This document shows, one piece after another, positions 1-64,000 of a stretch of 64,000 nucleotides of DNA. The translations under genes and the position numbers were made by a program. This DNA is from Eubacteriales bacterium (GTDB lineage Bacteria; Bacillota; Clostridia; Acetivibrionales; JANLFN01), in NCBI GenBank assembly GCA_024655885.1, contig JANLFN010000012.1, forward strand, positions 18,046-82,045, in the 5' to 3' direction. The notes under the pieces were generated by a model, which saw only the letters and a program-made list of their open reading frames with translations, was not told the origin of the DNA and did not search any database. Each line of letters starts with the position of its first letter. Positions within the stretch are counted from its first letter, which is position 1.

Positions 1-252
1 GGGTATTGCCTTGACCGTTGCTGCCGCTATTATCTTTTCCAGCACCGGAATTGGAGTTGTCACCTGCCTTGTTGCTTTGGCTCTGGGTATTGCCTCGACC
101 GTTGCTGCCGCTATTATCTTTTCCAGCACCGGAATTGGAATTGTCACCTGCCTTGTTGCTTTGGCTCTGGGTATTGCCTTGACCGTTGCTGCCGCTATTA
201 TCTTTTCCAGCACCGGAATTGGAGTTGTCACCTGCCTTGTTGCTTTGGCTCT
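1..252 (-). repeat. Three in-frame 84-bp tandem repeats in rsgI
   Basis: Copies start at 1, 85 and 169, and a fourth partial copy begins at 253. The period is exactly 84 bp, or 28 codons. Copies are nearly identical at the DNA level, differing at a few bases. The encoded unit is rich in Asn, Ser, Gly, Gln and Lys, so it is a hydrophilic linker outside the membrane. The array runs off the window, so the copy number is unknown. Confidence 0.95.
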
Positions 253-1240
253 GGGTATTGCCTTGTCTAGTATTACCATTTAAATTATCTAAAGTACCAT
301 TTTTATCCTGCTTCATATTTTGCTTATTTTCATTCTTATTCGTTTTCTCTTCTGCATTTTTAGAGGAAATTCCAGTATTATTATTTCCCTTTGTTTTATC
401 TACCTGAGTTTCATCGCCATTACTTTTAAAATTATTCTGATTCACATTGTTTGTTGTTTCAGGTGTAAAACCATTAGTGCTGTCTATATGAGTTTTATCC
501 AGCATATCGGACACACGGGAAGTCTTTGCTTCTTCTATAGTGATATTTACTCCTTCTTCTTTTAATTTATTATAAAGGGCATACCTACCCATTGATATTT
601 CATTCTTTATAGCTAAATTTCTGTATTCAGGTGTTACTTTTAAAACCTCTGGCTTTATCTTTTCAGTACCAAGGTCAAATGTTGCACTGTTTATGTCAGT
701 CAAGATATTATCCAGGACTTTTTCTCCAGATTTATTTGGTTTGTAACCCTTGGCTGCATTTATGGAAGCAGAAATTAGAACCGCATTTTTTACGTTTGGT
801 TTTATGAATCCCAGTTTCTTAGACTCTTTTACAACTTCAGTTATAGCCTGCTTTACCGGCAAATCGACTAGTTTTAAATCTTTTATGAGCACTTGGGCAT
901 CACCATTCAATGGCTTTATATCCAGTACTTGCGCCTTTTGGTTAATGGAAAATTCCAAGCTGGGGTTTATATCAACATCAATATAAGCATATACGGTGCT
1001 TGGAACAAAAAGCCGAAAATAGAAAGTACAGGATAAAGCTATTAAAAATATGCTGGCTGCAAGAGCATAATATTTAATATAGTTTCTTTTAGTGCTATTT
1101 ATATCTGACTTTCGGAATATAATCTGCTGACCAACAAACATTCCGGGCTTTCTTTTAATCACTACAAAATCACATACATCCGTCATAACTATAGCATGAT
1201 TTTCTTTTATTTCAAGAATTGATCCTTTAAAATCAGTCAT
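1..1240 (-). CDS. rsgI: Anti-sigma factor RsgI, membrane-bound, C-terminus cut off by window edge
   Basis: Reading the minus strand from ATG at 1240 (AAAGGAGG site just upstream) gives an open frame of at least 413 residues with no stop before the window edge. Residues about 1-50 are the cytoplasmic RsgI N-terminal domain that binds SigI. One membrane helix lies at about 56-77. The external region begins with a DINPS motif (Asn92-Pro93), the Asn-Pro site at which RsgI proteins are reported to self-cleave. A long Asn/Ser/Lys/Gly-rich linker ends in 28-residue tandem repeats. The start overlaps the sigI stop by 8 nt, so the pair is translationally coupled. In C. thermocellum the lost C-terminal part of RsgI proteins often carries a polysaccharide-sensing module; what this one carries cannot be seen. 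Confidence 0.93.
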   Translation of the reverse strand, partial: MTDFKGSILEIKENHAIVMTDVCDFVVIKRKPGMFVGQQIIFRKSDINSTKRNYIKYYALAASIFLIALSCTFYFRLFVPSTVYAYIDVDINPSLEFSINQKAQVLDIKPLNGDAQVLIKDLKLVDLPVKQAITEVVKESKKLGFIKPNVKNAVLISASINAAKGYKPNKSGEKVLDNILTDINSATFDLGTEKIKPEVLKVTPEYRNLAIKNEISMGRYALYNKLKEEGVNITIEEAKTSRVSDMLDKTHIDSTNGFTPETTNNVNQNNFKSNGDETQVDKTKGNNNTGISSKNAEEKTNKNENKQNMKQDKNGTLDNLNGNTRQGNTQSQSNKAGDNSNSGAGKDNSGSNGQGNTQSQSNKAGDNSNSGAGKDNSGSNGRGNTQSQSNKAGDNSNSGAGKDNSGSNGQGNT

Positions 1241-2000
1241 GGGTATTTCCTCCTTTCTCTACATTTTCAACATATCCTTGTAGAACATCGAGATTGCTAT
1301 TTAGAATAAAACATACTGCAATAATAAATTTCCTGTTTCTCTCAATGGTTTTGGGGTTCACATCTACCAGTTTCAAAAGGTCAACCATTGGTATATTTTT
1401 CTTTTTCTCCAATTTTTCAAACAGATCTTTATTTTCCGACAGTACTCTTGCTATCTTTATGGATAGTCTTTTGGAATCCATATGTTTCGGGGCACTTTCG
1501 ACCAAATCTTTGAGTGTTATACCATATTCACCGAGTCTCTTTGTAAATAGGGCAATCTCTTCCTTGGTTTCGATATTATCAAATTGAGAACTTGCATCCA
1601 CCTTTAAATATTTTTCTTCAAAGGAATTTTTACTATCATTTTCGTCAATATCGAAATATGTAAAGGGATATACTTTATTATTTTTATAATTACTTCTTGT
1701 ATAATCAATAACCCTTCGCTTAATGACTGTCTCAGCAAAACTAAAAAAGTTGGTATTCTTACTCTCGTTATAGCATTCTATAGCTTCATTAAATGCTATG
1801 AGGCCAATGCTGAACTCCTCACTATTTTCTAAATCAACATATTTGCCGGTAGTTTTAGAAACTACTTTTATTACAAAAGGCTTATAATCATTTATTAACC
1901 CCTCTTTTAATAGATTATCTCCGCTTTTTATTTTTTGCAAAGTGTCTCTAATAGGTTCTGAATTCTGCCGAAATTTATCAAATAGATGTAAAATAGTCAC
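1233..2000 (-). CDS. sigI: RNA polymerase sigma factor SigI
   Basis: A 255-residue alternative sigma factor of the SigI family. The start is GTG at 2000, preceded by AAGGAG at good spacing. Residues about 40-105 match the SigI region-2-like part (the FNEAIECY and FSFAETVIKRRVIDY segments). The C-terminal helix-turn-helix carries the family's KTIERNRKFIIA-type segment near residues 215-230. Its stop overlaps the start of rsgI, the standard order in which the anti-sigma factor follows its sigma factor. In cellulolytic clostridia SigI factors switch on polysaccharide-degrading genes and their own operon; in Bacillus SigI responds to heat. Which applies here is unknown. I could not assign an autoregulatory SigI promoter upstream. 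Confidence 0.93.
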   Translation of the reverse strand: MTILHLFDKFRQNSEPIRDTLQKIKSGDNLLKEGLINDYKPFVIKVVSKTTGKYVDLENSEEFSIGLIAFNEAIECYNESKNTNFFSFAETVIKRRVIDYTRSNYKNNKVYPFTYFDIDENDSKNSFEEKYLKVDASSQFDNIETKEEIALFTKRLGEYGITLKDLVESAPKHMDSKRLSIKIARVLSENKDLFEKLEKKKNIPMVDLLKLVDVNPKTIERNRKFIIAVCFILNSNLDVLQGYVENVEKGGNTHD

Positions 2001-2047
2001 CTATTATCACTCCTTATTACATATTCGAAAAACTCATTGCTTTTAGA

Positions 2048-2164
2048 GGGGACATATAGAATCGTTTTATTCTTTTAGCCCTGAAAAAGGAAAGAATTTT
2101 AAAAAGCAATGGTCTGATTCACTTTATAATTTACATAATATAACCGGATATCACGTGTGTCCCC
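2048..2164. repeat. Cassette with inverted ends GGGGACA ... TGTCCCC
   Basis: The intergenic segment between sigI and tRNA-Val has GGGGACA at 2048-2054 and TGTCCCC at 2158-2164 as inverted ends. Similar end pairs occur at 5258-5310 and 18087-18156. They may be degenerate REP-like elements; no transposase is nearby. Confidence 0.35.
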
Positions 2165-2250
2165 GGACATACTTTTTTGTGCGTTGCTGTAAGGTTGCTG
2201 TAAAAACAAAGGATTCCAAGATTTTACAACCTTGAAACCCTTCTCTTTCC

Positions 2251-2326
2251 TGGTGGGCACTATAAGGCTCGAACCTATGACCCCCTGCTTGTAAGGCAGG
2301 TGCTCTCCCAGCTGAGCTAAACGCCC
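2251..2326 (-). tRNA. tRNA-Val (anticodon TAC)
   Basis: A 76-nt cloverleaf on the minus strand with encoded 3' CCA. The anticodon loop CTTACAA sits between the CCTGC and GCAGG arms, and the T-loop reads GTTCGAG. First tRNA upstream of sigI and last in a Met-Glu-Val cluster. Confidence 0.96.
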
Positions 2327-2330
2327 ATAC

Positions 2331-2424
2331 TAGATGTTAGATGTTGGAGATTGGAAATTGGATTTTAAAAATGCTCCGAAGAACACCAAAATTCTAACCT
2401 CCAACCTCTTACTTCTAACCTCTA
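2331..2424. repeat. Imperfect inverted repeat in the Val-Glu tRNA spacer
   Basis: Arms of about 24 nt at 2331-2354 and 2401-2424 match as inverted repeats with about six mismatches. They nearly fill the spacer between the two tRNA genes, so the precursor RNA would present a hairpin between tRNAs. Confidence 0.6.
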
Positions 2425-2427
2425 AAT

Positions 2428-2503
2428 TGGTGACCCATAGGGGATTCGAACCCCTGTTACCGCCGTGAAAGGGCGGTGTCTTAGGCCACTTGACCAATGG
2501 GCC
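2428..2503 (-). tRNA. tRNA-Glu (anticodon TTC)
   Basis: A 76-nt cloverleaf with encoded CCA. The anticodon loop CTTTCAC lies between CCGCC and GGCGG, and the T-loop is GTTCGAA. Confidence 0.96.
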
Positions 2504-2510
2504 TTAAATT

Positions 2511-2604
2511 GCAGAAACCAGAAACCAGAGACTAGTTACCAGATAGGATATTCACAAATAAGCTCAATTTTTCCAGTCTCTAGTTTCTCATCTCTGGTTT
2601 CTGC
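2511..2604. repeat. Inverted repeat in the Glu-Met tRNA spacer
   Basis: Arms of about 32 nt at 2511-2542 and 2573-2604 are inverted copies. The outermost 12 bases pair perfectly and the inside is imperfect. The arms fill the spacer almost edge to edge between the two tRNA genes. Confidence 0.7.
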
Positions 2605-2608
2605 TTTT

Positions 2609-2685
2609 TGGTAGCGGCGGTCGGATTTGAACCAACGACACTTCGGGTATGAACCGAATGCTCTGGCCAACTGAGCTACGCCGCC
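2609..2685 (-). tRNA. tRNA-Met elongator (anticodon CAT)
   Basis: A 77-nt cloverleaf with encoded CCA and anticodon loop TTCATAC. The first acceptor pair is G-C and the anticodon stem lacks the three consecutive G-C pairs of the initiator, so this is the elongator type. A CAT anticodon could also be tRNA-Ile2 with lysidine, but the body resembles clostridial Met. Confidence 0.9.
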
Positions 2686-2738
2686 ATATATAAGCTGTAA
2701 TGCGCAAGTTGCCATAACATCAACTCACGTGCTATACT

Positions 2739-2768
2739 ATTGTAACAGAAAGGCAAACAACAAGTCAA
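2739..2768 (-). promoter_or_regulatory. Sigma-A promoter of the Met-Glu-Val tRNA cluster
   Basis: On the minus strand TTGACT and TACAAT are separated by 18 nt, ending about 54 nt before tRNA-Met. Transcription would run through all three tRNAs. Confidence 0.7.
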
Positions 2769-2927
2769 GAGGAAAGTTTTATATTTAAAAAAATATAAAA
2801 AAATCCTGCCGGGGTCACCCCTTTACAGGAATATTCTTTTTCCGGAAATCCCCTTGGCTCCGCTTCAGACACTGTGTATCCGTCTTTTGCGGCAGCCATC
2901 TTTTGCGGCATTAATAAAAATAAAAAC

Positions 2928-2968
2928 TTAACCGGGGCTTGGCAGAAAACTGCAGGTCCCCTGGTTTA
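2928..2968 (-). terminator. Terminator after the agr operon
   Basis: A hairpin on the minus strand (AACC/GGGG-type arms with an inner TGCAG/CTGC stem) is followed by a TTTTTATTTTT tract. It lies just past the stop of the small ORF at 2987. The remaining sequence to the tRNA promoter shows nothing else I can name. Confidence 0.6.
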
Positions 2969-2986
2969 ACACTGTTTTCATGGATA

Positions 2987-3223
2987 TTATTCAGCAACCG
3001 AAATCCTTAATTTTTCCTCTTCACCGATATCTACAACCACTTCCTTCTTTTTTTCCAAAATCCTTTCTTCATTCATCGTCCATATAGGAATCTCAACGCC
3101 CAGCTCACAGCATATCTCCACAAGAACGTGTATAAATGATTCCGAGTCCATATTTTGAAGGAATCTTTTTGATGCATTTACTCTAGCGTCATTTTTAATT
3201 AATTCACCAATAATCATGCTCAT
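2987..3223 (-). CDS. Small acidic protein downstream of agrB, unknown function
   Basis: 78 residues, starting at ATG 3223 behind a CAGGAGAG site. An ATG two codons further in is possible. It begins 18 nt after agrB and ends just before the operon terminator, so it is co-transcribed. There is no signal peptide or membrane helix. The middle has two cysteines (EICCELG) and the last third is strongly charged (Glu/Lys). It is not AgrD: it lacks the amphipathic leader and the PKEL tail. I do not recognise a family. Its position suggests a role in the agr circuit, but nothing in the sequence proves it. Confidence 0.7.
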   Translation of the reverse strand: MSMIIGELIKNDARVNASKRFLQNMDSESFIHVLVEICCELGVEIPIWTMNEERILEKKKEVVVDIGEEEKLRISVAE

Positions 3224-3241
3224 ACCACCGAACTCTCCTGT

Positions 3242-3826
3242 TTAAAGTTTTCTTCTCTGCCTAGTCTTATTCGCCCAAACTCCTATTGGAAGCATTACTG
3301 ATACCATTGCAATAGAATTTACCATCGTTGTTGCAATTGTTTTATTGAAGAGAAAGCTCCCGGCCCCAGTGGATACCATAAGTATGCAGGTAAGGTATTT
3401 TAACCGCCTCCTTCTCTCCTCGCTGATTATCGGCTTGTTGGGATGGTCCACCGGCGCAAACAGATAAGCAACGATTAAGGACAATATTAAGATAAATGCT
3501 CTGGGAACCGTATCCAGGGGAAACCTGTAGCTGCAGAAAATGATTACTGAAAATATAACAAAGGAAGTAATAAAACACCTGAAATAGGTTTCCTCATGGT
3601 AGCCGCCGCCGGCTGCTCTTACTCCGCAATAGCATAAAACGGAAACAAGATAATACTCAGGTACCGACAATAGCCAAAATATGATAAAATAAGCCAGCAG
3701 CTTTGAAAAATCGCCGATGAGGCATTCCAGCCCAAATTTCATTATTTTCAGCCGCGATTCGGGGATTTCCGGATTATCCCGCTGTATCTGCCGCAGAATC
3801 ATCAGTGCCAGCTTCTCCATCCGCAT
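3242..3826 (-). CDS. agrB: AgrB-type accessory regulator, peptide-processing membrane endopeptidase
   Basis: 194 residues with about five hydrophobic segments. The AgrB signature GGYHEETYFRC is present; catalytic His77 and Cys84 fall at the same positions as in Staphylococcus aureus AgrB. AgrB cuts the AgrD precursor and closes the cyclic peptide in the membrane. The start at 3826 lies inside agrC (53-nt overlap), with AAGGCGG upstream; an in-frame ATG at 3820 is a possible alternative. It sits between the sensor kinase and a small unknown ORF. The substrate is probably the AgrD-like peptide at 5512-5643, the only candidate in the locus. Confidence 0.93.
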   Translation of the reverse strand: MRMEKLALMILRQIQRDNPEIPESRLKIMKFGLECLIGDFSKLLAYFIIFWLLSVPEYYLVSVLCYCGVRAAGGGYHEETYFRCFITSFVIFSVIIFCSYRFPLDTVPRAFILILSLIVAYLFAPVDHPNKPIISEERRRRLKYLTCILMVSTGAGSFLFNKTIATTMVNSIAMVSVMLPIGVWANKTRQRRKL

Positions 3827-5150
3827 TTTTCACCGCCTTGAACTCTATCAGAAATTCTGTTCTCTCGTCAGTACTCTCCACTGTTATCCGGCCCCCATTC
3901 CGCTTAACATACTGCATGGTGATAAAGAGGCCGTAGCCGTGGTCAATACTGTTATTTTGCTTTGTGGTAAAGCCGTTTTCAAAAATGGTGTCGAGAATTT
4001 TTTCAGGTATGGCCGGTCCGTTATTGGCAATGGAAATATAGTAATTATCCTCTTCCACATAGGTGTTTATGGCTATATAGCGGTGACTTCCGGGTTCGGA
4101 CATCACCGCTTCAATGGCGTTGTTCAAAATATTCCCGATGATGGTGGGGAGGTCGCTCTCGTCCACATCGGCGTAGGTCAGCTCATCCTCTATGTCCACT
4201 ATCAATTCGATGTTGTTTTCGTAGCAGGTATTGCTTTTGATGGCCAGCAGGCCGTCCACAAAATCATTGCCGGTGTTATAGAATTTATAGGACGACTGGA
4301 GGTTATTGGTGAGCTTTTGCAGGTAGGCCCCTATTCTTTCCAGTGAATCGGGCTTGTTTAATTTGGTGAGGGCAAAAACCGTGTTGATATGGTTTAAAAA
4401 ATCATGCTTCTCTCTTCTTATGATGTTGATAATCCCTTCCAGGTTTTTCACGTCCTCTTCGTAAAGCTTGAGCTTATTCTGTAAGCCGACCAGACGGCTC
4501 CTCTCCTTCAGGTCAAAAAATGCAAGGGCAATATACAGGAGGTAAATCACAAACAGTAAAATGTTGTACAGGACAATACTTTTGCCGCTGGAAGTTGCAT
4601 AATTCGAGCAAATTAAAAAGAATCCCATCATAAATGCCTGAAATATTAGAAAGGAAAACAATGAATTTTCCTTTTTTAAGATATCTATTTTCAGCCACTT
4701 AATGTCAGAGAAGTATAAATAGAGGCAAATGCCTAACTGAACTGTCTTAACGCATACTGAAAATATAATTTTAATTTTGGGGGAATTTATTAAAGTTGCC
4801 ATATCTATTTTTAGAACAAACATAGTGGCAAGTAATCCTAAGATGTCAGTAACTAAAAGTAGTAAAAATGGAGTTAATAGGAAAATAACTGTATTGTAAA
4901 TGCTTATTCCTGTAATAAGGCTGATGAAAAGTAACGTAATAGTGAATATAATAACAGTATGGAGACCAAACGGTATAAAATAAGTAGCCCAAAAAGCAAG
5001 TACTGTGTAAAAAATACAGAATATTAACGCTTTAGAGGGATTCTGCTTAATAAAGCCCTTATTCTGAGAAAGGACCATGAATATTAACAAAATAATTACG
5101 GACTCTATAAAATTAAAAATCACTTCACTCAAAAATGTACCCATAAACAT
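3774..5150 (-). CDS. agrC: AgrC-like sensor histidine kinase (GHKL type)
   Basis: 458 residues. The first about 210 form six to seven membrane helices, as in AgrC peptide sensors. A helical linker leads to the H-box with His249 (REKHDFLNH), the N-box near 339-347 (GNILNNAIEA) and a glycine loop HGYGL near 404-408. The ATPase part is of the GHKL class used by AgrC. The start is ATG 5150 with a weak AGGGG site. It overlaps agrB. No response regulator follows, so the AgrA partner must be elsewhere or replaced. The last about 15 residues are an Ala/Asp/Gly-rich tail encoded in the agrB overlap. Confidence 0.9.
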   Translation of the reverse strand: MFMGTFLSEVIFNFIESVIILLIFMVLSQNKGFIKQNPSKALIFCIFYTVLAFWATYFIPFGLHTVIIFTITLLFISLITGISIYNTVIFLLTPFLLLLVTDILGLLATMFVLKIDMATLINSPKIKIIFSVCVKTVQLGICLYLYFSDIKWLKIDILKKENSLFSFLIFQAFMMGFFLICSNYATSSGKSIVLYNILLFVIYLLYIALAFFDLKERSRLVGLQNKLKLYEEDVKNLEGIINIIRREKHDFLNHINTVFALTKLNKPDSLERIGAYLQKLTNNLQSSYKFYNTGNDFVDGLLAIKSNTCYENNIELIVDIEDELTYADVDESDLPTIIGNILNNAIEAVMSEPGSHRYIAINTYVEEDNYYISIANNGPAIPEKILDTIFENGFTTKQNNSIDHGYGLFITMQYVKRNGGRITVESTDERTEFLIEFKAVKNADGEAGTDDSAADTAG

Positions 5151-5486
5151 ATTAAAACCCCTATTTTCTTTTCCAATCTAATACTACCTTGTTTAGTTGG
5201 AAAACGATATCTTTCGGAATGATTTTCAATAGCATCGAAAAGTCCATTCCAAGGGAAGGGGACACACTTCTCTGAATCACGGGGATTCCTTTTACGATGA
5301 GGACTGTCCCGTTGGGGATGAACATATAAGTATGAACACAAATGTCCTTTCCTTAGATAGATTCCTTTTGGGTCAAGTGAAAATCTTTCTCCAGATATGT
5401 TTTTTCTACCAATATGCCATTGTAATACTAAATTTAGTGCTAAATCGAAAAAATAGATTCAAAGCACATAAACAATTTTAACACAT
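5151..5486. other. Spacer between agrC and agrD, with a GGGGACA/TGTCCC cassette at 5258-5310
   Basis: No convincing gene is present. GGGGACA at 5258-5264 and TGTCCC at 5305-5310 form inverted ends of a short cassette like those at 2048-2164 and 18087-18156. The rest is AT-rich. A promoter for agrC-agrB should lie here, but I could not pick one confidently. Confidence 0.4.
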
Positions 5487-5513
5487 AATAGAGGGTGTTA
5501 AACACCCTCTATT
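5487..5513 (-). terminator. Hairpin terminator at the end of agrD
   Basis: A near-perfect inverted repeat (AATAGAGGGTG arm) overlaps the agrD stop codon and is followed on the minus strand by a moderately T-rich stretch. It suggests agrD is transcribed mainly on its own, separately from agrC. Confidence 0.65.
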
Positions 5514-5643
5514 ATTTTAGCAATTCCTTCGGGCATTCCGGCTGGTGTGATGCAATAGTACTTGCGCTTGATGCGGCTGCGGTTGCAATTAATACGGAGA
5601 GAGTACCTAGTAAAGTAAGGCCTACATGTAACAATTTTTTCAT
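5512..5643 (-). CDS. agrD: AgrD-like autoinducer precursor with Ser in place of the ring Cys
   Basis: A 43-residue peptide starting at ATG 5643 behind a strong AAAGGAGG. The layout is that of AgrD: a Lys-Lys start, a hydrophobic helix (residues 4-24), a short core, then a polar tail with the conserved PKEL (residues 38-41). Clostridial AgrDs usually have Cys followed by four residues and H/YQP. Here the five residues before HQP are STIAS (28-32), so Ser28 occupies the Cys position and the product would be an oxygen-ester lactone. The Ser28 codon AGT is one base from a Cys codon. The only Cys (37) lies in the tail. It sits 361 nt upstream of agrC with its own terminator. Confidence 0.85.
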   Translation of the reverse strand: MKKLLHVGLTLLGTLSVLIATAAASSASTIASHQPECPKELLK

Positions 5644-5851
5644 ATACGAACCTCCTTTAAGGTAATTTGTACTTAAATTATATATTACTTCCAAGGTAAA
5701 TTTTGTCATAATATGTCGTCGATAAAAAATTTTTTTATTTTTTTTGATTTTCTGTAATAATATTGCAAAAATTGATTGCAACTTATTACGTATTTTGGTA
5801 AATTTATTATTTGTAGGGATATGTCATAAAAAATAGTTATTTATGAGGAAA

Positions 5852-5858
5852 TGTCGAA
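5852..5858 (+). promoter_or_regulatory. Possible Spo0A box upstream of the Spo0E-like gene
   Basis: TGTCGAA, a perfect match to the Spo0A-binding consensus, lies 27 nt before the start codon of the Spo0E-like gene. A 7-mer this short may occur by chance in AT-rich DNA. Confidence 0.35.
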
Positions 5859-5884
5859 AAATATTTATCCATGAGGGAATGCTA

Positions 5885-6091
5885 ATGGAGTCTTTAAAGG
5901 CAAAGATACAAAAGGAAAAAGAAAAACTGGAAAAGATGATGCTTGAAGCAGGCATAAGCGGCCATGGAGAAATCAGCCGGGAAATCCTGATCCAATCGCA
6001 AAAAATTGACGAGCTGATCAATTTGTTCAATAGAGAAAGTTTACGCAGCAAGTTATCGAAAGCCTCAGAAAAGGAATCGGCAGATCCGTAA
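5885..6091 (+). CDS. Spo0E-family aspartyl-phosphate phosphatase
   Basis: 68 residues from ATG 5885, chosen because GAGGG lies 7 nt upstream; ATG 5879 and upstream starts lack a site. It is a short helical-hairpin protein with the family signature SQKIDELI at about residues 38-45 (SxxxDxLI consensus), where the Asp is catalytic. Spo0E proteins remove phosphate from Spo0A and so delay sporulation. It is divergent from agrD across about 240 nt, which places a sporulation brake next to a quorum signal. It is followed by a terminator, so it is monocistronic. Confidence 0.82.
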   Translation: MESLKAKIQKEKEKLEKMMLEAGISGHGEISREILIQSQKIDELINLFNRESLRSKLSKASEKESADP

Positions 6092-6097
6092 GAAAAT

Positions 6098-6139
6098 AGC
6101 TGCTTATTGCCTGCCTATATTCAAAAGCAATAAACAGCT
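6098..6139 (+). terminator. Terminator after the Spo0E-like gene
   Basis: Arms AGCTGCTTATTGC (6098-6110) and its near-perfect complement (6127-6139, 12 of 13 pairs) are followed by TTATTCT. Confidence 0.65.
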
Positions 6140-6232
6140 TTATTCTCCAATTTGGTGATATGAAACCATCAACAAAAAGCAAAGGAGCTTATTCCTCTTT
6201 TGTTTTTTGCTTTAACTAAAATTCACAGGCGG

Positions 6233-6355
6233 TTATTCTTTGTCCAAGAATCCAAACCCGCGCCAGTCCCAGAACAGCAGTAAGAACAAGATTATAAACC
6301 AAAGAATGGTGTCGTTTCTAAACATACAGCCAAATACTCCGCCTCTTTCCGCCAT
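6233..6355 (-). CDS. 40-residue single-span membrane protein, unknown function
   Basis: ATG at 6355 is preceded by AGGAG at 10 nt, and the frame closes with TAA at 6233. The protein has a Gly-rich N-terminus, one very hydrophobic helix (residues about 17-32, TILWFIILFLLLFW) and a short tail ending LDKE. Size and design resemble the tiny membrane proteins made in sporulating Firmicutes, but I cannot assign a family. It converges with the Spo0E-like gene. Confidence 0.6.
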   Translation of the reverse strand: MAERGGVFGCMFRNDTILWFIILFLLLFWDWRGFGFLDKE

Positions 6356-6468
6356 AGCAATCAGTCTCCTCTCATAATTTGAATAAGCTTTATGTTAATC
6401 TAGTTTAATATATTCTGCGGTACAAAAAGATGTGACTTATACAAATAAAATATTATTAAAGATAAGTA

Positions 6469-6520
6469 GTATTCGGCTCATCCTCACGGCACCCAAAAGA
6501 TGAACCGCTTACCCCGAATC
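6469..6520. other. Long imperfect hairpin upstream of apbE, in a 336-nt gene-free stretch
   Basis: Outer arms GTATTCGG (6469-6476) and CCGAATC (6514-6520) enclose an inner CTCATC/GATGA pairing and an asymmetric internal loop. It could be a structured RNA on either strand or a leader element of apbE. It matches no riboswitch class I can recall. A second hairpin-like segment (AAAAGC ... GCTTTT, about 6541-6574) follows. Otherwise 6356-6691 holds nothing I can name. Confidence 0.35.
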
Positions 6521-6691
6521 AATGTACCTATCCCATGATTTTAAAAGCTTCCGCAGTGTGCCGGGGCTTTTGGTTTTAAAGAAAATTTTTTGAGCGCTAT
6601 ATAATAAATCTATGAAATAGATCGAAGATAGTTTAAAATATTGATGATACTTTTTACAAATTCAGAAATGATCTATTTAGGAGAATAAGCA

Positions 6692-7738
6692 ATGATCAAA
6701 AAATTACTTGCTGTAGGAATGTGTATACTGCTGCTCACGCCATTGGCCGGGTGTTCAAAAAAAGAGCAGGCATCGGAGAGCCAGGCCTTTAAAATGGATA
6801 CTATCATTAATCTAAAAGCCTATGGACCCAAAGCCAATGAGGCCATAGAAGCCGCTTATAAGAGAATTGATGAAATTGAACAGATGGCAAGCCCTTCCAT
6901 CGGCACCAGCGATGTCAATAAAATTAACCAGGCGGCCGGAAAAGAATATGTAAAAGTACACCCTGAAATTATTAAGATGATAAAAATTTCTATAGAATAT
7001 TCCGAACTGAGCAACGGAGCATTCGATATAACCGTAGGCCCCCTGATAAAGCTCTGGGGAATAGGCACAAAGGATGAAAAAGTGCCTTCAGACTCTGAAA
7101 TTAAAGAAAAACTGCCGCTGGTAGGCTATAGGAATATCCGCATAAATGAAGCCGATAGCAGTGTTAAACTGATAAAGGAAGGTATGTCCATAGATCTTGG
7201 AGGAATTGCAAAGGGCTTTACGGCGGACGAGGTTATAAAAATTTTCAAGGAATATGGTATAAAAAGCGCCATCATAAACCTTGGAGGCAGCACCGTATAT
7301 ACTCTTGGGCAGAAGCCGGACGGCACACTCTGGTCCATTGGAATCCAGCACCCAAGAAAGGAAAGGAACGAAGGCTATGCGTGCATACTGAAGCTGCCTC
7401 AGCAGGCACTGTCTACCTCCGGAGACTATGAGAGATTTTTTATAAAGGACGGCAAGAGGTATCACCATATCCTGAATCCATTTACCGGCTACCCTGCGGA
7501 TGCCGGCGTTATGAGCGATACTGTGGTTATAAACAGTGATGTTCCTGATTGCAATATGCTGGCGGATATCCTGACCAAGGTGACTTTTGTATCCGGCGTG
7601 GACAAGGGATTGAAGATTATCGACAGCATTCCGGGAGTCTCGTGTATAGCGGTAACCACAGATAATAAGGTCTATAAATCGTCCAAATGGAACATCCCGC
7701 TGGAAAACTTAAGCTCCGAATTTACAATAGCCAATTAG
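6692..7738 (+). CDS. apbE: ApbE-family FAD:protein FMN transferase lipoprotein
   Basis: 348 residues with a lipoprotein signal: a positively charged start, a hydrophobic core and lipobox LAGC with Cys21. The mature protein is a complete ApbE domain, including the MDT motif near residue 35, the DLGGIAKG segment near 168 and the STSGDYERFF and HHILNPFTG segments. ApbE uses FAD to attach FMN covalently to Thr/Ser of membrane flavoproteins such as RnfG/RnfD or NqrB/NqrC. No such target gene lies nearby. AGGAG lies 8 nt before the ATG. It appears monocistronic. Confidence 0.95.
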   Translation: MIKKLLAVGMCILLLTPLAGCSKKEQASESQAFKMDTIINLKAYGPKANEAIEAAYKRIDEIEQMASPSIGTSDVNKINQAAGKEYVKVHPEIIKMIKISIEYSELSNGAFDITVGPLIKLWGIGTKDEKVPSDSEIKEKLPLVGYRNIRINEADSSVKLIKEGMSIDLGGIAKGFTADEVIKIFKEYGIKSAIINLGGSTVYTLGQKPDGTLWSIGIQHPRKERNEGYACILKLPQQALSTSGDYERFFIKDGKRYHHILNPFTGYPADAGVMSDTVVINSDVPDCNMLADILTKVTFVSGVDKGLKIIDSIPGVSCIAVTTDNKVYKSSKWNIPLENLSSEFTIAN

Positions 7739-7825
7739 CTTTCTTATCTGTATTTCAGCAAAATCAAGACAGCCGGACAGGTATCATGAAGCCGGTACCT
7801 GTCCGAGATAAACCAAAACACCTGC

Positions 7826-7975
7826 CTATGATTTTGATTTCAGCCATTTTTCCAAGTTTTCCAGTGCCTTCAGCTGTCCTTCGATGATGGTCTGCAGCAT
7901 CTCATCCCCTGCCGTATCCTCTTTTACTTCTTCTATAAGTTTTAATGCCTGCCGGATTCTCTGGGAGTTTGTCAT
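7826..7975 (-). CDS. 49-residue helical protein, unknown function
   Basis: ATG at 7975 has AGGAG 8 nt upstream and TAG closes the frame at 7826. The product is highly charged and predicted all-helical, without a membrane segment; it ends LEKWLKSKS. No family is recognised. It converges with apbE. The good ribosome site and balanced codon use make it a likely real gene. Confidence 0.6.
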   Translation of the reverse strand: MTNSQRIRQALKLIEEVKEDTAGDEMLQTIIEGQLKALENLEKWLKSKS

Positions 7976-8227
7976 AACAATCACTCCTGCTTCCAGTATA
8001 TGCGGCAGGCGGCCTAAATGTCCCTCCTATATCCCACCCTGATTTTTTCGCCATTAAAATTTTCATCCTGCTGCTACAGGTTCTGCAATAAGGTTCTGCG
8101 GTTGGACGGCCGGTTTTGCCGCCGTCGGCCATTGCACCGGCTCCCTTATGCAGTCCATGCCGGAAGCATCGAATTTGCGGAAGGCGCTAAAATATGCTAT
8201 AATACACAAAAAACAAGGTGGGGTTTT

Positions 8228-9355
8228 ATGCAAAAGTCTAAGGTGTATTTTACCAATTTTAAAACAAAACCGAATCTCAACCGGCTTCAGAAGCTTGAGA
8301 AATTAGTGAAGGCCGCAGGGATCGGCACTATTGACTTTAAAGACAAGTTCACCGCCATCAAGCTGCACTTTGGAGAACCGGGAAACCTGGCGTACATCCG
8401 GCCTAATTATGTGCATAAAATTGTGGAAATAATCAAGGGCTTAGGGGGAAATGTGTTCCTTACGGATTCAAACACCCTGTATTCAGGCCGGAGGTCCAAT
8501 GCCATCGATCATCTCCAGACCGCCATGGAAAACGGGTTCAACCCCATGTCGGTGGGATGCAACGTGATCATTGCAGACGGCCTTAAAGGAACGGATTACA
8601 GGGAAATAGAAATCAACGGCAAGCACTGTAAAACCGCGAAAATAGGCGCGGCCATCGCAGATGCCGATATCATCGTGTCCGTAAACCATTTTAAAGGCCA
8701 TGATTTAACCGGTTTTGGCGGTGCGCTGAAAAATCTCGGAATGGGCTCCGGTTCAAGAGGAGGAAAAATGGAGATGCATTCCTCCTCAAAGCCTTCCATA
8801 AATAAAGCTAAATGCGTGGGCTGCGGCTTTTGCGCAAAAAATTGTTCCCAACAGGCCATAAGCTTTTCGAAGGATAAAAAGGCAGAAATCGATTACAACA
8901 GGTGTATAGGCTGCGGGCAGTGTATTGCGGAATGCCAGCACGGCGCGGTGGGCGTGAGTTTTAACGAATCCTCCGACGTTGCCAATGAAAAGATAGCGGA
9001 ATATGCATTTGCGGTTCTTAAGGATAAACCCGGCTTCCATGTGAGCTTCATCATGGATGTCTCACCCTATTGCGACTGCTGGAGCTACAACGATATCCCC
9101 ATAGTCCCGGACATCGGCATAGCCGCTTCCTTTGACCCTGTGGCCCTTGACAAGGCCTGTGCGGACCTGGTAAACAGAGCCCCCGTTATGGCAGGAAGCC
9201 TTCTGGAAAATCCGGGAAAAGAGGCTTTTGAGCACGGGCATGAGGGCCATGACAAATTCGGGCGCCTCCATCCCTCCACCAACTGGAAGGCAGGGTTAAA
9301 GCATGCGGAGGAATTAAAGATGGGCTCCATGGATTATGAACTGATCACCCTATGA
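8228..9355 (+). CDS. DUF362-family protein with a 2x[4Fe-4S] ferredoxin insert
   Basis: 375 residues from ATG 8228, chosen because AAGGTGG precedes it; the longer open frame upstream has no ribosome site and poor composition. The DUF362 domain fills both ends (AIKLHFGEPGN near residues 37-47; HFKGHDLTGFGGALKNLGMG near 155-175). Between them, at about 196-240, lie two CxxCxxCxxxC ferredoxin motifs. The family is common in anaerobes and is presumed to take part in electron transfer or metal handling; the reaction is unknown. Single gene, no operon partner. Confidence 0.9.
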   Translation: MQKSKVYFTNFKTKPNLNRLQKLEKLVKAAGIGTIDFKDKFTAIKLHFGEPGNLAYIRPNYVHKIVEIIKGLGGNVFLTDSNTLYSGRRSNAIDHLQTAMENGFNPMSVGCNVIIADGLKGTDYREIEINGKHCKTAKIGAAIADADIIVSVNHFKGHDLTGFGGALKNLGMGSGSRGGKMEMHSSSKPSINKAKCVGCGFCAKNCSQQAISFSKDKKAEIDYNRCIGCGQCIAECQHGAVGVSFNESSDVANEKIAEYAFAVLKDKPGFHVSFIMDVSPYCDCWSYNDIPIVPDIGIAASFDPVALDKACADLVNRAPVMAGSLLENPGKEAFEHGHEGHDKFGRLHPSTNWKAGLKHAEELKMGSMDYELITL

Positions 9356-9514
9356 CCCTTTGGAGCAAGTTTCTTGCAAAGCTGTTTGCAATCTCTTGTT
9401 CTATTAGCAAATTCATTCACATAAATATTTAATTGGGAGTATAGATGAATGCATACTAAAAAGGCGGTCAAAGTGTATTTTGTGAGGTATACCATTGACC
9501 GGGAGGCGTTCTCT

Positions 9515-9628
9515 ATGACAGGCTGGATTTCCTTTATTGAAAGTATCGTTAAGCTTTTGACTGCTGTAGTAAGTTTCTATCTGGCAATTAGAAGCGGTAT
9601 GCAATCAAAAATCCCAAAGAGCCCATAG
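9515..9628 (+). CDS. 37-residue hydrophobic peptide, possibly a toxin-like or holin-like protein
   Basis: ATG at 9515 has a strong GGGAGG 8 nt upstream. The product is one hydrophobic helix (FIESIVKLLTAVVSFYLAI) followed by a basic tail. An in-frame ATG further upstream (9449) would give 59 residues but has no comparable ribosome site. Size and shape fit type I toxins and small holin-like proteins, but no antisense RNA was demonstrated. Function unknown. Confidence 0.45.
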   Translation: MTGWISFIESIVKLLTAVVSFYLAIRSGMQSKIPKSP

Positions 9629-9663
9629 AAAGCCTTATGCCGTTCATCTGCTCCCACAACAAA

Positions 9664-9704
9664 AAAGCCTTCCCTTCTATAACGCAAAAGGCATGTCAGG
9701 CTTT
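9664..9704 (-). terminator. Terminator at the end of the AbrB-type gene
   Basis: AAAGCCT and AGGCTTT arms overlap the stop codon and are followed on the minus strand by TTTTTTG. Confidence 0.6.
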
Positions 9705-9942
9705 ATTTCTTTAATTCACTCCTGCAGTCCGCACAGACTTGCTTCCCCATGACCTCTTCCACATGGCCGCTCTGGGCGCAGAATATGCAGGTGGGCTCAT
9801 ATTTCTTTAGCAGGATCATGTTTCCGTCCACGAAAATTTCCAACGGATCTCCTTCATTTAAATTGAAAATGCGTCTAAGTTCCACAGGCAGGACAATCCG
9901 TCCCATTTCATCGACTTTTCGGACTATGCCGGTTGATTTCAT
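9703..9942 (-). CDS. AbrB/SpoVT-type transition-state regulator with C-terminal Cys4 knuckle
   Basis: 79 residues from ATG 9942, the usual AbrB start (MKSTGIVRKVDEMGRIVLP); a GTG four codons upstream is possible but overlaps the ribosome site. Residues 1-50 are the swapped-hairpin DNA-binding domain. The C-terminus has CxxC at about 52-55 and a second CxxC at about 70-73, a probable zinc knuckle found in many clostridial AbrB paralogues. These dimers or tetramers repress stationary-phase genes. An AT-rich TATAAT-containing region lies upstream. Confidence 0.9.
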   Translation of the reverse strand: MKSTGIVRKVDEMGRIVLPVELRRIFNLNEGDPLEIFVDGNMILLKKYEPTCIFCAQSGHVEEVMGKQVCADCRSELKK

Positions 9943-10021
9943 AATTTCACCCACATATACAATATTTTGTTATAATATTATATCAAATGTATTATTATGT
10001 CAATGGTAATTGAAAAATGAC

Positions 10022-10052
10022 AAAAACGGCCGTGACTATGTCAACCGGCCGC
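10022..10052 (-). terminator. Terminator after the UPF0145 gene
   Basis: On the minus strand CGGCCG arms enclose a 13-nt loop and are followed by TTTTTG. Confidence 0.75.
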
Positions 10053-10073
10053 TTGTTCGACCCGGGCCAATGC

Positions 10074-10388
10074 CTATTCCACATATACCGCCGTTCCACT
10101 GGCCGTAACCATGAGCATCCCCTCACGGATAACCTCATAATCCAGGTCCACTCCTACAACAGCATTGGCCCCCCTGGCCTGAGCCTGGGCTTCCATTTCT
10201 GCAATGGCAATCTCGCGGGCTTGAACCAGCTTTTCTTCATATGCCCCTGAGCGTCCCCCTATTACATCGGTAATGCTGGCAAATAAATCTCTCACTATAT
10301 TGGCCCCCATGATTGCTTCCCCTGCAACAACCCCATAGTAGTCCCTAATTTTCCTGCCCTCGATTCCCGGTGTGGTTGTAACAATCAC
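10074..10388 (-). CDS. UPF0145 (YbjQ-like) putative heavy-metal-binding protein
   Basis: 104 residues if it starts at GTG 10388, which gives the family's usual N-terminus ([11 protein letters not shown]) and a workable AAAGG spacing; ATG 10397 lies too close to that site. It contains the whole YbjQ fold with [12 protein letters not shown] and the [15 protein letters not shown] segment. Family members form pentamers; the biochemical role is unknown. Monocistronic, with its own terminator. Confidence 0.9.
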
Positions 10389-10691
10389 TATGATCATCCT
10401 TTCAGCCTTTTATTTTATTTATTATTTATATCCATCTTCCCCATTTATACTCATTTTTGGGCAAAATGTCTGAGAGGCCTCCGGCTGTCTTTTTTCCTCC
10501 CCGTCCACATCCCAATGGCCCTGCCTTAAAAAATACTTATCCCTTTCCCAATCAGCGGGCCCCCTTTTCCGTCAGCCCTTCCCAGAGGGTCCTGCCTCTG
10601 ATTCGAACGCTTCCCGCTTCTCTATAAATTTGAAGTTTTCAGGGCGTCCATACTTCTGACGCTTTGAGAGTATTACTGCAAAAAGTAGTAA

Positions 10692-10856
10692 ATGGGCAAA
10701 AAAAGGCAAATTGCCTTCCTATATGCTGTCGGTGTAGAATCAGAAGGTGTTTTGTATAATGATACTTACACGGGGGCCGGTGCGGCCATGTCCTGGGCAT
10801 TTACTTCCGGCCTATTAGGCGGTGAGCAAGCGGCTAAGGATGTATTAGGAAAATAA
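10692..10856 (+). pseudogene. C-terminal remnant of a FAD_binding_2 flavoprotein
   Basis: An open frame of 54 codons ends in TAA at 10856. Residues 9-54 (FLYAVGVESEGVLYNDTY, then TGAGAAMSWAFTSG) match the last segment of fumarate-reductase-type flavoproteins, the part that closes over FAD. The rest of the about 450-600-residue protein is missing: the codon before the ATG is a stop. This is a decayed gene end. The stretch 10398-10691 upstream holds no other recognisable coding trace. Confidence 0.7.
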
Positions 10857-10918
10857 TTCAATAAAAATTTATTTTTTGTCTGTTAATTTCCGTCTTACCC
10901 GATGGCCGGTATACAGAT

Positions 10919-10958
10919 AAAAGGCAGCCAGAGCGCCATAGGCTCCCCGGCTGCCTTT
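10919..10958 (-). terminator. Terminator after the URO-D-family gene
   Basis: AAAGGCAGCC and GGCTGCCTTT arms around a 20-nt loop are followed on the minus strand by TTTTATCTG. Confidence 0.75.
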
Positions 10959-11000
10959 ATTTATTTCTGTTGATACGTGTTTATAGATTTCTATTTGTTT

Positions 11001-12113
11001 CTATTTGCCCCATGCGGCAGAAAGCATGGCCTTGACATTTTCAGGCTTTGCGTTGGCAGGTATGCTGCAGCCTGAAGACATGATCAGCCCTTTATCGGCA
11101 AACTCGTCTATAAGCTTCCTTGCATAGGCATAGACTTCATCGGGAGTACCCAGGGTAAGGAGGGAGGGAGAAACGTCCCCCATAAAGCACATGTGCCCGT
11201 AGAGCACTTCCTTTGCCTTAAAGATATCCGTGGTGCTGTCCGGAGAGAAAATGCACTTGCCCTTCGGCAGGTCCAGGAAATATTTCAGGAACCTGTCCCA
11301 GCACATATCAAGATGAAGATACGCGATAGAACCTTCTTCCGCAATAATGTCAACGATTCTTTTGGTATAATGCCATGCAAATTTTTCAAACGCCTTGTAT
11401 GACAGGAAATCTCCGGCTTCCCTTGCTCCGCCGGTAAAAACCGTAAGAGGCTTGAAAGCCCTTATGGCCTGTTTCAAGCCTGCTTCGCTCTCTTCTGCCA
11501 TCACTTCCATGGCTTTGAGCACTTTATCCGGCATCTTGTACATATCTTTTATAAACGCAGATATCCCCCTTGCGGAAGAGAGCGAGCCGAACGGAGCGCC
11601 TGCCATTGCGCCGCCGCACAGCGGAACAATGCCCGCATCAATAAACTTCTGTGTTATTCCGGGAGCGATCTGCCCGAAATATTCCATCTCCTTCACTCCG
11701 CCGGCAAGGTGCTTTTTGGTCACCTCTCCAAAATAGTAGTTCCAGCCCTTGTCTATGATTGTGTCATAATCTTCTTCGGTCATGGGATTCTTTTCGTCAA
11801 TCTGCCAGATCATGTTGTCAGGCAGGTCACGTCCAGGCACCTTTATGTCCGCAAGGAAAAAAAGGCCCATGCTGGGAGGATAGCATCCCGCCAATTCTAT
11901 GCTGTCTATGTCCCCCATCTTCTGCATGCCCTCAATGACCTCTTCGTTCCCACGCACTACATCGGTTACCAGATCGGATATTTTTCCCCCTGCGTACTGG
12001 ACATAAAATGCGTCTGCGTTCGACACTATTGGAGGCCTGTCGGTCTTCTTCATGTCGAAGGTGTCTTTAAGCCTGTTTAAATGCTCATTGTATAATTCCT
12101 GTCCCGTTTTCAC
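11001..12113 (-). CDS. Uroporphyrinogen decarboxylase-family protein (probable corrinoid methyltransferase type)
   Basis: 370 residues from GTG 12113 behind GGGGGGA. The fold is that of the URO-D/MtaA-MtbA group. The C-terminal signature MSSGCSIPANAKPENVKAM (about 345-363) is typical of the methyltransferase-like branch rather than haem-pathway HemE. Such enzymes move methyl groups between substrates and cobalamin proteins. No corrinoid protein or haem gene is adjacent, so the partner and substrate are unknown. Confidence 0.85.
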   Translation of the reverse strand: MKTGQELYNEHLNRLKDTFDMKKTDRPPIVSNADAFYVQYAGGKISDLVTDVVRGNEEVIEGMQKMGDIDSIELAGCYPPSMGLFFLADIKVPGRDLPDNMIWQIDEKNPMTEEDYDTIIDKGWNYYFGEVTKKHLAGGVKEMEYFGQIAPGITQKFIDAGIVPLCGGAMAGAPFGSLSSARGISAFIKDMYKMPDKVLKAMEVMAEESEAGLKQAIRAFKPLTVFTGGAREAGDFLSYKAFEKFAWHYTKRIVDIIAEEGSIAYLHLDMCWDRFLKYFLDLPKGKCIFSPDSTTDIFKAKEVLYGHMCFMGDVSPSLLTLGTPDEVYAYARKLIDEFADKGLIMSSGCSIPANAKPENVKAMLSAAWGK

Positions 12114-12220
12114 ATTAATCCCCCCATTTGCTCATTTTGGATTGAATCAACCCAGGTATAACAAACCTGCGGTAATTGAAATCCGGAATAAATATTGCCC
12201 GGTTAACCCTTGAAGAACAG

Positions 12221-12289
12221 CTAAATCTTTGCTCCTATTTCCAGTGATATAAATTCTTTCCCATTAAAATACCCTTTAAGTGCAAACAT
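12221..12289 (-). pseudogene. Truncated antitoxin-like fragment (22 codons)
   Basis: ATG 12289 with a GGTGGTGA site starts MFALKGYFNGKEFISLE and then stops at TAG 12221. The KGYFNGKEFISLE pattern resembles the N-terminus of a widespread small antitoxin-like family, to which the neighbour at 12444-12629 also seems to belong. The C-terminal half is lost. A 19-codon ORF with AAAAAGGAG (ATG 12335) overlaps its start. The remainder of 12114-12443 shows no gene. Confidence 0.4.
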
Positions 12290-12443
12290 TTGCGTTCACC
12301 ACCTTTTTTATCAAATCTTCTTTTGAACTATACATACTTACTCCTTTTTCACATTTATATGTAAATATTGGTGTCCAGCAAGTATTTTATAAGCTAATGC
12401 CGTCCTTTCTGGTTACTCCGGAAGAGTGAACCTCATCAATAAT

Positions 12444-12629
12444 TTACTCAGCATCCCTATTATCATCCCATGCCCCAAAAGTTTTCATCAACCGTTCTTT
12501 CCAGTCAGCCTTTTCTTTATAATCTTCGAGAAAAACAACCAGCACCTTGGATTTCCCTTTAAAAGGAACGTCCTCGTTTAAAATAATTTTCCCTTCATTT
12601 TTATATATTCCTTCAACGGCTCGTTTCAT
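12444..12629 (-). CDS. Small antitoxin-like protein
   Basis: 61 residues. The start VEGIYKNEGKIILNEDVPFKGKSKV follows the short beta-hairpin pattern (G-x-Y-x-x-G-x-I-x-L) of VapB-like or DUF104/DUF2281-type antitoxins; the tail (KERLMKTFGAWDD) would be the toxin-binding helix. ATG 12629 lies behind AAAGGGTG. No toxin gene adjoins it on either side, so it is an orphan or the survivor of a broken pair. The family assignment is from pattern only. Confidence 0.6.
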   Translation of the reverse strand: MKRAVEGIYKNEGKIILNEDVPFKGKSKVLVVFLEDYKEKADWKERLMKTFGAWDDNRDAE

Positions 12630-12811
12630 TGCAACACCCTTTTTCCATCATCAATCAACAATGTTGACCTTATAGTATTATACCATTATTTTAATGAGGT
12701 GATAACATTTAATTTTTCTCCGCTTTGTTCTCATACTCCCATTCCCGGCTACAGAGCAAACTGAATAGTAGTCAAACATATCATTATGCTGTCTGCTGTA
12801 AAGATATAGCA

Positions 12812-12840
12812 AAACCGCTACGCTTTACGCCTAGCGGTTT
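12812..12840. terminator. Hairpin beside the tRNA-fMet fragment
   Basis: AAACCGCTA (12812-12820) and TAGCGGTTT (12832-12840) form a perfect 9-bp stem directly next to the partial tRNA copy. It could be the old terminator of that tRNA or of an integrated element. Confidence 0.45.
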
Positions 12841-12844
12841 CACA

Positions 12845-12889
12845 TGGTTGCAGGGAATGGATTTGAACCCACGACCTTCGGGTTATGAG
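12845..12889 (-). pseudogene. Partial tRNA-fMet (3' half), probable attachment-site scar
   Basis: 45 nt match the 3' half of the intact tRNA-fMet at 13830-13906 with three mismatches. The match runs from CCA through the T arm and variable loop and stops in the anticodon loop at CTCATAA. Anticodon loops are classic crossover sites of tyrosine recombinases. The 5' half is absent, so this copy cannot make a tRNA. Confidence 0.8.
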
Positions 12890-13006
12890 GTCTACGCCTT
12901 GGGTGTTATGGAGTATCACCAACTACCTTCAAGTCGCCTCCTGTGCATCTTTCAGCCTTTCCCTCATGTTACACAGTATCATAAAATATCACGTAATATC
13001 ATCTCT

Positions 13007-13026
13007 ATTGGTGTACAAATGGTGTA
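13007..13026 (+). repeat. 20-bp direct repeat, left copy
   Basis: A perfect 20-bp match to 13762-13781 (core GGTGTACAAATGGTGTA). The two copies bracket the toxin-antitoxin pair. Confidence 0.85.
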
Positions 13027-13109
13027 TTGGTGCAAACCATGAAATCCAATTATACTGCTAGCTGCGAGCAATTCAGGCTTTACACTTTGGTGTGCTGCAC
13101 CAATTCAAG

Positions 13110-13340
13110 TTAAGCTACATTATCATAGTAATTGATAACGGTAATCTCTGCTTTACTCTGCTTAGCCTGCTCAACAATAGCTTCAAGCTTCTTAACAATA
13201 TCATGATCGAAGAAAGCCTCTCCACATTGCTTGCAGACGTTGGCCGGAACGTTCTTCACAATAATAATCGAGTCCTCCAGGTCAACAATATGGTTAACTG
13301 CGCCGGGTTTCACATGTCCCTTACACATAAAACAGTTCAT
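13110..13340 (-). CDS. YgiT-type zinc-finger antitoxin
   Basis: 76 residues. The N-terminus has CxxC (Cys3, Cys6) and a second CxxC (VCKQCGE, about 36-39), the MqsA/YgiT zinc-binding arrangement, followed by a helical C-terminus. There is no MqsA-type DNA-binding domain, so it is the short YgiT form. It follows the DUF4258 gene by 4 nt. YgiT-type fingers are the usual partners of DUF4258 proteins and are taken to be the antitoxins. It lies inside the tRNA-fMet-flanked segment. Confidence 0.85.
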   Translation of the reverse strand: MNCFMCKGHVKPGAVNHIVDLEDSIIIVKNVPANVCKQCGEAFFDHDIVKKLEAIVEQAKQSKAEITVINYYDNVA

Positions 13341-13344
13341 TAGA

Positions 13345-13659
13345 TTACCTCCTTGTTTTCAGATCTTCATGCCATTCTTCAAGGTCTGGATAATAGGCTG
13401 TTATCATCCACAGCTTTCCTTCTCCGATACCGCATACAACATGCAGTCCTTCATTTTTTATCGACATACCCAGTATCAAGCAGCTTGGATGCGGGTAGTC
13501 ATTCTGATAGTATTCTATTATATTCCCATTCAGGACACATCGTTCAACATCCTCGGTAGTTATACCTCGTTTTTGCATCCTTATAATCATATGCTGGCTC
13601 CATACAACTTTGCGTTCATCGAGGAAAGTCCTTATAATATTTATATCCAATTCATCCAT
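13345..13659 (-). CDS. DUF4258 putative toxin
   Basis: 104 residues from ATG 13659 behind AGAGGTT. It matches the DUF4258 pattern: WSQHMIIRMQKRGIT (about 20-34), then DVERCVLNGNIIEYY, then a C-terminal strand pair ending in MITAYYP. This is a small RelE/BrnT-like fold. The His and Arg in HMIIRMQKRG are typical of the family. It is the first gene of a two-gene operon with the YgiT antitoxin. RNase activity is inferred, not shown. Confidence 0.85.
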   Translation of the reverse strand: MDELDINIIRTFLDERKVVWSQHMIIRMQKRGITTEDVERCVLNGNIIEYYQNDYPHPSCLILGMSIKNEGLHVVCGIGEGKLWMITAYYPDLEEWHEDLKTRR

Positions 13660-13761
13660 CGTCTAACCTCTGAATAAATTTCAATTATATATTCCACATA
13701 TTGAGTTATCTGACATAATAATAGTATACCACATAACTACAATAAATGTATTTCTTTTTGC

Positions 13762-13781
13762 ATTGGTGTACAAATGGTGTA
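13762..13781 (+). repeat. 20-bp direct repeat, right copy
   Basis: An identical copy of 13007-13026, 49 nt from the intact tRNA-fMet. Repeats of this kind next to tRNA ends often mark the tail of an integrase gene or the edge of an integrated element. Confidence 0.85.
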
Positions 13782-13790
13782 AATAACATC

Positions 13791-13822
13791 AAAGGCCTTC
13801 AGGTTAATTCCTGAAAGCCTTT
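13791..13822 (-). terminator. Terminator of the Leu-fMet tRNA unit
   Basis: AAAGGC and TTCAGG arms pair with CCTGAA and GCCTTT around a 6-nt loop. It lies 8 nt past tRNA-fMet on the minus strand. Confidence 0.65.
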
Positions 13823-13829
13823 ATTTCTT

Positions 13830-13906
<77 letters not shown>

Positions 13907-13946
13907 ATATATATAACGTTGTTATGTTATATTAAAAGCACCTGTA

Positions 13947-14034
13947 TGGTGCCGGAGACCGGAATCGAACCGGTACGGCTTTAAGGGCCGCAGGATTTTA
14001 AGTCCTGTGCGTCTGCCAGTTCCGCCACTCCGGC
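13947..14034 (-). tRNA. tRNA-Leu (anticodon TAA)
   Basis: An 88-nt class II tRNA with a long variable arm and encoded CCA. The anticodon loop CTTAAAA lies between CAGGA and TCCTG. Upstream of tRNA-fMet in one transcript. Confidence 0.96.
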
Positions 14035-14071
14035 ATTCTCACCAAATACCTCAATCATAAGTGACTTTCAC

Positions 14072-14100
14072 ATTATATTACATCCCATATTCCATGTCAA
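14072..14100 (-). promoter_or_regulatory. Sigma-A promoter of tRNA-Leu/tRNA-fMet
   Basis: A perfect TTGACA-N17-TATAAT on the minus strand, ending 38 nt before tRNA-Leu. Confidence 0.9.
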
Positions 14101-14145
14101 CATTAATATATTTCTAATTTGTTCAGTTATTACCGGGATAGGAAT

Positions 14146-14173
14146 AAAAATTCGGGTTCACACCCGAATTTTT
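14146..14173 (-). terminator. Terminator of the yabP-yabQ-divIC-S1 operon
   Basis: AAAAATTCGGGT and its complement form a 12-bp stem 27 nt past the S1-gene stop, with a run of T on the minus strand. Confidence 0.85.
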
Positions 14174-14200
14174 AATCATTATACCGGTTATCACACTGTA

Positions 14201-14626
14201 TCAATAGAACTGGGCAGATTTTCTATAGCCTCCGCCGCCCCTTTTCGATTCAAAGCTCTTTTTCAGGTCATGCATTTTTTCATCGCTATCTTTCATAAAC
14301 TTTGCCAGTCGTTCCTCAAAGGACAGGTTGTCGGTACCACCTCTGTTCCAATCAATATCCACCGGCCTGCTTGACTTAACGTCCGTCTTAGGATCAACGG
14401 CCTTTTTGATTGATAAACTTATTTTCCCATTATTGTCAACTGAAATTACTTTAACTTTGACTTGCTGATTTTCTTTAAGATGTGCCTTTATGTCCCTTAC
14501 GTATTCTTCCGCTATTTCTGAGATGTGCACCAGACCTGTTTTCCCATCGGGTAATTGAACGAAAGCTCCAAAGTTAGTAATTCCGGAAACTTTTCCTTCA
14601 ATCACCTTGCCAACCTCAACCAGCAT
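14201..14626 (-). CDS. yabR: S1 RNA-binding domain protein (YabR/GSP13-like)
   Basis: 141 residues. An S1 domain spans about 3-73 (GKVSGITNFGAFVQLPDGKTGLVHISEI, split over its five strands), with a basic, glycine-rich C-terminal tail. In Bacillus the yabR gene follows divIC, the same order as here. It probably binds ribosomes or mRNA. The gap to divIC is about 200 nt and AT-rich, so it may also have its own promoter. Confidence 0.9.
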   Translation of the reverse strand: MLVEVGKVIEGKVSGITNFGAFVQLPDGKTGLVHISEIAEEYVRDIKAHLKENQQVKVKVISVDNNGKISLSIKKAVDPKTDVKSSRPVDIDWNRGGTDNLSFEERLAKFMKDSDEKMHDLKKSFESKRGGGGYRKSAQFY

Positions 14627-14830
14627 AAATGAAAAAATCCTCCTTAAATATTATATAGAGTAATTCGATTATATAGCATAACAAATATTTCGTCAAGCCT
14701 TTATTTATAAGGATTAGAGCAAAATCCAACCAGGAGAATGAACCCATTTTTGCGAAATATACTTAACATAAAAAATAGTCTGGAAGTAAAGTGCATTTTC
14801 CACTATCATTATTGCAATTATGAAGCAAGG

Positions 14831-15109
14831 CTATTTGTTTACATCTACAAATACCCGTTCGCCATGCTTGACCATGTCAAGCTTTTCCCTGGCTATTTTC
14901 TCTATATATTCGTCGCTGTTAACCATTTCCTTTTGCTTTTTCAGCTCCTGGTTCTGCCTGTTTTCCTCAGCGATTTTCTCCTGGATATTGTTTAGCTCAA
15001 CAGTTTTTTCATAAATCAGCTTTTGCTGGCCTACCATAATGTAGAAAAAATAGGCTAATACTCCGATGAGCGCGATCATACCCAACTTTGATTTTTTTCT
15101 TTTGTGCAT
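14831..15109 (-). CDS. divIC: Septum formation initiator DivIC/FtsB family
   Basis: 92 residues from ATG 15109, chosen because GGAG lies 8 nt upstream; TTG 15115 is less likely. A short basic N-terminus, one membrane helix (about 9-27) and an outside coiled coil (about 30-70) end in IAREKLDMVKHGE, the family's conserved tail. It forms the FtsL-DivIC-DivIB division complex. It follows yabQ in the standard Firmicute order. Confidence 0.93.
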   Translation of the reverse strand: MHKRKKSKLGMIALIGVLAYFFYIMVGQQKLIYEKTVELNNIQEKIAEENRQNQELKKQKEMVNSDEYIEKIAREKLDMVKHGERVFVDVNK

Positions 15110-15185
15110 ATCCAATGCTCCATTTTAGAAATGTTACAACCTATTAAATATCTATTCTATGTATCGGACAAAAATCCTTCTTTAG

Positions 15186-15695
15186 TCATATTTTTTTCCT
15201 ACTATTTTTAAACAGCTTGTTCCACATAGCCGCTTTGGCCAACCGGCTCTTTCCGATGCGTTTCATATTTCCCAAAAGCTTTGCAAACACCCTGTACACC
15301 AACCGCGCCGGAACCCTGAAAATCCTGAATAAAATGATAAAAGGGCGGGACAGAACCAGCCATATTACTCTCAATACCCTATAGATTACCTTTAAAACAA
15401 ATATTGAGGAGTTAATGACGATTTTACTGAGAAGTAAAGCATATAGGACAACTCCAAGGAGGGTCCCCAGAAAAATATACCCCCTGACTTCCCCTTCATT
15501 GCTGAAATAGACAACGGCAAACATAACAAGGGCAGCAATTATCCAGAAAATCAAATCCTCAATATATACCAGTAAGCCAATGGTTTTTACGGCTTTTCTT
15601 CTTATCCGGAAAACATCATACACAAAAGCAATAACCATTCCGCCTATGAAGGAACATAGAAAAATATACGCCTGGCTGCTCACAGAAATCGGCAA
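15186..15695 (-). CDS. yabQ: Spore cortex biosynthesis membrane protein YabQ
   Basis: 169 residues, most likely from TTG 15695. It has four to five hydrophobic segments in the first about 130 residues and a very basic C-terminus. The N-terminal YIFLCSFIGGMVIAFVYDVF segment is typical. YabQ sits in the mother-cell membrane around the forespore and is needed for cortex formation. It begins 17 nt after yabP. The upstream ribosome site is weak, so coupling to yabP is likely. Confidence 0.9.
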   Translation of the reverse strand: MPISVSSQAYIFLCSFIGGMVIAFVYDVFRIRRKAVKTIGLLVYIEDLIFWIIAALVMFAVVYFSNEGEVRGYIFLGTLLGVVLYALLLSKIVINSSIFVLKVIYRVLRVIWLVLSRPFIILFRIFRVPARLVYRVFAKLLGNMKRIGKSRLAKAAMWNKLFKNSRKKI

Positions 15696-15712
15696 CTCAT
15701 ATCACCGGCTTT

Positions 15713-16006
15713 CTACTTGAACATCTTGCTGAAAAAGCCCAGTCCTTTTGACTTGGAGCCCTCTCTGTCGTTGTACTCGCAGCTGTCGATATCCCCTTCA
15801 ATATTCAGTTCCGAACTGTCCAGATTAAGCTTGCTGATATGGAGGTTCTCCCCCCTTACCACAAGGATTCCCATCTCGGTTTCCACAACAACGCTCTCAT
15901 CGTTGAAGCTTTCCACGTCAATAACACCGGATATACTTAATTTTTCCCTGTTTTCAAGAATCAGATTTTGAGTCCTGGATTTTGAAACCTTTTTTTCGTC
16001 CGCCAT
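15713..16006 (-). CDS. yabP: Sporulation protein YabP
   Basis: 97 residues from ATG 16006 with GGAGGAG upstream; longer starts lack a site. It is a beta-rich protein (residues 20-85: NLILENREKLSISGVIDVESF onward) of the YabP/YqfC family, required with YabQ for cortex assembly. First gene of yabP-yabQ-divIC-S1; a mother-cell sigma-E promoter is expected, but I did not identify it. Confidence 0.92.
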   Translation of the reverse strand: MADEKKVSKSRTQNLILENREKLSISGVIDVESFNDESVVVETEMGILVVRGENLHISKLNLDSSELNIEGDIDSCEYNDREGSKSKGLGFFSKMFK

Positions 16007-16081
16007 TTTTTCTCCTCCATACGCCTTGTACAATATTCTTTCTAACATATACATATGCATGTACCACTATAAAAATGCGAA

Positions 16082-16117
16082 AAACCCATAGCAACTTTCA
16101 GAAGTTATTATGGGTTT
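16082..16117 (-). terminator. Terminator after the VanW-family gene
   Basis: AAACCCATA and TATGGGTTT arms with an inner AACTT/AAGTT stem, then TTTTTCGCATTTTT on the minus strand. Confidence 0.8.
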
Positions 16118-16147
16118 CATCCGGAGTTAAAATTAAGGCAAACCACT

Positions 16148-17974
16148 TTACTGCGCCGGCGCGGCAGGCTGACCTCCCGTATTGCCGGTTCCCGGGGACT
16201 GTGTTGCCGCCGGCTGCGTTGTGGACGGTTCCGCTGCAGATGGCTGTGTTGTAGACGGCCCGGGTGTGAGAGACGGCGCAGTCGCCGGTTGCTCCGCCGG
16301 CGGTTCTGCTGCAGGCGCCGGTGTTGTAGACGGCTGCTGCTGGGCCGGAGGCTGGGAACCCGCCGCAGGAGCTTTATTGACTTTCTTCGTCCCCCTCTTT
16401 ATCTCCTGGTCCAAGGGCCTGTAGGTACTGGTGTGGATTTTCTGCTGACTGACCACCTTGCCGTTCACTTTCACTGTTTTATAGGTGTCTACAACATAGC
16501 CTTTGCCGCCCTTTTGCTTTATTTCGGTTTTTCCCTCCTCCAGGCTGGGGTCGTCAATATATTTGGTGGCAAAATTGATTTCTTTAACGGTCTTATGTGT
16601 TATTTCCACGGTTTTTCCCGGGGTTTCGTTTGTGCCTTTTATCGCAAAGAATATTTTATTGTCCTGTGAAACCCAGCCTTCCAGCTTTATTGGCCATGAA
16701 GTAGAGTTTTTGAACTTGAAATCCACCTGCCCGTATGCAACCGCGGCATCTCTCCCCAGCGGCACGTAGGAAACTGTAAACATGTGGTTTGCGCGTTCAT
16801 TCACTTCCAGGTCGGAAAAAAGCACGGCACCATACAGCGTTGACGACACCTGGCATATGCCTCCGCCTATACCGGGTACAACCTTGCCGTCCACATACAC
16901 ATAGGCTTCCTCATACCCGCCATCCACCGTCCTGGGTCCTACAGTATCGTTAAAGGAGAATACCTGTCCGGGGGCCAGGATTTTACCATTTATTTTTGCC
17001 ACTGCAAGCCTGATATTTTTAGCCCTGTTTATCTCATACTGAGTGGATGTATGAAACTGTGTGGAAAAAGAAGAAAGGGTATCCTTGAACAGCTTTGCGT
17101 ATACATCCTCTGTTTTAATCTTCGGCTCAGTGATGGCTATGGGCAAGCTCCTTTCCGCATCCTCGCTTTTTCCCAGTTCGGCCACAACGCCGTCCAGAGC
17201 TGCTTTATCCACATGCCTGCCCACAACATGGGGGACGATAGTCACCTTATTGTTTTCCACCTTTACCGAGGCATCCACCGCTTCAACATTTATTTTCTTT
17301 AAAAGTTCATCCGCATTGATGGGGCTTGGTTGGGTCTCTATGACCGGAACATCCACAACGCCGCTCTTACACTGCCTGATCAAACCAGCCATTTCCTCAA
17401 AGGCCCTTGACTTGTCAATACTCTCTCCGTGGTGCCCCGAACGGATTATCACCTTGTCGGCCTGCAGGATCAAATCCGCTTCCTTCAAATTAACCAGGGT
17501 CTTTTGATAAAGTGAATTGATAATGTTCTCTGCTTTTTCCCTATCGAAGGAAACTCCAATATCCAGTTTGGCGCTGCTTAAACTGGAGCTCAGGATTTCC
17601 TGTATCCTTTTAAATACATTCCCTGACCTGCCCACGCTATATGCCTTTTCCACAGCTCCGTCCACGTCGTATGTGACATTTAAATCCCTGTAAAGAATTT
17701 TGTCTGATATATTTCCTTTCTTTAAAATTATTTCATTGTCCTGGGTATCCTGCCCATACTTGTCGGTCAACAAGGCTTTCAACTCACCGACGGATAACCC
17801 GCTCACATTTATATCTCCAATATAGACGCCCTTATAAATCCTGTCATATTTCAACACGGAATAAATAGCCTGTGCCGATAAGGCAATCACCAATAAAAGA
17901 AGGGTGATGACCGATAAAATGGCAGCATTTTTCCTGGTAAATTTAAAACTTGCTTTTTGTACCTGAGTGTCCAT
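16148..17974 (-). CDS. VanW-family cell-envelope protein with YoaR-type, VanW and G5 domains
   Basis: 608 residues from ATG 17974 behind GGAGTG. In order: a cytoplasmic tail, one membrane helix (about 17-38), two PG_binding_4/YoaR-type repeats (about 80-320), the VanW domain (about 320-455, containing GPRTVDGGYEEAYVYVDG and GIGGGICQVSSTLY), a G5 domain (about 465-535) and a Pro/Thr/Ala/Gln-rich tail of about 75 residues. VanW-G5 proteins are exported and thought to bind or remodel peptidoglycan. The DNA of the tail is repetitive and GC-rich. Confidence 0.92.
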   Translation of the reverse strand: MDTQVQKASFKFTRKNAAILSVITLLLLVIALSAQAIYSVLKYDRIYKGVYIGDINVSGLSVGELKALLTDKYGQDTQDNEIILKKGNISDKILYRDLNVTYDVDGAVEKAYSVGRSGNVFKRIQEILSSSLSSAKLDIGVSFDREKAENIINSLYQKTLVNLKEADLILQADKVIIRSGHHGESIDKSRAFEEMAGLIRQCKSGVVDVPVIETQPSPINADELLKKINVEAVDASVKVENNKVTIVPHVVGRHVDKAALDGVVAELGKSEDAERSLPIAITEPKIKTEDVYAKLFKDTLSSFSTQFHTSTQYEINRAKNIRLAVAKINGKILAPGQVFSFNDTVGPRTVDGGYEEAYVYVDGKVVPGIGGGICQVSSTLYGAVLFSDLEVNERANHMFTVSYVPLGRDAAVAYGQVDFKFKNSTSWPIKLEGWVSQDNKIFFAIKGTNETPGKTVEITHKTVKEINFATKYIDDPSLEEGKTEIKQKGGKGYVVDTYKTVKVNGKVVSQQKIHTSTYRPLDQEIKRGTKKVNKAPAAGSQPPAQQQPSTTPAPAAEPPAEQPATAPSLTPGPSTTQPSAAEPSTTQPAATQSPGTGNTGGQPAAPAQ

Positions 17975-18010
17975 GATTGTTAGCACTCCAATATTAAAAT
18001 TTTTCTGCAA

Positions 18011-18507
18011 TCCCCTGAATATAGATGCCGCACTCTAAAGCTAAAAATGAGGCTTGATGGGTAAAGCCCCTCAAAATTGAGACATTGGGGACATTTTTTT
18101 ATTTCCACAGTCCGTTGCCTATAGGGCAAAACCCCATACTTAAGCCCCACTGTCCCATATAGGTATATACTATAAACAGTTTGACGACATTCAAACTCAG
18201 CAGGTTCCACCACAGCCTGCCCACATACAAGCCGGCCGCTTGAAATATTTTTACCCCATTTTTCCCCCGTTAAACCCTATGCCGCAATATGGAGGAAACC
18301 CACGGAGCCGCGGCATCTTTCTTTATTATGACAGCTTTACTTTGAAAACTCAATATTTATTTCCAGCCAAATCTATCCATTTTCCATATAAAGGTATACG
18401 CAATGGCAAGGCTGCAATTTTCTAGACATTAAAGCATAAAAGTATTATTATTTTTATATAAAATTATCCGGTTTGCCCCATCCTATTGAACATGAAAGGA
18501 CTAGCGT
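18011..18507. other. Gene-free stretch with a GGGGACA/TGTCCC cassette at 18087-18156
   Basis: No convincing coding frame. GGGGACA at 18087-18093 and TGTCCC at 18151-18156 form inverted ends like those at 2048-2164 and 5258-5310. The divergent promoters of the VanW and Nudix genes must lie here but are not clear. Confidence 0.4.
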
Positions 18508-19104
18508 ATGAACATATTTAATGAAATTGAATTTGCAAGCCTATGTAAAAAATTTAATAAGAAGAAACCTTACATTAAGGAAGTAACCTTAACCGATATA
18601 ACCGAAGGATATTTCAACAAGGTGGCCGGGTCTGTGGAATCGGACCGGAGAGGTGAAGTGGCCTTTTGCGTAGTCAGGCCCAACGGGAAAGTAATCATCG
18701 TCACCTGCAGCGAGTATCCGGAAGGGATTTACAGGATTCCTACCGGAGGCGTGGGGTACGATGAAAATATCATTGAGGCGGTGTACAGAGAAGCAAAAGA
18801 AGAGCTGGGCCTTGACACTGAAATTACCGACTTTTTAGGCGTGCTTAAAATAAAGTTCCGGCACGGGAATGAAGCCGTAATGTTCTATTCATACCTTTTT
18901 ATTCTCAAAGAAATTGGAGGGAGATTGCTTTTGGATGCAAGCGACGATGAGGTCAGCGAAGTGAGGGAAGTGGATGCGGAAGAACTTGCGGAAGCGGTGG
19001 ACAAGCTTAAGGCCATAGAGGGCATGTGGCATGACTGGGGCATGTTCAGGTATGAAACCTCCCGTGCAATCCTTGAGTACCTGCGGAACAGTCCGGGTGC
19101 ATGA
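18508..19104 (+). CDS. Nudix hydrolase
   Basis: 198 residues. A complete Nudix box lies at about residues 90-112 (GGVGYDE, then REAKEELG), so the metal-binding Glu residues are all present. The N-terminal about 45 residues are an extra helical segment. Substrate unknown; it could be ADP-ribose, NADH or a modified nucleotide. The phosphoesterase gene follows after 43 nt, so the two may be co-transcribed. Confidence 0.9.
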   Translation: MNIFNEIEFASLCKKFNKKKPYIKEVTLTDITEGYFNKVAGSVESDRRGEVAFCVVRPNGKVIIVTCSEYPEGIYRIPTGGVGYDENIIEAVYREAKEELGLDTEITDFLGVLKIKFRHGNEAVMFYSYLFILKEIGGRLLLDASDDEVSEVREVDAEELAEAVDKLKAIEGMWHDWGMFRYETSRAILEYLRNSPGA

Positions 19105-19147
19105 CAAGGTATTAAGGACAAGGAAGAGGTCCATAAGGAGCAGTATT

Positions 19148-19627
19148 ATGAAAATATTGTTATTCAGCGATTCACACGGGTACACCCGCAACATGGAAAG
19201 GGCCATTGCCGGGAATCCGGGCGTGGATATGATTATCCACCTGGGTGATTATGTAAAAGATGTGCTGAAAATCATGGATCAGCGCAGGGACTTAAGGTAT
19301 GAATACGTAAGGGGCAACAACGACTGGGCACAGGATTACCCGCTGGAGAAGACCCTCCACATCGAAGGAAGGAAAATTTTTATCACTCATGGGCATATCT
19401 ACCGGGTAAAGTACGGCTATGACATGCTGGTGGATAAAGGGAAATCCCTAGGGGCCGATGCTGTGTTTTTCGGCCATACTCACTCCCCCGAAGAGCTGCA
19501 TTCGGACGGGATGCTCCTTCTAAATCCCGGGAGCATTGCCATTCCTGTAGAACCCTGCCGTCCTTCCTGCTGTGTTGTTGAAATAAGCAAAGAAAAGGTC
19601 CTCAGCAGGTTTAAAAGTTTTAATTAA
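19148..19627 (+). CDS. YfcE/MJ0936-family metallophosphoesterase
   Basis: 159 residues from ATG 19148 behind AAGGAG. Metal ligands are in place: FSDSHG (7-12), GD near 39, GNND near 59-62, GH near 82-84 and GHTH near 109-112. The family hydrolyses phosphodiesters such as bis-pNPP; natural substrates are uncertain. It follows the Nudix gene. Confidence 0.92.
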   Translation: MKILLFSDSHGYTRNMERAIAGNPGVDMIIHLGDYVKDVLKIMDQRRDLRYEYVRGNNDWAQDYPLEKTLHIEGRKIFITHGHIYRVKYGYDMLVDKGKSLGADAVFFGHTHSPEELHSDGMLLLNPGSIAIPVEPCRPSCCVVEISKEKVLSRFKSFN

Positions 19628-19772
19628 CCCGGACCTTTGCTTGATCAAAGCCGGCCGCCAAGTTTTTTCAGCTGCTGCAGCCAATTTTATCTAATATTAT
19701 GTATAATTATGGTAATTTCCGCTTATACTTATAATATATTGTATTAATGGAAATAAGTGTGGGTGGATTCAT

Positions 19773-20093
19773 ATGGATGTCAATTTACAGAGAAGCCAGG
19801 AGCACGGGCGTACAAATAAAAAGGGCATGCTGCAAAATATATTGGATTTATTTTTAGGAAAAAAGGCGGATATTGTTCCGGACAGGGAGCAGGACGAAAC
19901 CCGCCAGCTGATTGAGGACATAAGAAATGCCAGAAGCGAATGGATCACTGCGAACATGGATTTTGAATACGCAAAAGAACAGGAGCTTATTGATTACTGC
20001 ACCTATATAATCAAAGCTTATCAAATCAGATATGAGTATTTCTTGAGGCTTGCAAAGGAAAAGGGTATAAAGGTATATTCGCTGGAGGATTGA
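19773..20093 (+). CDS. YaaL-family protein (DUF2508)
   Basis: 106 residues, mostly helical and charged, with the DUF2508 core LIEDIRNARSEWITANMDF at about 46-64. In Firmicutes it usually sits between recR and bofA. Here bofA follows but recR does not precede it. Function unknown. A terminator separates it from bofA. Confidence 0.85.
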   Translation: MDVNLQRSQEHGRTNKKGMLQNILDLFLGKKADIVPDREQDETRQLIEDIRNARSEWITANMDFEYAKEQELIDYCTYIIKAYQIRYEYFLRLAKEKGIKVYSLED

Positions 20094-20224
20094 GGCAGGA
20101 ACCGGGGGTGGATGCGGAGGAGGCAAATGTGGGCTCTTAAGGGTTCACGGCGACCGGCGGACTGTTGCCGGCAAAAGCCTTTTAAGAAGAATTATGGATT
20201 CCCGGATTGTGCAATGTTCTTTCT

Positions 20225-20253
20225 AAAGAAGCTTGGTAAAATTGAGCTTCTTT
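20225..20253 (+). terminator. Terminator between yaaL-like gene and bofA
   Basis: AAAGAAGCT and AGCTTCTTT arms (9 bp) are followed by GTTTTTC. Confidence 0.75.
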
Positions 20254-20351
20254 GTTTTTCCCGTCATATTTTTTTGGACAAAGTAATATATTTATTATGG
20301 ATAAAGGCAGCCTAAGCCGGCCATATAAAAAATTAGTAGAGATGAAATCGG

Positions 20352-20624
20352 ATGGGTATAGATATCAAAGTTGTACTGGCCTATATTGTAGGTATTTTAC
20401 TTTTTTTTATAACGGGGAGATTGCTGTTGGTGCCTATGAAAATGCTGATGAAGCTTATTTACAATACAATATTGGGCGGGATCGCTCTTATAGCCATAAA
20501 CCTGGCAGGCAGCCTCTTTCAGTTCCATATCGCATTCAATATCGTTACCGCTCTAACCGCCGGGGTTCTCGGCATACCGGGAATAGTAATGCTTGTGATA
20601 CTAAAATTCGTTTTTAGCGTGTAA
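20352..20624 (+). CDS. bofA: Pro-sigma-K processing inhibitor BofA
   Basis: 90 residues with three hydrophobic segments and the BofA C-terminal motif (NIVTALTAGVLGIPGIVMLV). BofA holds SpoIVFB inactive in the mother-cell outer forespore membrane until the SpoIVB signal. The ribosome site before ATG 20352 is weak. Follows the YaaL-family gene, as in other Firmicutes. Confidence 0.92.
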   Translation: MGIDIKVVLAYIVGILLFFITGRLLLVPMKMLMKLIYNTILGGIALIAINLAGSLFQFHIAFNIVTALTAGVLGIPGIVMLVILKFVFSV

Positions 20625-20795
20625 AGCACATTTTAAGCTTTCCTTGATGTGTTCCAGCTTTGATTTATGTTAACGTTACCCTTCTCTCCATTGTTCAACC
20701 ATACCGCAAGCTGCAACCAATGCTCTTTTTTGTATACAAAATACATTACATTTTTAAATATTTATTGATTTCAAGCCTATCCCGTTGGTGTTTAC
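20625..20795. other. Intergenic leader before the PFOR promoter
   Basis: AT-rich sequence without a coding frame. I see no terminator strong enough to assign to bofA. Confidence 0.3.
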
Positions 20796-20836
20796 TTGAC
20801 AAAGGGTAAACAACAAAGTATACTAAAAAGTATACT
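20796..20836 (+). promoter_or_regulatory. PFOR promoter with palindrome over the -10 box
   Basis: TTGACA (20796-20801) and TATACT (20819-20824) are 17 nt apart. The -10 lies inside AGTATACT (20817-20824), repeated as AGTATACT at 20829-20836. Each 8-mer is itself a palindrome, so the pair makes a two-fold symmetric site across the -10 and start point, as expected of a repressor operator. The leader to the PFOR start codon is about 120 nt. Confidence 0.8.
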
Positions 20837-20922
20837 ATTTTTAGATATAAATGGAGTTTTGGCACAGGGAGGAAAAGGATAAGCTTTTACAATGCTTTAT
20901 TGGAAGGCTTTTGCTATAATAA

Positions 20923-24480
<3,558 letters not shown>

Positions 24481-24494
24481 GCCCCGGCACACAG

Positions 24495-24516
24495 GAGAGG
24501 GGAACCATCCCCTCTC
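24495..24516 (+). terminator. Terminator after PFOR
   Basis: GAGAGGGG and CCCCTCTC arms with a 6-nt loop, then six T. Confidence 0.92.
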
Positions 24517-24528
24517 TTTTTTATTTTC

Positions 24529-24849
24529 TTATTCCTCTTTGCTGATTTTCATCTCCACATTTTTAGGCAGCGCCAGTCCGCAGGCCACTTCAATCCCTTT
24601 GATGATGGCCGACGGTACGGGACAGGCGGCATGCTTGCAGTACTTTCTGCAAATCTGATATATATTTGATTCCCCCACTTTTGCAAAGCATTCTTTAATC
24701 CCGTTTGCTTCCTTTAATTCCTCTTCCAGGGGTTTCATGCTGGGACAGGTGGTAGCAAAGTCTATTTTTACGTTCTGTTTCCCTTGGGCCGTCACCCGGA
24801 TGGTTGTATGAAAGCCGCAAATCCCGGGGTTTACCTCCACTTTCGCCAT
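24529..24849 (-). CDS. Cys-containing small protein, DUF6951-like
   Basis: 106 residues from ATG 24849 behind AGGAGTGGAG. It has scattered cysteines (GICGF, TTCPS, ECF, ICRKYCKHAACPVP), of which the CRKYCKHAAC stretch could bind a metal or cluster. It looks like the family annotated as DUF6951, found in anaerobes; function unknown. It lies 43 nt downstream of the large FAD/Fe-S oxidoreductase on the same strand, so it is probably co-transcribed with it. Confidence 0.75.
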   Translation of the reverse strand: MAKVEVNPGICGFHTTIRVTAQGKQNVKIDFATTCPSMKPLEEELKEANGIKECFAKVGESNIYQICRKYCKHAACPVPSAIIKGIEVACGLALPKNVEMKISKEE

Positions 24850-24892
24850 TTTCTCCACTCCTATTCGCAATTGATTTTGCATAGATATCATA

Positions 24893-27800
24893 TCAAAAAA
24901 TCCTGATGGAAGGCAACTGTTTTGTTTTTACGTACTGGATCATCGCAGGCGTCACGAGGACCGCAATTTCAGGCAGCACGTGGGGCAGCATATTCTCCAT
25001 GGTTTTGGGCATAAGGTCGGGCATCTGCTTCTTCATGAAGTCCGGCATTTCGATCATCTTTTCCACCTCACGCAGCATATCCGGCATGACCTTGGGCATG
25101 AGGATCGGCATCAAAAGCGGCATCATGGGCGGCATCATCCGCGCCATCATCCTGTCTAGTCCCGGCACCTTAGCCATCTTCATCATGCCCCGCAGAGGTG
25201 CGGGAAGCGCGTCCATCATCCTGGGGATGAGCAAGGTCATGAGTTTAGCCATGTTGGGTACCTGCATGAGGGTGATCACCTTGTCAAACACAGCCCACAT
25301 TTCCAGAACATAGGGCGTATAATCCGGAAGCTCTATTCCAAGGCCTTTAGCCGCAACAGCAGCCAGATCCTTAACCGGTATATCCATTCCGTTCGCATCG
25401 GCGGAAACCCTCATCTGGAACTGGCAGCAGGGGCACAGCGCCACACAGGCGTCCGCTCCGCAGGCCGCAACTTCTTCGAGTTTCATTCTGCCCAGTTTGT
25501 TTGACAGCGGGTCCGGCTCGCTGATTCTTGTCAGCACCGAGCCGCAGCACAAGCCGTTTTCACGGTTATGTTCCATTTCCACAAGCTCAACGCCGGGTAT
25601 GGCTTTCAGCATATCCCTTGGGGGTTCGTAGATCCCTCCGGCGCGTCCGATATGGCAGGAGTCGTGGAACGTCAGCTTCATATTGACAGGGTGTGTGAAT
25701 TTCATTTCCCCCCTTGCAAGTTTTTCAGAAATCACCTCGGAATAGTGCTTTGCTTCAAAATCATATTCAATACCCAGTTTTTTGGCCCACTGGGGGTAAT
25801 AGGTATGCCAGGTCAGCCAGCAGGCGGGGCAGGACGCAATTACGGTTTTTACACCGTGCTCCTTCATTTTGCGGATATTGTGGCGCATGATCTTTTCAAA
25901 CACGTCCCACCGGCCTGCAACAAGCATGGGTATACCACAGCAGGCTTCATCCTTGCCGAGGTACGTGAATTCAACCCCCGCCGCATCCAGTAAGCGTGCG
26001 GATGCCGCTGCAATATCCTTTTCCACGAAAGATGCGGTACAGCCCGGGAAATATGCTATCTCTGCCTTATCTTTAATTTTTGGCCTCAAGTCCTCAGGAA
26101 CCCATTCATCCCTTTTTTCCGCAAAATTGGCCCAGATGTTTTTTTCTTTTCCCGCACTGGCTGCCATGAGCTCAAATGCAGGGAAGGTCATCTGTTTCCC
26201 CGAATTCACAAGTTCTCCCCGCATGACCGCCCAGGAGGGCTCAATGGGAAGATCCAGCTGGCAGGTGAAATCGCAGCGCTCACAGGTGGTACATTTGAGG
26301 AAATTATTCGTCATTTCCTGGTCGAATTTTTCCCTTCCCTCCGCCACTCTCCGGAGATAGGCCCACTTACCCCTGGGGCTTGTAGACTCCCATCCCTTTC
26401 CTCCGTACAGCTCGCAGACATTCCGGCAGTATCCGCAGCGCGCGCACGAATAGGCATACCAGACCACATCCCCGGGCAGCCCGTTTTTGGCTTTCCAGTT
26501 TTCCCTCAACTGCGGTTTTATCCTGTTGCCCATAATCCTGACCATAGGCTCAAAAGCCAGAGCCGTGCCGATCATCATTTTCATCAGGGGAATACCCGAA
26601 AGCTTCCGCGGGTTGAATAAATTCTTCGCATCCTTTTCCCTCTTGAAATTCAGCCACTGGCTGATCCTCGTGCGGTGAACCTGGTTCGCCTCCTGGGCCA
26701 GATAAAGACCCGAGGCATAAGCTCTGCCTCCATACCTTTTTGCAAGCTTCAGTATGGACAGGGAGAGGGTAAAAGCCAGGTTGAAGGTGAGCTTGCGCGC
26801 ATCATGGGGAATAAGGCACAGTAAAACGATGTGTTTGCTGCTGACCATGGTAGCTTCAACCAAGACAGGCGGTTTGACCGTTTCCTCCATCTGCTCAAAG
26901 ACCTCTGCGATCCGGTTTAACGGCACAATTACCTCCGCAGGGACCAAGGAAGGCCCGATTCTTTTAATTTTCATGGGGTTGAAGCGGTCCTCCCACTCAT
27001 GCTCCGTAATGTCCTGCGGGAGCATTACGGCCCCTGCGTCCTTTACAATGGGTGCCAGCTTCTTTTCAACGGAGGCCGCGCGGGATTCATCACATGCAAG
27101 CAGCAGGATATAGCTTTCGGGAAGGACCGGTTTGGGCAGCGGATGTCCATGGTGCGTCTTAGGCGGAACCCTGTTTTTTAAGCGGGCCGCTGTGGGGTTC
27201 ATGAATCCCGCATGCCATAGCGGAAGCCCTTTCAAATCTATCTGTTCCAGTATTTCCTGGACCTGTGCCGGTGTTTTTGCTTCAATACCGAAGGCGGTAT
27301 GTTTTTCAAGGGCGCGAAGGCGTAACGTTATGCTGGTTATAATGCCGGTTGTTCCCATTGCACCGCTCACCAGAGAAAGATCTTTCGCTGCCAGGGTTAT
27401 TTTGCTCCCGTCCGGGGTGATAACCGTCGCGGATTCCACATTTTGCTCGAACAGCCCGTACTGGTAGCTTCCGAAGCCTGCGCCGCCTCCCTGGGCCAGC
27501 CACCCTCCCACAGTGGACGCAGGCGCGCTGGTGGGCATCATACGCACCGCAAGCCCGGCGGCGTTCAGCTTGAATTCAAGATCCTTCCACACAATCCCCG
27601 GCTCGACGGTTACAGTTTTTTTATCCGTGTCCATGTGAATGATTTTATTGAAGTGAACCAGCTCCATCACAACACTTCCCGGTACGGGAACGACCCCTCC
27701 ATAGCCCGAAGATGCGGCAGCGCGGGGAATAATCGGCACGCTGTACTTATTCGCCCATGCTACAACTTGAATGACCTCATTCTCGTTTTGCGGCTGTACA

Positions 27801-27967
27801 ATGGCTGCAGGAGTCGTTTTGCCCACCAGCCGCTTCGGCATGGAAGGCAGTTCTCCCATATCGCTTTCATAGAGATGCCGTTCCCTCAAATCCGTATTAA
27901 TCCGCAAGCCTTCAATATTCTTCAGCTCAAGCAGCGACTCAGCGCTCAATTCTTTTACGTGAGCCAC
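24893..27967 (-). CDS. FAD-linked oxidase / Fe-S (GlcD-GlcF type) fusion oxidoreductase with Met-rich tail
   Basis: 1024 residues. Residues about 50-230 form the FAD_binding_4 domain (GGWLAQGGGAGFGSYQYG near 152-169), and a shortened FAD-oxidase C-terminal domain follows to about 450. Two cluster motifs CARCGYCRNVC and CTTCERCDFTC lie near 507-570. Two CCG domains follow (GCTAS..., CCGIPM, SCPAC; CH..., CCGS, CPCC) to about 860. The last 124 residues (901-1024) hold 26 Met in an amphipathic MxxMMP pattern. This domain order fits a 2-hydroxyacid (lactate/glycolate-type) dehydrogenase passing electrons through Fe-S clusters. It is divergent from the four-subunit oxidoreductase, consistent with lactate to pyruvate to acetyl-CoA, but the substrate is unproven. 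Confidence 0.9.
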   Translation of the reverse strand: MAHVKELSAESLLELKNIEGLRINTDLRERHLYESDMGELPSMPKRLVGKTTPAAIVQPQNENEVIQVVAWANKYSVPIIPRAAASSGYGGVVPVPGSVVMELVHFNKIIHMDTDKKTVTVEPGIVWKDLEFKLNAAGLAVRMMPTSAPASTVGGWLAQGGGAGFGSYQYGLFEQNVESATVITPDGSKITLAAKDLSLVSGAMGTTGIITSITLRLRALEKHTAFGIEAKTPAQVQEILEQIDLKGLPLWHAGFMNPTAARLKNRVPPKTHHGHPLPKPVLPESYILLLACDESRAASVEKKLAPIVKDAGAVMLPQDITEHEWEDRFNPMKIKRIGPSLVPAEVIVPLNRIAEVFEQMEETVKPPVLVEATMVSSKHIVLLCLIPHDARKLTFNLAFTLSLSILKLAKRYGGRAYASGLYLAQEANQVHRTRISQWLNFKREKDAKNLFNPRKLSGIPLMKMMIGTALAFEPMVRIMGNRIKPQLRENWKAKNGLPGDVVWYAYSCARCGYCRNVCELYGGKGWESTSPRGKWAYLRRVAEGREKFDQEMTNNFLKCTTCERCDFTCQLDLPIEPSWAVMRGELVNSGKQMTFPAFELMAASAGKEKNIWANFAEKRDEWVPEDLRPKIKDKAEIAYFPGCTASFVEKDIAAASARLLDAAGVEFTYLGKDEACCGIPMLVAGRWDVFEKIMRHNIRKMKEHGVKTVIASCPACWLTWHTYYPQWAKKLGIEYDFEAKHYSEVISEKLARGEMKFTHPVNMKLTFHDSCHIGRAGGIYEPPRDMLKAIPGVELVEMEHNRENGLCCGSVLTRISEPDPLSNKLGRMKLEEVAACGADACVALCPCCQFQMRVSADANGMDIPVKDLAAVAAKGLGIELPDYTPYVLEMWAVFDKVITLMQVPNMAKLMTLLIPRMMDALPAPLRGMMKMAKVPGLDRMMARMMPPMMPLLMPILMPKVMPDMLREVEKMIEMPDFMKKQMPDLMPKTMENMLPHVLPEIAVLVTPAMIQYVKTKQLPSIRIF

Positions 27968-28209
27968 TAAAACCCCCCCTTGAAATTTGAATTTATATTT
28001 AAATTTTATACCTTTTATTATTATATTTCAATATACAAATATATTAATATTTGAATATTATGCCGGTTTTATTTATATGCCGCATTTTTTTATGCCCTTG
28101 GGTAAAAAATAACCCTGTACCAGTAAATTCAGGATATAGCTCCTGACCCTGAAATTGATGGGACATGGAGTTGTATCCTCTGTTCACCACTGTAAGGAGG
28201 TTCAAACGC

Positions 28210-28788
28210 ATGAGTCATGTTGTTGAAATAAGATGGCACGGACGCGGGGGACAGGGCGCAAAAACAGCCTCCCTGCTCCTTGCGGACGCCGCCTTTAACA
28301 CGGGCAAATACATCCAGGGCTTCCCCGAATACGGCCCCGAAAGGATGGGCGCTCCCATTACGGCCTACAACAGAATAAGCGATGAGCGGATTACCATCCA
28401 CAGCAATATCTATAAGCCGGATTACGTGGCTGTTGTGGATGATACCCTTTTGACATCGGTGGATGTGACCGCCGGTCTTAAGGAAGAAGGTGCAATCATA
28501 GTAAACACCACAATGTCGCCGGAGGAAGTCAAGCCCCTGTTAAAAGGGTATAGGGGAAAGGTGTTTACCATAGACGCGCGGAAAATTTCCATGGAAACCC
28601 TGGGGAAATACTTCCCCAATACCCCCATGCTCGGCGCTGTAGTAAAAGTCAGCGGGGTCATGGATGAAAAGGAGTTTTTAAATGATATGGTGGAGTCTTT
28701 TAAACACAAGTTTTCCAAAAAGCCGGAAGTCATCGAAGGGAACGTAAAGGCACTTGAAAGGGCCATGCAGGAGGTGAAGGGCGCATGA
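28210..28788 (+). CDS. 2-oxoacid:ferredoxin oxidoreductase, gamma subunit
   Basis: 192 residues from ATG 28210 behind AAGGAGG. The gamma signature IRWHGRGGQGAKTAS lies at about 7-21, followed by PEYGPERMGAPITAYNRIS. First gene of a gamma-delta-alpha-beta operon with overlapping ends, the layout of archaeal and Thermotoga-type pyruvate (POR) or 2-ketoisovalerate (VOR) enzymes. The substrate is not fixed by sequence; pyruvate is my first guess. About 240 nt of AT-rich divergent promoter region lies upstream. Confidence 0.93.
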   Translation: MSHVVEIRWHGRGGQGAKTASLLLADAAFNTGKYIQGFPEYGPERMGAPITAYNRISDERITIHSNIYKPDYVAVVDDTLLTSVDVTAGLKEEGAIIVNTTMSPEEVKPLLKGYRGKVFTIDARKISMETLGKYFPNTPMLGAVVKVSGVMDEKEFLNDMVESFKHKFSKKPEVIEGNVKALERAMQEVKGA

Positions 28789-29108
28789 GCGGAAACAGCG
28801 GTAAAAAAACACTGAAAGCGGTCCCCCCGGACGTTCCATGGCGCCGCATCACCCGGGGCGGTATTATTGACAGCCCCGGGAATGCAGAGCTCTTTAAAAC
28901 CGGCGACTGGAGGTCCATGAAGCCCGTATGGCTGCCCGAAAAATGCACGCAGTGCCTCCTGTGCTACCCGGTATGCCCGGATACGGCCATACCCGTGAAT
29001 GAAGAGGGAAAACGGATGGATTATGATTATGACCACTGTAAGGGCTGTGGGATTTGTGCAAAGGTATGTCCCTTTGATGCCATCGATTTTGTGGAAGAAA
29101 GTAAATGA
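28785..29108 (+). CDS. 2-oxoacid:ferredoxin oxidoreductase, delta (ferredoxin) subunit
   Basis: 107 residues. Its ATG overlaps the gamma stop by 4 nt. Two [4Fe-4S] motifs lie near 50-61 (CTQCLLCYPVCP) and 84-95 (CKGCGICAKVCP). The N-terminal PWRRITRGG segment is typical of PorD. It carries electrons from the TPP/Fe-S centre to ferredoxin. Confidence 0.95.
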   Translation: MSGNSGKKTLKAVPPDVPWRRITRGGIIDSPGNAELFKTGDWRSMKPVWLPEKCTQCLLCYPVCPDTAIPVNEEGKRMDYDYDHCKGCGICAKVCPFDAIDFVEESK

Positions 29109-29124
29109 AAGGAGAATGGGACAA

Positions 29125-30339
29125 ATGGCTATTAGAGATCGATTAAGCGGGAATGAGGCTACTGCCGTTGCCATGAAGCAGATTAACCCGGATGTGGTGG
29201 CGGCCTTCCCCATAACCCCGTCTACTGAAATACCCCAGTACTTCTCAACCTTTGTGGCGGACGGTGCGGTGGACACCGAATTTGTGGCCGTTGAGTCGGA
29301 GCACAGCGCCATGTCCGCCTGTGTAGGCGCCCAGGCAGCCGGCGGCAGGGCTATGACCGCCACATCGGCCAACGGGCTGGCACTCATGTGGGAGGTGTTA
29401 TACATCGCCGCCTCCCTGAGGCTCCCTATCGTTATGGCGTGTGTAAACCGGACCCTCTCGGGCCCGCTGAACATCCACAACGACCACAGCGATTCCATGG
29501 GAGCCAGGGATTCAGGCTGGATACAGCTGTATTCGGAAAACAACCAGGAGGCTTACGACAACATGCTTATGGCCCACAGGATTGCCGAGCACCCGGATGT
29601 GATGCTCCCCATCATGGTGTGCCAGGATGGCTTTATCACCTCCCACGCCGTGGAAAACATTGAACTTATGGAAGATGAAAAGGTGAAGGCCTTTGTGGGA
29701 GAATACAAGCCCGATTTGCACCTTTTGCGCAAGGAAGCCCCTATTTCGGTGGGCCCCCTGGATTTGCCGGCCTTTTGCTTCGAACACAAGCGCCAGCAGG
29801 CGGAAGCCATGAGGAAGGCAAAAAGCGTCATACTGGAGGTAGCCCGGGAGTTTGCCCGGATATCCGGGCGTCATTACGGCTTTTTCGAGGAGTATAGAAC
29901 CGATGACGCGGAAGTGGCGGCGGTTCTATTGAATTCCACAGCGGGTACGGCCAAATTCGCGGTGGACCGTTTGAGGGAGCAGGGCAAAAAAGTAGGACTG
30001 GTCAAGCTCAGGGTCTTCAGGCCCTTCCCTGCGGATGAGATTGCCGCGGCGCTGTGGAAATTCAAAGCCGTTGCCGTGATGGACAAGGCAGACAGCTTTA
30101 ACGCCGCCGGAGGGCCGCTTTTTACCGAAGTTGCCAGCGCACTGTTCGTAAAAGGGGCTCCGGGTCCCAAGATTGTAAATTTTATTTACGGCATCGGCCA
30201 GAGAGATGTCAAGGCGGAGGATATGGAATTCGTCTATAATGAACTGTTGAATATCGCAAACACCGGCAGGGTTGGCAGTGTATACAACTACCTGGGTGTA
30301 AAGGAAGAGGAGGCGGTACTGAATGGCTTACAGTCTTAA
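29125..30339 (+). CDS. 2-oxoacid:ferredoxin oxidoreductase, alpha subunit
   Basis: 404 residues from ATG 29125; the ATG nine bases earlier lies too close to the AGGAG site. The N-terminus has FPITPSTEIPQYF (about 26-38) and the ESEHSAMSACVGAQAAGGR segment that contacts substrate and TPP. The C-terminal transketolase-type domain ends near 370. Overlaps beta by 17 nt. Confidence 0.95.
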   Translation: MAIRDRLSGNEATAVAMKQINPDVVAAFPITPSTEIPQYFSTFVADGAVDTEFVAVESEHSAMSACVGAQAAGGRAMTATSANGLALMWEVLYIAASLRLPIVMACVNRTLSGPLNIHNDHSDSMGARDSGWIQLYSENNQEAYDNMLMAHRIAEHPDVMLPIMVCQDGFITSHAVENIELMEDEKVKAFVGEYKPDLHLLRKEAPISVGPLDLPAFCFEHKRQQAEAMRKAKSVILEVAREFARISGRHYGFFEEYRTDDAEVAAVLLNSTAGTAKFAVDRLREQGKKVGLVKLRVFRPFPADEIAAALWKFKAVAVMDKADSFNAAGGPLFTEVASALFVKGAPGPKIVNFIYGIGQRDVKAEDMEFVYNELLNIANTGRVGSVYNYLGVKEEEAVLNGLQS

Positions 30340-31258
30340 GGAAGCGGCAAAAAAGCCCGAAAGGTTCACCGGAGGGCACAGAATGTGTGCCGGATGCGGC
30401 GCTCCGGTGGTGGTAAGGCACATTCTCAGGGCCTTAAAACCGGAAGACCATGCGGTTATAGGTTGTGCCACAGGGTGCCTGGAAGTCTCCACCTTTATTT
30501 ACCCCTACACGGCGTGGAAGGATTCCTTTATCCACAATGCTTTTGAAAACTCGGCCGCAACCGTTTCAGGAGCTGAAGCTGCCTACCGCGCTATGAAGAG
30601 GAAAGGAAAAATCCGGGGGGAAACAAAATTCATAGCCTTCGGGGGTGACGGCGGGACCTATGACATCGGGCTCCAGTCTTTATCCGGCGCAATGGAAAGA
30701 GGCCATAACATGCTCTATGTGTGCTATGACAACGGAGCCTACATGAACACGGGTGTTCAGAGGTCGTCAGCCACCCCCAAGTACACCGACACCACCACCT
30801 CCCCCGCCGGCAAAAAAATCCCGGGCAAGCAGCAGTGGAGGAAGGACCTGACTGAAATCATGGTGAATCACTCTATTCCCTACGTCGCCCAAACTGCTGC
30901 CGTAGGCAACATGAAGGACCTCTATGAAAAGGCGGAAAAAGCCCTGTACACCGATGGTCCCACATTCATGAACGTACTGGCTCCCTGCCCCAGGGGCTGG
31001 CGGTATAACACCCCGGACCTCATGGATATAAACAAGCTGGCTGTGGAGACATGCTTCTGGCCTCTGTACGAGGTGGAGGAAGGCAGGTACAGGATTAACT
31101 ACAAGCCCAGAAATAAGCTGCCGGTAGCCGAATTCCTGAAACCCCAGGGCCGTTTCAAGCACCTCTTCAAGCCGGGCAACGAGTATATGGTTGAAGAAAT
31201 ACAGCAGGAAGTGGACAGAAAATGGGACCGCCTGTTAAGACTGGCAGGGGAGGTGTAG
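30323..31258 (+). CDS. 2-oxoacid:ferredoxin oxidoreductase, beta (TPP) subunit
   Basis: 311 residues. Cluster cysteines CAGCGAP near 22-28, the TPP motif GGDGGTYDIGLQSL near 109-122 and YDNGAYMNTGVQRS near 134-147. It completes the catalytic heterotetramer with alpha, gamma and delta. AGGAGG lies inside the alpha gene just before its start. Confidence 0.95.
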   Translation: MAYSLKEAAKKPERFTGGHRMCAGCGAPVVVRHILRALKPEDHAVIGCATGCLEVSTFIYPYTAWKDSFIHNAFENSAATVSGAEAAYRAMKRKGKIRGETKFIAFGGDGGTYDIGLQSLSGAMERGHNMLYVCYDNGAYMNTGVQRSSATPKYTDTTTSPAGKKIPGKQQWRKDLTEIMVNHSIPYVAQTAAVGNMKDLYEKAEKALYTDGPTFMNVLAPCPRGWRYNTPDLMDINKLAVETCFWPLYEVEEGRYRINYKPRNKLPVAEFLKPQGRFKHLFKPGNEYMVEEIQQEVDRKWDRLLRLAGEV

Positions 31259-31332
31259 CCAAAGGCAGCGAAAATAGATTCTCACTCAGCCGTTTATAAG
31301 GTTTCAGGTGTGTGTCCTCAACTTTTCCATTC

Positions 31333-31391
31333 TACGGCCGGATCTGGCAGCATATAATTTTATATAAGGCCATAAAACAATGCCGGCCGTA
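31333..31391. repeat. Inverted repeat TACGGCCGG ... CCGGCCGTA
   Basis: Perfect 9-nt arms at 31333-31341 and 31383-31391, each adjoined by ACTTTTCCA. It lies in the gap between the oxidoreductase operon and the coat gene. No T tract follows, so it is not an ordinary terminator. Confidence 0.5.
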
Positions 31392-31468
31392 CTTTTCCAC
31401 AACCGCAAAGGGTGATATCTATACTATCGGTTTCCAGATAAAACAGTCAAAATTGTTGGAGGTTACTT

Positions 31469-32455
31469 ATGCAGGATATAATCAGGGATATTGTCGAAGG
31501 ATATAATATAGATGTAAAAAGTATCCTTCCTTACAAAGATGCTTACATTTTAAACACGAATAAAGGAAAAAAACTCTTAAAAAGGGTTTCTTACCTACCC
31601 GAAAGGATCCTGTTCATTCACGGGGCAAAAGAGCACCTGTACAAAAACAACTTCAAATGCACCGACAGATACTTGTGTACTGTAGATGGAAATCCCTATA
31701 TAGATATCGGTGAATACAGGTATACCGTCTCAGACCACATCGAAGGCACCGAATGCAATTTTGACAGCAAGGCGGACATCATCGCCGCCTCCAGGCTTCT
31801 GGCATGCCTGCACAGGTCTTCCAGGGGTTACATCCCGGATAAGAAAAGCATGCCCCGGGATGACCTGGGCAAGCTCCCGGCGTATTTCAGTAAAAGGCTG
31901 GAAGAATTGAAGAAGCTCAGGAAAGCGGCTAAAAAGGGAAAGACCAAATTTGACTACCTGTTTCTTGACTACGCGGATTATTTCTATAATCTTGGGGAGA
32001 GTGTAATCCTGTCCATTCCCGCCTCCAAATACGGGGAACTTGTCACGGCTTCCAGAAATGAAGGCATCCTCTGTCACCACGATTATACCCACCACAATAT
32101 CATGCTGAGCGAAAACAAAATGTTTGTCATCAATTTTGATTTTTGCTGCTTTGAATTGAAGGTCTATGATCTTGCAAACCTTATCCGGAGAAAAATGAGG
32201 AAATGCAACTGGGACATCGGCGAAGCAAAAACCATTATAAACGAATACCGTTCAATAGAGCCCATCAGCCAGGATGAGTTCTATATAATGAAGCTTATAC
32301 TGCAGTTCCCTCAAAAATTCTGGAGGGTGGCAAACAAGTACTATAACAGCAAACACAGCTGGTCGGAAAAGAGCTATCTCACAAAAATGCAGGAGGTCAT
32401 CATGGAAGTGGAGTACCATAAAAATTTTATCGAGCAGTTTGAAAGGCTGTTCTGA
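31469..32455 (+). CDS. CotS-family spore coat protein (kinase-like fold)
   Basis: 328 residues from ATG 31469 behind GGAGG. It has the CotS/aminoglycoside-phosphotransferase-like fold: LCHHDYTHHNIML near 204-216 corresponds to the catalytic loop and NFDFCCFE near 224-231 to the metal loop. CotS proteins are incorporated in the spore coat; kinase activity is usually unproven. Next come yabG and veg, so this is a sporulation cluster. Confidence 0.9.
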   Translation: MQDIIRDIVEGYNIDVKSILPYKDAYILNTNKGKKLLKRVSYLPERILFIHGAKEHLYKNNFKCTDRYLCTVDGNPYIDIGEYRYTVSDHIEGTECNFDSKADIIAASRLLACLHRSSRGYIPDKKSMPRDDLGKLPAYFSKRLEELKKLRKAAKKGKTKFDYLFLDYADYFYNLGESVILSIPASKYGELVTASRNEGILCHHDYTHHNIMLSENKMFVINFDFCCFELKVYDLANLIRRKMRKCNWDIGEAKTIINEYRSIEPISQDEFYIMKLILQFPQKFWRVANKYYNSKHSWSEKSYLTKMQEVIMEVEYHKNFIEQFERLF

Positions 32456-32468
32456 AAAAACGCCTGCG

Positions 32469-32506
32469 CCCCGTTCAAGCCAACAATGCAAAGCATCGGG
32501 TTTTTT
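32469..32506 (+). terminator. Terminator after the CotS-family gene
   Basis: CCCG and CGGG arms with an inner ATGC/GCAT stem are followed by TTTTTT. Confidence 0.6.
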
Positions 32507-32725
32507 ATTGCAAAACGTCCGAACTTCCGTTCCGGCTTATCCGGTAACTTCACAAACAGCACTTCTTGAAGATTTCTTGCGCATGTCCTTGTATAATGCA
32601 ATTTTATTTCCCTGTTAAGTATATTATCCCTCAATATTTCAGTTTCAATGCCTTTCTATCACATGCAAGGCGGCACAATCATATTATGTAATAGGAATTA
32701 TGTGGATTAAAGGGGGGCTTATGGG

Positions 32726-33601
32726 GTGTTCAAAGTTGGGGATATCGTAGCAAGAAAATCCTATGGAAACGACATATTGTTTAAAGTAGTGGAAATAAAA
32801 AAAAGCGGCAAAGAAAATATGGTGACATTAAAAGGCATCAACTACAGGATAGAAGCAGATGCACCCGAATCAGACCTGGCTCTTCAATCAGACAGGTACA
32901 TCAGTGAAAACAACGAAAGGTTCTGCCGGGCTATTGAAAAAAAATGTCAGGAAGCCATTGCCTCAAGAGAGACAGGTAAATTAAAAAAACTCTTTACGAG
33001 AGATACTGCAAAAGATGGTTCTCGTGATTTTTCACGTCCTGGGAAAGTACTTCATATCGATGGAGATAACGATTATCTCGATGCCTGCTTGGAAAAATAT
33101 AAGAGCTTCGGAATAGAAGCCGTGGGAAAATACATCGCTGAAAAGGAGCAGCCGGGCAGTATTTATAAACTGCTCCAGGAAAACAGGCCCGATATCCTTG
33201 TGTTGACAGGCCATGACGGTCTAATCAAAGGCGACAACAATATTAACGACATAAACAGCTATAGAAACTCAAAGTACTATATTTCGGCCGTTAAAGAGGC
33301 AAGAAGGTATGAGAGCGACCTGGACAGCCTGACCATCTTTGCCGGTGCATGCCAGTCTATGTATAATGAAATCATTAAGGCCGGAGCCAACTTTGCCAGC
33401 GCGCCTTACAGAGTATTGATCCACGCGCTGGACCCTGTGTTTATATGCCAGAAAATTGCCTTTGCGAGCATTGACAAAATACTCACACCTTTGGATGTAA
33501 TCAGCGGCACCATAACCGGTTACAAAGGAATCGGGGGTATTCAGACCCGCGGGAAATACAGGAACGGATACCCCTCCGAACCTTCAAGCTTACAACCTTA
33601 A
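32726..33601 (+). CDS. yabG: Sporulation-specific protease YabG
   Basis: 291 residues from GTG 32726 behind GGGGGG. It matches YabG throughout: VGDIVARKSYGNDILFKV at the start, VLHIDGD near 108, LVLTGHDG near 159-166 and FAGACQSMYNEI near 207-218, where His and Cys would form the active site. YabG trims coat proteins such as SafA and SpoIVA for cross-linking. The order yabG-veg is conserved with Bacillus. Confidence 0.93.
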   Translation: MFKVGDIVARKSYGNDILFKVVEIKKSGKENMVTLKGINYRIEADAPESDLALQSDRYISENNERFCRAIEKKCQEAIASRETGKLKKLFTRDTAKDGSRDFSRPGKVLHIDGDNDYLDACLEKYKSFGIEAVGKYIAEKEQPGSIYKLLQENRPDILVLTGHDGLIKGDNNINDINSYRNSKYYISAVKEARRYESDLDSLTIFAGACQSMYNEIIKAGANFASAPYRVLIHALDPVFICQKIAFASIDKILTPLDVISGTITGYKGIGGIQTRGKYRNGYPSEPSSLQP

Positions 33602-33692
33602 AGCCAAACGGGGAAACTGCACCAGGGTCACGGAAAATCATGTAAAATTCCGTGTTTCTGCCTGTTATGGCAAACAAATTTAAAAATAGTAC

Positions 33693-33722
33693 TTGACATA
33701 AATAAATTTCCCTTGTTATAAT
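33693..33722 (+). promoter_or_regulatory. veg upstream promoter P1
   Basis: TTGACA-N18-TATAAT on the plus strand. Confidence 0.85.
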
Positions 33723-33733
33723 ATATATTTTTT

Positions 33734-33762
33734 TTGACAAGTTGTTGTCCCTGTGGTATAAT
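33734..33762 (+). promoter_or_regulatory. veg promoter P2
   Basis: A perfect TTGACA-N17-TATAAT, ending 28 nt before the veg start codon. Tandem with P1; the veg promoter is also very strong in Bacillus subtilis. Confidence 0.92.
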
Positions 33763-33790
33763 TTAAATAAACAGAAGATGAGGTGATTCA

Positions 33791-34057
33791 ATGATTGAGA
33801 AGGGTGACCTATTTCAGATCAAAAGAGACATTGAAACCTGCATTGGAGAAAAGGTCCAGCTAAAAGCAAACAAAGGCAGGAAAAAAACATTTATCCGAGA
33901 AGGAGTTCTTGAAAACACCTATCCAAGCATCTTCGTGATAAAATTTGAAAACGACTATGATACCACCAGGAGAGTTTCCTATAGCTATACAGACATATTG
34001 ACAAAAGCTGTAGAACTTGTAGTATGTAAGGATAACAAGAAAATTCAGGTATGCTGA
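33791..34057 (+). CDS. veg: Veg family protein
   Basis: 88 residues, matching Veg (DUF1021) over the full length: IKRDIETCIGEKVQLKANKGRKK near 8-30 in the typical pattern and YSYTDILT near 68-75. It is a small Sm-like beta-barrel reported to affect biofilm gene expression in Bacillus. Driven by two consensus promoters and closed by a terminator. Confidence 0.95.
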   Translation: MIEKGDLFQIKRDIETCIGEKVQLKANKGRKKTFIREGVLENTYPSIFVIKFENDYDTTRRVSYSYTDILTKAVELVVCKDNKKIQVC

Positions 34058-34163
34058 GGTGTTAAGGATATTTTATAAGGATGCTTTCCAGCGGAATAGG
34101 ATCACAATGGAAGGAAAGCAGGAAACTCCTATTGGAGGTCACTGTTAAATTCAAAAAAGGTTT

Positions 34164-34195
34164 AAAGGTGCCGGGCGAACTGACCCGGCACCTTT
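34164..34195 (+). terminator. Terminator after veg
   Basis: AAAGGTGCCGGG and CCCGGCACCTTT arms (12 bp), then ATTTTCC. Confidence 0.88.
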
Positions 34196-34351
34196 ATTTT
34201 CCCTCCGCCTTTGTGACAGCGGACCGTCACCCCTGCCGCAAAGGGCAATGAATCGGATAAAGCTCCTAACATTCTGTAATATTTTGAGGACCTTGTCAAT
34301 ATATATTACATAGGAATATTTGTTTGATTAATGCAAGAGGAGGATATGGCC

Positions 34352-35920
34352 ATGTCTCTTGAACTTATAAGAGAAGTCGTAAATCTAAGCCAGGTAATCG
34401 GAGAAGAATTAACCCAGACTGTTGTCGAAAATGATATAATCGTACCCGACGTGAAGCCGGACATTAACCGCATATTACTGCTGGACGGAGATATTTACAT
34501 CAAAAGTACCGAAACTGTACAGGATAAAATACTTATAAACGGAGCTATCTGCTTTAAAATACTCTATATATCGGATGATTCGGAGCAAAGTGTAAAAAGT
34601 ATAAACCCCACCGCCAATTTCTCTTACGATCTGGATGTACCCGGCGCAAAGAGCGGCATGAAAAGCAAGGTTAAGTGCGATATTGAGCACATAGACTATA
34701 ATATTCTAAACGGAAGAAAGATTAATACCAGGGCAATTGTGAAGCTGTCCGGGAAAATCGTAAATGACGTTGAGCAGGAGATTGTAAGCGGTGTAGAAGG
34801 AATTGAAGACCTGGAGGTTTTGCGGGAAAATGTCAATATAAGCTACAGCCTGGGTGAAAACGAAATCAGCTGCTCAGTCAAGGAATCCTTTGAAGTCCCT
34901 GCCGGTAAGCCGGCCATCAGGGAAATCCTCAGGAATGACATCAAGATTACGGGCAAGGACTACAAAATAACAGAAGGCAAAATTATTGTTAAAGGGGAAC
35001 TGGGTGTTTCAACACTGTATGTGGGGGATGATGAAGCCCGCAGTATCCAGTTCATGGAGCATGAAATCCCCTTCAGTCAATTTATAGACCTGCCGGGAAT
35101 TGATGAAAATGCCTCCTGCAGCATCGAGTGCCGGATTGCCGACTCCCTGTTTGAGGCCGTGGAAGACAGTGATGGCGAGCTCAGGAAGATTAACGGCGAA
35201 GTAAGCCTTACCATTTCTGCTTCCGCATCTGCGCGGAAAAGTATCGAAGTCCTGTCCGACGCCTACAGTCCTCAAATGAGGTTGAATCTCGATAAGGAGC
35301 CCGTCAGTCTTGAAGAGTCCATTGCGGAAAGCAAGAGTCAAATCATTCTGAAGGATACCATTACACTTGAAAGCGGTGCCCCGGAAATCGTTGAAATTTT
35401 CAACGTCCTTTGCAAGCCTTCCCTTTCGGATTGTAAAATATCGGATAACAGGCTGTCGCTGGAAGGTGTGGTGAACTATAACATGCTGTATCTGTCCAAC
35501 AGCGCCGAGCAGCCGGTTTTGTGCAGCAGGCAGGAGGAGCTGTTCAAGCACGGGATTGATATTAAGGGGGTAAAACCGGGCATGCGCTGTGAAGTGGACC
35601 TTGATATCGAGCACTGCAGCTACAGCATGGTTTCATCCAATGAGGTTGAAGTTCGATTGATTCTCATTGCTACTGCAAGGGTTTCCAGCCAATACTCCCT
35701 GCCGTTAATTGCAAAAGTTGCTGAAAGCCCCATGGAAGACAAAAGAACCTCATCCCGCCCCAGTATCATCATCTATTTTGCCCAACCCGGGGACACCCTG
35801 TGGAAGATTTCCAAAAAATATTCCACATCCGTTCGTGCGGTGCAGAAGGTCAATCAAATAAGCGATACCGACCCCATCCTTCCGGGCCAGCAGATCATTA
35901 TCCCGGGGAGAGTTTTTTAA
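34352..35920 (+). CDS. SPOCS (DUF3794) and LysM domain spore protein
   Basis: 522 residues from ATG 34352, placed 8 nt after AGGAGG; ATG 34346 is too close to it. It has repeated beta-rich SPOCS/DUF3794 units (for example VVENDIIVPDVKPDINRILL near 27-46, and again near 335-440) and a C-terminal LysM domain (about 477-520, YFAQPGDTLWKISKKYS start). The LysM domain would bind cortex peptidoglycan, so this is a coat-cortex linker in the manner of SafA/SpoVID. Monocistronic. Confidence 0.88.
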   Translation: MSLELIREVVNLSQVIGEELTQTVVENDIIVPDVKPDINRILLLDGDIYIKSTETVQDKILINGAICFKILYISDDSEQSVKSINPTANFSYDLDVPGAKSGMKSKVKCDIEHIDYNILNGRKINTRAIVKLSGKIVNDVEQEIVSGVEGIEDLEVLRENVNISYSLGENEISCSVKESFEVPAGKPAIREILRNDIKITGKDYKITEGKIIVKGELGVSTLYVGDDEARSIQFMEHEIPFSQFIDLPGIDENASCSIECRIADSLFEAVEDSDGELRKINGEVSLTISASASARKSIEVLSDAYSPQMRLNLDKEPVSLEESIAESKSQIILKDTITLESGAPEIVEIFNVLCKPSLSDCKISDNRLSLEGVVNYNMLYLSNSAEQPVLCSRQEELFKHGIDIKGVKPGMRCEVDLDIEHCSYSMVSSNEVEVRLILIATARVSSQYSLPLIAKVAESPMEDKRTSSRPSIIIYFAQPGDTLWKISKKYSTSVRAVQKVNQISDTDPILPGQQIIIPGRVF

Positions 35921-35991
35921 AGACGACCTGGGTGTTTGCATTCCATCCCCGGGGCATTGTGTATTAAAAAATTGATGAAACATTTTTTCAT

Positions 35992-36020
35992 GTGCCTGAA
36001 ATTTTGATTTCAGGCACTTT
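35992..36020 (+). terminator. Terminator after the SPOCS/LysM gene
   Basis: GTGCCTGAAAT and ATTTCAGGCAC arms with a 4-nt loop; the T tract after it is short. Confidence 0.65.
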
Positions 36021-36023
36021 CTG

Positions 36024-36052
36024 TTGAAAAAGAAATGTATTTTGTATATAAT
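36024..36052 (+). promoter_or_regulatory. ispE promoter
   Basis: TTGAAA-N17-TATAAT, 60 nt before the ispE start codon. Confidence 0.75.
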
Positions 36053-36111
36053 AAATATATGCTATTTTTATATAGGATTTACTATAAAGGGACAGGATCT
36101 ACGGTTGTATA

Positions 36112-36966
36112 ATGAACGCAATTGAATTGAATGCCCATGCAAAAATCAATTTGTCCATTGATGTGATTAAAAAAAGGCCCGACGGGTACCATGAGGTCCG
36201 AATGATTATGCAGACAGTCCGGCTGCATGACAAGGTGGTCATTGAAAAGATTGACAAAAATATAGAGGTTGAATGCTGCTGCGGCCAGATACCTCCGGGG
36301 AGCGGAAATATAGCTTATAAAGCGGCAAAACGGATGCTGGACGGCTATAGAATAGCCGGAGGAGTGAGGATAAAAATCTGGAAAAGCATCCCTGTTGCCG
36401 CAGGACTGGCCGGTGGAAGCGCAGATGCCGCCGCCGTAATAAAAGGTCTGGACCGTTTGTTTTCCCTTGGCCTTAAAGAGGATGCTCTAATGGCCCTGGC
36501 CAAGGAAATCGGTGCCGATGTGCCCTTCTGCATCAAGGGAGGAACCATGCTGGCAGAAGGCATCGGCGAAGTCCTTACCGGGCTGCACCCTCTTCCGGAA
36601 ACTCACATAATACTTGTAAAGCCTAAAATCAGCATCCCCACCAAGTGGGTATACGGCAACCTCAATTTAGATAAAATAACACGGAGGCCGGACATGGACA
36701 TGCTCATCAATGCCATAAAAGAAAATAAGATCGGCATTGTTGCAAAAGGAATGGTAAATGTGCTGGAAACGGTAACAGCCCAAAAATATGATGTAATAGG
36801 CAAGATAAAGGAGAAGCTGCTTGAACTTGGAGCTGAGGGCAGCATGATGAGCGGCAGTGGACCTACGGTCTTCGGGATTTTTACGGATGCCGGGGCTGCC
36901 CAAAGGGCATATGATAGAATAAAGGGCGGTCCATGGGACTGTTACCTGACTCAAACCGTAAATTAA
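36112..36966 (+). CDS. ispE: 4-diphosphocytidyl-2-C-methyl-D-erythritol kinase
   Basis: 284 residues. IspE phosphorylates CDP-ME in the MEP isoprenoid pathway. The GHMP ATP loop PVAAGLAGGSADAAA lies near 92-106, AKINLSIDV at 10-18, and the C-terminal MSGSGPTVFGIF near 246-257. GntR follows after 61 nt, the common clostridial order. Confidence 0.97.
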   Translation: MNAIELNAHAKINLSIDVIKKRPDGYHEVRMIMQTVRLHDKVVIEKIDKNIEVECCCGQIPPGSGNIAYKAAKRMLDGYRIAGGVRIKIWKSIPVAAGLAGGSADAAAVIKGLDRLFSLGLKEDALMALAKEIGADVPFCIKGGTMLAEGIGEVLTGLHPLPETHIILVKPKISIPTKWVYGNLNLDKITRRPDMDMLINAIKENKIGIVAKGMVNVLETVTAQKYDVIGKIKEKLLELGAEGSMMSGSGPTVFGIFTDAGAAQRAYDRIKGGPWDCYLTQTVN

Positions 36967-37027
36967 AAAGATGGAAAATAGACGCCGTGGGGATTTGAAA
37001 CACTATTGTAAAGGGAGATGGATTAAA

Positions 37028-37711
37028 ATGGCAGGAAAATTATCTAAAGTAAATTTAAATGACTATCAGCCTTTGAGAGAAGTAATTTTCAACACTTTAA
37101 GGGACGCAATTATCGTAGGGGAATTAAAGCCCGGCGAAAGGCTGATGGAAGTAAAGCTGGCAGAAAAAATGGGCGTCAGCAGGACACCCGTGAGGGAAGC
37201 CATAAGGAAACTTGAACTGGAGGGCCTGGTTGACATCCTTCCAAGGAAAGGTGCCCATGTAGCCGACCTTTCCATAAAGGACATCGTTGACGTGCTGGAG
37301 ATCCGGGCCTCCCTGGACAGCCTTGCCACCTCCCTGGCCGCTGAAAAAATAACCGATGAGGAATTAAAGGAATTAAAGCATATAAACGCTCAATTTGCCG
37401 GTTTTGTTGAGAAAGATAATCTCCAGGGTTCCATTAAAAAGGATGTGGAATTCCACGACATTATCTACAGGGCTTCACGGAATGAGAAACTGCTGCAGAT
37501 TATAAGCAACTTAAGAGAACAGGTCCACAGGTTCAGGGTAATATACCTGAAGGATTTCGGCAACAACAGGGAACTGATAAAAGAGCATGAGGAAATCTAT
37601 GAATCCCTGTTGAACAAGGATCCGCAAAAAGCGTTGCAAACCGCACATACCCACATAAAAAACCAGGAAAAGGCTATTATAAAATCAATTAAAAAGTATG
37701 ATCTGTTGTAG
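37028..37711 (+). CDS. GntR-family (FadR/FCD subfamily) transcriptional regulator
   Basis: 227 residues from ATG 37028 behind AAAGGGAG. The winged helix spans about 13-78 (GERLMEVKLAEKMGVSRTPV near 36-55). The helical FCD ligand domain follows to about 220, with metal-ligand-type residues Asp/His in VEFHDIIYRAS near 138-148. Effector and targets unknown; the adjacent nucleotidyltransferases are possible targets. Confidence 0.93.
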   Translation: MAGKLSKVNLNDYQPLREVIFNTLRDAIIVGELKPGERLMEVKLAEKMGVSRTPVREAIRKLELEGLVDILPRKGAHVADLSIKDIVDVLEIRASLDSLATSLAAEKITDEELKELKHINAQFAGFVEKDNLQGSIKKDVEFHDIIYRASRNEKLLQIISNLREQVHRFRVIYLKDFGNNRELIKEHEEIYESLLNKDPQKALQTAHTHIKNQEKAIIKSIKKYDLL

Positions 37712-37864
37712 CAAAATCTTTTGCGAAAGCACGGATGAATCTTTGGATAAAATGGATTTAAGGGAACCAAAAATCCATAGGGAACCGGCGGTGCGCAGTG
37801 CGTTTTGTTCAGGGCCTGCGGGCTGCCGCTATTCCCTATGAACTGTTAAAAAGGGGCAGAGAAG

Positions 37865-38623
37865 ATGGACGCAATCATACTGGCAGGCATGGAGCCCCGC
37901 AGAAACAGCGGCATTTCCGGCAATAAGGCACTGCTGCCCATTAACGGAAAGATGATGGTGGAATACGTTATTGACGCTGTTCGGGGTGTGGATGAAATCG
38001 AAAAAATCGTGGTCATAGGACCTGAAGATAAACTGAAGGAGCTTGTTAAATATAAAATTGATGCGGTAATACCACCTAAGGGCTCCATAATGGATAACCT
38101 TATGTCGGGAGTCAGGTACGTAGGTTATACAAATTACATACTGGTTTGCGCTTCCGATATTCCCATGGTTTCTTCAGAGGCCATAGCACACTTTATCGGC
38201 AGTGCAAAGTCCCTGAAGGCGGATTTATGCTATCCCGTCATAGAAAAAACGCTAAGCGAAAAAAAGTATCCCGAAATGGCAAGAACCTATGTTAAGATCA
38301 AAGACGGAACTTTTACCGGTGGAAATCTATTTTATATAAATCCCGAAGTGCTTGAAAGATGCGCGGGACTGGCGGACAGGCTTGCAAGTTTTCGAAAAAA
38401 CCCTTTAAAACTGGCAAGGGAATTGAGTTTTTATTTTATGGTACAGCTGTTTCTCGGTACCTTAACCATAGAACGTGTCGAAAAAAAGGTTTCAACTCTA
38501 TTAAACATTAATGCCCGCGCAGTAATATCTCCCTATCCGGAAATAGGCAATGACGTTGACAAAACCAGCGACCTGCTTGCCGTCACCGCCCATTTAAAAG
38601 GAAGAGCACTACCGCAGGAATAG
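37865..38623 (+). CDS. MobA-like NTP transferase, paralogue 1
   Basis: 252 residues. A Rossmann-type nucleotidyltransferase fold with KALLPINGKMMVEYVIDAV (about 20-38), the DIPMV metal motif near 99-103 and the GGNLFYINPE segment near 155-164. The glycine-rich nucleotide loop is altered: LAGMEPRRNSGISG instead of the usual LAGGxGxRM. It probably activates a sugar phosphate or cofactor with NTP; substrate unknown. A close paralogue follows at 38833. Confidence 0.82.
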   Translation: MDAIILAGMEPRRNSGISGNKALLPINGKMMVEYVIDAVRGVDEIEKIVVIGPEDKLKELVKYKIDAVIPPKGSIMDNLMSGVRYVGYTNYILVCASDIPMVSSEAIAHFIGSAKSLKADLCYPVIEKTLSEKKYPEMARTYVKIKDGTFTGGNLFYINPEVLERCAGLADRLASFRKNPLKLARELSFYFMVQLFLGTLTIERVEKKVSTLLNINARAVISPYPEIGNDVDKTSDLLAVTAHLKGRALPQE

Positions 38624-38832
38624 GACTTTATCCCTATAAAAATTTAGTTACGCCGGCCTATTGAAAATTTATCCTACTTTTGGTTAAATTTAGTTAATCG
38701 GAGGAATTTTGGCGGATATTGTAATTTATTTGAATTTTGTATAAAAAAATGCACTTGCAGATTTTATATCGTATGATGCGCTATCGAAGATAAAACCGAT
38801 ATCCGCCCGGGGAACAAAAGAAAGGGTAAATA

Positions 38833-39582
38833 ATGATTAACGCAATAATACTTGCGGGCTCACAGCCGATTAATGACTGTAATGACAACAGCAACAAGGC
38901 TCTATTATGTATTAACGGCAAGATGATGGTTGAGCGGGTTTTAGACGCGGTAAAATCGGCGGCAGACATTGATAAGGTCACAGTTGCAGGTACCAAAAAG
39001 GATCTTGGGAAATACCTGGAGGGCAAGGTAGATGTGGTAATAGACTCTCAGGGTTCCATTATGGACCATGTATTAGCTGCGACCGAATATCTTGGTGTGG
39101 ATAAAAATCTGCTGGTATGTTCTTCGGATATACCCCTCATTACCAAGGAATCCATCAACGATTTTGTGGGCAAGTCAAAGCTGCAAGAGGCTGACCTCTA
39201 TTACCCGGTTATAGAAAAACAGTCCAATTTCAATATTTTCCCCGAAAATGAAGCGGCAACAGCCTATATAAAAACCAGAGAAGGTACTTTTGCAGGAGGA
39301 AATATATTTCTGGTAAATCCCAGGGTTGTAGAGAAACTGTATCCAACACTGGATAGGCTTATTAAAATAAAAAAGCACCCCTTAAAGCTGGCAAAAACCT
39401 TAGGGCCAAAATTTATTATGCAGACGGTTACAGGTACTCTCACACTGGAAGGTATTGAAAAAAGATTTTCAAAACTGTTGGATGTAAAAACAAAACTGAT
39501 ACTTTCCTGTTACCCGGAAATATTCAACGATGTGGACAGACCCAGTGACGTGCTTGTTGCCACGGCTATTTTAAGCAGGTAA
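38833..39582 (+). CDS. MobA-like NTP transferase, paralogue 2
   Basis: 249 residues, aligned to paralogue 1 end to end (KALLCINGKMMVERVLDAV, DIPLI, GGNIFLVNP, CYPEIFNDVDRPSDVL). The nucleotide loop has diverged even more (LAGSQPINDCNDNSNKAL), losing the Arg and most glycines. An AGAAAGGG site precedes the ATG. Separated from paralogue 1 by 209 nt without a clear terminator. A tandem duplication is the simplest origin. Confidence 0.82.
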   Translation: MINAIILAGSQPINDCNDNSNKALLCINGKMMVERVLDAVKSAADIDKVTVAGTKKDLGKYLEGKVDVVIDSQGSIMDHVLAATEYLGVDKNLLVCSSDIPLITKESINDFVGKSKLQEADLYYPVIEKQSNFNIFPENEAATAYIKTREGTFAGGNIFLVNPRVVEKLYPTLDRLIKIKKHPLKLAKTLGPKFIMQTVTGTLTLEGIEKRFSKLLDVKTKLILSCYPEIFNDVDRPSDVLVATAILSR

Positions 39583-39847
39583 TTTTCAAATCAAGGTTGA
39601 GGTGAGAACATACAAAAGACAAGCTGTGTTTCAATCTATGAAATACAGGAAGAAATCAAAATATGCCAAGAATCAATCCTTGCACCCAACCTTAATTTCC
39701 TGCCATTCATATATAGCACTTCAATTTCCTGCCCCTCCTCCCCCATAGCAAGTGGAGAATGTTAAAATATCTCCGAATTTTCCTCTCTTCTCCACTGCGG
39801 GGGAGGAACAGACGCAGGAAACAAGCCAATTCAAAGCCAAACCAATG

Positions 39848-40057
39848 TTATTGTATTACTTCGTAGCCCATGGAAGAGATCTTCCTTCTTATGTCCGAAG
39901 GCTGGATTTGGGATGGGTTATAGTTCACCTTTACGGCCTGGCTTTTCAAATCTATTGCAACCCCGCCTATGCCGTTCAACTGCCTGACACCTTCCTGGAT
40001 TTTGTTTGCGCAGGCACTGCAGGAAATAGAGGGGACATGAATCACAGTGGTTTCCAT
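39848..40057 (-). CDS. Heavy-metal-associated (CopZ-like) small protein
   Basis: 69 residues from ATG 40057 behind AAGGAGG. An HMA ferredoxin-like fold with the metal site SCSAC (Cys13, Cys16), an unusual SCSAC in place of the classic MxCxxC. It could carry Cu(I) or Zn. No P-type ATPase is near. Monocistronic, opposite to its neighbours. The stretch 39583-39847 downstream holds nothing recognisable. Confidence 0.88.
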   Translation of the reverse strand: METTVIHVPSISCSACANKIQEGVRQLNGIGGVAIDLKSQAVKVNYNPSQIQPSDIRRKISSMGYEVIQ

Positions 40058-40284
40058 AAAATCCTCCTTAAAATTTGAATTTTGAACATATCTATTTTTG
40101 CCTGCCATGATAAAAATATGATAATATATATTGGCAAAGTGCCATATCTATAATACGGTTAAAGTATATTTTTCCGACTTTGCGGGAATATTTAGGAAAA
40201 TATGAAGAATAAACAATTTTTTTTACAAAAAGCAGTTATTATGATATATTTTTTTTATTGAATATTTATCCGGGAGGTTGCATA

Positions 40285-40992
40285 TTGATAGACCCTAAAG
40301 TTTTAGTTATCATCCCTGCTTTTAATGAAGAAAAAAGTATTGCCGGCGTGATAAGAGAGGTAAAAGGCAACTGTAAAGCCGATATTCTGGTTGTTGACGA
40401 CGGCTCAACAGATTCAACCGCTCAAGTGGCTTTAAAAGAGGGTGTAAAAGTTGTTTCCCTCCCCTTTAACCTCGGCATTGGGGGTGCCGTTCAAACAGGT
40501 TACATATATGCAAACGAGAATAATTACGATATAGCGGTCCAGGTGGACGGCGACGGGCAGCATGACCCATCCTACCTGGATGAGCTGGTGGCCCCCATAT
40601 TAAATGAAAAATATGACATGGTCATAGGCTCCAGGTATGTGCAGGAAACCTCGTACAAGTCCACGCTGTCAAGACGTGTGGGCATGGTGTTTTTTTCGTG
40701 GCTGCTCTACTTTCTTACGGGAAAACGGATTAAGGATACCACCTCCGGTTTCAGAGCCGTAAACCGTAAAATCATCCGGTATTTTTCCTCAAGCTATCCT
40801 ACCGACTACCCGGAAGTAGATGTAATCGTCAGGCTTTTCAGGAAAAACTGCACAATCCTTGAAGTGCCGGTGGAAATGAAAGAGCGGCAAGGGGGGAAAT
40901 CATCCATAACCCCGTTAAAGTCAATCTATTATCTGATCAAGGTAAGCCTGGCTTTACTGATCAATATCCTTCGGTCAAGAGGTGCGTTATGA
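40285..40992 (+). CDS. Family 2 glycosyltransferase (DPM/undecaprenyl-phosphate type)
   Basis: 235 residues from TTG 40285, which lies 7 nt after GGGAGG and gives the expected IDPKVLVIIPAFNEE start. DDG (about 39-41) and the DGDGQHDP motif (about 86-93) are the nucleotide-sugar and metal sites. No membrane anchor of the GtrB kind. It probably makes a polyprenyl-phosphate sugar. First of three overlapping or close genes, ending with a GT39 enzyme that would use that donor. Confidence 0.9.
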   Translation: MIDPKVLVIIPAFNEEKSIAGVIREVKGNCKADILVVDDGSTDSTAQVALKEGVKVVSLPFNLGIGGAVQTGYIYANENNYDIAVQVDGDGQHDPSYLDELVAPILNEKYDMVIGSRYVQETSYKSTLSRRVGMVFFSWLLYFLTGKRIKDTTSGFRAVNRKIIRYFSSSYPTDYPEVDVIVRLFRKNCTILEVPVEMKERQGGKSSITPLKSIYYLIKVSLALLINILRSRGAL

Positions 40993-41348
40993 TTTTTAAT
41001 GTGTACATGCTTTCCATTGCCTTCAGTATATTGTTTTTAATTATCATCATCGAGCTTGTGAGAAAAAACAGGCTGCTGGAAAAGTATTCCCTGCTGTGGA
41101 TATTGTTTGGAATCATGCTGCTGGCATTATCCATCACACCTGCTTTTATAGAAGCTATCGCCAGGCTGATGGATATTAAATATGCCCCATCCGTCCTCTT
41201 CCTTTTTGGGATGGTATATGTGGTAATTTATAATCTTCACATCACGGTGGTATTGTCCAAGCAGTCCCAGCAAATAACCCGGCTGAACCAGGAAATTGCC
41301 ATTTTAAAGGAAAAAACCGGAGATTTCAAGACCAATGATAAAGCATAA
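40989..41348 (+). CDS. DUF2304 membrane protein
   Basis: 119 residues with three membrane helices (about 4-21, 33-51, 67-87) and a short coiled-coil tail. It overlaps the preceding glycosyltransferase by 4 nt (ATGA). DUF2304 proteins regularly accompany GT2 enzymes and may anchor them or help flip the lipid-linked sugar. Confidence 0.88.
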   Translation: MIFNVYMLSIAFSILFLIIIIELVRKNRLLEKYSLLWILFGIMLLALSITPAFIEAIARLMDIKYAPSVLFLFGMVYVVIYNLHITVVLSKQSQQITRLNQEIAILKEKTGDFKTNDKA

Positions 41349-41365
41349 AAGGTGGTTTGTATTAA

Positions 41366-42544
41366 ATGAATATTATTAGTAAAAAGCCCAGTTCGTTTTG
41401 GGAAGTCAGTTTAATTACAGGAATTCTTATATTCGCTTTCTCCTTAAGGCTCTACTACCTGTTTAAGATTCCACACCCGCCCTTGATTTTTGACGCAGCC
41501 AACTATGACGCTATGGCCAAGCAATTTCTTGAAAAGGGTTTTTTAGGCTATGCGTCCAGCAAGCCCAATGCCTTTACCACACCGGGCTACCCTCTTTTTC
41601 TCGCGCTTATTTACAAGATTTTTGGCTATTCCAACGGCAGCCCCCTTACCCAGGTCAGAATAATACAGGTGGCGCTTTCAACTCTGACCATCGGATTTTT
41701 GTATCTGCTGGGCAAGCAGGTTTCCAATGGGAGAACAGGCTTGATTGCCGCATTTTTTTCGTCTATTTACCTTATTTCCCTATGGGTTCCTACGCTTATC
41801 CTCACAGAAACCCTTTACACCTTCTTGTTCGTCCTCTACCTGTACTTACAGGTTACTGCCATAAAGACCAGGTCCGGCTTCCTTAATTTCCTTACGGGAG
41901 CGGTACTTGCTGCCGCCGTGCTGGTGCGGCCCGCTGTTGCGCCCTTAATAATTCTCCCATACGTATATTACTATATGGAGACAAGGGACAGGACCCTCAT
42001 CAAAAACTTTTTGCTGAATGTATGCGGTTTTGTCCTGCTGATGCTTCCCTGGTGGATTCGGAATGTGGTAACCTTAAAAAAGCTGATCCTGTTTGCCACC
42101 CAGGAGGATCCCCTTTTAAAAGGGACCTATCCCTACGAGGAGGGAATAGAAAACGCACCCCTGATCAACCAGAAGCAGGAGGCCATAAGGCGGCTGAAAG
42201 AAGGCTTCACCACCCGGCCCCTGTATTACCTTAAGTGGTACACCATAGGAAAATTCGATTTTATTTTTTTTAAAACCTTCTATTACGTGGATGAGAAGGT
42301 GACAACCCTGAGGTGGCTCCTCCCCCTTCACCAGTTTTTCGTCTGGTTCGGGTGGGTGGGAGTGTTTCTCTCTTCGGTCAGAAAGGAAATCAAGCTCATC
42401 GCGCTGTATGTATTTCTTTTAACCCTCATACAGCTGGTCTTTGTAGCAACTTCAAGGTATTCCTACCCTATTATGCAGCTTCTGATCCTGCTGTCCGCCT
42501 ACATTATTGATATCCTGTTTTTCAGGACCAGGCAGGCGGATTAG
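41366..42544 (+). CDS. GT39/ArnT-like membrane glycosyltransferase
   Basis: 392 residues with about nine membrane helices. The first outside loop holds the FDAANYDAMAKQFL acidic motif (about 42-55) and TPGYPLFLALIYKIFG (about 72-87), both typical of PMT/ArnT enzymes that move sugars from polyprenyl phosphate to protein or lipid. It follows the GT2 and DUF2304 genes in one operon. The acceptor is unknown. Confidence 0.88.
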   Translation: MNIISKKPSSFWEVSLITGILIFAFSLRLYYLFKIPHPPLIFDAANYDAMAKQFLEKGFLGYASSKPNAFTTPGYPLFLALIYKIFGYSNGSPLTQVRIIQVALSTLTIGFLYLLGKQVSNGRTGLIAAFFSSIYLISLWVPTLILTETLYTFLFVLYLYLQVTAIKTRSGFLNFLTGAVLAAAVLVRPAVAPLIILPYVYYYMETRDRTLIKNFLLNVCGFVLLMLPWWIRNVVTLKKLILFATQEDPLLKGTYPYEEGIENAPLINQKQEAIRRLKEGFTTRPLYYLKWYTIGKFDFIFFKTFYYVDEKVTTLRWLLPLHQFFVWFGWVGVFLSSVRKEIKLIALYVFLLTLIQLVFVATSRYSYPIMQLLILLSAYIIDILFFRTRQAD

Positions 42545-42569
42545 CGGTCCGGCGCAGCAGAAATACCCA

Positions 42570-42598
42570 TTGACTTATATCGTAGAGTGTGGTATTAT
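42570..42598 (+). promoter_or_regulatory. Promoter upstream of the AAA+/PspA cluster
   Basis: TTGACT-N17-TATTAT. A second possible promoter (TTAAAC-N18-TATAAT) lies at about 42672-42701. The leader of at least 120 nt before the AAA+ gene contains no other gene. Confidence 0.6.
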
Positions 42599-42827
42599 TA
42601 TCTATGTTTAGTGTAGCTTTAGTTTTTGAAAAGGTTCATTTGCCTTATTTAAAAGATTTGTTCTTTAATATTAAACTTTTGCGCGGATTTTTAGTATAAT
42701 AGTTTTGATAAGGACAACACTCTATATTAACGTTAGCGGAGGAAAAGGCTGTATTTGGCATCCTGGACCTTACAGGCCCCGTTGTTCGGGACTGTCTCCG
42801 GGATGGTCGGCCTATCAAAGGCGGAAT

Positions 42828-44456
42828 ATGTGGTATGAAGAATTTTTAAATAAATACAAGGCGGGTATTTCCCACGAATTCCTGTTCTATTTCAACGTCA
42901 GGGACCTGGTGGACAACAGCAGGCACATGGACAGGTATTTGTACGAGGAGTTCATAAAACAGCGGGGCTTTGCCATCGTGGCCTTTTATGACATCTCCCG
43001 GGGTCTCACCTTCCTTGAGCCGGGCATGGAAAAGGAGTTTCACAAGATAACCTCCAACCAGATGATGGATATGCTCCACGTTTTGCCTTCCAAACTTTTC
43101 CCCCATATAGACAAGGCCCTGAAGAACACCAAAATGGCCTTGTTCATAGACCATGTGGAAAAGATCATTCCTTCCGGGGATATGGCGGGGATGACGCTGG
43201 AAGAGCGCATGACCCTCATATGGCTGTGCGAGTGGTCGGTAAGTCCTAAAATATCTTCGGTAGGAAGCACGATTTTTATGATGACGGACAATCTGGCGGA
43301 TGTAAGCAGGGAAGTCCTGAAATCCTCCTTCAAGGTGGAACCGGTGCTGGTAGAGCTTCCCGGCGAGAAAGACCGCAGGGACTATATCGAATACCTGATA
43401 AAGGATAAAAACATAAAAACGGATATAAGCATCGATGAGTTTGCAAAGCTGTCGTCGGGCCTCAGCAAAAAGTCCATCAAGGATATAAAGCTGAAGGCGG
43501 AAGCGGAGGGCATCCCCATCACTTTCGAGTTTATTAAGGAAAAGAAGCACTCGGTCCTCCAGAAGGAATACGGGGATGTTCTGGAGTTCATATACCCGGA
43601 GATCAGCTTCGAGGATATCGGAGGAATGGAGAGGGCAAAAAATTACCTGCTGAAAAATATTGTGGACCCCATCTTGCACGGCGACTTGCGGAGGGTTCCC
43701 ATGGGCATCCTGCTGTGCGGCCCTTCGGGTACGGGGAAAACCCTTCTTGTAAGCGCTCTTGCCAAAGCCAGCGGCTTCAACTGCGTCAAGATCGACATGT
43801 CTAGGATCCTGGGACAGTATGTGGGAGAAAGTGAAAAGAATTTTAAGAAGTGTCTCCTGGGTGCCCAGTCCCAGCAGCCGGTCATCGTATTTGTGGACGA
43901 AATCGATACCGCCTTCAGGCGTGGTGAAAGCGGCGACAGCGGTGTAAGCAGAAATATTTTCAGTGAATTTTTACAGTTTACCGGTAATACTAATAATAGA
44001 GGAAAAGTAATTTTTATTGCAGCCACAAACAGGCCTGACCTGCTGGACCCTGCATTAAAAAGGGCGGGAAGGTTTGATAAGAAAATCCCCATTCTTCTTC
44101 CCGATGTGGAGGAAAGGGCGGAAATATTTAAAATCATGATCAAAAAGTACGGTTTTGAGACAGATATCACCGATTTTATGCCCTTTGCCCAGCAGACGGA
44201 AAACTACACGGGGGCCGAAATAGAAACGGTGGTCCGAAAGGCCTATGAGCTTGCCAATGAAGATGAGGTGGAGGGAAACCTGTTGAGCTCCGAAATACTG
44301 AATGAAGCGGTAAAAAGATGCAGGCCCAGCACCCAGCAGGTGGAATTTATGACCATGCTAGCCATCAGGGAGTGCGACGACAAGGATCTGCTGCCTGAAA
44401 AATACAAGGACGTGGCGGACGAAAAGGGCGGTACGGTCCAAGGAGCCGGGCAATAG
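42828..44456 (+). CDS. AAA+ ATPase with degenerate N-terminal and active C-terminal AAA domains (Cdc48/Vps4-like)
   Basis: 542 residues from ATG 42828 with AGGCGG upstream; a longer frame from 42705 lacks a site. Residues about 1-250 look like a degenerate AAA domain: there is no P-loop, but a Walker-B-like LFIDHVEKI and a lid-like ELPGEKDRRDYIEYLI remain. The C-terminal AAA domain is intact: DIGGMERAK near 266, Walker A GPSGTGKT near 298-305, Walker B VIVFVDEID with Asp357-Glu358, sensor AATNRPD near 398 and RAGRFD near 412. This is the classic AAA clade of protein remodellers. The next gene encodes a PspA/IM30 (ESCRT-III-related) protein, which suggests the substrate. No protease domain is present. 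Confidence 0.88.
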   Translation: MWYEEFLNKYKAGISHEFLFYFNVRDLVDNSRHMDRYLYEEFIKQRGFAIVAFYDISRGLTFLEPGMEKEFHKITSNQMMDMLHVLPSKLFPHIDKALKNTKMALFIDHVEKIIPSGDMAGMTLEERMTLIWLCEWSVSPKISSVGSTIFMMTDNLADVSREVLKSSFKVEPVLVELPGEKDRRDYIEYLIKDKNIKTDISIDEFAKLSSGLSKKSIKDIKLKAEAEGIPITFEFIKEKKHSVLQKEYGDVLEFIYPEISFEDIGGMERAKNYLLKNIVDPILHGDLRRVPMGILLCGPSGTGKTLLVSALAKASGFNCVKIDMSRILGQYVGESEKNFKKCLLGAQSQQPVIVFVDEIDTAFRRGESGDSGVSRNIFSEFLQFTGNTNNRGKVIFIAATNRPDLLDPALKRAGRFDKKIPILLPDVEERAEIFKIMIKKYGFETDITDFMPFAQQTENYTGAEIETVVRKAYELANEDEVEGNLLSSEILNEAVKRCRPSTQQVEFMTMLAIRECDDKDLLPEKYKDVADEKGGTVQGAGQ

Positions 44457-44552
44457 CCCCTCAGTACGCCGAAAATTTCATATTATCGTTTACACCCGAA
44501 GGGATTTATTATAAATTATATTTGTACCAGTATAGAATAAGGAGGCAATACC

Positions 44553-45281
44553 ATGGGTTTATTTAGCAGACTGGGTGCTTTAATAAGAGGCTTTTTCGGC
44601 ATATTTGTGGGAGGCCTTGAAGAAAGAAACCCGGAAGTATTATTCGAGGATATCAAGAATCAGATTGAACAGGCAAGGAAAGAAGCTGAACAGCAAATCA
44701 TCGAAATCCAGACCAATGCCGAACTGATAAAAATCGAAATGAAAAACGCGGAAAAAAACCTGGCGGCCATTAGGTCCAGAATAGAAGCGGCACAAAAGCA
44801 GGGGGACAAGGATGTGCTGATTGAGCTGCTGGTGCAGGAGGAAGAATACCAGACGGTCTATGAAACCCACAAGGCCACCTACGACAACGCAATGGCTGAA
44901 GTGGCAAAGATCAGGGAGGACTACAAGATTTTCGAATCCGAAATGAGTGCAAAGCTTAATGAGCTGAAAACTTTGAAATCCCAGGCAAAGATGGCGTCGC
45001 TGAGGGAAAACATCAACTCCGTAAACGCCAAGTACACTTCAAAGAACAGCAGGGTGGGAAGTGTAAACGACCATATGGAGAGGGCCAGGGAAATTGTCAA
45101 TAAAAAGACGGCCAGGGCCAATGCCGTTGAATCCCTGAACGACGCAAACATGGAAATGAAGCTGAAGCGGCTGGATATGAACTCTGCGCGGGAGAGGGCG
45201 AGAGCGCGGGCAGAAGCCATGTTGAGCACCGACCAGGGCTTTGAGGTCAAGGAAAAAATAGAAAACAAAGCAAATTCATAA
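44553..45281 (+). CDS. PspA/IM30 (ESCRT-III superfamily) protein
   Basis: 242 residues behind AAGGAGG. It begins with a membrane-binding amphipathic helix (MGLFSRLGALIRGFFG) and continues as one long helical protein with coiled-coil pattern from about 25 to 235. Length and layout match PspA/Vipp1. Sequence is divergent: the usual PspA core is only loosely kept and there is no Vipp1-type basic tail. Such proteins polymerise on stressed membranes and reshape them. It is preceded by an AAA+ ATPase and followed by an acetyltransferase at 13 nt. Confidence 0.85.
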   Translation: MGLFSRLGALIRGFFGIFVGGLEERNPEVLFEDIKNQIEQARKEAEQQIIEIQTNAELIKIEMKNAEKNLAAIRSRIEAAQKQGDKDVLIELLVQEEEYQTVYETHKATYDNAMAEVAKIREDYKIFESEMSAKLNELKTLKSQAKMASLRENINSVNAKYTSKNSRVGSVNDHMERAREIVNKKTARANAVESLNDANMEMKLKRLDMNSARERARARAEAMLSTDQGFEVKEKIENKANS

Positions 45282-45294
45282 GACCGGGGGTAGA

Positions 45295-45789
45295 ATGGAA
45301 ATGATTATTCGGGATGGGGAGCTAAGCGACCTTGAGCAGTTGACGGCCATTTACAACTGGGCTGTGGAAAACACGACGGCTACTTTTGACCTGGCGAAGC
45401 AGAGCACAGCCAGCCGGTTGGAATGGTTCAACCAGCACACGGGCGTGCACCCCCTGATAGTGGCGGAACTGGACGGTAAGGCTGTCGGATACTGCACTCT
45501 CTCAAAGTTCAGGGAAAAGGAAGCCTATATCAAAACCGTGGAAATATCCGTCTATATCCATCCCTCCTATCAGCGCCGGGGTATAGGCACGGCACTGGTA
45601 GAGGAAATGATCCAAAGAGGCAAAAAGCTGGGGCACCATGTGATCATTGCCGGCATAACCGCAGGCAACGATATCAGTGTCAAATTGCACCAGAAGTTCG
45701 GTTTTGAGCTGTGCGGCCACATGAAAGAGGTAGGGAAAAAATTTGGGAAGTGGCAGGACGTATTATTTTATCAATTAATCATAGAATAA
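45295..45789 (+). CDS. GNAT-family N-acetyltransferase (PAT/Bar-like)
   Basis: 164 residues. GNAT motif A YIHPSYQRRGIGTALVEEM lies at about 82-100 with the acetyl-CoA loop QRRGIG. The start IRDGELSDLEQLTAIYNW and the C-terminal HQKFGFELCGHMKEVGKKFG are typical of the phosphinothricin/methionine-sulfoximine acetyltransferase group. It starts 13 nt after the PspA-like gene, so it is in the same operon, possibly as a passenger. Substrate unknown. Confidence 0.9.
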   Translation: MEMIIRDGELSDLEQLTAIYNWAVENTTATFDLAKQSTASRLEWFNQHTGVHPLIVAELDGKAVGYCTLSKFREKEAYIKTVEISVYIHPSYQRRGIGTALVEEMIQRGKKLGHHVIIAGITAGNDISVKLHQKFGFELCGHMKEVGKKFGKWQDVLFYQLIIE

Positions 45790-45844
45790 AATGTTCTTGC
45801 TTAACTGATTTATAACCTCTAGAGCATGGAGGAAAGGGATTTGT

Positions 45845-46648
45845 ATGAAGTTTAAGATGTTCGTCAGTGCAATGTTTGAGTTAAAAAATATAACAGCGCT
45901 TTTAATCCTGCTGGGTCTGGCTTTTGCCGCGGATTCTTCCCTTGTGCCGTTTTTTGGGCCAGATGTGGGATTGGTCGCCTATCCGGCCGGCATAGTTCTG
46001 TACCTTATTTTTGTAATCCAGACGCTTACAAGCAATAAATTTATTGAAAGCTTCAACCGGAAGCAAAAAATAAGGCATATCCAAGACCTTAACTACTCAT
46101 GCCTGAAGCTTGCAAACGAAGCAAAAAGACACACCAACAGCGCGTATTATCAAAAACTCCGCAAGGTGATGGAAGACAAAAACGACATCGTAAATTCTTT
46201 TTTCAAAGGAGAAAAAAGCTATATTAAGGAAAAAGTGGTGGAGCAGACACTGAATCTGGTTATATCCTACACAAAGCTTCTCACCAACTTCTGTATAAGA
46301 AGCAGGGAACTGGGTGGAATAGACTTAAGCGATATAACAAACAGGATCAACAGCAATACGCGCAAGCTGAGTTTCGTGAATGATCCCCATGCGGAAGAGG
46401 ATTTGAAAAAGGTCATTGAGATGGATGAAAAAATCATCCAGAGGCTGAAGGATGAGAAAAAGGACCTTGAAAGAATCAAGGCCAAACTGGACTATATGGA
46501 AAGCACGGTAAACATGTTCAAGCACCAGGTACTGTCCAGCATAGAATCTGAAGAAATGCTTGAAAAGCTGGAGTCTGCGGTAAACGAAGCTGCGGCCCTG
46601 GACAACGTCCTGGAAGAAAGGCGTAAAAGCGGCAGGATCAGGATGTAG
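45845..46648 (+). CDS. Two-TM membrane protein with long coiled coil, unknown function
   Basis: 267 residues from ATG 45845 behind GGAGG. Two membrane helices (about 16-30 and 41-61) form a hairpin, placing both ends in the cytoplasm. Residues about 65-260 are helical, with a strong coiled coil near 180-245 (KVIEMDEKIIQRLKDEKKDL region) and a basic end. No known domain recognised. It is 55 nt after the acetyltransferase, and I infer that it is a membrane anchor or adaptor for the PspA/AAA+ pair. Confidence 0.7.
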   Translation: MKFKMFVSAMFELKNITALLILLGLAFAADSSLVPFFGPDVGLVAYPAGIVLYLIFVIQTLTSNKFIESFNRKQKIRHIQDLNYSCLKLANEAKRHTNSAYYQKLRKVMEDKNDIVNSFFKGEKSYIKEKVVEQTLNLVISYTKLLTNFCIRSRELGGIDLSDITNRINSNTRKLSFVNDPHAEEDLKKVIEMDEKIIQRLKDEKKDLERIKAKLDYMESTVNMFKHQVLSSIESEEMLEKLESAVNEAAALDNVLEERRKSGRIRM

Positions 46649-46736
46649 CGGTAAGACAGGAGCGAATAGGTTAAAAGAAATTTTTCAACCTTTTTCGGCA
46701 TCCTTTAAACCATTTACACAGGGGGAGAATCAGGCC

Positions 46737-47120
46737 TTGGGAATTCTTTGCGGTATTGATATTATCGAAATCGACAGAATACGGCAGTCAATGGAAACAA
46801 CCGGCGAGGCTTTCAGGGACAGGGTATTTACCCGCCGGGAAATCGCATACTGCGAAAGTAAAAAAGGGGCCAGGTATAAAAGCTATGCCGCACGTTTTGC
46901 CGCAAAGGAAGCTGTTGCAAAAGCTTTGGGCACCGGCATCAGCCAGGGAATCCGCTGGGTGGACATTGAAGTTCTAAACCACGACAGCGGAAAGCCTTAT
47001 GTGGTAATTTCGGGCAAAGCAGGTAAAATATTTGAAGAAATGGGCGGACGCCATATTTCCGTGAGCTTGTCTCACTGCGGTGATTATGCCGTGGCCTATG
47101 CAGCGCTTCAAACCGAATAG
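46737..47120 (+). CDS. acpS: Holo-[acyl-carrier-protein] synthase
   Basis: 127 residues from TTG 46737 with GGGGGAG 9 nt upstream. AcpS moves 4'-phosphopantetheine from CoA to apo-ACP. The Mg ligands are in GIDIIEIDRI (Asp8) and RFAAKEAVAKALG (Glu about 58); the C-terminal SLSHCGDYAVAYA is typical. Usual length. Confidence 0.95.
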   Translation: MGILCGIDIIEIDRIRQSMETTGEAFRDRVFTRREIAYCESKKGARYKSYAARFAAKEAVAKALGTGISQGIRWVDIEVLNHDSGKPYVVISGKAGKIFEEMGGRHISVSLSHCGDYAVAYAALQTE

Positions 47121-47173
47121 TATATGCTTCGGTTGGGAGTATAATAAAAAAACGAGGGTAAAGGTTTGGTCCT

Positions 47174-48322
47174 ATGAGGGAAGTAAAATTCTTGCACTGC
47201 GCGGATTTACATCTGGATGCGCCTTTTACTTCCTTAGGGAGCGATGGGGTTAAGTCCTCCATCCGGAGGAATGAACTCAAGCAGGCCTTCCAGGGAATCA
47301 TAGAAGCGGCAGAGAGAGAAAAAGTAGACTTATTGTTAATATCCGGCGATTTGTACAACCATGACTATGTAAAAAAATCCACCATAAATTTTATAAATGA
47401 CGGTTTTCATGCTATTGCTCCCATTAAAGTATTCATTATCCCGGGGAACCATGACCCCTACGTCGCCAATTCCAGCTACAGGAGCTTTCAATGGAGTGAA
47501 AACGTATATATTTTAACCGAAGAGACCCCCTGCGCAGTATTTGATTCCATGGGCATTTGTGTTTACGGCGCGGGCCTGGGCGTCTCCAGGACAAATGGCC
47601 CTGCCTTCTCCCACCTCGGACCGGTAGACCCGGACTATATAAATATCCTTCTTTTCCATGGAACCGTTGATATGAATATCGGGCAAAACGCCTATAACCC
47701 TGTGGAGAGCAAGGTCCTCTCCTCTTTGGGAATGGACTATGTGGCACTGGGGCACTTTCACAACAGGAAGGATGACATGGGAGGAACCGGTACCGTATAT
47801 AATCCCGGGAGCCCTGACCCTCTCGGTTTTGATGAGCCCGGGGAGCACGGCTTCTATCTGGGCACCGTCACGGATCTCGGAGACGGCAAAAGAAGCAAAT
47901 CCATCCGGTTTGTCAGGCTGAACAAAAGATTTTATGCAGATTTGGACGTGTATATTGACGGCTGCGGCACCGACGAGCAGGTGATCCAGAAAATACAAAA
48001 AGCGGCGGCAGATGCAAAGATCGGTACGGACGACTGTTTAAGCGTGGTCCTGAAAGGATACCCGGAGAGGGAATTCAAGCCGGATATCTTTCATGTGAAG
48101 AGGCATTTGAAAGACCGCTTCTTTTATATAAAAATCAAAGATGAGACCTCCCCATACTACAATATACAGGAAATTATGAAAGAGCCGGGCATCCGGGGAC
48201 TGTTCGCGCGGAAGATTTTTTTACGGTTAAGCCAGGCGGATAATGACGACGAGAAGCAGGTGCTTGCCGATGCCTTCCGCTACGGAATGGAGGCGCTGGA
48301 GAAGGGGAAGGTGGACCTGTAG
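47174..48322 (+). CDS. SbcD/YhaO-like DNA repair nuclease subunit
   Basis: 382 residues. Calcineurin-type metal motifs: HCADLHLD (7-14), SGDLYNH (about 58-64), GNHDP (about 94-98) and a later LGHFH (about 193-197). It is closer to Bacillus YhaO than to SbcD. Works with the SMC-like partner encoded next (48418). Gap of 95 nt. Confidence 0.92.
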   Translation: MREVKFLHCADLHLDAPFTSLGSDGVKSSIRRNELKQAFQGIIEAAEREKVDLLLISGDLYNHDYVKKSTINFINDGFHAIAPIKVFIIPGNHDPYVANSSYRSFQWSENVYILTEETPCAVFDSMGICVYGAGLGVSRTNGPAFSHLGPVDPDYINILLFHGTVDMNIGQNAYNPVESKVLSSLGMDYVALGHFHNRKDDMGGTGTVYNPGSPDPLGFDEPGEHGFYLGTVTDLGDGKRSKSIRFVRLNKRFYADLDVYIDGCGTDEQVIQKIQKAAADAKIGTDDCLSVVLKGYPEREFKPDIFHVKRHLKDRFFYIKIKDETSPYYNIQEIMKEPGIRGLFARKIFLRLSQADNDDEKQVLADAFRYGMEALEKGKVDL

Positions 48323-48417
48323 CCCGAGAAGGGCTTTGGGGAAGGGCAAGGCTGAGGTAGTATTAAATCAACCTGTGATATTTTCTTCAATATTACACAT
48401 AGGGCCGGGGGGCAGGT

Positions 48418-51066
48418 ATGTATATCGAAAAGCTGGGAATTAACGGCTTTGGAAGGTTAAATCAATGGCTCATTGACCTGGACAGGGGTTTCAATGTGGT
48501 TTTCGGCGGCAATGAGTCGGGAAAAACCACTTTACTGTGGTTTATTAAAGGCATGTTGTATGGGCTTAAGGGCGGCAGGCCTTCAAAAGACGGCCTCATC
48601 CCGCCCCTCAGGCGGTATAAGCCGTGGAGGGGCGGCAAATACGGCGGATTCATGGAGTACAGGCTTGACGACGGCGAGGCTTACAGGGTGGAAAGGGATT
48701 TCACCGCAAATTCCGCCAGGGTCCTTAAATCAAATTTTCATGAAATCACGGGGGAATTTGATTTGAGCAAGGACAGGGGTCTTATGTTTACGGAAAAACA
48801 CCTGGGCCTAAATGAGTCCTGCTTTGACAAAACCGTACTGGTCAGGCAGATGGACGCCCGGGTGGGCACAGATGGCAGCAGGGAACTCTTAAACAGGCTG
48901 ATAAACATAACACAGACAGGGTTTGAGGACATTTCCTTCAAGAAAGCGCAGGAAGCCCTTCAGGAAGCGATAAAGACCGGCATAGGAACCGGCAAGACCA
49001 CCACAGGTCCTTTGAATAAAGCCCAGGCAAGGCTGAATGAGTTGAAAGCCCTGAGGCTTTCCTTGGAAGAGGAAAAAGCCTTGCGCACACAAATTGAAGC
49101 GGAGCTGAGGGAAGCCTACACCCGCCGCGACGGCCTTGAAAAGGTTAAATCCGCCCTGGGCATGGCAAAAGAGCTGGCACTGGCAAGACAAAACATCCAT
49201 AAAAAACATGAGCTGAAGGCCGAACTGGACAGGCTGCTGGAATGCGCCGGGGACATAGCGGCCGAACTGGACCAGCTGTCCCTCGAAATTCACAGGTGCC
49301 GTGAGGACATGGACAGGTTTTCCGGCTTCGCCTCCCACAGTGAGCCGGATGCGGAAATAAATCTCGAATACCACAGCTTATCCCGGCTCAAGGAAGAAAG
49401 CCGGAGGATCCTCCTCCGGCTGGAGGAAGAAAAGGAGGAGCTTAAAAAGGCGGAATCGCAGTTTGAAAGGGTAAAAGCCTTTGATTGCTTTGACGAAAAA
49501 ATAGATGAAACCGTCCTCCGATTGAGCAGAGAGGTGGAAAGCCTAAAAGCCCAATGCGTTAAAAGCAGCCCGGATGAGATCAATGAAAAAATAAGCGGCC
49601 TTAAGTCCAGGAAAAAGCTTTTGAATTACGGCCTTTTATCCCTTGCAGCCCTATTTGTCCTGAGCTCCACGGCTTTTTTCACTCTTCCCCCCTTGAAAAC
49701 AGCCGGTTTAGCCCTTTCATTGGCGGTGCTGGCCGCATCGGCCGTCCTGGGGGTATCCAGGCTCAGGACCTCCGGCGAGCTGTCCGGCCTTACGGCCCGG
49801 AAAAGGTCCCTGATTGCCGCCGTAAACAATATCAGCGGGGAAATCGCCAGGAAGCAGAAAGAGCTGCAGCAAATCTTAAGCAGCACTTCCGCTTCAAGTG
49901 TAGAAGATTTTATGGGCTTAAAAAAGCTGTACGACGGCAAGGTGCAGCAAATTGACAGTCTGAGCGGCAGTATCCGGCGTCTGGAAAATGATCTTGAATC
50001 CAACCTGCGGGAAACCGACGCCCTAAAGGCTTCTATACTGGGAAAACTTTATAAGGCGGGAATCATCGGCTCAAATTCCACTGAAATAAAAGAGGAGCAT
50101 ATTGCAGCGTTCAGACAGGGCATGAAAAAGTACAGGGAATGTGAATCCTTCACAGGCTATGCCCAAAAAAAGACCGACGACTTAAAAAACAGTCTTCAGC
50201 AGTGCTACAGCCATGCCTCCTCCCTGTGCGGGTTTTGCTGCGACAGCCGGGAAAAGCTTAAAAAGGCGGTTTTACAGGCGGATACAGAGGTTGCGGCGCT
50301 GCAAAGCAATTTCACGACGGCGCTGGAGCGGTTTAAGATTTTTTTAAAAGACATGGAACAACCGGCAGGCTATGATATGGACAGCCTCTACACCCGCATT
50401 GCCGGCATGGAGCCCCACCGGCTGGAAGAAGAGTTGGCCAGGGATATGGATTCAATCGGCGAATCCCTGAAGGCGGTCCTCCTAAAAATCAAAGGGGATG
50501 AAACAAGGTTGAGCATGTTTGCCGGCGATGAAGAAAGCCTGCAAAGAACCGATGAAGAAACAGCCGAGCTCGAGGAAAACATAAAACTGCTTGAGCACAA
50601 GGGCAAGTCCCTTGCCGTGGCACTGGAGGTCCTCACAGAAGCAAGCGTTGAAATACAAAAGGATTTTGCCCCTGCTTTAAACCACAGGATGAGCGAAATC
50701 ATCGGCAAAATAACAGACAGCAGGTACAGCGATTTAAGGGCGGACAACCGGCTTCTCCTCAATACGGTGGCACCCGAAACCGGGGGCGTAACCCCTGTAC
50801 AGCTTTTAAGCGGCGGCACTGCGGACCAGATGTACCTGGCGCTAAGAATTGCGGCCGCAGGCTTAATAACATCCCAGGGGGAAAAGCTTCCCTTCCTGTT
50901 GGATGAAATCTTTGCCCAGTATGACGACAAAAGGACGAGGCAAACCCTGGAATTCCTCAAAGAACTGTCATTGGAGTCCCAGATAATTTTTTTGACATGT
51001 AAAAAACGCGATGTGGATATGGCCAGAGAGATTTTCAGCGAAGTGAACTACATTGAAATAAGCTGA
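48418..51066 (+). CDS. YhaN-like SMC/Rad50-type ATPase, partner of the nuclease
   Basis: 882 residues. Walker A GGNESGKTTLLW near 33-44, long coiled coils from about 200, two adjacent membrane helices near 405-440, more coiled coil, then the signature LSGGTADQMYLALRIA near 800-815 and Walker B LPFLLDEIFA near 825-834. The membrane hairpin in the middle of the coil marks the YhaN type rather than SbcC and would tie the complex to the membrane. No CxxC zinc hook is seen. Confidence 0.92.
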   Translation: MYIEKLGINGFGRLNQWLIDLDRGFNVVFGGNESGKTTLLWFIKGMLYGLKGGRPSKDGLIPPLRRYKPWRGGKYGGFMEYRLDDGEAYRVERDFTANSARVLKSNFHEITGEFDLSKDRGLMFTEKHLGLNESCFDKTVLVRQMDARVGTDGSRELLNRLINITQTGFEDISFKKAQEALQEAIKTGIGTGKTTTGPLNKAQARLNELKALRLSLEEEKALRTQIEAELREAYTRRDGLEKVKSALGMAKELALARQNIHKKHELKAELDRLLECAGDIAAELDQLSLEIHRCREDMDRFSGFASHSEPDAEINLEYHSLSRLKEESRRILLRLEEEKEELKKAESQFERVKAFDCFDEKIDETVLRLSREVESLKAQCVKSSPDEINEKISGLKSRKKLLNYGLLSLAALFVLSSTAFFTLPPLKTAGLALSLAVLAASAVLGVSRLRTSGELSGLTARKRSLIAAVNNISGEIARKQKELQQILSSTSASSVEDFMGLKKLYDGKVQQIDSLSGSIRRLENDLESNLRETDALKASILGKLYKAGIIGSNSTEIKEEHIAAFRQGMKKYRECESFTGYAQKKTDDLKNSLQQCYSHASSLCGFCCDSREKLKKAVLQADTEVAALQSNFTTALERFKIFLKDMEQPAGYDMDSLYTRIAGMEPHRLEEELARDMDSIGESLKAVLLKIKGDETRLSMFAGDEESLQRTDEETAELEENIKLLEHKGKSLAVALEVLTEASVEIQKDFAPALNHRMSEIIGKITDSRYSDLRADNRLLLNTVAPETGGVTPVQLLSGGTADQMYLALRIAAAGLITSQGEKLPFLLDEIFAQYDDKRTRQTLEFLKELSLESQIIFLTCKKRDVDMAREIFSEVNYIEIS

Positions 51067-51233
51067 TTCATGCTGTTATTTGCAATTCTCACAATGAGTC
51101 TTTCGATATCTTCCCCATTATTCCCTGCATTCCCGTCAATCCGCACGGTGCATATTTTCCGCAAAAAAACAAAAAATATCATCTGTATGCGGACATAATA
51201 CGATTCACTTTTGACGGGAGGAGAAAAATTCTG

Positions 51234-51713
51234 TTGAAAAAAAGAAAACGCCTTATTATTCTCGGTTTGATTTCTGCCATGATGATTACCTCCTTATGCG
51301 GAATCAGTTTAGAATTACTTGTAAAACCGGGTGCTACCTATGCGGAAAGCGGGAATACGAGCGACGTACAGCTGCTGGCCAGGGCCATTAACGGCGAAGC
51401 CAGGGGTGAATCTTATATAGGCCAGGTGGCCGTCGGAGCAGTCATTATAAACAGGACCCGCGATCCCAAATTCCCCAAAACCATAGCCGGGGTCATTTAC
51501 CAGCCGGGTGCCTTCACCGCCGTATCGGACGGGCAGATCAACGTGCCGCTGGACCCAAATTCAACGGCGGTAAAGGCTGCCAGAGACGCCCTGAACGGTT
51601 GGGATCCCACCAACGGGTGCATCTACTACTGGAACCCCGCTACCGCTACCAGCAAATGGATATGGAGCAGACAGATCGTCACAAAAATAGGAAAACATTA
51701 TTTTGGTAAATAG
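51234..51713 (+). CDS. sleB: Spore cortex-lytic enzyme SleB / cell wall hydrolase
   Basis: 159 residues, probably from TTG 51234 behind GGGAGGAG. Signal peptide (about 1-37, AYA before the mature protein), then the Hydrolase_2 domain with the catalytic Glu in ARAINGEARGE (about 50-60). No N-terminal peptidoglycan-binding domain, so it is the short form. A lytic transglycosylase that opens cortex at germination. ypeB follows 11 nt later, the conserved pair. Confidence 0.92.
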   Translation: MKKRKRLIILGLISAMMITSLCGISLELLVKPGATYAESGNTSDVQLLARAINGEARGESYIGQVAVGAVIINRTRDPKFPKTIAGVIYQPGAFTAVSDGQINVPLDPNSTAVKAARDALNGWDPTNGCIYYWNPATATSKWIWSRQIVTKIGKHYFGK

Positions 51714-51724
51714 GAGGTCTTTTC

Positions 51725-53116
51725 ATGAGTATAAGAGAAAAGCTTTTAGATTTTAAACGCAGGCTTTCGGACAGGAAGATGTACAGCATCGTCATTGTCG
51801 TCATAGCCGCTGTTGCTGTCTGGGGTCTCTATCAATACAAGCATGCGGCCAATCTCAGGCAGGAGCTGGACAACCAGTACAACAGGGCATTCTACGATAT
51901 GACCGGGTATGTCCACAACGTGGAAACCCTATTGCTAAAATCCCTGATCACATCCACGCCGGCCAAAACCGCCGCTACGCTCCAGGAGGCATGGAGGCAG
52001 GCAAACCTGGCCCAGACCAATCTGGGACAGCTGCCTATATCCCAGCAGGTGCTGGCGAACACCTCCAAATTTTTGACCCAGGTGGGGGACCTGGCCTACG
52101 CATTGAATAACCAGAACATGGCCGGCAAGCCCCTGACCGACCAGCAGTATAAGACCATAGAGCAGCTTCACGCCAGTGCCCTGTCCCTGGGCAACAGCCT
52201 CAACGACCTGCAGAGCCAGCTTGGCTCAGGCAGGCTGAAATGGGGCGACCTCAGCAATAAAGGCACCCCGCTGTTCCAGAAAACTTCAAGCAACATGCCC
52301 ATGCAGCAGTTCGAGAACATAGATAAAACCTTCCAGGACACTCCCAAGCTGATTTATGACGGGCCGTTCTCGGACCATCTTGTAACGGCGGAGCCCAGAG
52401 GAGTAAGCGGCAATGAAATGAACTCCGAGCAGGCCAAACAGAGCGTTGTCAATTTCTTCGGCGCAGATAAGGTCAAAGCCGTCAATGATACGGGAAGAAA
52501 CGATACCGGTCCAATTAAAACATACAGCTACAGCGTTTCCTTTAAAGGTGCGCCGGACAACCAAACGGCAAGCATCGACGTCACGCAGAAGGGCGGCCAT
52601 ATCTTCTGGATGCTCTACACCAGGCCTGTCGCATCCGCTTCAATCAATGTGGACCAGGCCAAAGCCCTGGGAAAAAAATTTCTTGAATCCCATGGCTATA
52701 AGGGCATGGTTGATACCTACTATTTGAAGGAGGACAACACGGCTACCATCAACTATGCCTACCAGCAGGACAATGTAGTCATCTACCCGGACCTCATAAA
52801 ACTGAAAATAGCCCTGGACAACGGAGAAATCGTGGGGTTTGAAGGCAAGGGCTACCTCTATTCCCATACCGCCAGGACAATTCCCAAACCCAAAATTACC
52901 GAGCAGCAGGCCAGGTCGGTAATCAGCCCAAGGGTCCAGGTGCTGAGTTCGGGCTATGCCATAATCCCTACCGACTACAAAACAGAGCTGTTCACTTACG
53001 AGTTCAAGGGCAAACTGAACAACCAGGATTTCCTCGCCTACATCAATGCTGAAACAGGAAAAGAGGAAAACGTGCTCATCATTATAAACACTCCCAACGG
53101 TATTCTCACCATGTAG
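51725..53116 (+). CDS. ypeB: Germination protein YpeB
   Basis: 463 residues with one N-terminal membrane helix (about 19-37), a helical stretch to about 190 and C-terminal YpeB/PepSY repeats (about 235-460). YpeB and SleB stabilise each other in the spore. It is 11 nt downstream of sleB with a GGAGG site. Usual length. Confidence 0.95.
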   Translation: MSIREKLLDFKRRLSDRKMYSIVIVVIAAVAVWGLYQYKHAANLRQELDNQYNRAFYDMTGYVHNVETLLLKSLITSTPAKTAATLQEAWRQANLAQTNLGQLPISQQVLANTSKFLTQVGDLAYALNNQNMAGKPLTDQQYKTIEQLHASALSLGNSLNDLQSQLGSGRLKWGDLSNKGTPLFQKTSSNMPMQQFENIDKTFQDTPKLIYDGPFSDHLVTAEPRGVSGNEMNSEQAKQSVVNFFGADKVKAVNDTGRNDTGPIKTYSYSVSFKGAPDNQTASIDVTQKGGHIFWMLYTRPVASASINVDQAKALGKKFLESHGYKGMVDTYYLKEDNTATINYAYQQDNVVIYPDLIKLKIALDNGEIVGFEGKGYLYSHTARTIPKPKITEQQARSVISPRVQVLSSGYAIIPTDYKTELFTYEFKGKLNNQDFLAYINAETGKEENVLIIINTPNGILTM

Positions 53117-53166
53117 TCCAGGAGTGAAGGGAAAACCGTCTAAAAAAGCAGCTTCCGGATATTTCT

Positions 53167-53220
53167 GCCCCATTGATGTAAAAAAATGGGGCGACCTTTT
53201 ATGGGCCTGCCCCTTTTTTT
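53167..53220. terminator. Bidirectional terminator between ypeB and the stress protein gene
   Basis: GCCCCATT and AATGGGGC arms (53167-53192) overlap an alternative GGGGC/GCCCC pairing followed by TTTTTTT on the plus strand; the minus strand also has a T run. Confidence 0.8.
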
Positions 53221-53231
53221 CCCGTTTTCGG

Positions 53232-53774
53232 TCAATAAGTATCCACGCTTACGGCTCCATTGCTTCTCAAAATGGATGCGATCTGGTCCACCTTGTCCTC
53301 CTCGGCCCGCATGCTGAATAAAATTTTTCCCGCCCTGATATCGGTTTCATACTGGCGGCTCCTGTTCTCCGGTATTCCCAAATCCACCAGTCCTCCTACA
53401 ATTCCGCCCGTTACGGCCCCGGACAGAAGGCCGGTAATAGGCCCGGCGGCGGCAACGATACCCAAACCGGGGACAACCATGCTTCCCGCGCCGATCAGCA
53501 GTCCTGCCAGACCGCCTAAAATGCCTCCCGTAACGACACCGTCCGATATATTGTCATTTCTCCTTTCTCCGGTATTCCCGCCCGCAGGCATGACACGCCC
53601 CATGGTTGCCGTGGTCCCTATGGTGTTGGCGTTTCCTGAAGCGGTCCCATTGTCATCGCCCTGTTTTGCAACGATTGAAATATCCTCTGTCCTGAACCCC
53701 TGGTCTCTGACCTGCCTTGCAGCATTCTCCGCATATCCGTAGCGGTCGAAAATAGCAACAACCGTTTTTGACAT
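53232..53774 (-). CDS. General stress protein 17M-like with glycine-zipper membrane region
   Basis: 180 residues behind AAGGAGG. The N-terminus (VVAIFDRYGYAENAARQV, about 5-22) and C-terminus (DIRAGKILFSMRAEEDKV) form the split YflT/GSP17M alpha-beta domain. Between them (about 80-140) is a Gly/Ala-rich pair of hydrophobic segments with GxxxG spacing (GGILGGLAGLLIGAG), likely membrane-inserting. Found in stress-induced proteins; function unknown. Confidence 0.82.
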   Translation of the reverse strand: MSKTVVAIFDRYGYAENAARQVRDQGFRTEDISIVAKQGDDNGTASGNANTIGTTATMGRVMPAGGNTGERRNDNISDGVVTGGILGGLAGLLIGAGSMVVPGLGIVAAAGPITGLLSGAVTGGIVGGLVDLGIPENRSRQYETDIRAGKILFSMRAEEDKVDQIASILRSNGAVSVDTY

Positions 53775-53951
53775 TTCCTCGTCCTCCTTAAAAGAAATAT
53801 TTGTAGATCACATCATGTATAGGATTAGTAAAAACAAAGCGATTTATTCACCATTCCGGGTGCCTGCTTTTTTCTTGCCTAAAAATATTGGGTTTTTTTG
53901 CAAGAATGCGAAGTCAAAATTGCAAAATTTCTTATTTTTTTATAAAAACTA

Positions 53952-53980
53952 TTGAATGTGCCATATATCCGTGTTATAAT
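53952..53980 (+). promoter_or_regulatory. Promoter of the RNA upstream of gltB
   Basis: TTGAAT (53952-53957), 17-nt spacer, TATAAT (53975-53980). It is followed by a structured, untranslated region. Confidence 0.8.
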
Positions 53981-53986
53981 TATACA

Positions 53987-54136
53987 AACCAAACCAGAAC
54001 GCCGTAGTCCTTAGAATTGGGCCGATGGCTTAAAAAGTTAATCATGGACTGTTGTGTGATGCAGCGGCTGTATCACTTCCAAAAATAAGAAAGCGTGCTC
54101 AATGGAGAGGATACTATTTCTGGGCGCGCTTTTTTT
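53987..54136 (+). ncRNA. Unassigned structured RNA or attenuator leader before gltB
   Basis: Predicted 150-nt transcript from the consensus promoter to a terminator (AAAGCGTGCTC and GGGCGCGCTTT arms at 54090-54132, with G-U pairs, then seven T ending at 54136). Inside are a 9-bp stem GTGATGCAG/CTGTATCAC with a 3-nt loop (about 54055-54075) and an enclosing AGTCC/GGACT stem. No open frame of note. It could be a gltB leader that ends transcription unless a signal is present, or a free-standing small RNA. It lacks the T-box core and does not match riboswitch classes I know. No antiterminator pairing was found by eye. From the terminator to gltB there are 157 AT-rich nt, which could hold a second promoter. 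Confidence 0.6.
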
Positions 54137-54293
54137 GTTCACTAAAAACGGTTTTAAAAAGTGTGCTGCTGCGCCAAAGCAATCAATATTTGCAAGATTA
54201 TACATTTTATAATTCATTTTAGATTTACGGGGATGAAATTTCCCTTATAAATACTATAAATATCAAAATATAATCAGGAAGGTAGCATGGAAC

Positions 54294-57200
54294 ATGAAAC
54301 TTAACGGTATACCCCCGGAACAGGGGCTTTACAATCCACAACATGAACACGACGCGTGTGGTATCGGCTTCGTGGTAAATATCAAGGGCCAAAAGTCACA
54401 TGACATAGTACGCCAGGCACTTACCGTGCTCAGAAACCTGGAACACCGCGGCGGTGCCGGAAGTGAACCGAACACAGGAGACGGTGCAGGCATTCTTTTG
54501 CAAATACCCCACAGCTTTTTCAAAAAGGAATGTGGAAAAATGGGCATAAGCCTCCCTGAAGCCGGCAGCTACGGTGTAGGTATGGTTTTTCTCCCTCAGG
54601 ACGAGGCGGACCGCAGGGAATGTGAGCAGCGTTTCGAAGCGATCATTAAGGAAGAAGGGCAAACGGTACTGGGCTGGAGGGACGTTCCTTCCGATGACCG
54701 TTCTTTAGGCACCATGTCAAAGTCATGCAAGCCCTGCATACGGCAGATTTTTATCGGATGCCCGGTGAAATTTGGCGATGTTCTGGCTTTTGAAAGGAAG
54801 CTTTACGTTATCCGCAAGCGGGCTGAAAACGCCATCCGCTACTCCGGCTCCGAAAGCGGAAAAAGCTTTTATATAGCAAGTCTGTCCTGCAGGACCATTG
54901 TCTACAAGGGAATGCTCACGGCCACCCAGGTGGAAGAATTTTTCAAGGACATATCGGACCCTGATTTTGAAACCGCATTAGCCCTTATCCACTCCCGCTA
55001 CAGCACCAATACATTTCCCAGCTGGGAGCGGGCGCATCCCAACCGTTATCTGATGCATAACGGCGAAATAAACACCCTGCGGGGCAACATCAACTGGATG
55101 CACGCCAGGGAGTCCCAGTTAAAAACCGGGCTTTTTGGAGAGGACCTGCCAAAGGTATTCCCCATCATAAGCCCTGACGGAAGCGATTCCGCTATGTTTG
55201 ACAACTGTTTCGAATTTTTGACCTTAAGCGGTTATTCTCTTGCCAAGGCAATGATGATCATGATCCCGGAGCCCTGGTCCAACCATGAAAGCATGAGCGA
55301 TGAAAAGAAAGCTTTTTACGAATATTACAGCTGTCTTATGGAGCCCTGGGACGGCCCTGCCGCCATGGGTTTTACCGACGGCACCGTGGTGGGAGCCTCC
55401 CTGGACAGAAACGGGCTTCGTCCCTCCAGGTATTACGTGACCAAAGATGACCTTGTCATACTGGCGTCTGAGGTGGGAGTTCTGGATATCCCCGAGGACC
55501 GCATTATCTGCAAGGAGCGCCTGCATCCGGGAAAAATGCTGTTGATTGATACGGCCCAGGGCAGGATTATCAATGACGACGAATTGAAGCACGAGATTGC
55601 GTCCGAGCACCCTTACCGCCAATGGCTCACCAGGCATATGGTAACCCTGGAGAGCATTCCCCAGGTGTCCCACTCGGAGAGGCCGGCCCACGAATCGGTT
55701 ACCCAGCGCCAAAAGGCCTTCGGCTATACTTATGAAGACCTGCGGATGGTGATAGGGCCTATGGCCGTGGACGGAGTGGACCCGGTGGGCGCCATGGGCA
55801 ACGATATCCCGCTGGCGGTGCTGTCCGACAAGCCGCAGCTGCTGTACGATTACTTCAAACAGCTTTTCGCCCAGGTGACCAATCCCCCCATCGACTCAAT
55901 TCGTGAAGAAATCGTAACGGCCACAGAGCTTATGATCGGTTCGGAAGGGGATCTTTTAAATCCCGGGCCCGAAAGCTGCCACAAAATAAAGCTGAAGTCT
56001 TCCATATTGGACAACGACGAACTGGCCAAGCTGAAATATGTCAACTGGCCTGGCTTTAAATCCACCACCCTGCCCGCGCTGTTCAAGGTGGCGGACGGCG
56101 GCCAGGGACTCCAAAGAGCGCTGGAAGAGTTGTTTGCCTCTGCCAGACAGGCGATACTGGACGGTTCCAATATCCTGATCCTGTCGGATAGAGACATGGA
56201 CCAGGAGAATGCTCCCATACCCGCTTTGCTCGCAGTGGCGGGACTTCACCACTACCTGATCCGCGAGGGCATGCGCGGCAAAGCCAGCCTGATTGTTGAA
56301 TCCGGTGAACCCAGGGAAGTTCATCATTTCGCCCTCCTGATAAGCTATGGTGCGTCCGCCGTAAACCCCTACCTGGCTTTTGAATCCATTGATGACATGA
56401 TCCGCCAGGGGATGCTGATGGACATAAGATACGACGACGCGGTAAAAAAATACAGAAAAGCCGTAACCAAGGGTGTGGTAAAGGTAATGTCAAAGATGGG
56501 CATATCCACAATCCAGAGTTACCAGGGTGCACAGATATTTGAAGCCGTAGGGCTTCACCAGAGTCTCATTGAGAAGTATTTTACCTGGACTCCTTCCAGA
56601 ATCGGCGGCATCGGCCTGGATGAAATAGCCAGAGAGGCTCAAATGCGCCACTCTTCCGCTTTTCAATTGCTCCAGTCCGAGGACAACGCACTGGATCCGG
56701 GCGGCAAGTACCAGTGGAGAAGCGACGGGGAATTCCACCTGTTCAACCCCGAAACCATACACAAGCTTCAGTATGCCTGCCGCACCAACGATTACAGGAT
56801 ATACAAGGATTACTCAAATTCCATAAATCATCAAACCCAGCGGCTCTGTACCCTGCGCGGGCTCTTGGAATTCATCCCGGCCCCGGAGCCCATCCCTCTG
56901 GACGAGGTGGAATCGGTTGATTCCATATGCAGGCGCTTTAAGACAGGAGCCATGTCCTACGGCTCCATAAGCCAGGAAGCGCATGAGAGCCTGGCAATCG
57001 CTATGAACCGCATCGGGGGCAAGAGCAATACCGGCGAAGGCGGAGAAGACCCCGCACGTTTCATTCCACACCCCAACGGCGACTCAAGGTGCAGCGCCAT
57101 TAAGCAGGTGGCTTCGGGACGGTTCGGTGTGACCAGCGAATACCTGGTGAGTGGAAAGGAAATCCAGATAAAAATCGCCCAGGGAGCGAAACCGGGAGAA

Positions 57201-58892
57201 GGCGGACAGCTGCCCGGGCGCAAGGTGTACCCCTGGATAGCCCGTGTAAGGCATTCAACCCCCGGGGTAGGCCTTATTTCACCGCCCCCCCATCACGATA
57301 TATATTCCATCGAGGACCTGGCCGAGCTGATTCACGACCTGAAAAATGCAAACCCGAATGCAAGGATCAGTGTAAAATTGGTGTCTGAAGTGGGTGTGGG
57401 AACCATTGCCGCCGGAGTGGCCAAAGGACGCGCCGACGTTATCGTTATAAGCGGTTATGACGGCGGTACCGGGGCATCCCCAAGGACCAGCATACGGCAT
57501 GCGGGACTTCCCTGGGAGCTTGGCCTGGCGGAGACTCATCAAACCCTGCTCCTAAACGATCTGCGCAGCCGCGTTACCCTTGAGACGGACGGAAAGCTGC
57601 TTACCGGGCGTGATGTTGCTGTTGCCGCACTGCTGGGCGCCGAAGAGTTCGGCTTTGCAACCGCTCCATTGGTGGCTTTAGGCTGTGTCATGATGAGGGT
57701 TTGCAACCTGGACACCTGTCCTGTCGGCATTGCCACCCAGAACCCCGAGTTGAGGAGCAAGTTTGACGGCAATCCCGCATACGTTGTGAACCTAATGCGC
57801 TTTATTGCCCAGGAAATGAGGGAATTCATGGCTATGCTGGGTTTCCGCACCGTCAATGAAATGATAGGCCGCACCGATAAGCTGAAAATGTCCGGGGCAA
57901 GGCATCACTGGAAGACAAAAGGACTGGACTTTTCAAGTATTTTGTACCAGCCCCAGGTTTCACCAAATGTGGGCCGCTATCATATAATCCCTCAGGAGCA
58001 TAACCTCCAAAAGTCCCTTGACAGGCAGGAACTGCTGAAAATCTGTGCTCCGGCTCTTCAAAAGGGAGAAAAAGTCCATGCCACACTTCCCATCCGCAAT
58101 GTAAACCGGGTTGTGGGGACCCTGCTGGGGAGCGAAGTTACAAAGCGCTATGGGGCGGCAGGACTGCCGGAGGACACCATAAACCTCTATTTCAAGGGCT
58201 CTGCAGGGCAAAGCTTCGGGGCATTTGTCCCCCCGGGGATTACCCTGACCCTGGAGGGGGATGCAAACGACTATATAGGCAAGGGACTTTCCGGTGGAAA
58301 AATCATCGTTTTCCCGCCTGAAGGTTCCACCTTCAAGCCTGAGGAGAATATAATCATCGGGAATGTGGCCTTTTACGGTGCGACAAGCGGTGAAGCGTAT
58401 ATCAACGGTGTCGCCGGAGAGAGGTTCTGTGTCAGAAACAGTGGTTTAAAAGCCGTGGTGGAAGCGGTAGGAGACCACGGATGTGAATATATGACAGGAG
58501 GCCGCGTGGTTGTTCTGGGTCCCACAGGCCGTAATTTCGCCGCAGGCATGTCCGGCGGCATAGCTTATGTCTTTGATGCGGCAGGGGATTTCAGCACCAG
58601 GTGCAATACCGAAATGGTGGAAATGGAGTCTCTTGAAGAAAAGGACGAGATTGAAGAACTGCACGCCATGATCATAAAGCACTACGGATACACAAAGAGT
58701 TTAGCGGCAAAGAGAATTCTTGACCGCTGGGAGGAATCGGTCCCTAAGTTTGTAAAAGTCATGCCGAAGGACTACAAGAGAATGCTCCAGGCCATCAAGC
58801 GGGTCGAAAATGCCGGAATAACCGGCGAGGAAGCCCTCATGCTGGCATTCGAGGCAAACAACCGTGACCTGGCCCGTGTCAGCGGAAATTAA
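54294..58892 (+). CDS. gltB: Glutamate synthase large subunit
   Basis: 1532 residues. The class II glutaminase nucleophile is Cys22 (EHDACGIGF) after a 21-residue propeptide that is expected to be cut off. The central and FMN domains follow ([14 protein letters not shown] near 883; [16 protein letters not shown] near 1050). The 3Fe-4S ligands follow C-x5-C-x4-C (about 1130-1141). The C-terminal beta-helix domain (GXGXG repeats) is near 1250-1450. It transfers glutamine amide N to 2-oxoglutarate. AGGAAGG precedes the ATG. gltD follows after 147 nt. Confidence 0.98.
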
Positions 58893-59039
58893 TGTTTTTA
58901 GCCTGTTTCTAGAGACAGCAAACTTTATTATGGATATTAAAGGCATTATGTTAAGCCTGAGGGAAAATCATAAATGGCCGGGATTCTTTTCCTAACCCCG
59001 GCTAAACCCCGGCCTTTAATAATAGATGGAGGTAATACC

Positions 59040-60524
59040 ATGGGAAAACCAACCGGATTTATGGAATTCAAGCGCAAGATGCCTACCGACCGCCCTCCTC
59101 TCGAAAGGATAAACGACTGGCAGGAATTTCACAACCAGCTGACGGAGGAGGACCAGAGAATACAGGGGGCCCGCTGCATGGACTGCGGCATACCGTTTTG
59201 CAGCACGGGAATGATTATAAACGGCGCCGTGTCAGGCTGCCCCATAAACAATCTTGTCCCTGAGTGGAACGAGCTGATTTATAGAGGTTTATGGAAGGAA
59301 GCGGTAAAACGCCTTCTTAAGAAAAACAACTTCCCGGAATTCACGGGAAGGGTCTGCCCTGCTCCCTGTGAGGGGGCCTGCACCCTGGGCATCCATGAGC
59401 CCCAGGTTACAATTAAAAATAACGAATGTGCCATCATTGACAGGGCTTTCAGCCAGGGGTGGATCATCCCTGAACCCCCCAAAAAGCGCACCGGAAAAAA
59501 GGTGGCCGTAGTGGGCTCGGGACCTTCCGGACTGGCCTGCGCCGACCAGCTTAACAAAGCAGGCCACCTGGTAACCGTTTTCGAGCGCGCCGACCGCATC
59601 GGGGGCCTGCTTATGTACGGCATACCGAACATGAAGCTGGACAAGAAAATTGTCACCCGCCGCGTGGACTTATTAAGGGCTGAAGGAATCGAGTTTGTGA
59701 CAAATACCGAGATTGGCAGGGATATACCCGCAGATAAACTCTTAAAGGATTTTGACGCTGTTGTTCTATGCGGCGGAGCTACCAAACCCCGTGACCTCCA
59801 GATAGAGGGAAGGGAATTAAAAGGGATTCATTTTGCAATGGAATTTTTGCGCGCAAATACCAAAAGCCTGCTTGATTCAAATCACAAGGACGGCCGGTAT
59901 ATTTCAGCCAAAGGCAAGGACGTGGTGGTTATCGGAGGCGGAGACACCGGCACCGACTGTGTTGCCACCTCTTTGCGCCACGGCTGTAAAAGCGTAACCC
60001 AGCTGGAAATACTTCCTATGCCCCCCACAGAACGCCTTCAGGATAACCCGTGGCCCCAGTGGCCTAAGGTATACAAGCTGGACTACGGCCAGGAGGAAGC
60101 TGCTGCCGTTTTCAGCGGAGATCCGAGGCAGTACTGCACCACCACGAAAAAGTTTGTAGGAGACAGTGAGGGCAACGTAAAGGAGCTCCATACCGTCAAG
60201 CTGGAGTGGGTTGTAGACGCCAGCGGAAGGCATATACCCCGCGAAATCCCCGGCACCGAAAAAATCCTGCCGGCACAGCTTGTACTGATCTGTATGGGTT
60301 TCTTGGGCCCCGAAGACACCGTAATCAAGCAGCTTCAACTGGAGCAGGATGCCCGTACAAATGTGAAAGCGGAATACGGTAAGTTCGCAACAAATGTGGA
60401 AGGAGTATTTGCGGCAGGCGATATGAGGCGGGGACAAAGTCTGGTGGTGTGGGCAATCAATGAAGGCCGGGCCGCTGCCAGGGAGTGCGACAGGTACCTG
60501 ATGGGCAGCACCAACCTGCCGTGA
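59040..60524 (+). CDS. gltD: Glutamate synthase small subunit
   Basis: 494 residues from ATG 59040 behind GGAGG. The N-terminal cluster domain has CMDCGIPFC (about 38-46) and CPAPCEGAC (about 104-112). FAD motif [10 protein letters not shown] near 159 and NADPH motif GGGDTGTDC near 299. It passes electrons from NAD(P)H to GltB. Normal length. Confidence 0.97.
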
Positions 60525-60763
60525 CAATTAAAAATTTTCGTGGCTGCAAAAGCTTTTAGAAAGGATGATCCCATATCATCCTTTTTTCATCCGCTCCTGC
60601 AGAAAATATGGTTTTGCAGCCATGGCTGCCACACTTTTTTTAAGGCTTAAAGTGCGCCATCTTTATTGCAGCTTTGCCGCAATGTGTTATAATAATGGCA
60701 AAGGTGAACGCAGCCCAAAATATAAGCGGATATGCTTACAGCAAAAGGAAAAGGAAGAATGCC

Positions 60764-61828
60764 ATGAGCAAATACTGGAGCAAAATCGTACAAAACATAG
60801 AGCCCTACACTCCCGGCGAACAGCCCAGGGATAAACGGTACATAAAGCTGAATACCAATGAAAATCCCTATCCGCCCTCACCCAGGGTGATGGCTGCCAT
60901 AAAAAATGCGGCGGATGAAACCCTCAGGCTGTATCCTGACCCAACCTGCAGGGAACTGAGGTCTGTAGTCGGCCGGTACTATAATGTGCATGAGGATCAG
61001 GTCTTTGTGGGGAACGGATCGGACGAACTGCTTGCTTTTGCCTTTCAGGCCTTTTTTAACCCGGGAAAGCCCATTCTTTTTCCGGATATATCCTACAGCT
61101 TCTATCCCGTATATGCACAATTGTACAACATCCATCATGAACTGGTGCCCCTGGAAGATGATTTCTCCATCCCCGTAGAAATGTTTTTTAAAGACAACGG
61201 GGGAGTAATCTTTCCCAATCCCAACGCCCCTACGGCCAAAGCCATTTCTGAGCAAGCTGTGGCAAGTATTCTGAAACACAACATGGACAGGGTCGTCATT
61301 GTAGATGAGGCCTATATTGATTTCGGCGGGGAATCGGTTGTAAAGCTTATTAAAGAATTTCCAAACCTTCTGGTCATACAGACGCTCTCCAAATCCCGGT
61401 CCCTTGCCGGCTTGCGCATTGGCCTGGCCTTCGGACACGCGGACCTGATTGAAGGCCTGAACCGCATCAAGAATTCCTTCAATTCCTATACGGTAGACCG
61501 CCTCGCCCTTGCAGGAGCCGCAGCAGCCGTAGAGGATGATGTCTATTTCAGGGAAACTACCTCAAAAATCATAAAGACCAGGGACCACGTTGCAGGTCAA
61601 ATGAGAGAGCTGGGTTTCACGGTTACGGATTCCAAGGCCAACTTTATCTTTGTAAGCCATCCGGAATATTATGCGGGAACGCTGTACCAGCAGCTCAGGA
61701 GCAGGGGAATCCTGGTCAGGTATTTCAACCGGCCCAGAATCGACAATTTCTTAAGGGTCTCCATCGGAACCGACCAGGAAATGAACCTGTTCGTTAAAGC
61801 GGTAAAAGAAATACTGTCCGGTGTTTAG
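60764..61828 (+). CDS. hisC: Histidinol-phosphate aminotransferase
   Basis: 354 residues from ATG 60764 behind AAAGGAAG. A fold type I PLP enzyme: LNTNENPYPPSP near 25-36, the FPNPNAPTAKA motif near 151-161, DEAYIDF near 185-191 and the Schiff-base Lys in TLSKSRSLAGLRIG near 212-226. It makes histidinol phosphate in histidine synthesis. No other his genes adjoin, so a broader aromatic or aminotransferase role is possible. Confidence 0.9.
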   Translation: MSKYWSKIVQNIEPYTPGEQPRDKRYIKLNTNENPYPPSPRVMAAIKNAADETLRLYPDPTCRELRSVVGRYYNVHEDQVFVGNGSDELLAFAFQAFFNPGKPILFPDISYSFYPVYAQLYNIHHELVPLEDDFSIPVEMFFKDNGGVIFPNPNAPTAKAISEQAVASILKHNMDRVVIVDEAYIDFGGESVVKLIKEFPNLLVIQTLSKSRSLAGLRIGLAFGHADLIEGLNRIKNSFNSYTVDRLALAGAAAAVEDDVYFRETTSKIIKTRDHVAGQMRELGFTVTDSKANFIFVSHPEYYAGTLYQQLRSRGILVRYFNRPRIDNFLRVSIGTDQEMNLFVKAVKEILSGV

Positions 61829-61842
61829 CCTAATGCTTAATT

Positions 61843-61881
61843 AAAAAGCACATCCCATAAACCTTTGGAATGTGCTTTTTT
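61843..61881 (+). terminator. Terminator after hisC
   Basis: AAAAAGCACAT and ATGTGCTTTTT arms around a loop, with extra CCC/TGG pairing and a T tract. Confidence 0.82.
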
Positions 61882-61987
61882 GGCCAGACTGTCCGAAAAG
61901 TCTATTCTGATTAATATTTATGCATATTATTAATTTATATTACTATGAATTTAACAGGTGTACAAAGGACATTAGTGTATAAAAATA

Positions 61988-62018
61988 CCGAAAACCCTTT
62001 AAAATCAAGGGTTTTCGG
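61988..62018 (-). terminator. Terminator of the tRNA-Ser unit
   Basis: CCGAAAACCCTT and AAGGGTTTTCGG arms (12 bp) with a 7-nt loop, then TATTTTTAT on the minus strand. Confidence 0.85.
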
Positions 62019-62026
62019 ACAAATTG

Positions 62027-62119
62027 TGGCGGAGAAGCCGGGATTCGAACCCGGGCTAGAGTTGCCCCTACTAACGGTTTAGCAAACCGTCCCCTTCGGC
62101 CTACTTGGGTACTTCTCCG
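62027..62119 (-). tRNA. tRNA-Ser (anticodon GCT)
   Basis: A 93-nt class II tRNA with long variable arm and encoded CCA. The anticodon loop TTGCTAA lies between ACGGT and ACCGT. Lies near serS. Confidence 0.96.
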
Positions 62120-62157
62120 TATTGGAAGCTGAAAATCTGATGTATGAAGTTAAAAAT

Positions 62158-62205
62158 AAGCGGCACTGCAAAGCATTCATCTAACAACCTAACCCTTTGC
62201 CGCTT
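62158..62205. repeat. Hairpin in the tRNA-Ser spacer
   Basis: AAGCGGCA (62158-62165) and TGCCGCTT (62198-62205) pair perfectly, with weaker flanking complementarity. Comparable to the arms between the tRNAs at 2331-2604. Confidence 0.5.
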
Positions 62206-62225
62206 CCTACTTCTAATTTCTTTCC

Positions 62226-62316
62226 TGGCGGAGAGAGTGAGATTCGAACTCACGGTAGGCTCACACCTACGCCGGTTTTCAAGACCGGTGCCTTAAACCA
62301 ACTCGACCATCTCTCC
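62226..62316 (-). tRNA. tRNA-Ser (anticodon TGA)
   Basis: A 91-nt class II tRNA with encoded CCA. The anticodon loop CTTGAAA lies between CCGGT and ACCGG. Transcribed ahead of tRNA-Ser(GCT). Confidence 0.96.
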
Positions 62317-62342
62317 ATCGATTAATTTCAGCAACGAATAAT

Positions 62343-62371
62343 ATTTTACAATGAAACAGGGTGTTTGTCAA
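62343..62371 (-). promoter_or_regulatory. Sigma-A promoter of the tRNA-Ser pair
   Basis: TTGACA-N17-TAAAAT on the minus strand, 27 nt before tRNA-Ser(TGA). The -35 lies in a GGGTGTT/AACACCC hairpin. Confidence 0.75.
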
Positions 62372-62454
62372 CACCCTTCAACTGCTATATTTTAGGGAAC
62401 AGCAAAGTAAAGAAACCCATTATTCATGTGCGGCAGGCAAATTAAGGGATTCTT

Positions 62455-62684
62455 CTAGCAAAAGGGATCATGGTCCTTATCCTTATTCCATATGTATTCT
62501 ATCGTTTTTGCTATTTTTTCTGCCGTTTCTATTCCATGCCTGTCGCTGACAAAGCTTAAAACCATGTCAATACCGGCGGATACGCCTGAAGATGTATAGT
62601 ATACATTCCATCCTTGACCCACCTTGCTTTTCTTATCCACTGCACTTCATGGTCCTGCCCGGCAGCCCAATTAAATGCCATTTG
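62455..62684 (-). pseudogene. C-terminal half of a DJ-1/PfpI-family gene, frameshifted
   Basis: The minus strand encodes [20 protein letters not shown] from about 62681 and then WVKDG in one frame. The match continues in another frame as [18 protein letters not shown] to [13 protein letters not shown], ending at the stop at 62455. Together these are the last about 70-75 residues of a DJ-1/PfpI protein ([10 protein letters not shown] and EYxWxxDxxxDPF are family hallmarks). The frame break lies near 62605. The catalytic Cys half is gone: serS ends 36 nt upstream. Confidence 0.75.
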
Positions 62685-62719
62685 AATCCACAGCTTTAAA
62701 CCTGTTTAAGAAACAGCCC

Positions 62720-63991
62720 CTATTTTATCACATCAATTCCATTCATGTATTTTATTAAAGGCTCCGGTATTTTAACAGACCCGTCCGGCTGCTGGTACGT
62801 CTCAAGTATGCAGGCGGTTGTTCTTCCCACGGCTACACCGGACCCGTTTAAAGTATGGACAAATTCCGGTTTGTCCTTTGGTCCCCGCCTGAACCTTATA
62901 CCTGCCCTTCTTGCCTGGAATGATTCAAAATTGCTGCAGGATGAAATTTCCACGTATCTGTTGTAGCTTGGCATCCATACTTCCAGGTCATAGGTCATGG
63001 CGGATGAGAACCCCAGATCGCCGGTGCACAGCTTAACCACCCTGTAAGGGAGTCCCAGGAGCTGCAGCACTTCCTCCGCATCTTTTGTCAGGCTTTCAAG
63101 TTCGTCATAAGATGTTTCGGGCAAACAAAATTTTACAAGCTCCACTTTGTTAAACTGGTGCTGACGGATCAATCCCCTGGTGTCCCTTCCTGCCGCCCCG
63201 GCTTCCGCACGGAAGCAGGCAGAATATGCCGCATGCTTAATGGGCAAATCCTTTAAATCGAGAATCTGCTCCCTGTACATGTTGGTTACCGGCACTTCTG
63301 CAGTGGGAATAAGAAAGTATTCGGTGCCCCACACTTTAAAGGCATCCTCCTCGAATTTGGGCAGCTGGCCCGTTCCCACCATGCTGTTGCGGTGAACCAT
63401 AAAAGGAGGAAAAACTTCGGTATACCCGTGCTTTTCAATATGCAAATCAAGCATAAAATTAACTAATGCCCTCTCCAGCCGTGCGCCAAGCCCTTTATAA
63501 AAAGTAAACCTTGCCCCGGTGACCTTGCCCGCAGTGGAGAAATCGAGTATTCCCAGGGACTCTCCTATGTCCCAGTGAGCTTTAGGTTCAAACTCGAATT
63601 TCCTCGGTTCTTCCCACCTCCGCATCTCGAGATTGTCCGAATCGCTTGCCCCCACAGGCACCGTTTCATTAGGAATATTGGGGATAGTATATACAATTTT
63701 TTCTATTTCCTCGTCTATTGCGTTAACCTTTGCGTCCAGTTCCTTTATGGCGTCCGATAAAGCTTTCATTTCCTCCATTAAAGCGGAAACGTCTTTTCCT
63801 TCCTTTTTATATTGGGGAATGAGCTTTGAATTGGTGTTCTGCTTATTTTTAAGCTGTTCAACCTCTACAAGCAGGCCTCTCCTCTTCTCATCCAATGCCA
63901 AAAAGCCGTCGATGTCAAACTTTGCGTGTCTGTTCTCCAGCGCCTTTTTAAGTACTTCCGGATTGTTTCTTACCGTTTTTATATCTATCAT
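62720..63991 (-). CDS. serS: Seryl-tRNA synthetase
   Basis: 423 residues from ATG 63991, the usual SerRS start ([12 protein letters not shown]); a GTG at 64000 on the window edge is possible, and the ribosome site is outside. N-terminal antiparallel coiled coil (about 30-100) that reads the long variable arm of tRNA-Ser. Class II catalytic core with motif 2 ([21 protein letters not shown] split near 262-282) and motif 3 ([16 protein letters not shown] near 382-397). Close to the two tRNA-Ser genes. No T-box can be seen because upstream DNA is outside the window. Confidence 0.97.
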
Positions 63992-64000
63992 AGGCTGCAC

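Follow-up and report, generated by a model that had tools for sequence, protein, structure and literature searches.

A double-AAA ATPase, a PspA-like protein and a two-transmembrane protein encoded together in Clostridia suggest an ESCRT-like membrane-remodelling machine in some bacteria

The main text of Ravi et al. (2024, mSystems, PMC11237479) describes a PspA (AEY64321.1) whose gene adjoins that of a double-AAA protein with an inactive N-terminal AAA domain; the association of PspA with AAA proteins is called occasional there, and the regulation of assembly in PspA homologues that have no AAA ATPase associated with them is stated to be unknown. The same text covers the mycobacterial PspA-PspM operon, i.e., a PspA encoded with a two-transmembrane (two-TM) protein, PspM being reported only from mycobacteria and corynebacteria, and operons that combine PspA/Snf7, AAA and PBP-OmpA proteins (OGG56892.1). 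In the literature searched, no ATPase dedicated to PspA disassembly was found, nor anything useful about C. thermocellum expression or a Clostridium PspA with an AAA ATPase. A dedicated ATPase is not obligatory, since PspA itself binds ATP and hydrolyses it slowly (PMC11746142).

In the window, i.e., the whole stretch of 64,000 nucleotides analyzed, positions 42570-46648 carry four ORFs, all on the + strand and separated by short gaps. These encode a double-AAA ATPase (542 aa, 42828-44456), a PspA/IM30-family (ESCRT-III superfamily) protein (242 aa, 44553-45281), a GNAT acetyltransferase (45295-45789) and a two-TM protein (267 aa, 45845-46648). The first two resemble the pair of Ravi et al. 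in ATPase architecture and in the proposed role in ATP-dependent membrane remodelling; hence the pairing was already known, as the initial annotation had suspected. That main text mentions neither the tail motif nor the two-TM family described below, and we found no earlier description of either. As in the PspA-PspM operon, a PspA is encoded here with a two-TM membrane protein. The locus differs from the PspABC and LiaFSR phage-shock operons in that their usual PspA neighbours are missing, and a Pfam scan of the adjacent genes found no PspB/PspC and no LiaF/LiaS/LiaR, in agreement with what had been claimed. The four-gene, one-strand cluster of the initial annotation stood as to strand and spacing, but not as a conserved unit, given that the acetyltransferase gene was present in only 9/43 contigs. 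This optional protein (Pfam Acetyltransf_1, 4.5e-22) is ArsN1-like, although its NCBIfam ArsN1b score (130.6 bits) was under the cut-off of 210; it was rejected as a component and is probably not part of the machine proposed below.

The distribution of the other three genes was analyzed in 245 Clostridia genomes, presence being scored at E<1e-100 for the ATPase and at >=60% identity for PspA. The ATPase, the close PspA and the two-TM gene occupied an identical set of 17 genomes, so that all three were found in 17/17 (Fisher p ~1e-26, a value that ignores relatedness); because the homologues are kin, the counts are not independent. The carriers are cellulose-degrading clostridia and a few relatives. 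Among the 43 named contigs, which are those found via the ATPase N-terminal domain, PspA lay next to the ATPase in 41 and the two-TM gene was present in 40. The exceptions were two contig ends and one genome with a split locus, in which the ATPase is on one contig and the PspA-two-TM pair on another, and all three genes are kept. The predicted co-occurrence across Clostridia was thus borne out. In another lineage (G581) an AAA-PspA pair occurs without the two-TM gene, the PspA gene starting ~25 bp past the AAA gene and its product being 30-38% identical. Conversely, in four further genomes (other Bacillota) a homologous two-TM gene (hhalign 96.7%) overlaps pspA and there is no ATPase. The ATPase, PspA-like and two-TM genes belong together, the acetyltransferase gene excepted.

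The ATPase gene was best started at ATG 42828 (MWYEEF...), a start conserved in relatives, and the listed TTG 42705 was set aside. The product (Pfam AAA, 6e-39) consists of a degenerate D1 (aa ~1-250) and an active-type classic AAA D2 (aa ~251-520). D2 carries a Walker A, GPSGTGKT (aa 298-305, 43719-43742, + strand), which the 16 aligned homologues keep bar single substitutions, a Walker B, VIVFVDEID, a sensor-1 (N401), two candidate arginine fingers (R412 and R415) and a pore loop 1, Tyr331-Val332-Gly333 (43818-43826, + strand), whose V and G are invariant and whose Tyr is nearly so; in the homologue alignment the catalytic and pore residues of D2 are intact. The pattern G-x4-G-K-[ST] was absent from the first ~250 residues in 15/15 homologues, its single copy being in D2, yet D1 is well conserved. 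In the AlphaFold (AF2) model (pLDDT 84), residues 1-542 align with Cdc48/p97 D1-D2 (7lmz_C, Z 28.2, 486 residues, rmsd 6.3), the p97 span matched being residues 211-774, and the N-terminal half is therefore a degenerate AAA module. D1 is thus a dead AAA module and D2 an intact one, and we infer a hexamer with ATPase activity.

The tandem D1-D2 modules are shared with Cdc48/p97, but the ATPase lacks the N-terminal substrate/adaptor-binding domain and begins directly at D1, its D1 has no Walker A, and its best NCBIfam score, CDC48 (176.8 bits), is far under the cut-off of 802.65; PAN (163.8) and CdvC (140.7, cut-off 650) ranked lower. The fold match of D2 to Vps4 (6bmf_A, Z 23.6, 266 residues) is not discriminating, because fidgetin-like 1 and spastin score equally. 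No Pfam match to an MIT domain was found in the ATPase, whose residues 1-250 model as an AAA module. Its identity as Vps4/CdvC was rejected on the lack of MIT and on the CdvC score. An anti-phage system of the IetA/TRIP13 type was also rejected: PADLOC matched the generic AAA core only (IetA best, 115 bits, residues 290-504), with zero matches to the partner proteins. Some relatives of the ATPase have no annotated PspA neighbour and are found on Paenibacillaceae plasmids and in mobile-looking loci, one adjoining DUF3150, so that PspA is not the sole possible substrate of the family; no phage relatives of the orphan ATPase were found at E 1e-30.

The PspA-like protein matched Pfam PspA_IM30 (PF04012) with 38.2 bits (cut-off 33.9, E 1.6e-9) and is the sole PF04012 match, hence single copy, in its genome. 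Its AF2 model (pLDDT 78) has helices alpha0-alpha5 at 4-25, 27-83, 86-140, 144-193 and 200-225, which gives the predicted PspA/ESCRT-III layout of an amphipathic alpha0, a long alpha1-alpha2/3 hairpin, alpha4 and alpha5. Foldseek placed Vipp1/PspA chains on top, at an E of just 2e-3, with CdvB2 among the matches; in VIA-align, F-BAR/I-BAR hairpins ranked above Vipp1, which is expected for long helices and unsupportive. The C-terminal tail (residues 228-242, pLDDT <50) is predicted to be disordered and carries the motif GFEVKEK (aa 229-235, 45237-45257, + strand). As G-F-E-V-[KR]-E-[KR] this motif was invariant across the non-redundant close homologues (46/46), in which its flanks vary, and a motif of this type was missing in 8/8 PspAs having neither an AAA nor a two-TM neighbour. 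In the four AAA-less PspA-two-TM dyads, the end of PspA reads [LQE]QV-x-ER-L, which resembles the motif in part. The tail therefore correlates with either partner and need not be the handle of the ATPase. In one relative (L084) the motif is present in three tandem copies, and in the G581 PspA it is recognisable as GRVVKER.

The two-TM protein has hydrophobic segments at about aa 7-33 and 42-58, followed by a long C-terminal helical/coiled-coil region. The prediction of two TM segments was upheld in the window protein; in several relatives one helix is under the hydropathy threshold. The initial calls of an inactive D1, an intact D2, a PspA/ESCRT-III fold and two TM segments with a coiled coil were all upheld. 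The family had no match in Pfam or NCBIfam, nothing above cut-off was obtained against the PspC and Lia models, and hhalign detected no homology between it and PspA (0.1%). Two-TM paralogues were found in two relatives (L131 and L132) directly 3' of a TM-anchored NMT1-OmpA protein, which recalls the PspA/Snf7-AAA-PBP-OmpA operons (PMC11237479, main text) but differs from them in that no PspA or AAA was found among the ORFs listed around the paralogues; a full-length NMT1-OmpA protein is absent from the genome of the window.

An even chance is given to the reading that the operon encodes a membrane-remodelling machine working like ESCRT-III/Vps4, in which the ATPase takes hold of the PspA tail and reshapes the polymer at a site anchored by the two-TM protein; we infer all the physical contacts and also which way the ATPase acts. 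By means of its amphipathic N-terminal helix the PspA-like protein would attach to the membrane's inner face, and it would polymerise, as its family and predicted fold suggest. The AAA protein would form a stacked ring, with the nucleotide-free D1 as platform or substrate receiver and D2, with its Y-V-G pore loop, as the ATP-hydrolysing part. The disordered GFEVKEK tail would recruit the ring, which would thread it and so extract PspA subunits or rearrange the polymer. The two-TM protein, whose coiled coil would lie in the cytoplasm, may recruit or nucleate PspA at a membrane site, a role that the overlapping pspA dyad in other Bacillota supports. The identical genome sets (17/245), the pairs in other contexts, the invariant motif, the intact D2 and the fold matches speak for this reading. 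The ATPase relatives without an annotated PspA neighbour, on plasmids and mobile-looking loci, count against it, as do the correlation of the tail with either partner and the slow ATP hydrolysis by PspA itself. With ESCRT-III/Vps4 (CdvB/CdvC) the locus shares a superfamily polymer protein, a classic AAA ATPase and a disordered, motif-bearing C-terminal tail; it differs in having a dead AAA module in the place of MIT, an ATPase whose best NCBIfam match is CDC48 and not CdvC, and a two-TM partner. GFEVKEK appears unlike the consensus of both MIM1 and MIM2. More tentatively, this may be a bacterial ESCRT-III disassembly machine of separate origin from Vps4, in which a Cdc48-shaped ATPase uses its dead D1 instead of MIT as the GFEVKEK receptor and the two-TM tether serves PspA more widely among Bacillota.

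Other explanations were weighed against this reading. The adjacency could come from a conserved housekeeping order (AcpS, SbcD, SbcC, SleB, YpeB) with no joint function: in many relatives the locus is flanked by AcpS, SbcDC or YpeB, and AcpS or YpeB is also alongside the distant PspAs that have no AAA or two-TM gene. However, those partnerless PspAs also lack the tail motif, the pairs are also kept where the surrounding genes are unrelated (G581 and the four genomes with overlapping PspA-two-TM genes), and the split locus retains all three genes. Chance or synteny-only adjacency was rejected on these grounds, and gene order alone is largely refuted and very improbable.

It is unlikely, but less remote, that the PspA-like protein is a regulator whose tail docks on the AAA ring to silence it or to position it, the clients being other (membrane) proteins and the two-TM protein a releasing sensor. 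That PspA binds and inhibits the AAA+ protein PspF in E. coli is established (cited within PMC9239133), the ATPase family includes relatives without a PspA neighbour, and a short invariant motif suits docking as well as threading. PspF, however, is a sigma-54 activator and thus of another AAA clade, whereas D2 is of the classic translocase type with a Y-V-G pore loop, and the conserved neighbourhood, i.e., the three genes and the housekeeping AcpS/SbcDC, holds no conserved candidate client gene. Slightly less likely again is that the ATPase and the two-TM protein are assembly factors, which would serve PspA assembly or its soluble/membrane exchange as chaperones without processive threading. 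Hsp70 is a chaperone for Vipp1 in chloroplasts and offers a model for such a role; the double-ring fold is common to unfoldases and to complex-remodelling factors (Rix7, Drg1), and Ravi et al. (PMC11237479) propose that PspA-AAA pairs assemble membrane-linked complexes. Threading, on the other hand, is what the intact aromatic pore loop and the arginine fingers suit.

Our results suggest that ESCRT-like machinery for membrane remodelling is present in some bacteria. In clostridia that can be cultured (Ruminiclostridium, Acetivibrio, Pseudobacteroides) the triad forms a defined, single-copy system, and its seven-residue motif lends itself to deletion; it would make a bacterial ESCRT-like extraction cycle directly testable, and would show whether ESCRT-III became coupled to an ATPase on more than one occasion.

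Upstream of the ATPase gene, a sigma-70-like promoter match was located at 42570-42598 (+ strand; TTGACT, 17 nt, TATTAT; 10/12 matches), with a TG preceding the -10 (extended -10); its first position, 42570, is the start given to the locus in the initial annotation. The region held 10 promoter-like matches, only a slight excess over the 6.6 (sd 2.6) in shuffles. A conserved regulatory leader 5' of the gene was rejected, since conservation stops at the closest relatives, and an Rfam scan gave no match at the locus. Comparable TTGAC...TATTAT-like sequences were observed upstream in L050 and L062.

The cluster occupies the plus strand of a 3.44-Mb Clostridia genome, downstream of a glycosyltransferase group (40258-42544). 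The ATPase gene (42828-44456) is followed by the genes for the PspA-like protein (44553-45281), the GNAT acetyltransferase (45295-45789) and the two-TM coiled-coil protein (45845-46648), and then by AcpS, SbcD, SbcC, a SleB/CwlJ-like hydrolase and YpeB, in that order. The TTG at 42705, listed as the ATPase start, was judged an over-extension, because the ATPases of relatives begin at M-W. Among 245 Clostridia genomes, the ATPase N-terminal domain (E<1e-100), PspA (at least 60% identity) and the two-TM protein were found in an identical set of 17, drawn from the order to which the window belongs and from four other families, and in none of the others; the Fisher value of 1e-26 is nominal, since the genomes are related. 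When the N-terminal domain was scanned against 84,980 species, 43 contigs were recovered (Ruminiclostridium, Acetivibrio, Pseudobacteroides, Anaerobacterium, Herbivorax and MAGs); PspA lay directly 3′ of the ATPase in 41, the two-TM gene was present in 40, and the GNAT gene lay between PspA and two-TM in only nine. Two contigs (L058 and L076) reach their edge at the locus. In the sole informative exception, L089, the gene 3′ of the ATPase encodes a FIST-like sensor kinase, whereas in G002, which appears to be the same genome, the genes for PspA, two-TM and AcpS follow a thioredoxin and a radical-SAM gene on a different contig, i.e., the triad is split yet retained. Read by eye, the translation of this termite-gut locus (L089, 1579-4941) places genes for an apparent FIST-domain protein and an apparent sensor histidine kinase after the ATPase.

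The partners of PspA were also found apart. G581, from another class of the phylum, has an ATPase with the window protein's domain layout (41% identical); about 25 bp beyond its gene starts that of a PspA (30-38% identical), and the locus lacks a two-TM gene. The converse, a PspA/two-TM pair with no ATPase nearby, was seen in four genomes belonging to two other families: the gene for a canonical PspA (L141: 100 bits to PF04012) runs into the start of that for a two-TM protein, which shows remote homology to the window's (hhalign 96.7%, E 5e-10, 245 columns; PspA versus two-TM control, 0.1%). Hence, PspA has two separable partners, which are combined in the window, and the two-TM family partners PspA in several Bacillota lineages. 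The pairing of PspA with an ATPase whose first AAA domain is dead was published in 2024 (Ravi et al., PMC11237479); in the literature found, including the main text of that paper, no description was met with of an obligatory triad, the tail motif or the pairing of PspA with the two-TM family.

The two-TM proteins (up to 276 aa) have a K/R-positive start, two hydrophobic stretches and then ~200 helix-rich residues, and no family was matched in Pfam or NCBIfam. Three relatives hold extra copies elsewhere: directly 3′ of a TM-anchored NMT1-OmpA protein in L131 (3485-5929) and L132 (5001-7451), a type of protein reported by Ravi et al. (PMC11237479) from PspA/Snf7-AAA transport operons, and 3′ of M50 and M23 (SpoIVFB/SpoIVFA-like) peptidase genes in L133 (5424-8154), a similar pair lying further upstream in L131. 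A second role in transport or sporulation loci is possible.

Residues ~251-520 of the ATPase make up one intact AAA module of the classic type (Pfam AAA, 6e-39), with Walker A/B, sensor 1 and a Y-V-G pore loop in the alignment and R412/R415 as candidate arginine fingers; residues 1-250 matched no Pfam family. In its AlphaFold model (pLDDT 84) the protein is Cdc48-shaped: residues 1-542 align with p97/Cdc48 D1-D2 (Z 28.2, 486 residues, rmsd 6.3), and Rix7 and Drg1 were also matched. None of 15 homologues has a D1 Walker A, although their D1 sequences have stayed close to that of the window protein (54-76% identity over residues 1-265). Vps4 was ruled out, since MIT is absent and CDC48 outscores CdvC (176.8 versus 140.7 bits, both far under cut-off). 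Relatives without PspA occupy mobile-looking loci in G576, next to DUF3150, and in G301; the loci recorded for such dead-D1 relatives are L124 (3589-6685), L125 (4402-6204) and the large Paenibacillaceae plasmids NC_014628.2 and NZ_CP116888.1 (34-36% identity over full length, no annotated PspA neighbour). Therefore, the family is broader than PspA, and PspA coupling is one branch of it. In L126 (3809-6954) and L127 (3635-5828), an ATPase with a weakly similar N-terminal domain is preceded by genes for a coiled-coil protein and for what resembles a radical-SAM activase; this may be a separate pairing of coiled-coil protein and AAA ATPase.

The PspA-like protein exceeds the PF04012 cut-off and is the only such protein in its genome. 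Its model (pLDDT 78, pTM 0.65) comprises alpha0-alpha5 and a tail disordered from residue 228; Vipp1/PspA chains were the top Foldseek matches and CdvB2 was also listed, with modest E-values (best 2e-3). In 46 non-redundant close homologues the tail G-F-E-V-[KR]-E-[KR] is invariant (K4 98%, K6 96%), the five preceding residues being conserved at 39-70%. L084 carries three tandem copies, and L073 has GFEVRER. The motif was absent from the C-termini of eight PspA relatives without either partner (L041-L048). The remote G581 PspA ends in GRVVKERVQE, and the PspA of the AAA-less dyads in [LQE]QV-x-ER-L-x-KIKQEMG, which may or may not be related to the GFEVKEK type. The motif looks like a docking or pulling handle, which one or the other partner may read.

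An ESCRT-like mechanism, to which we give about an even chance and which is the likeliest reading, would have a PspA polymer on the membrane, its tail engaged by the ring ATPase, with D2 pulling, D1 serving as receiver and the two-TM protein as anchor. PspA turns over ATP slowly by itself (PMC11746142), which was counted as counter-evidence, as were the ATPase relatives without PspA. That PspA instead regulates the ATPase is unlikely; that the ATPase is an assembly chaperone working without threading is slightly less likely still. Mere synteny is very improbable.

Distant PspA relatives without AAA or two-TM genes adjoin YpeB, often with AcpS (L043, 2938-5116; L044, 3380-5560; L047, 5762-7876), and YpeB, a spore germination gene, also lies 5 kb 3′ of the window cluster (51725-53116); a spore link of such loci is possible. 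Elsewhere in the window, two tandem MobA-like/NTP-transferase genes (37865-38623 and 38833-39582) are related, with similar length and motifs in common, and a tandem repeat at the window edge (1-265) has 3.2 copies of an 84-bp unit with 97% matches.
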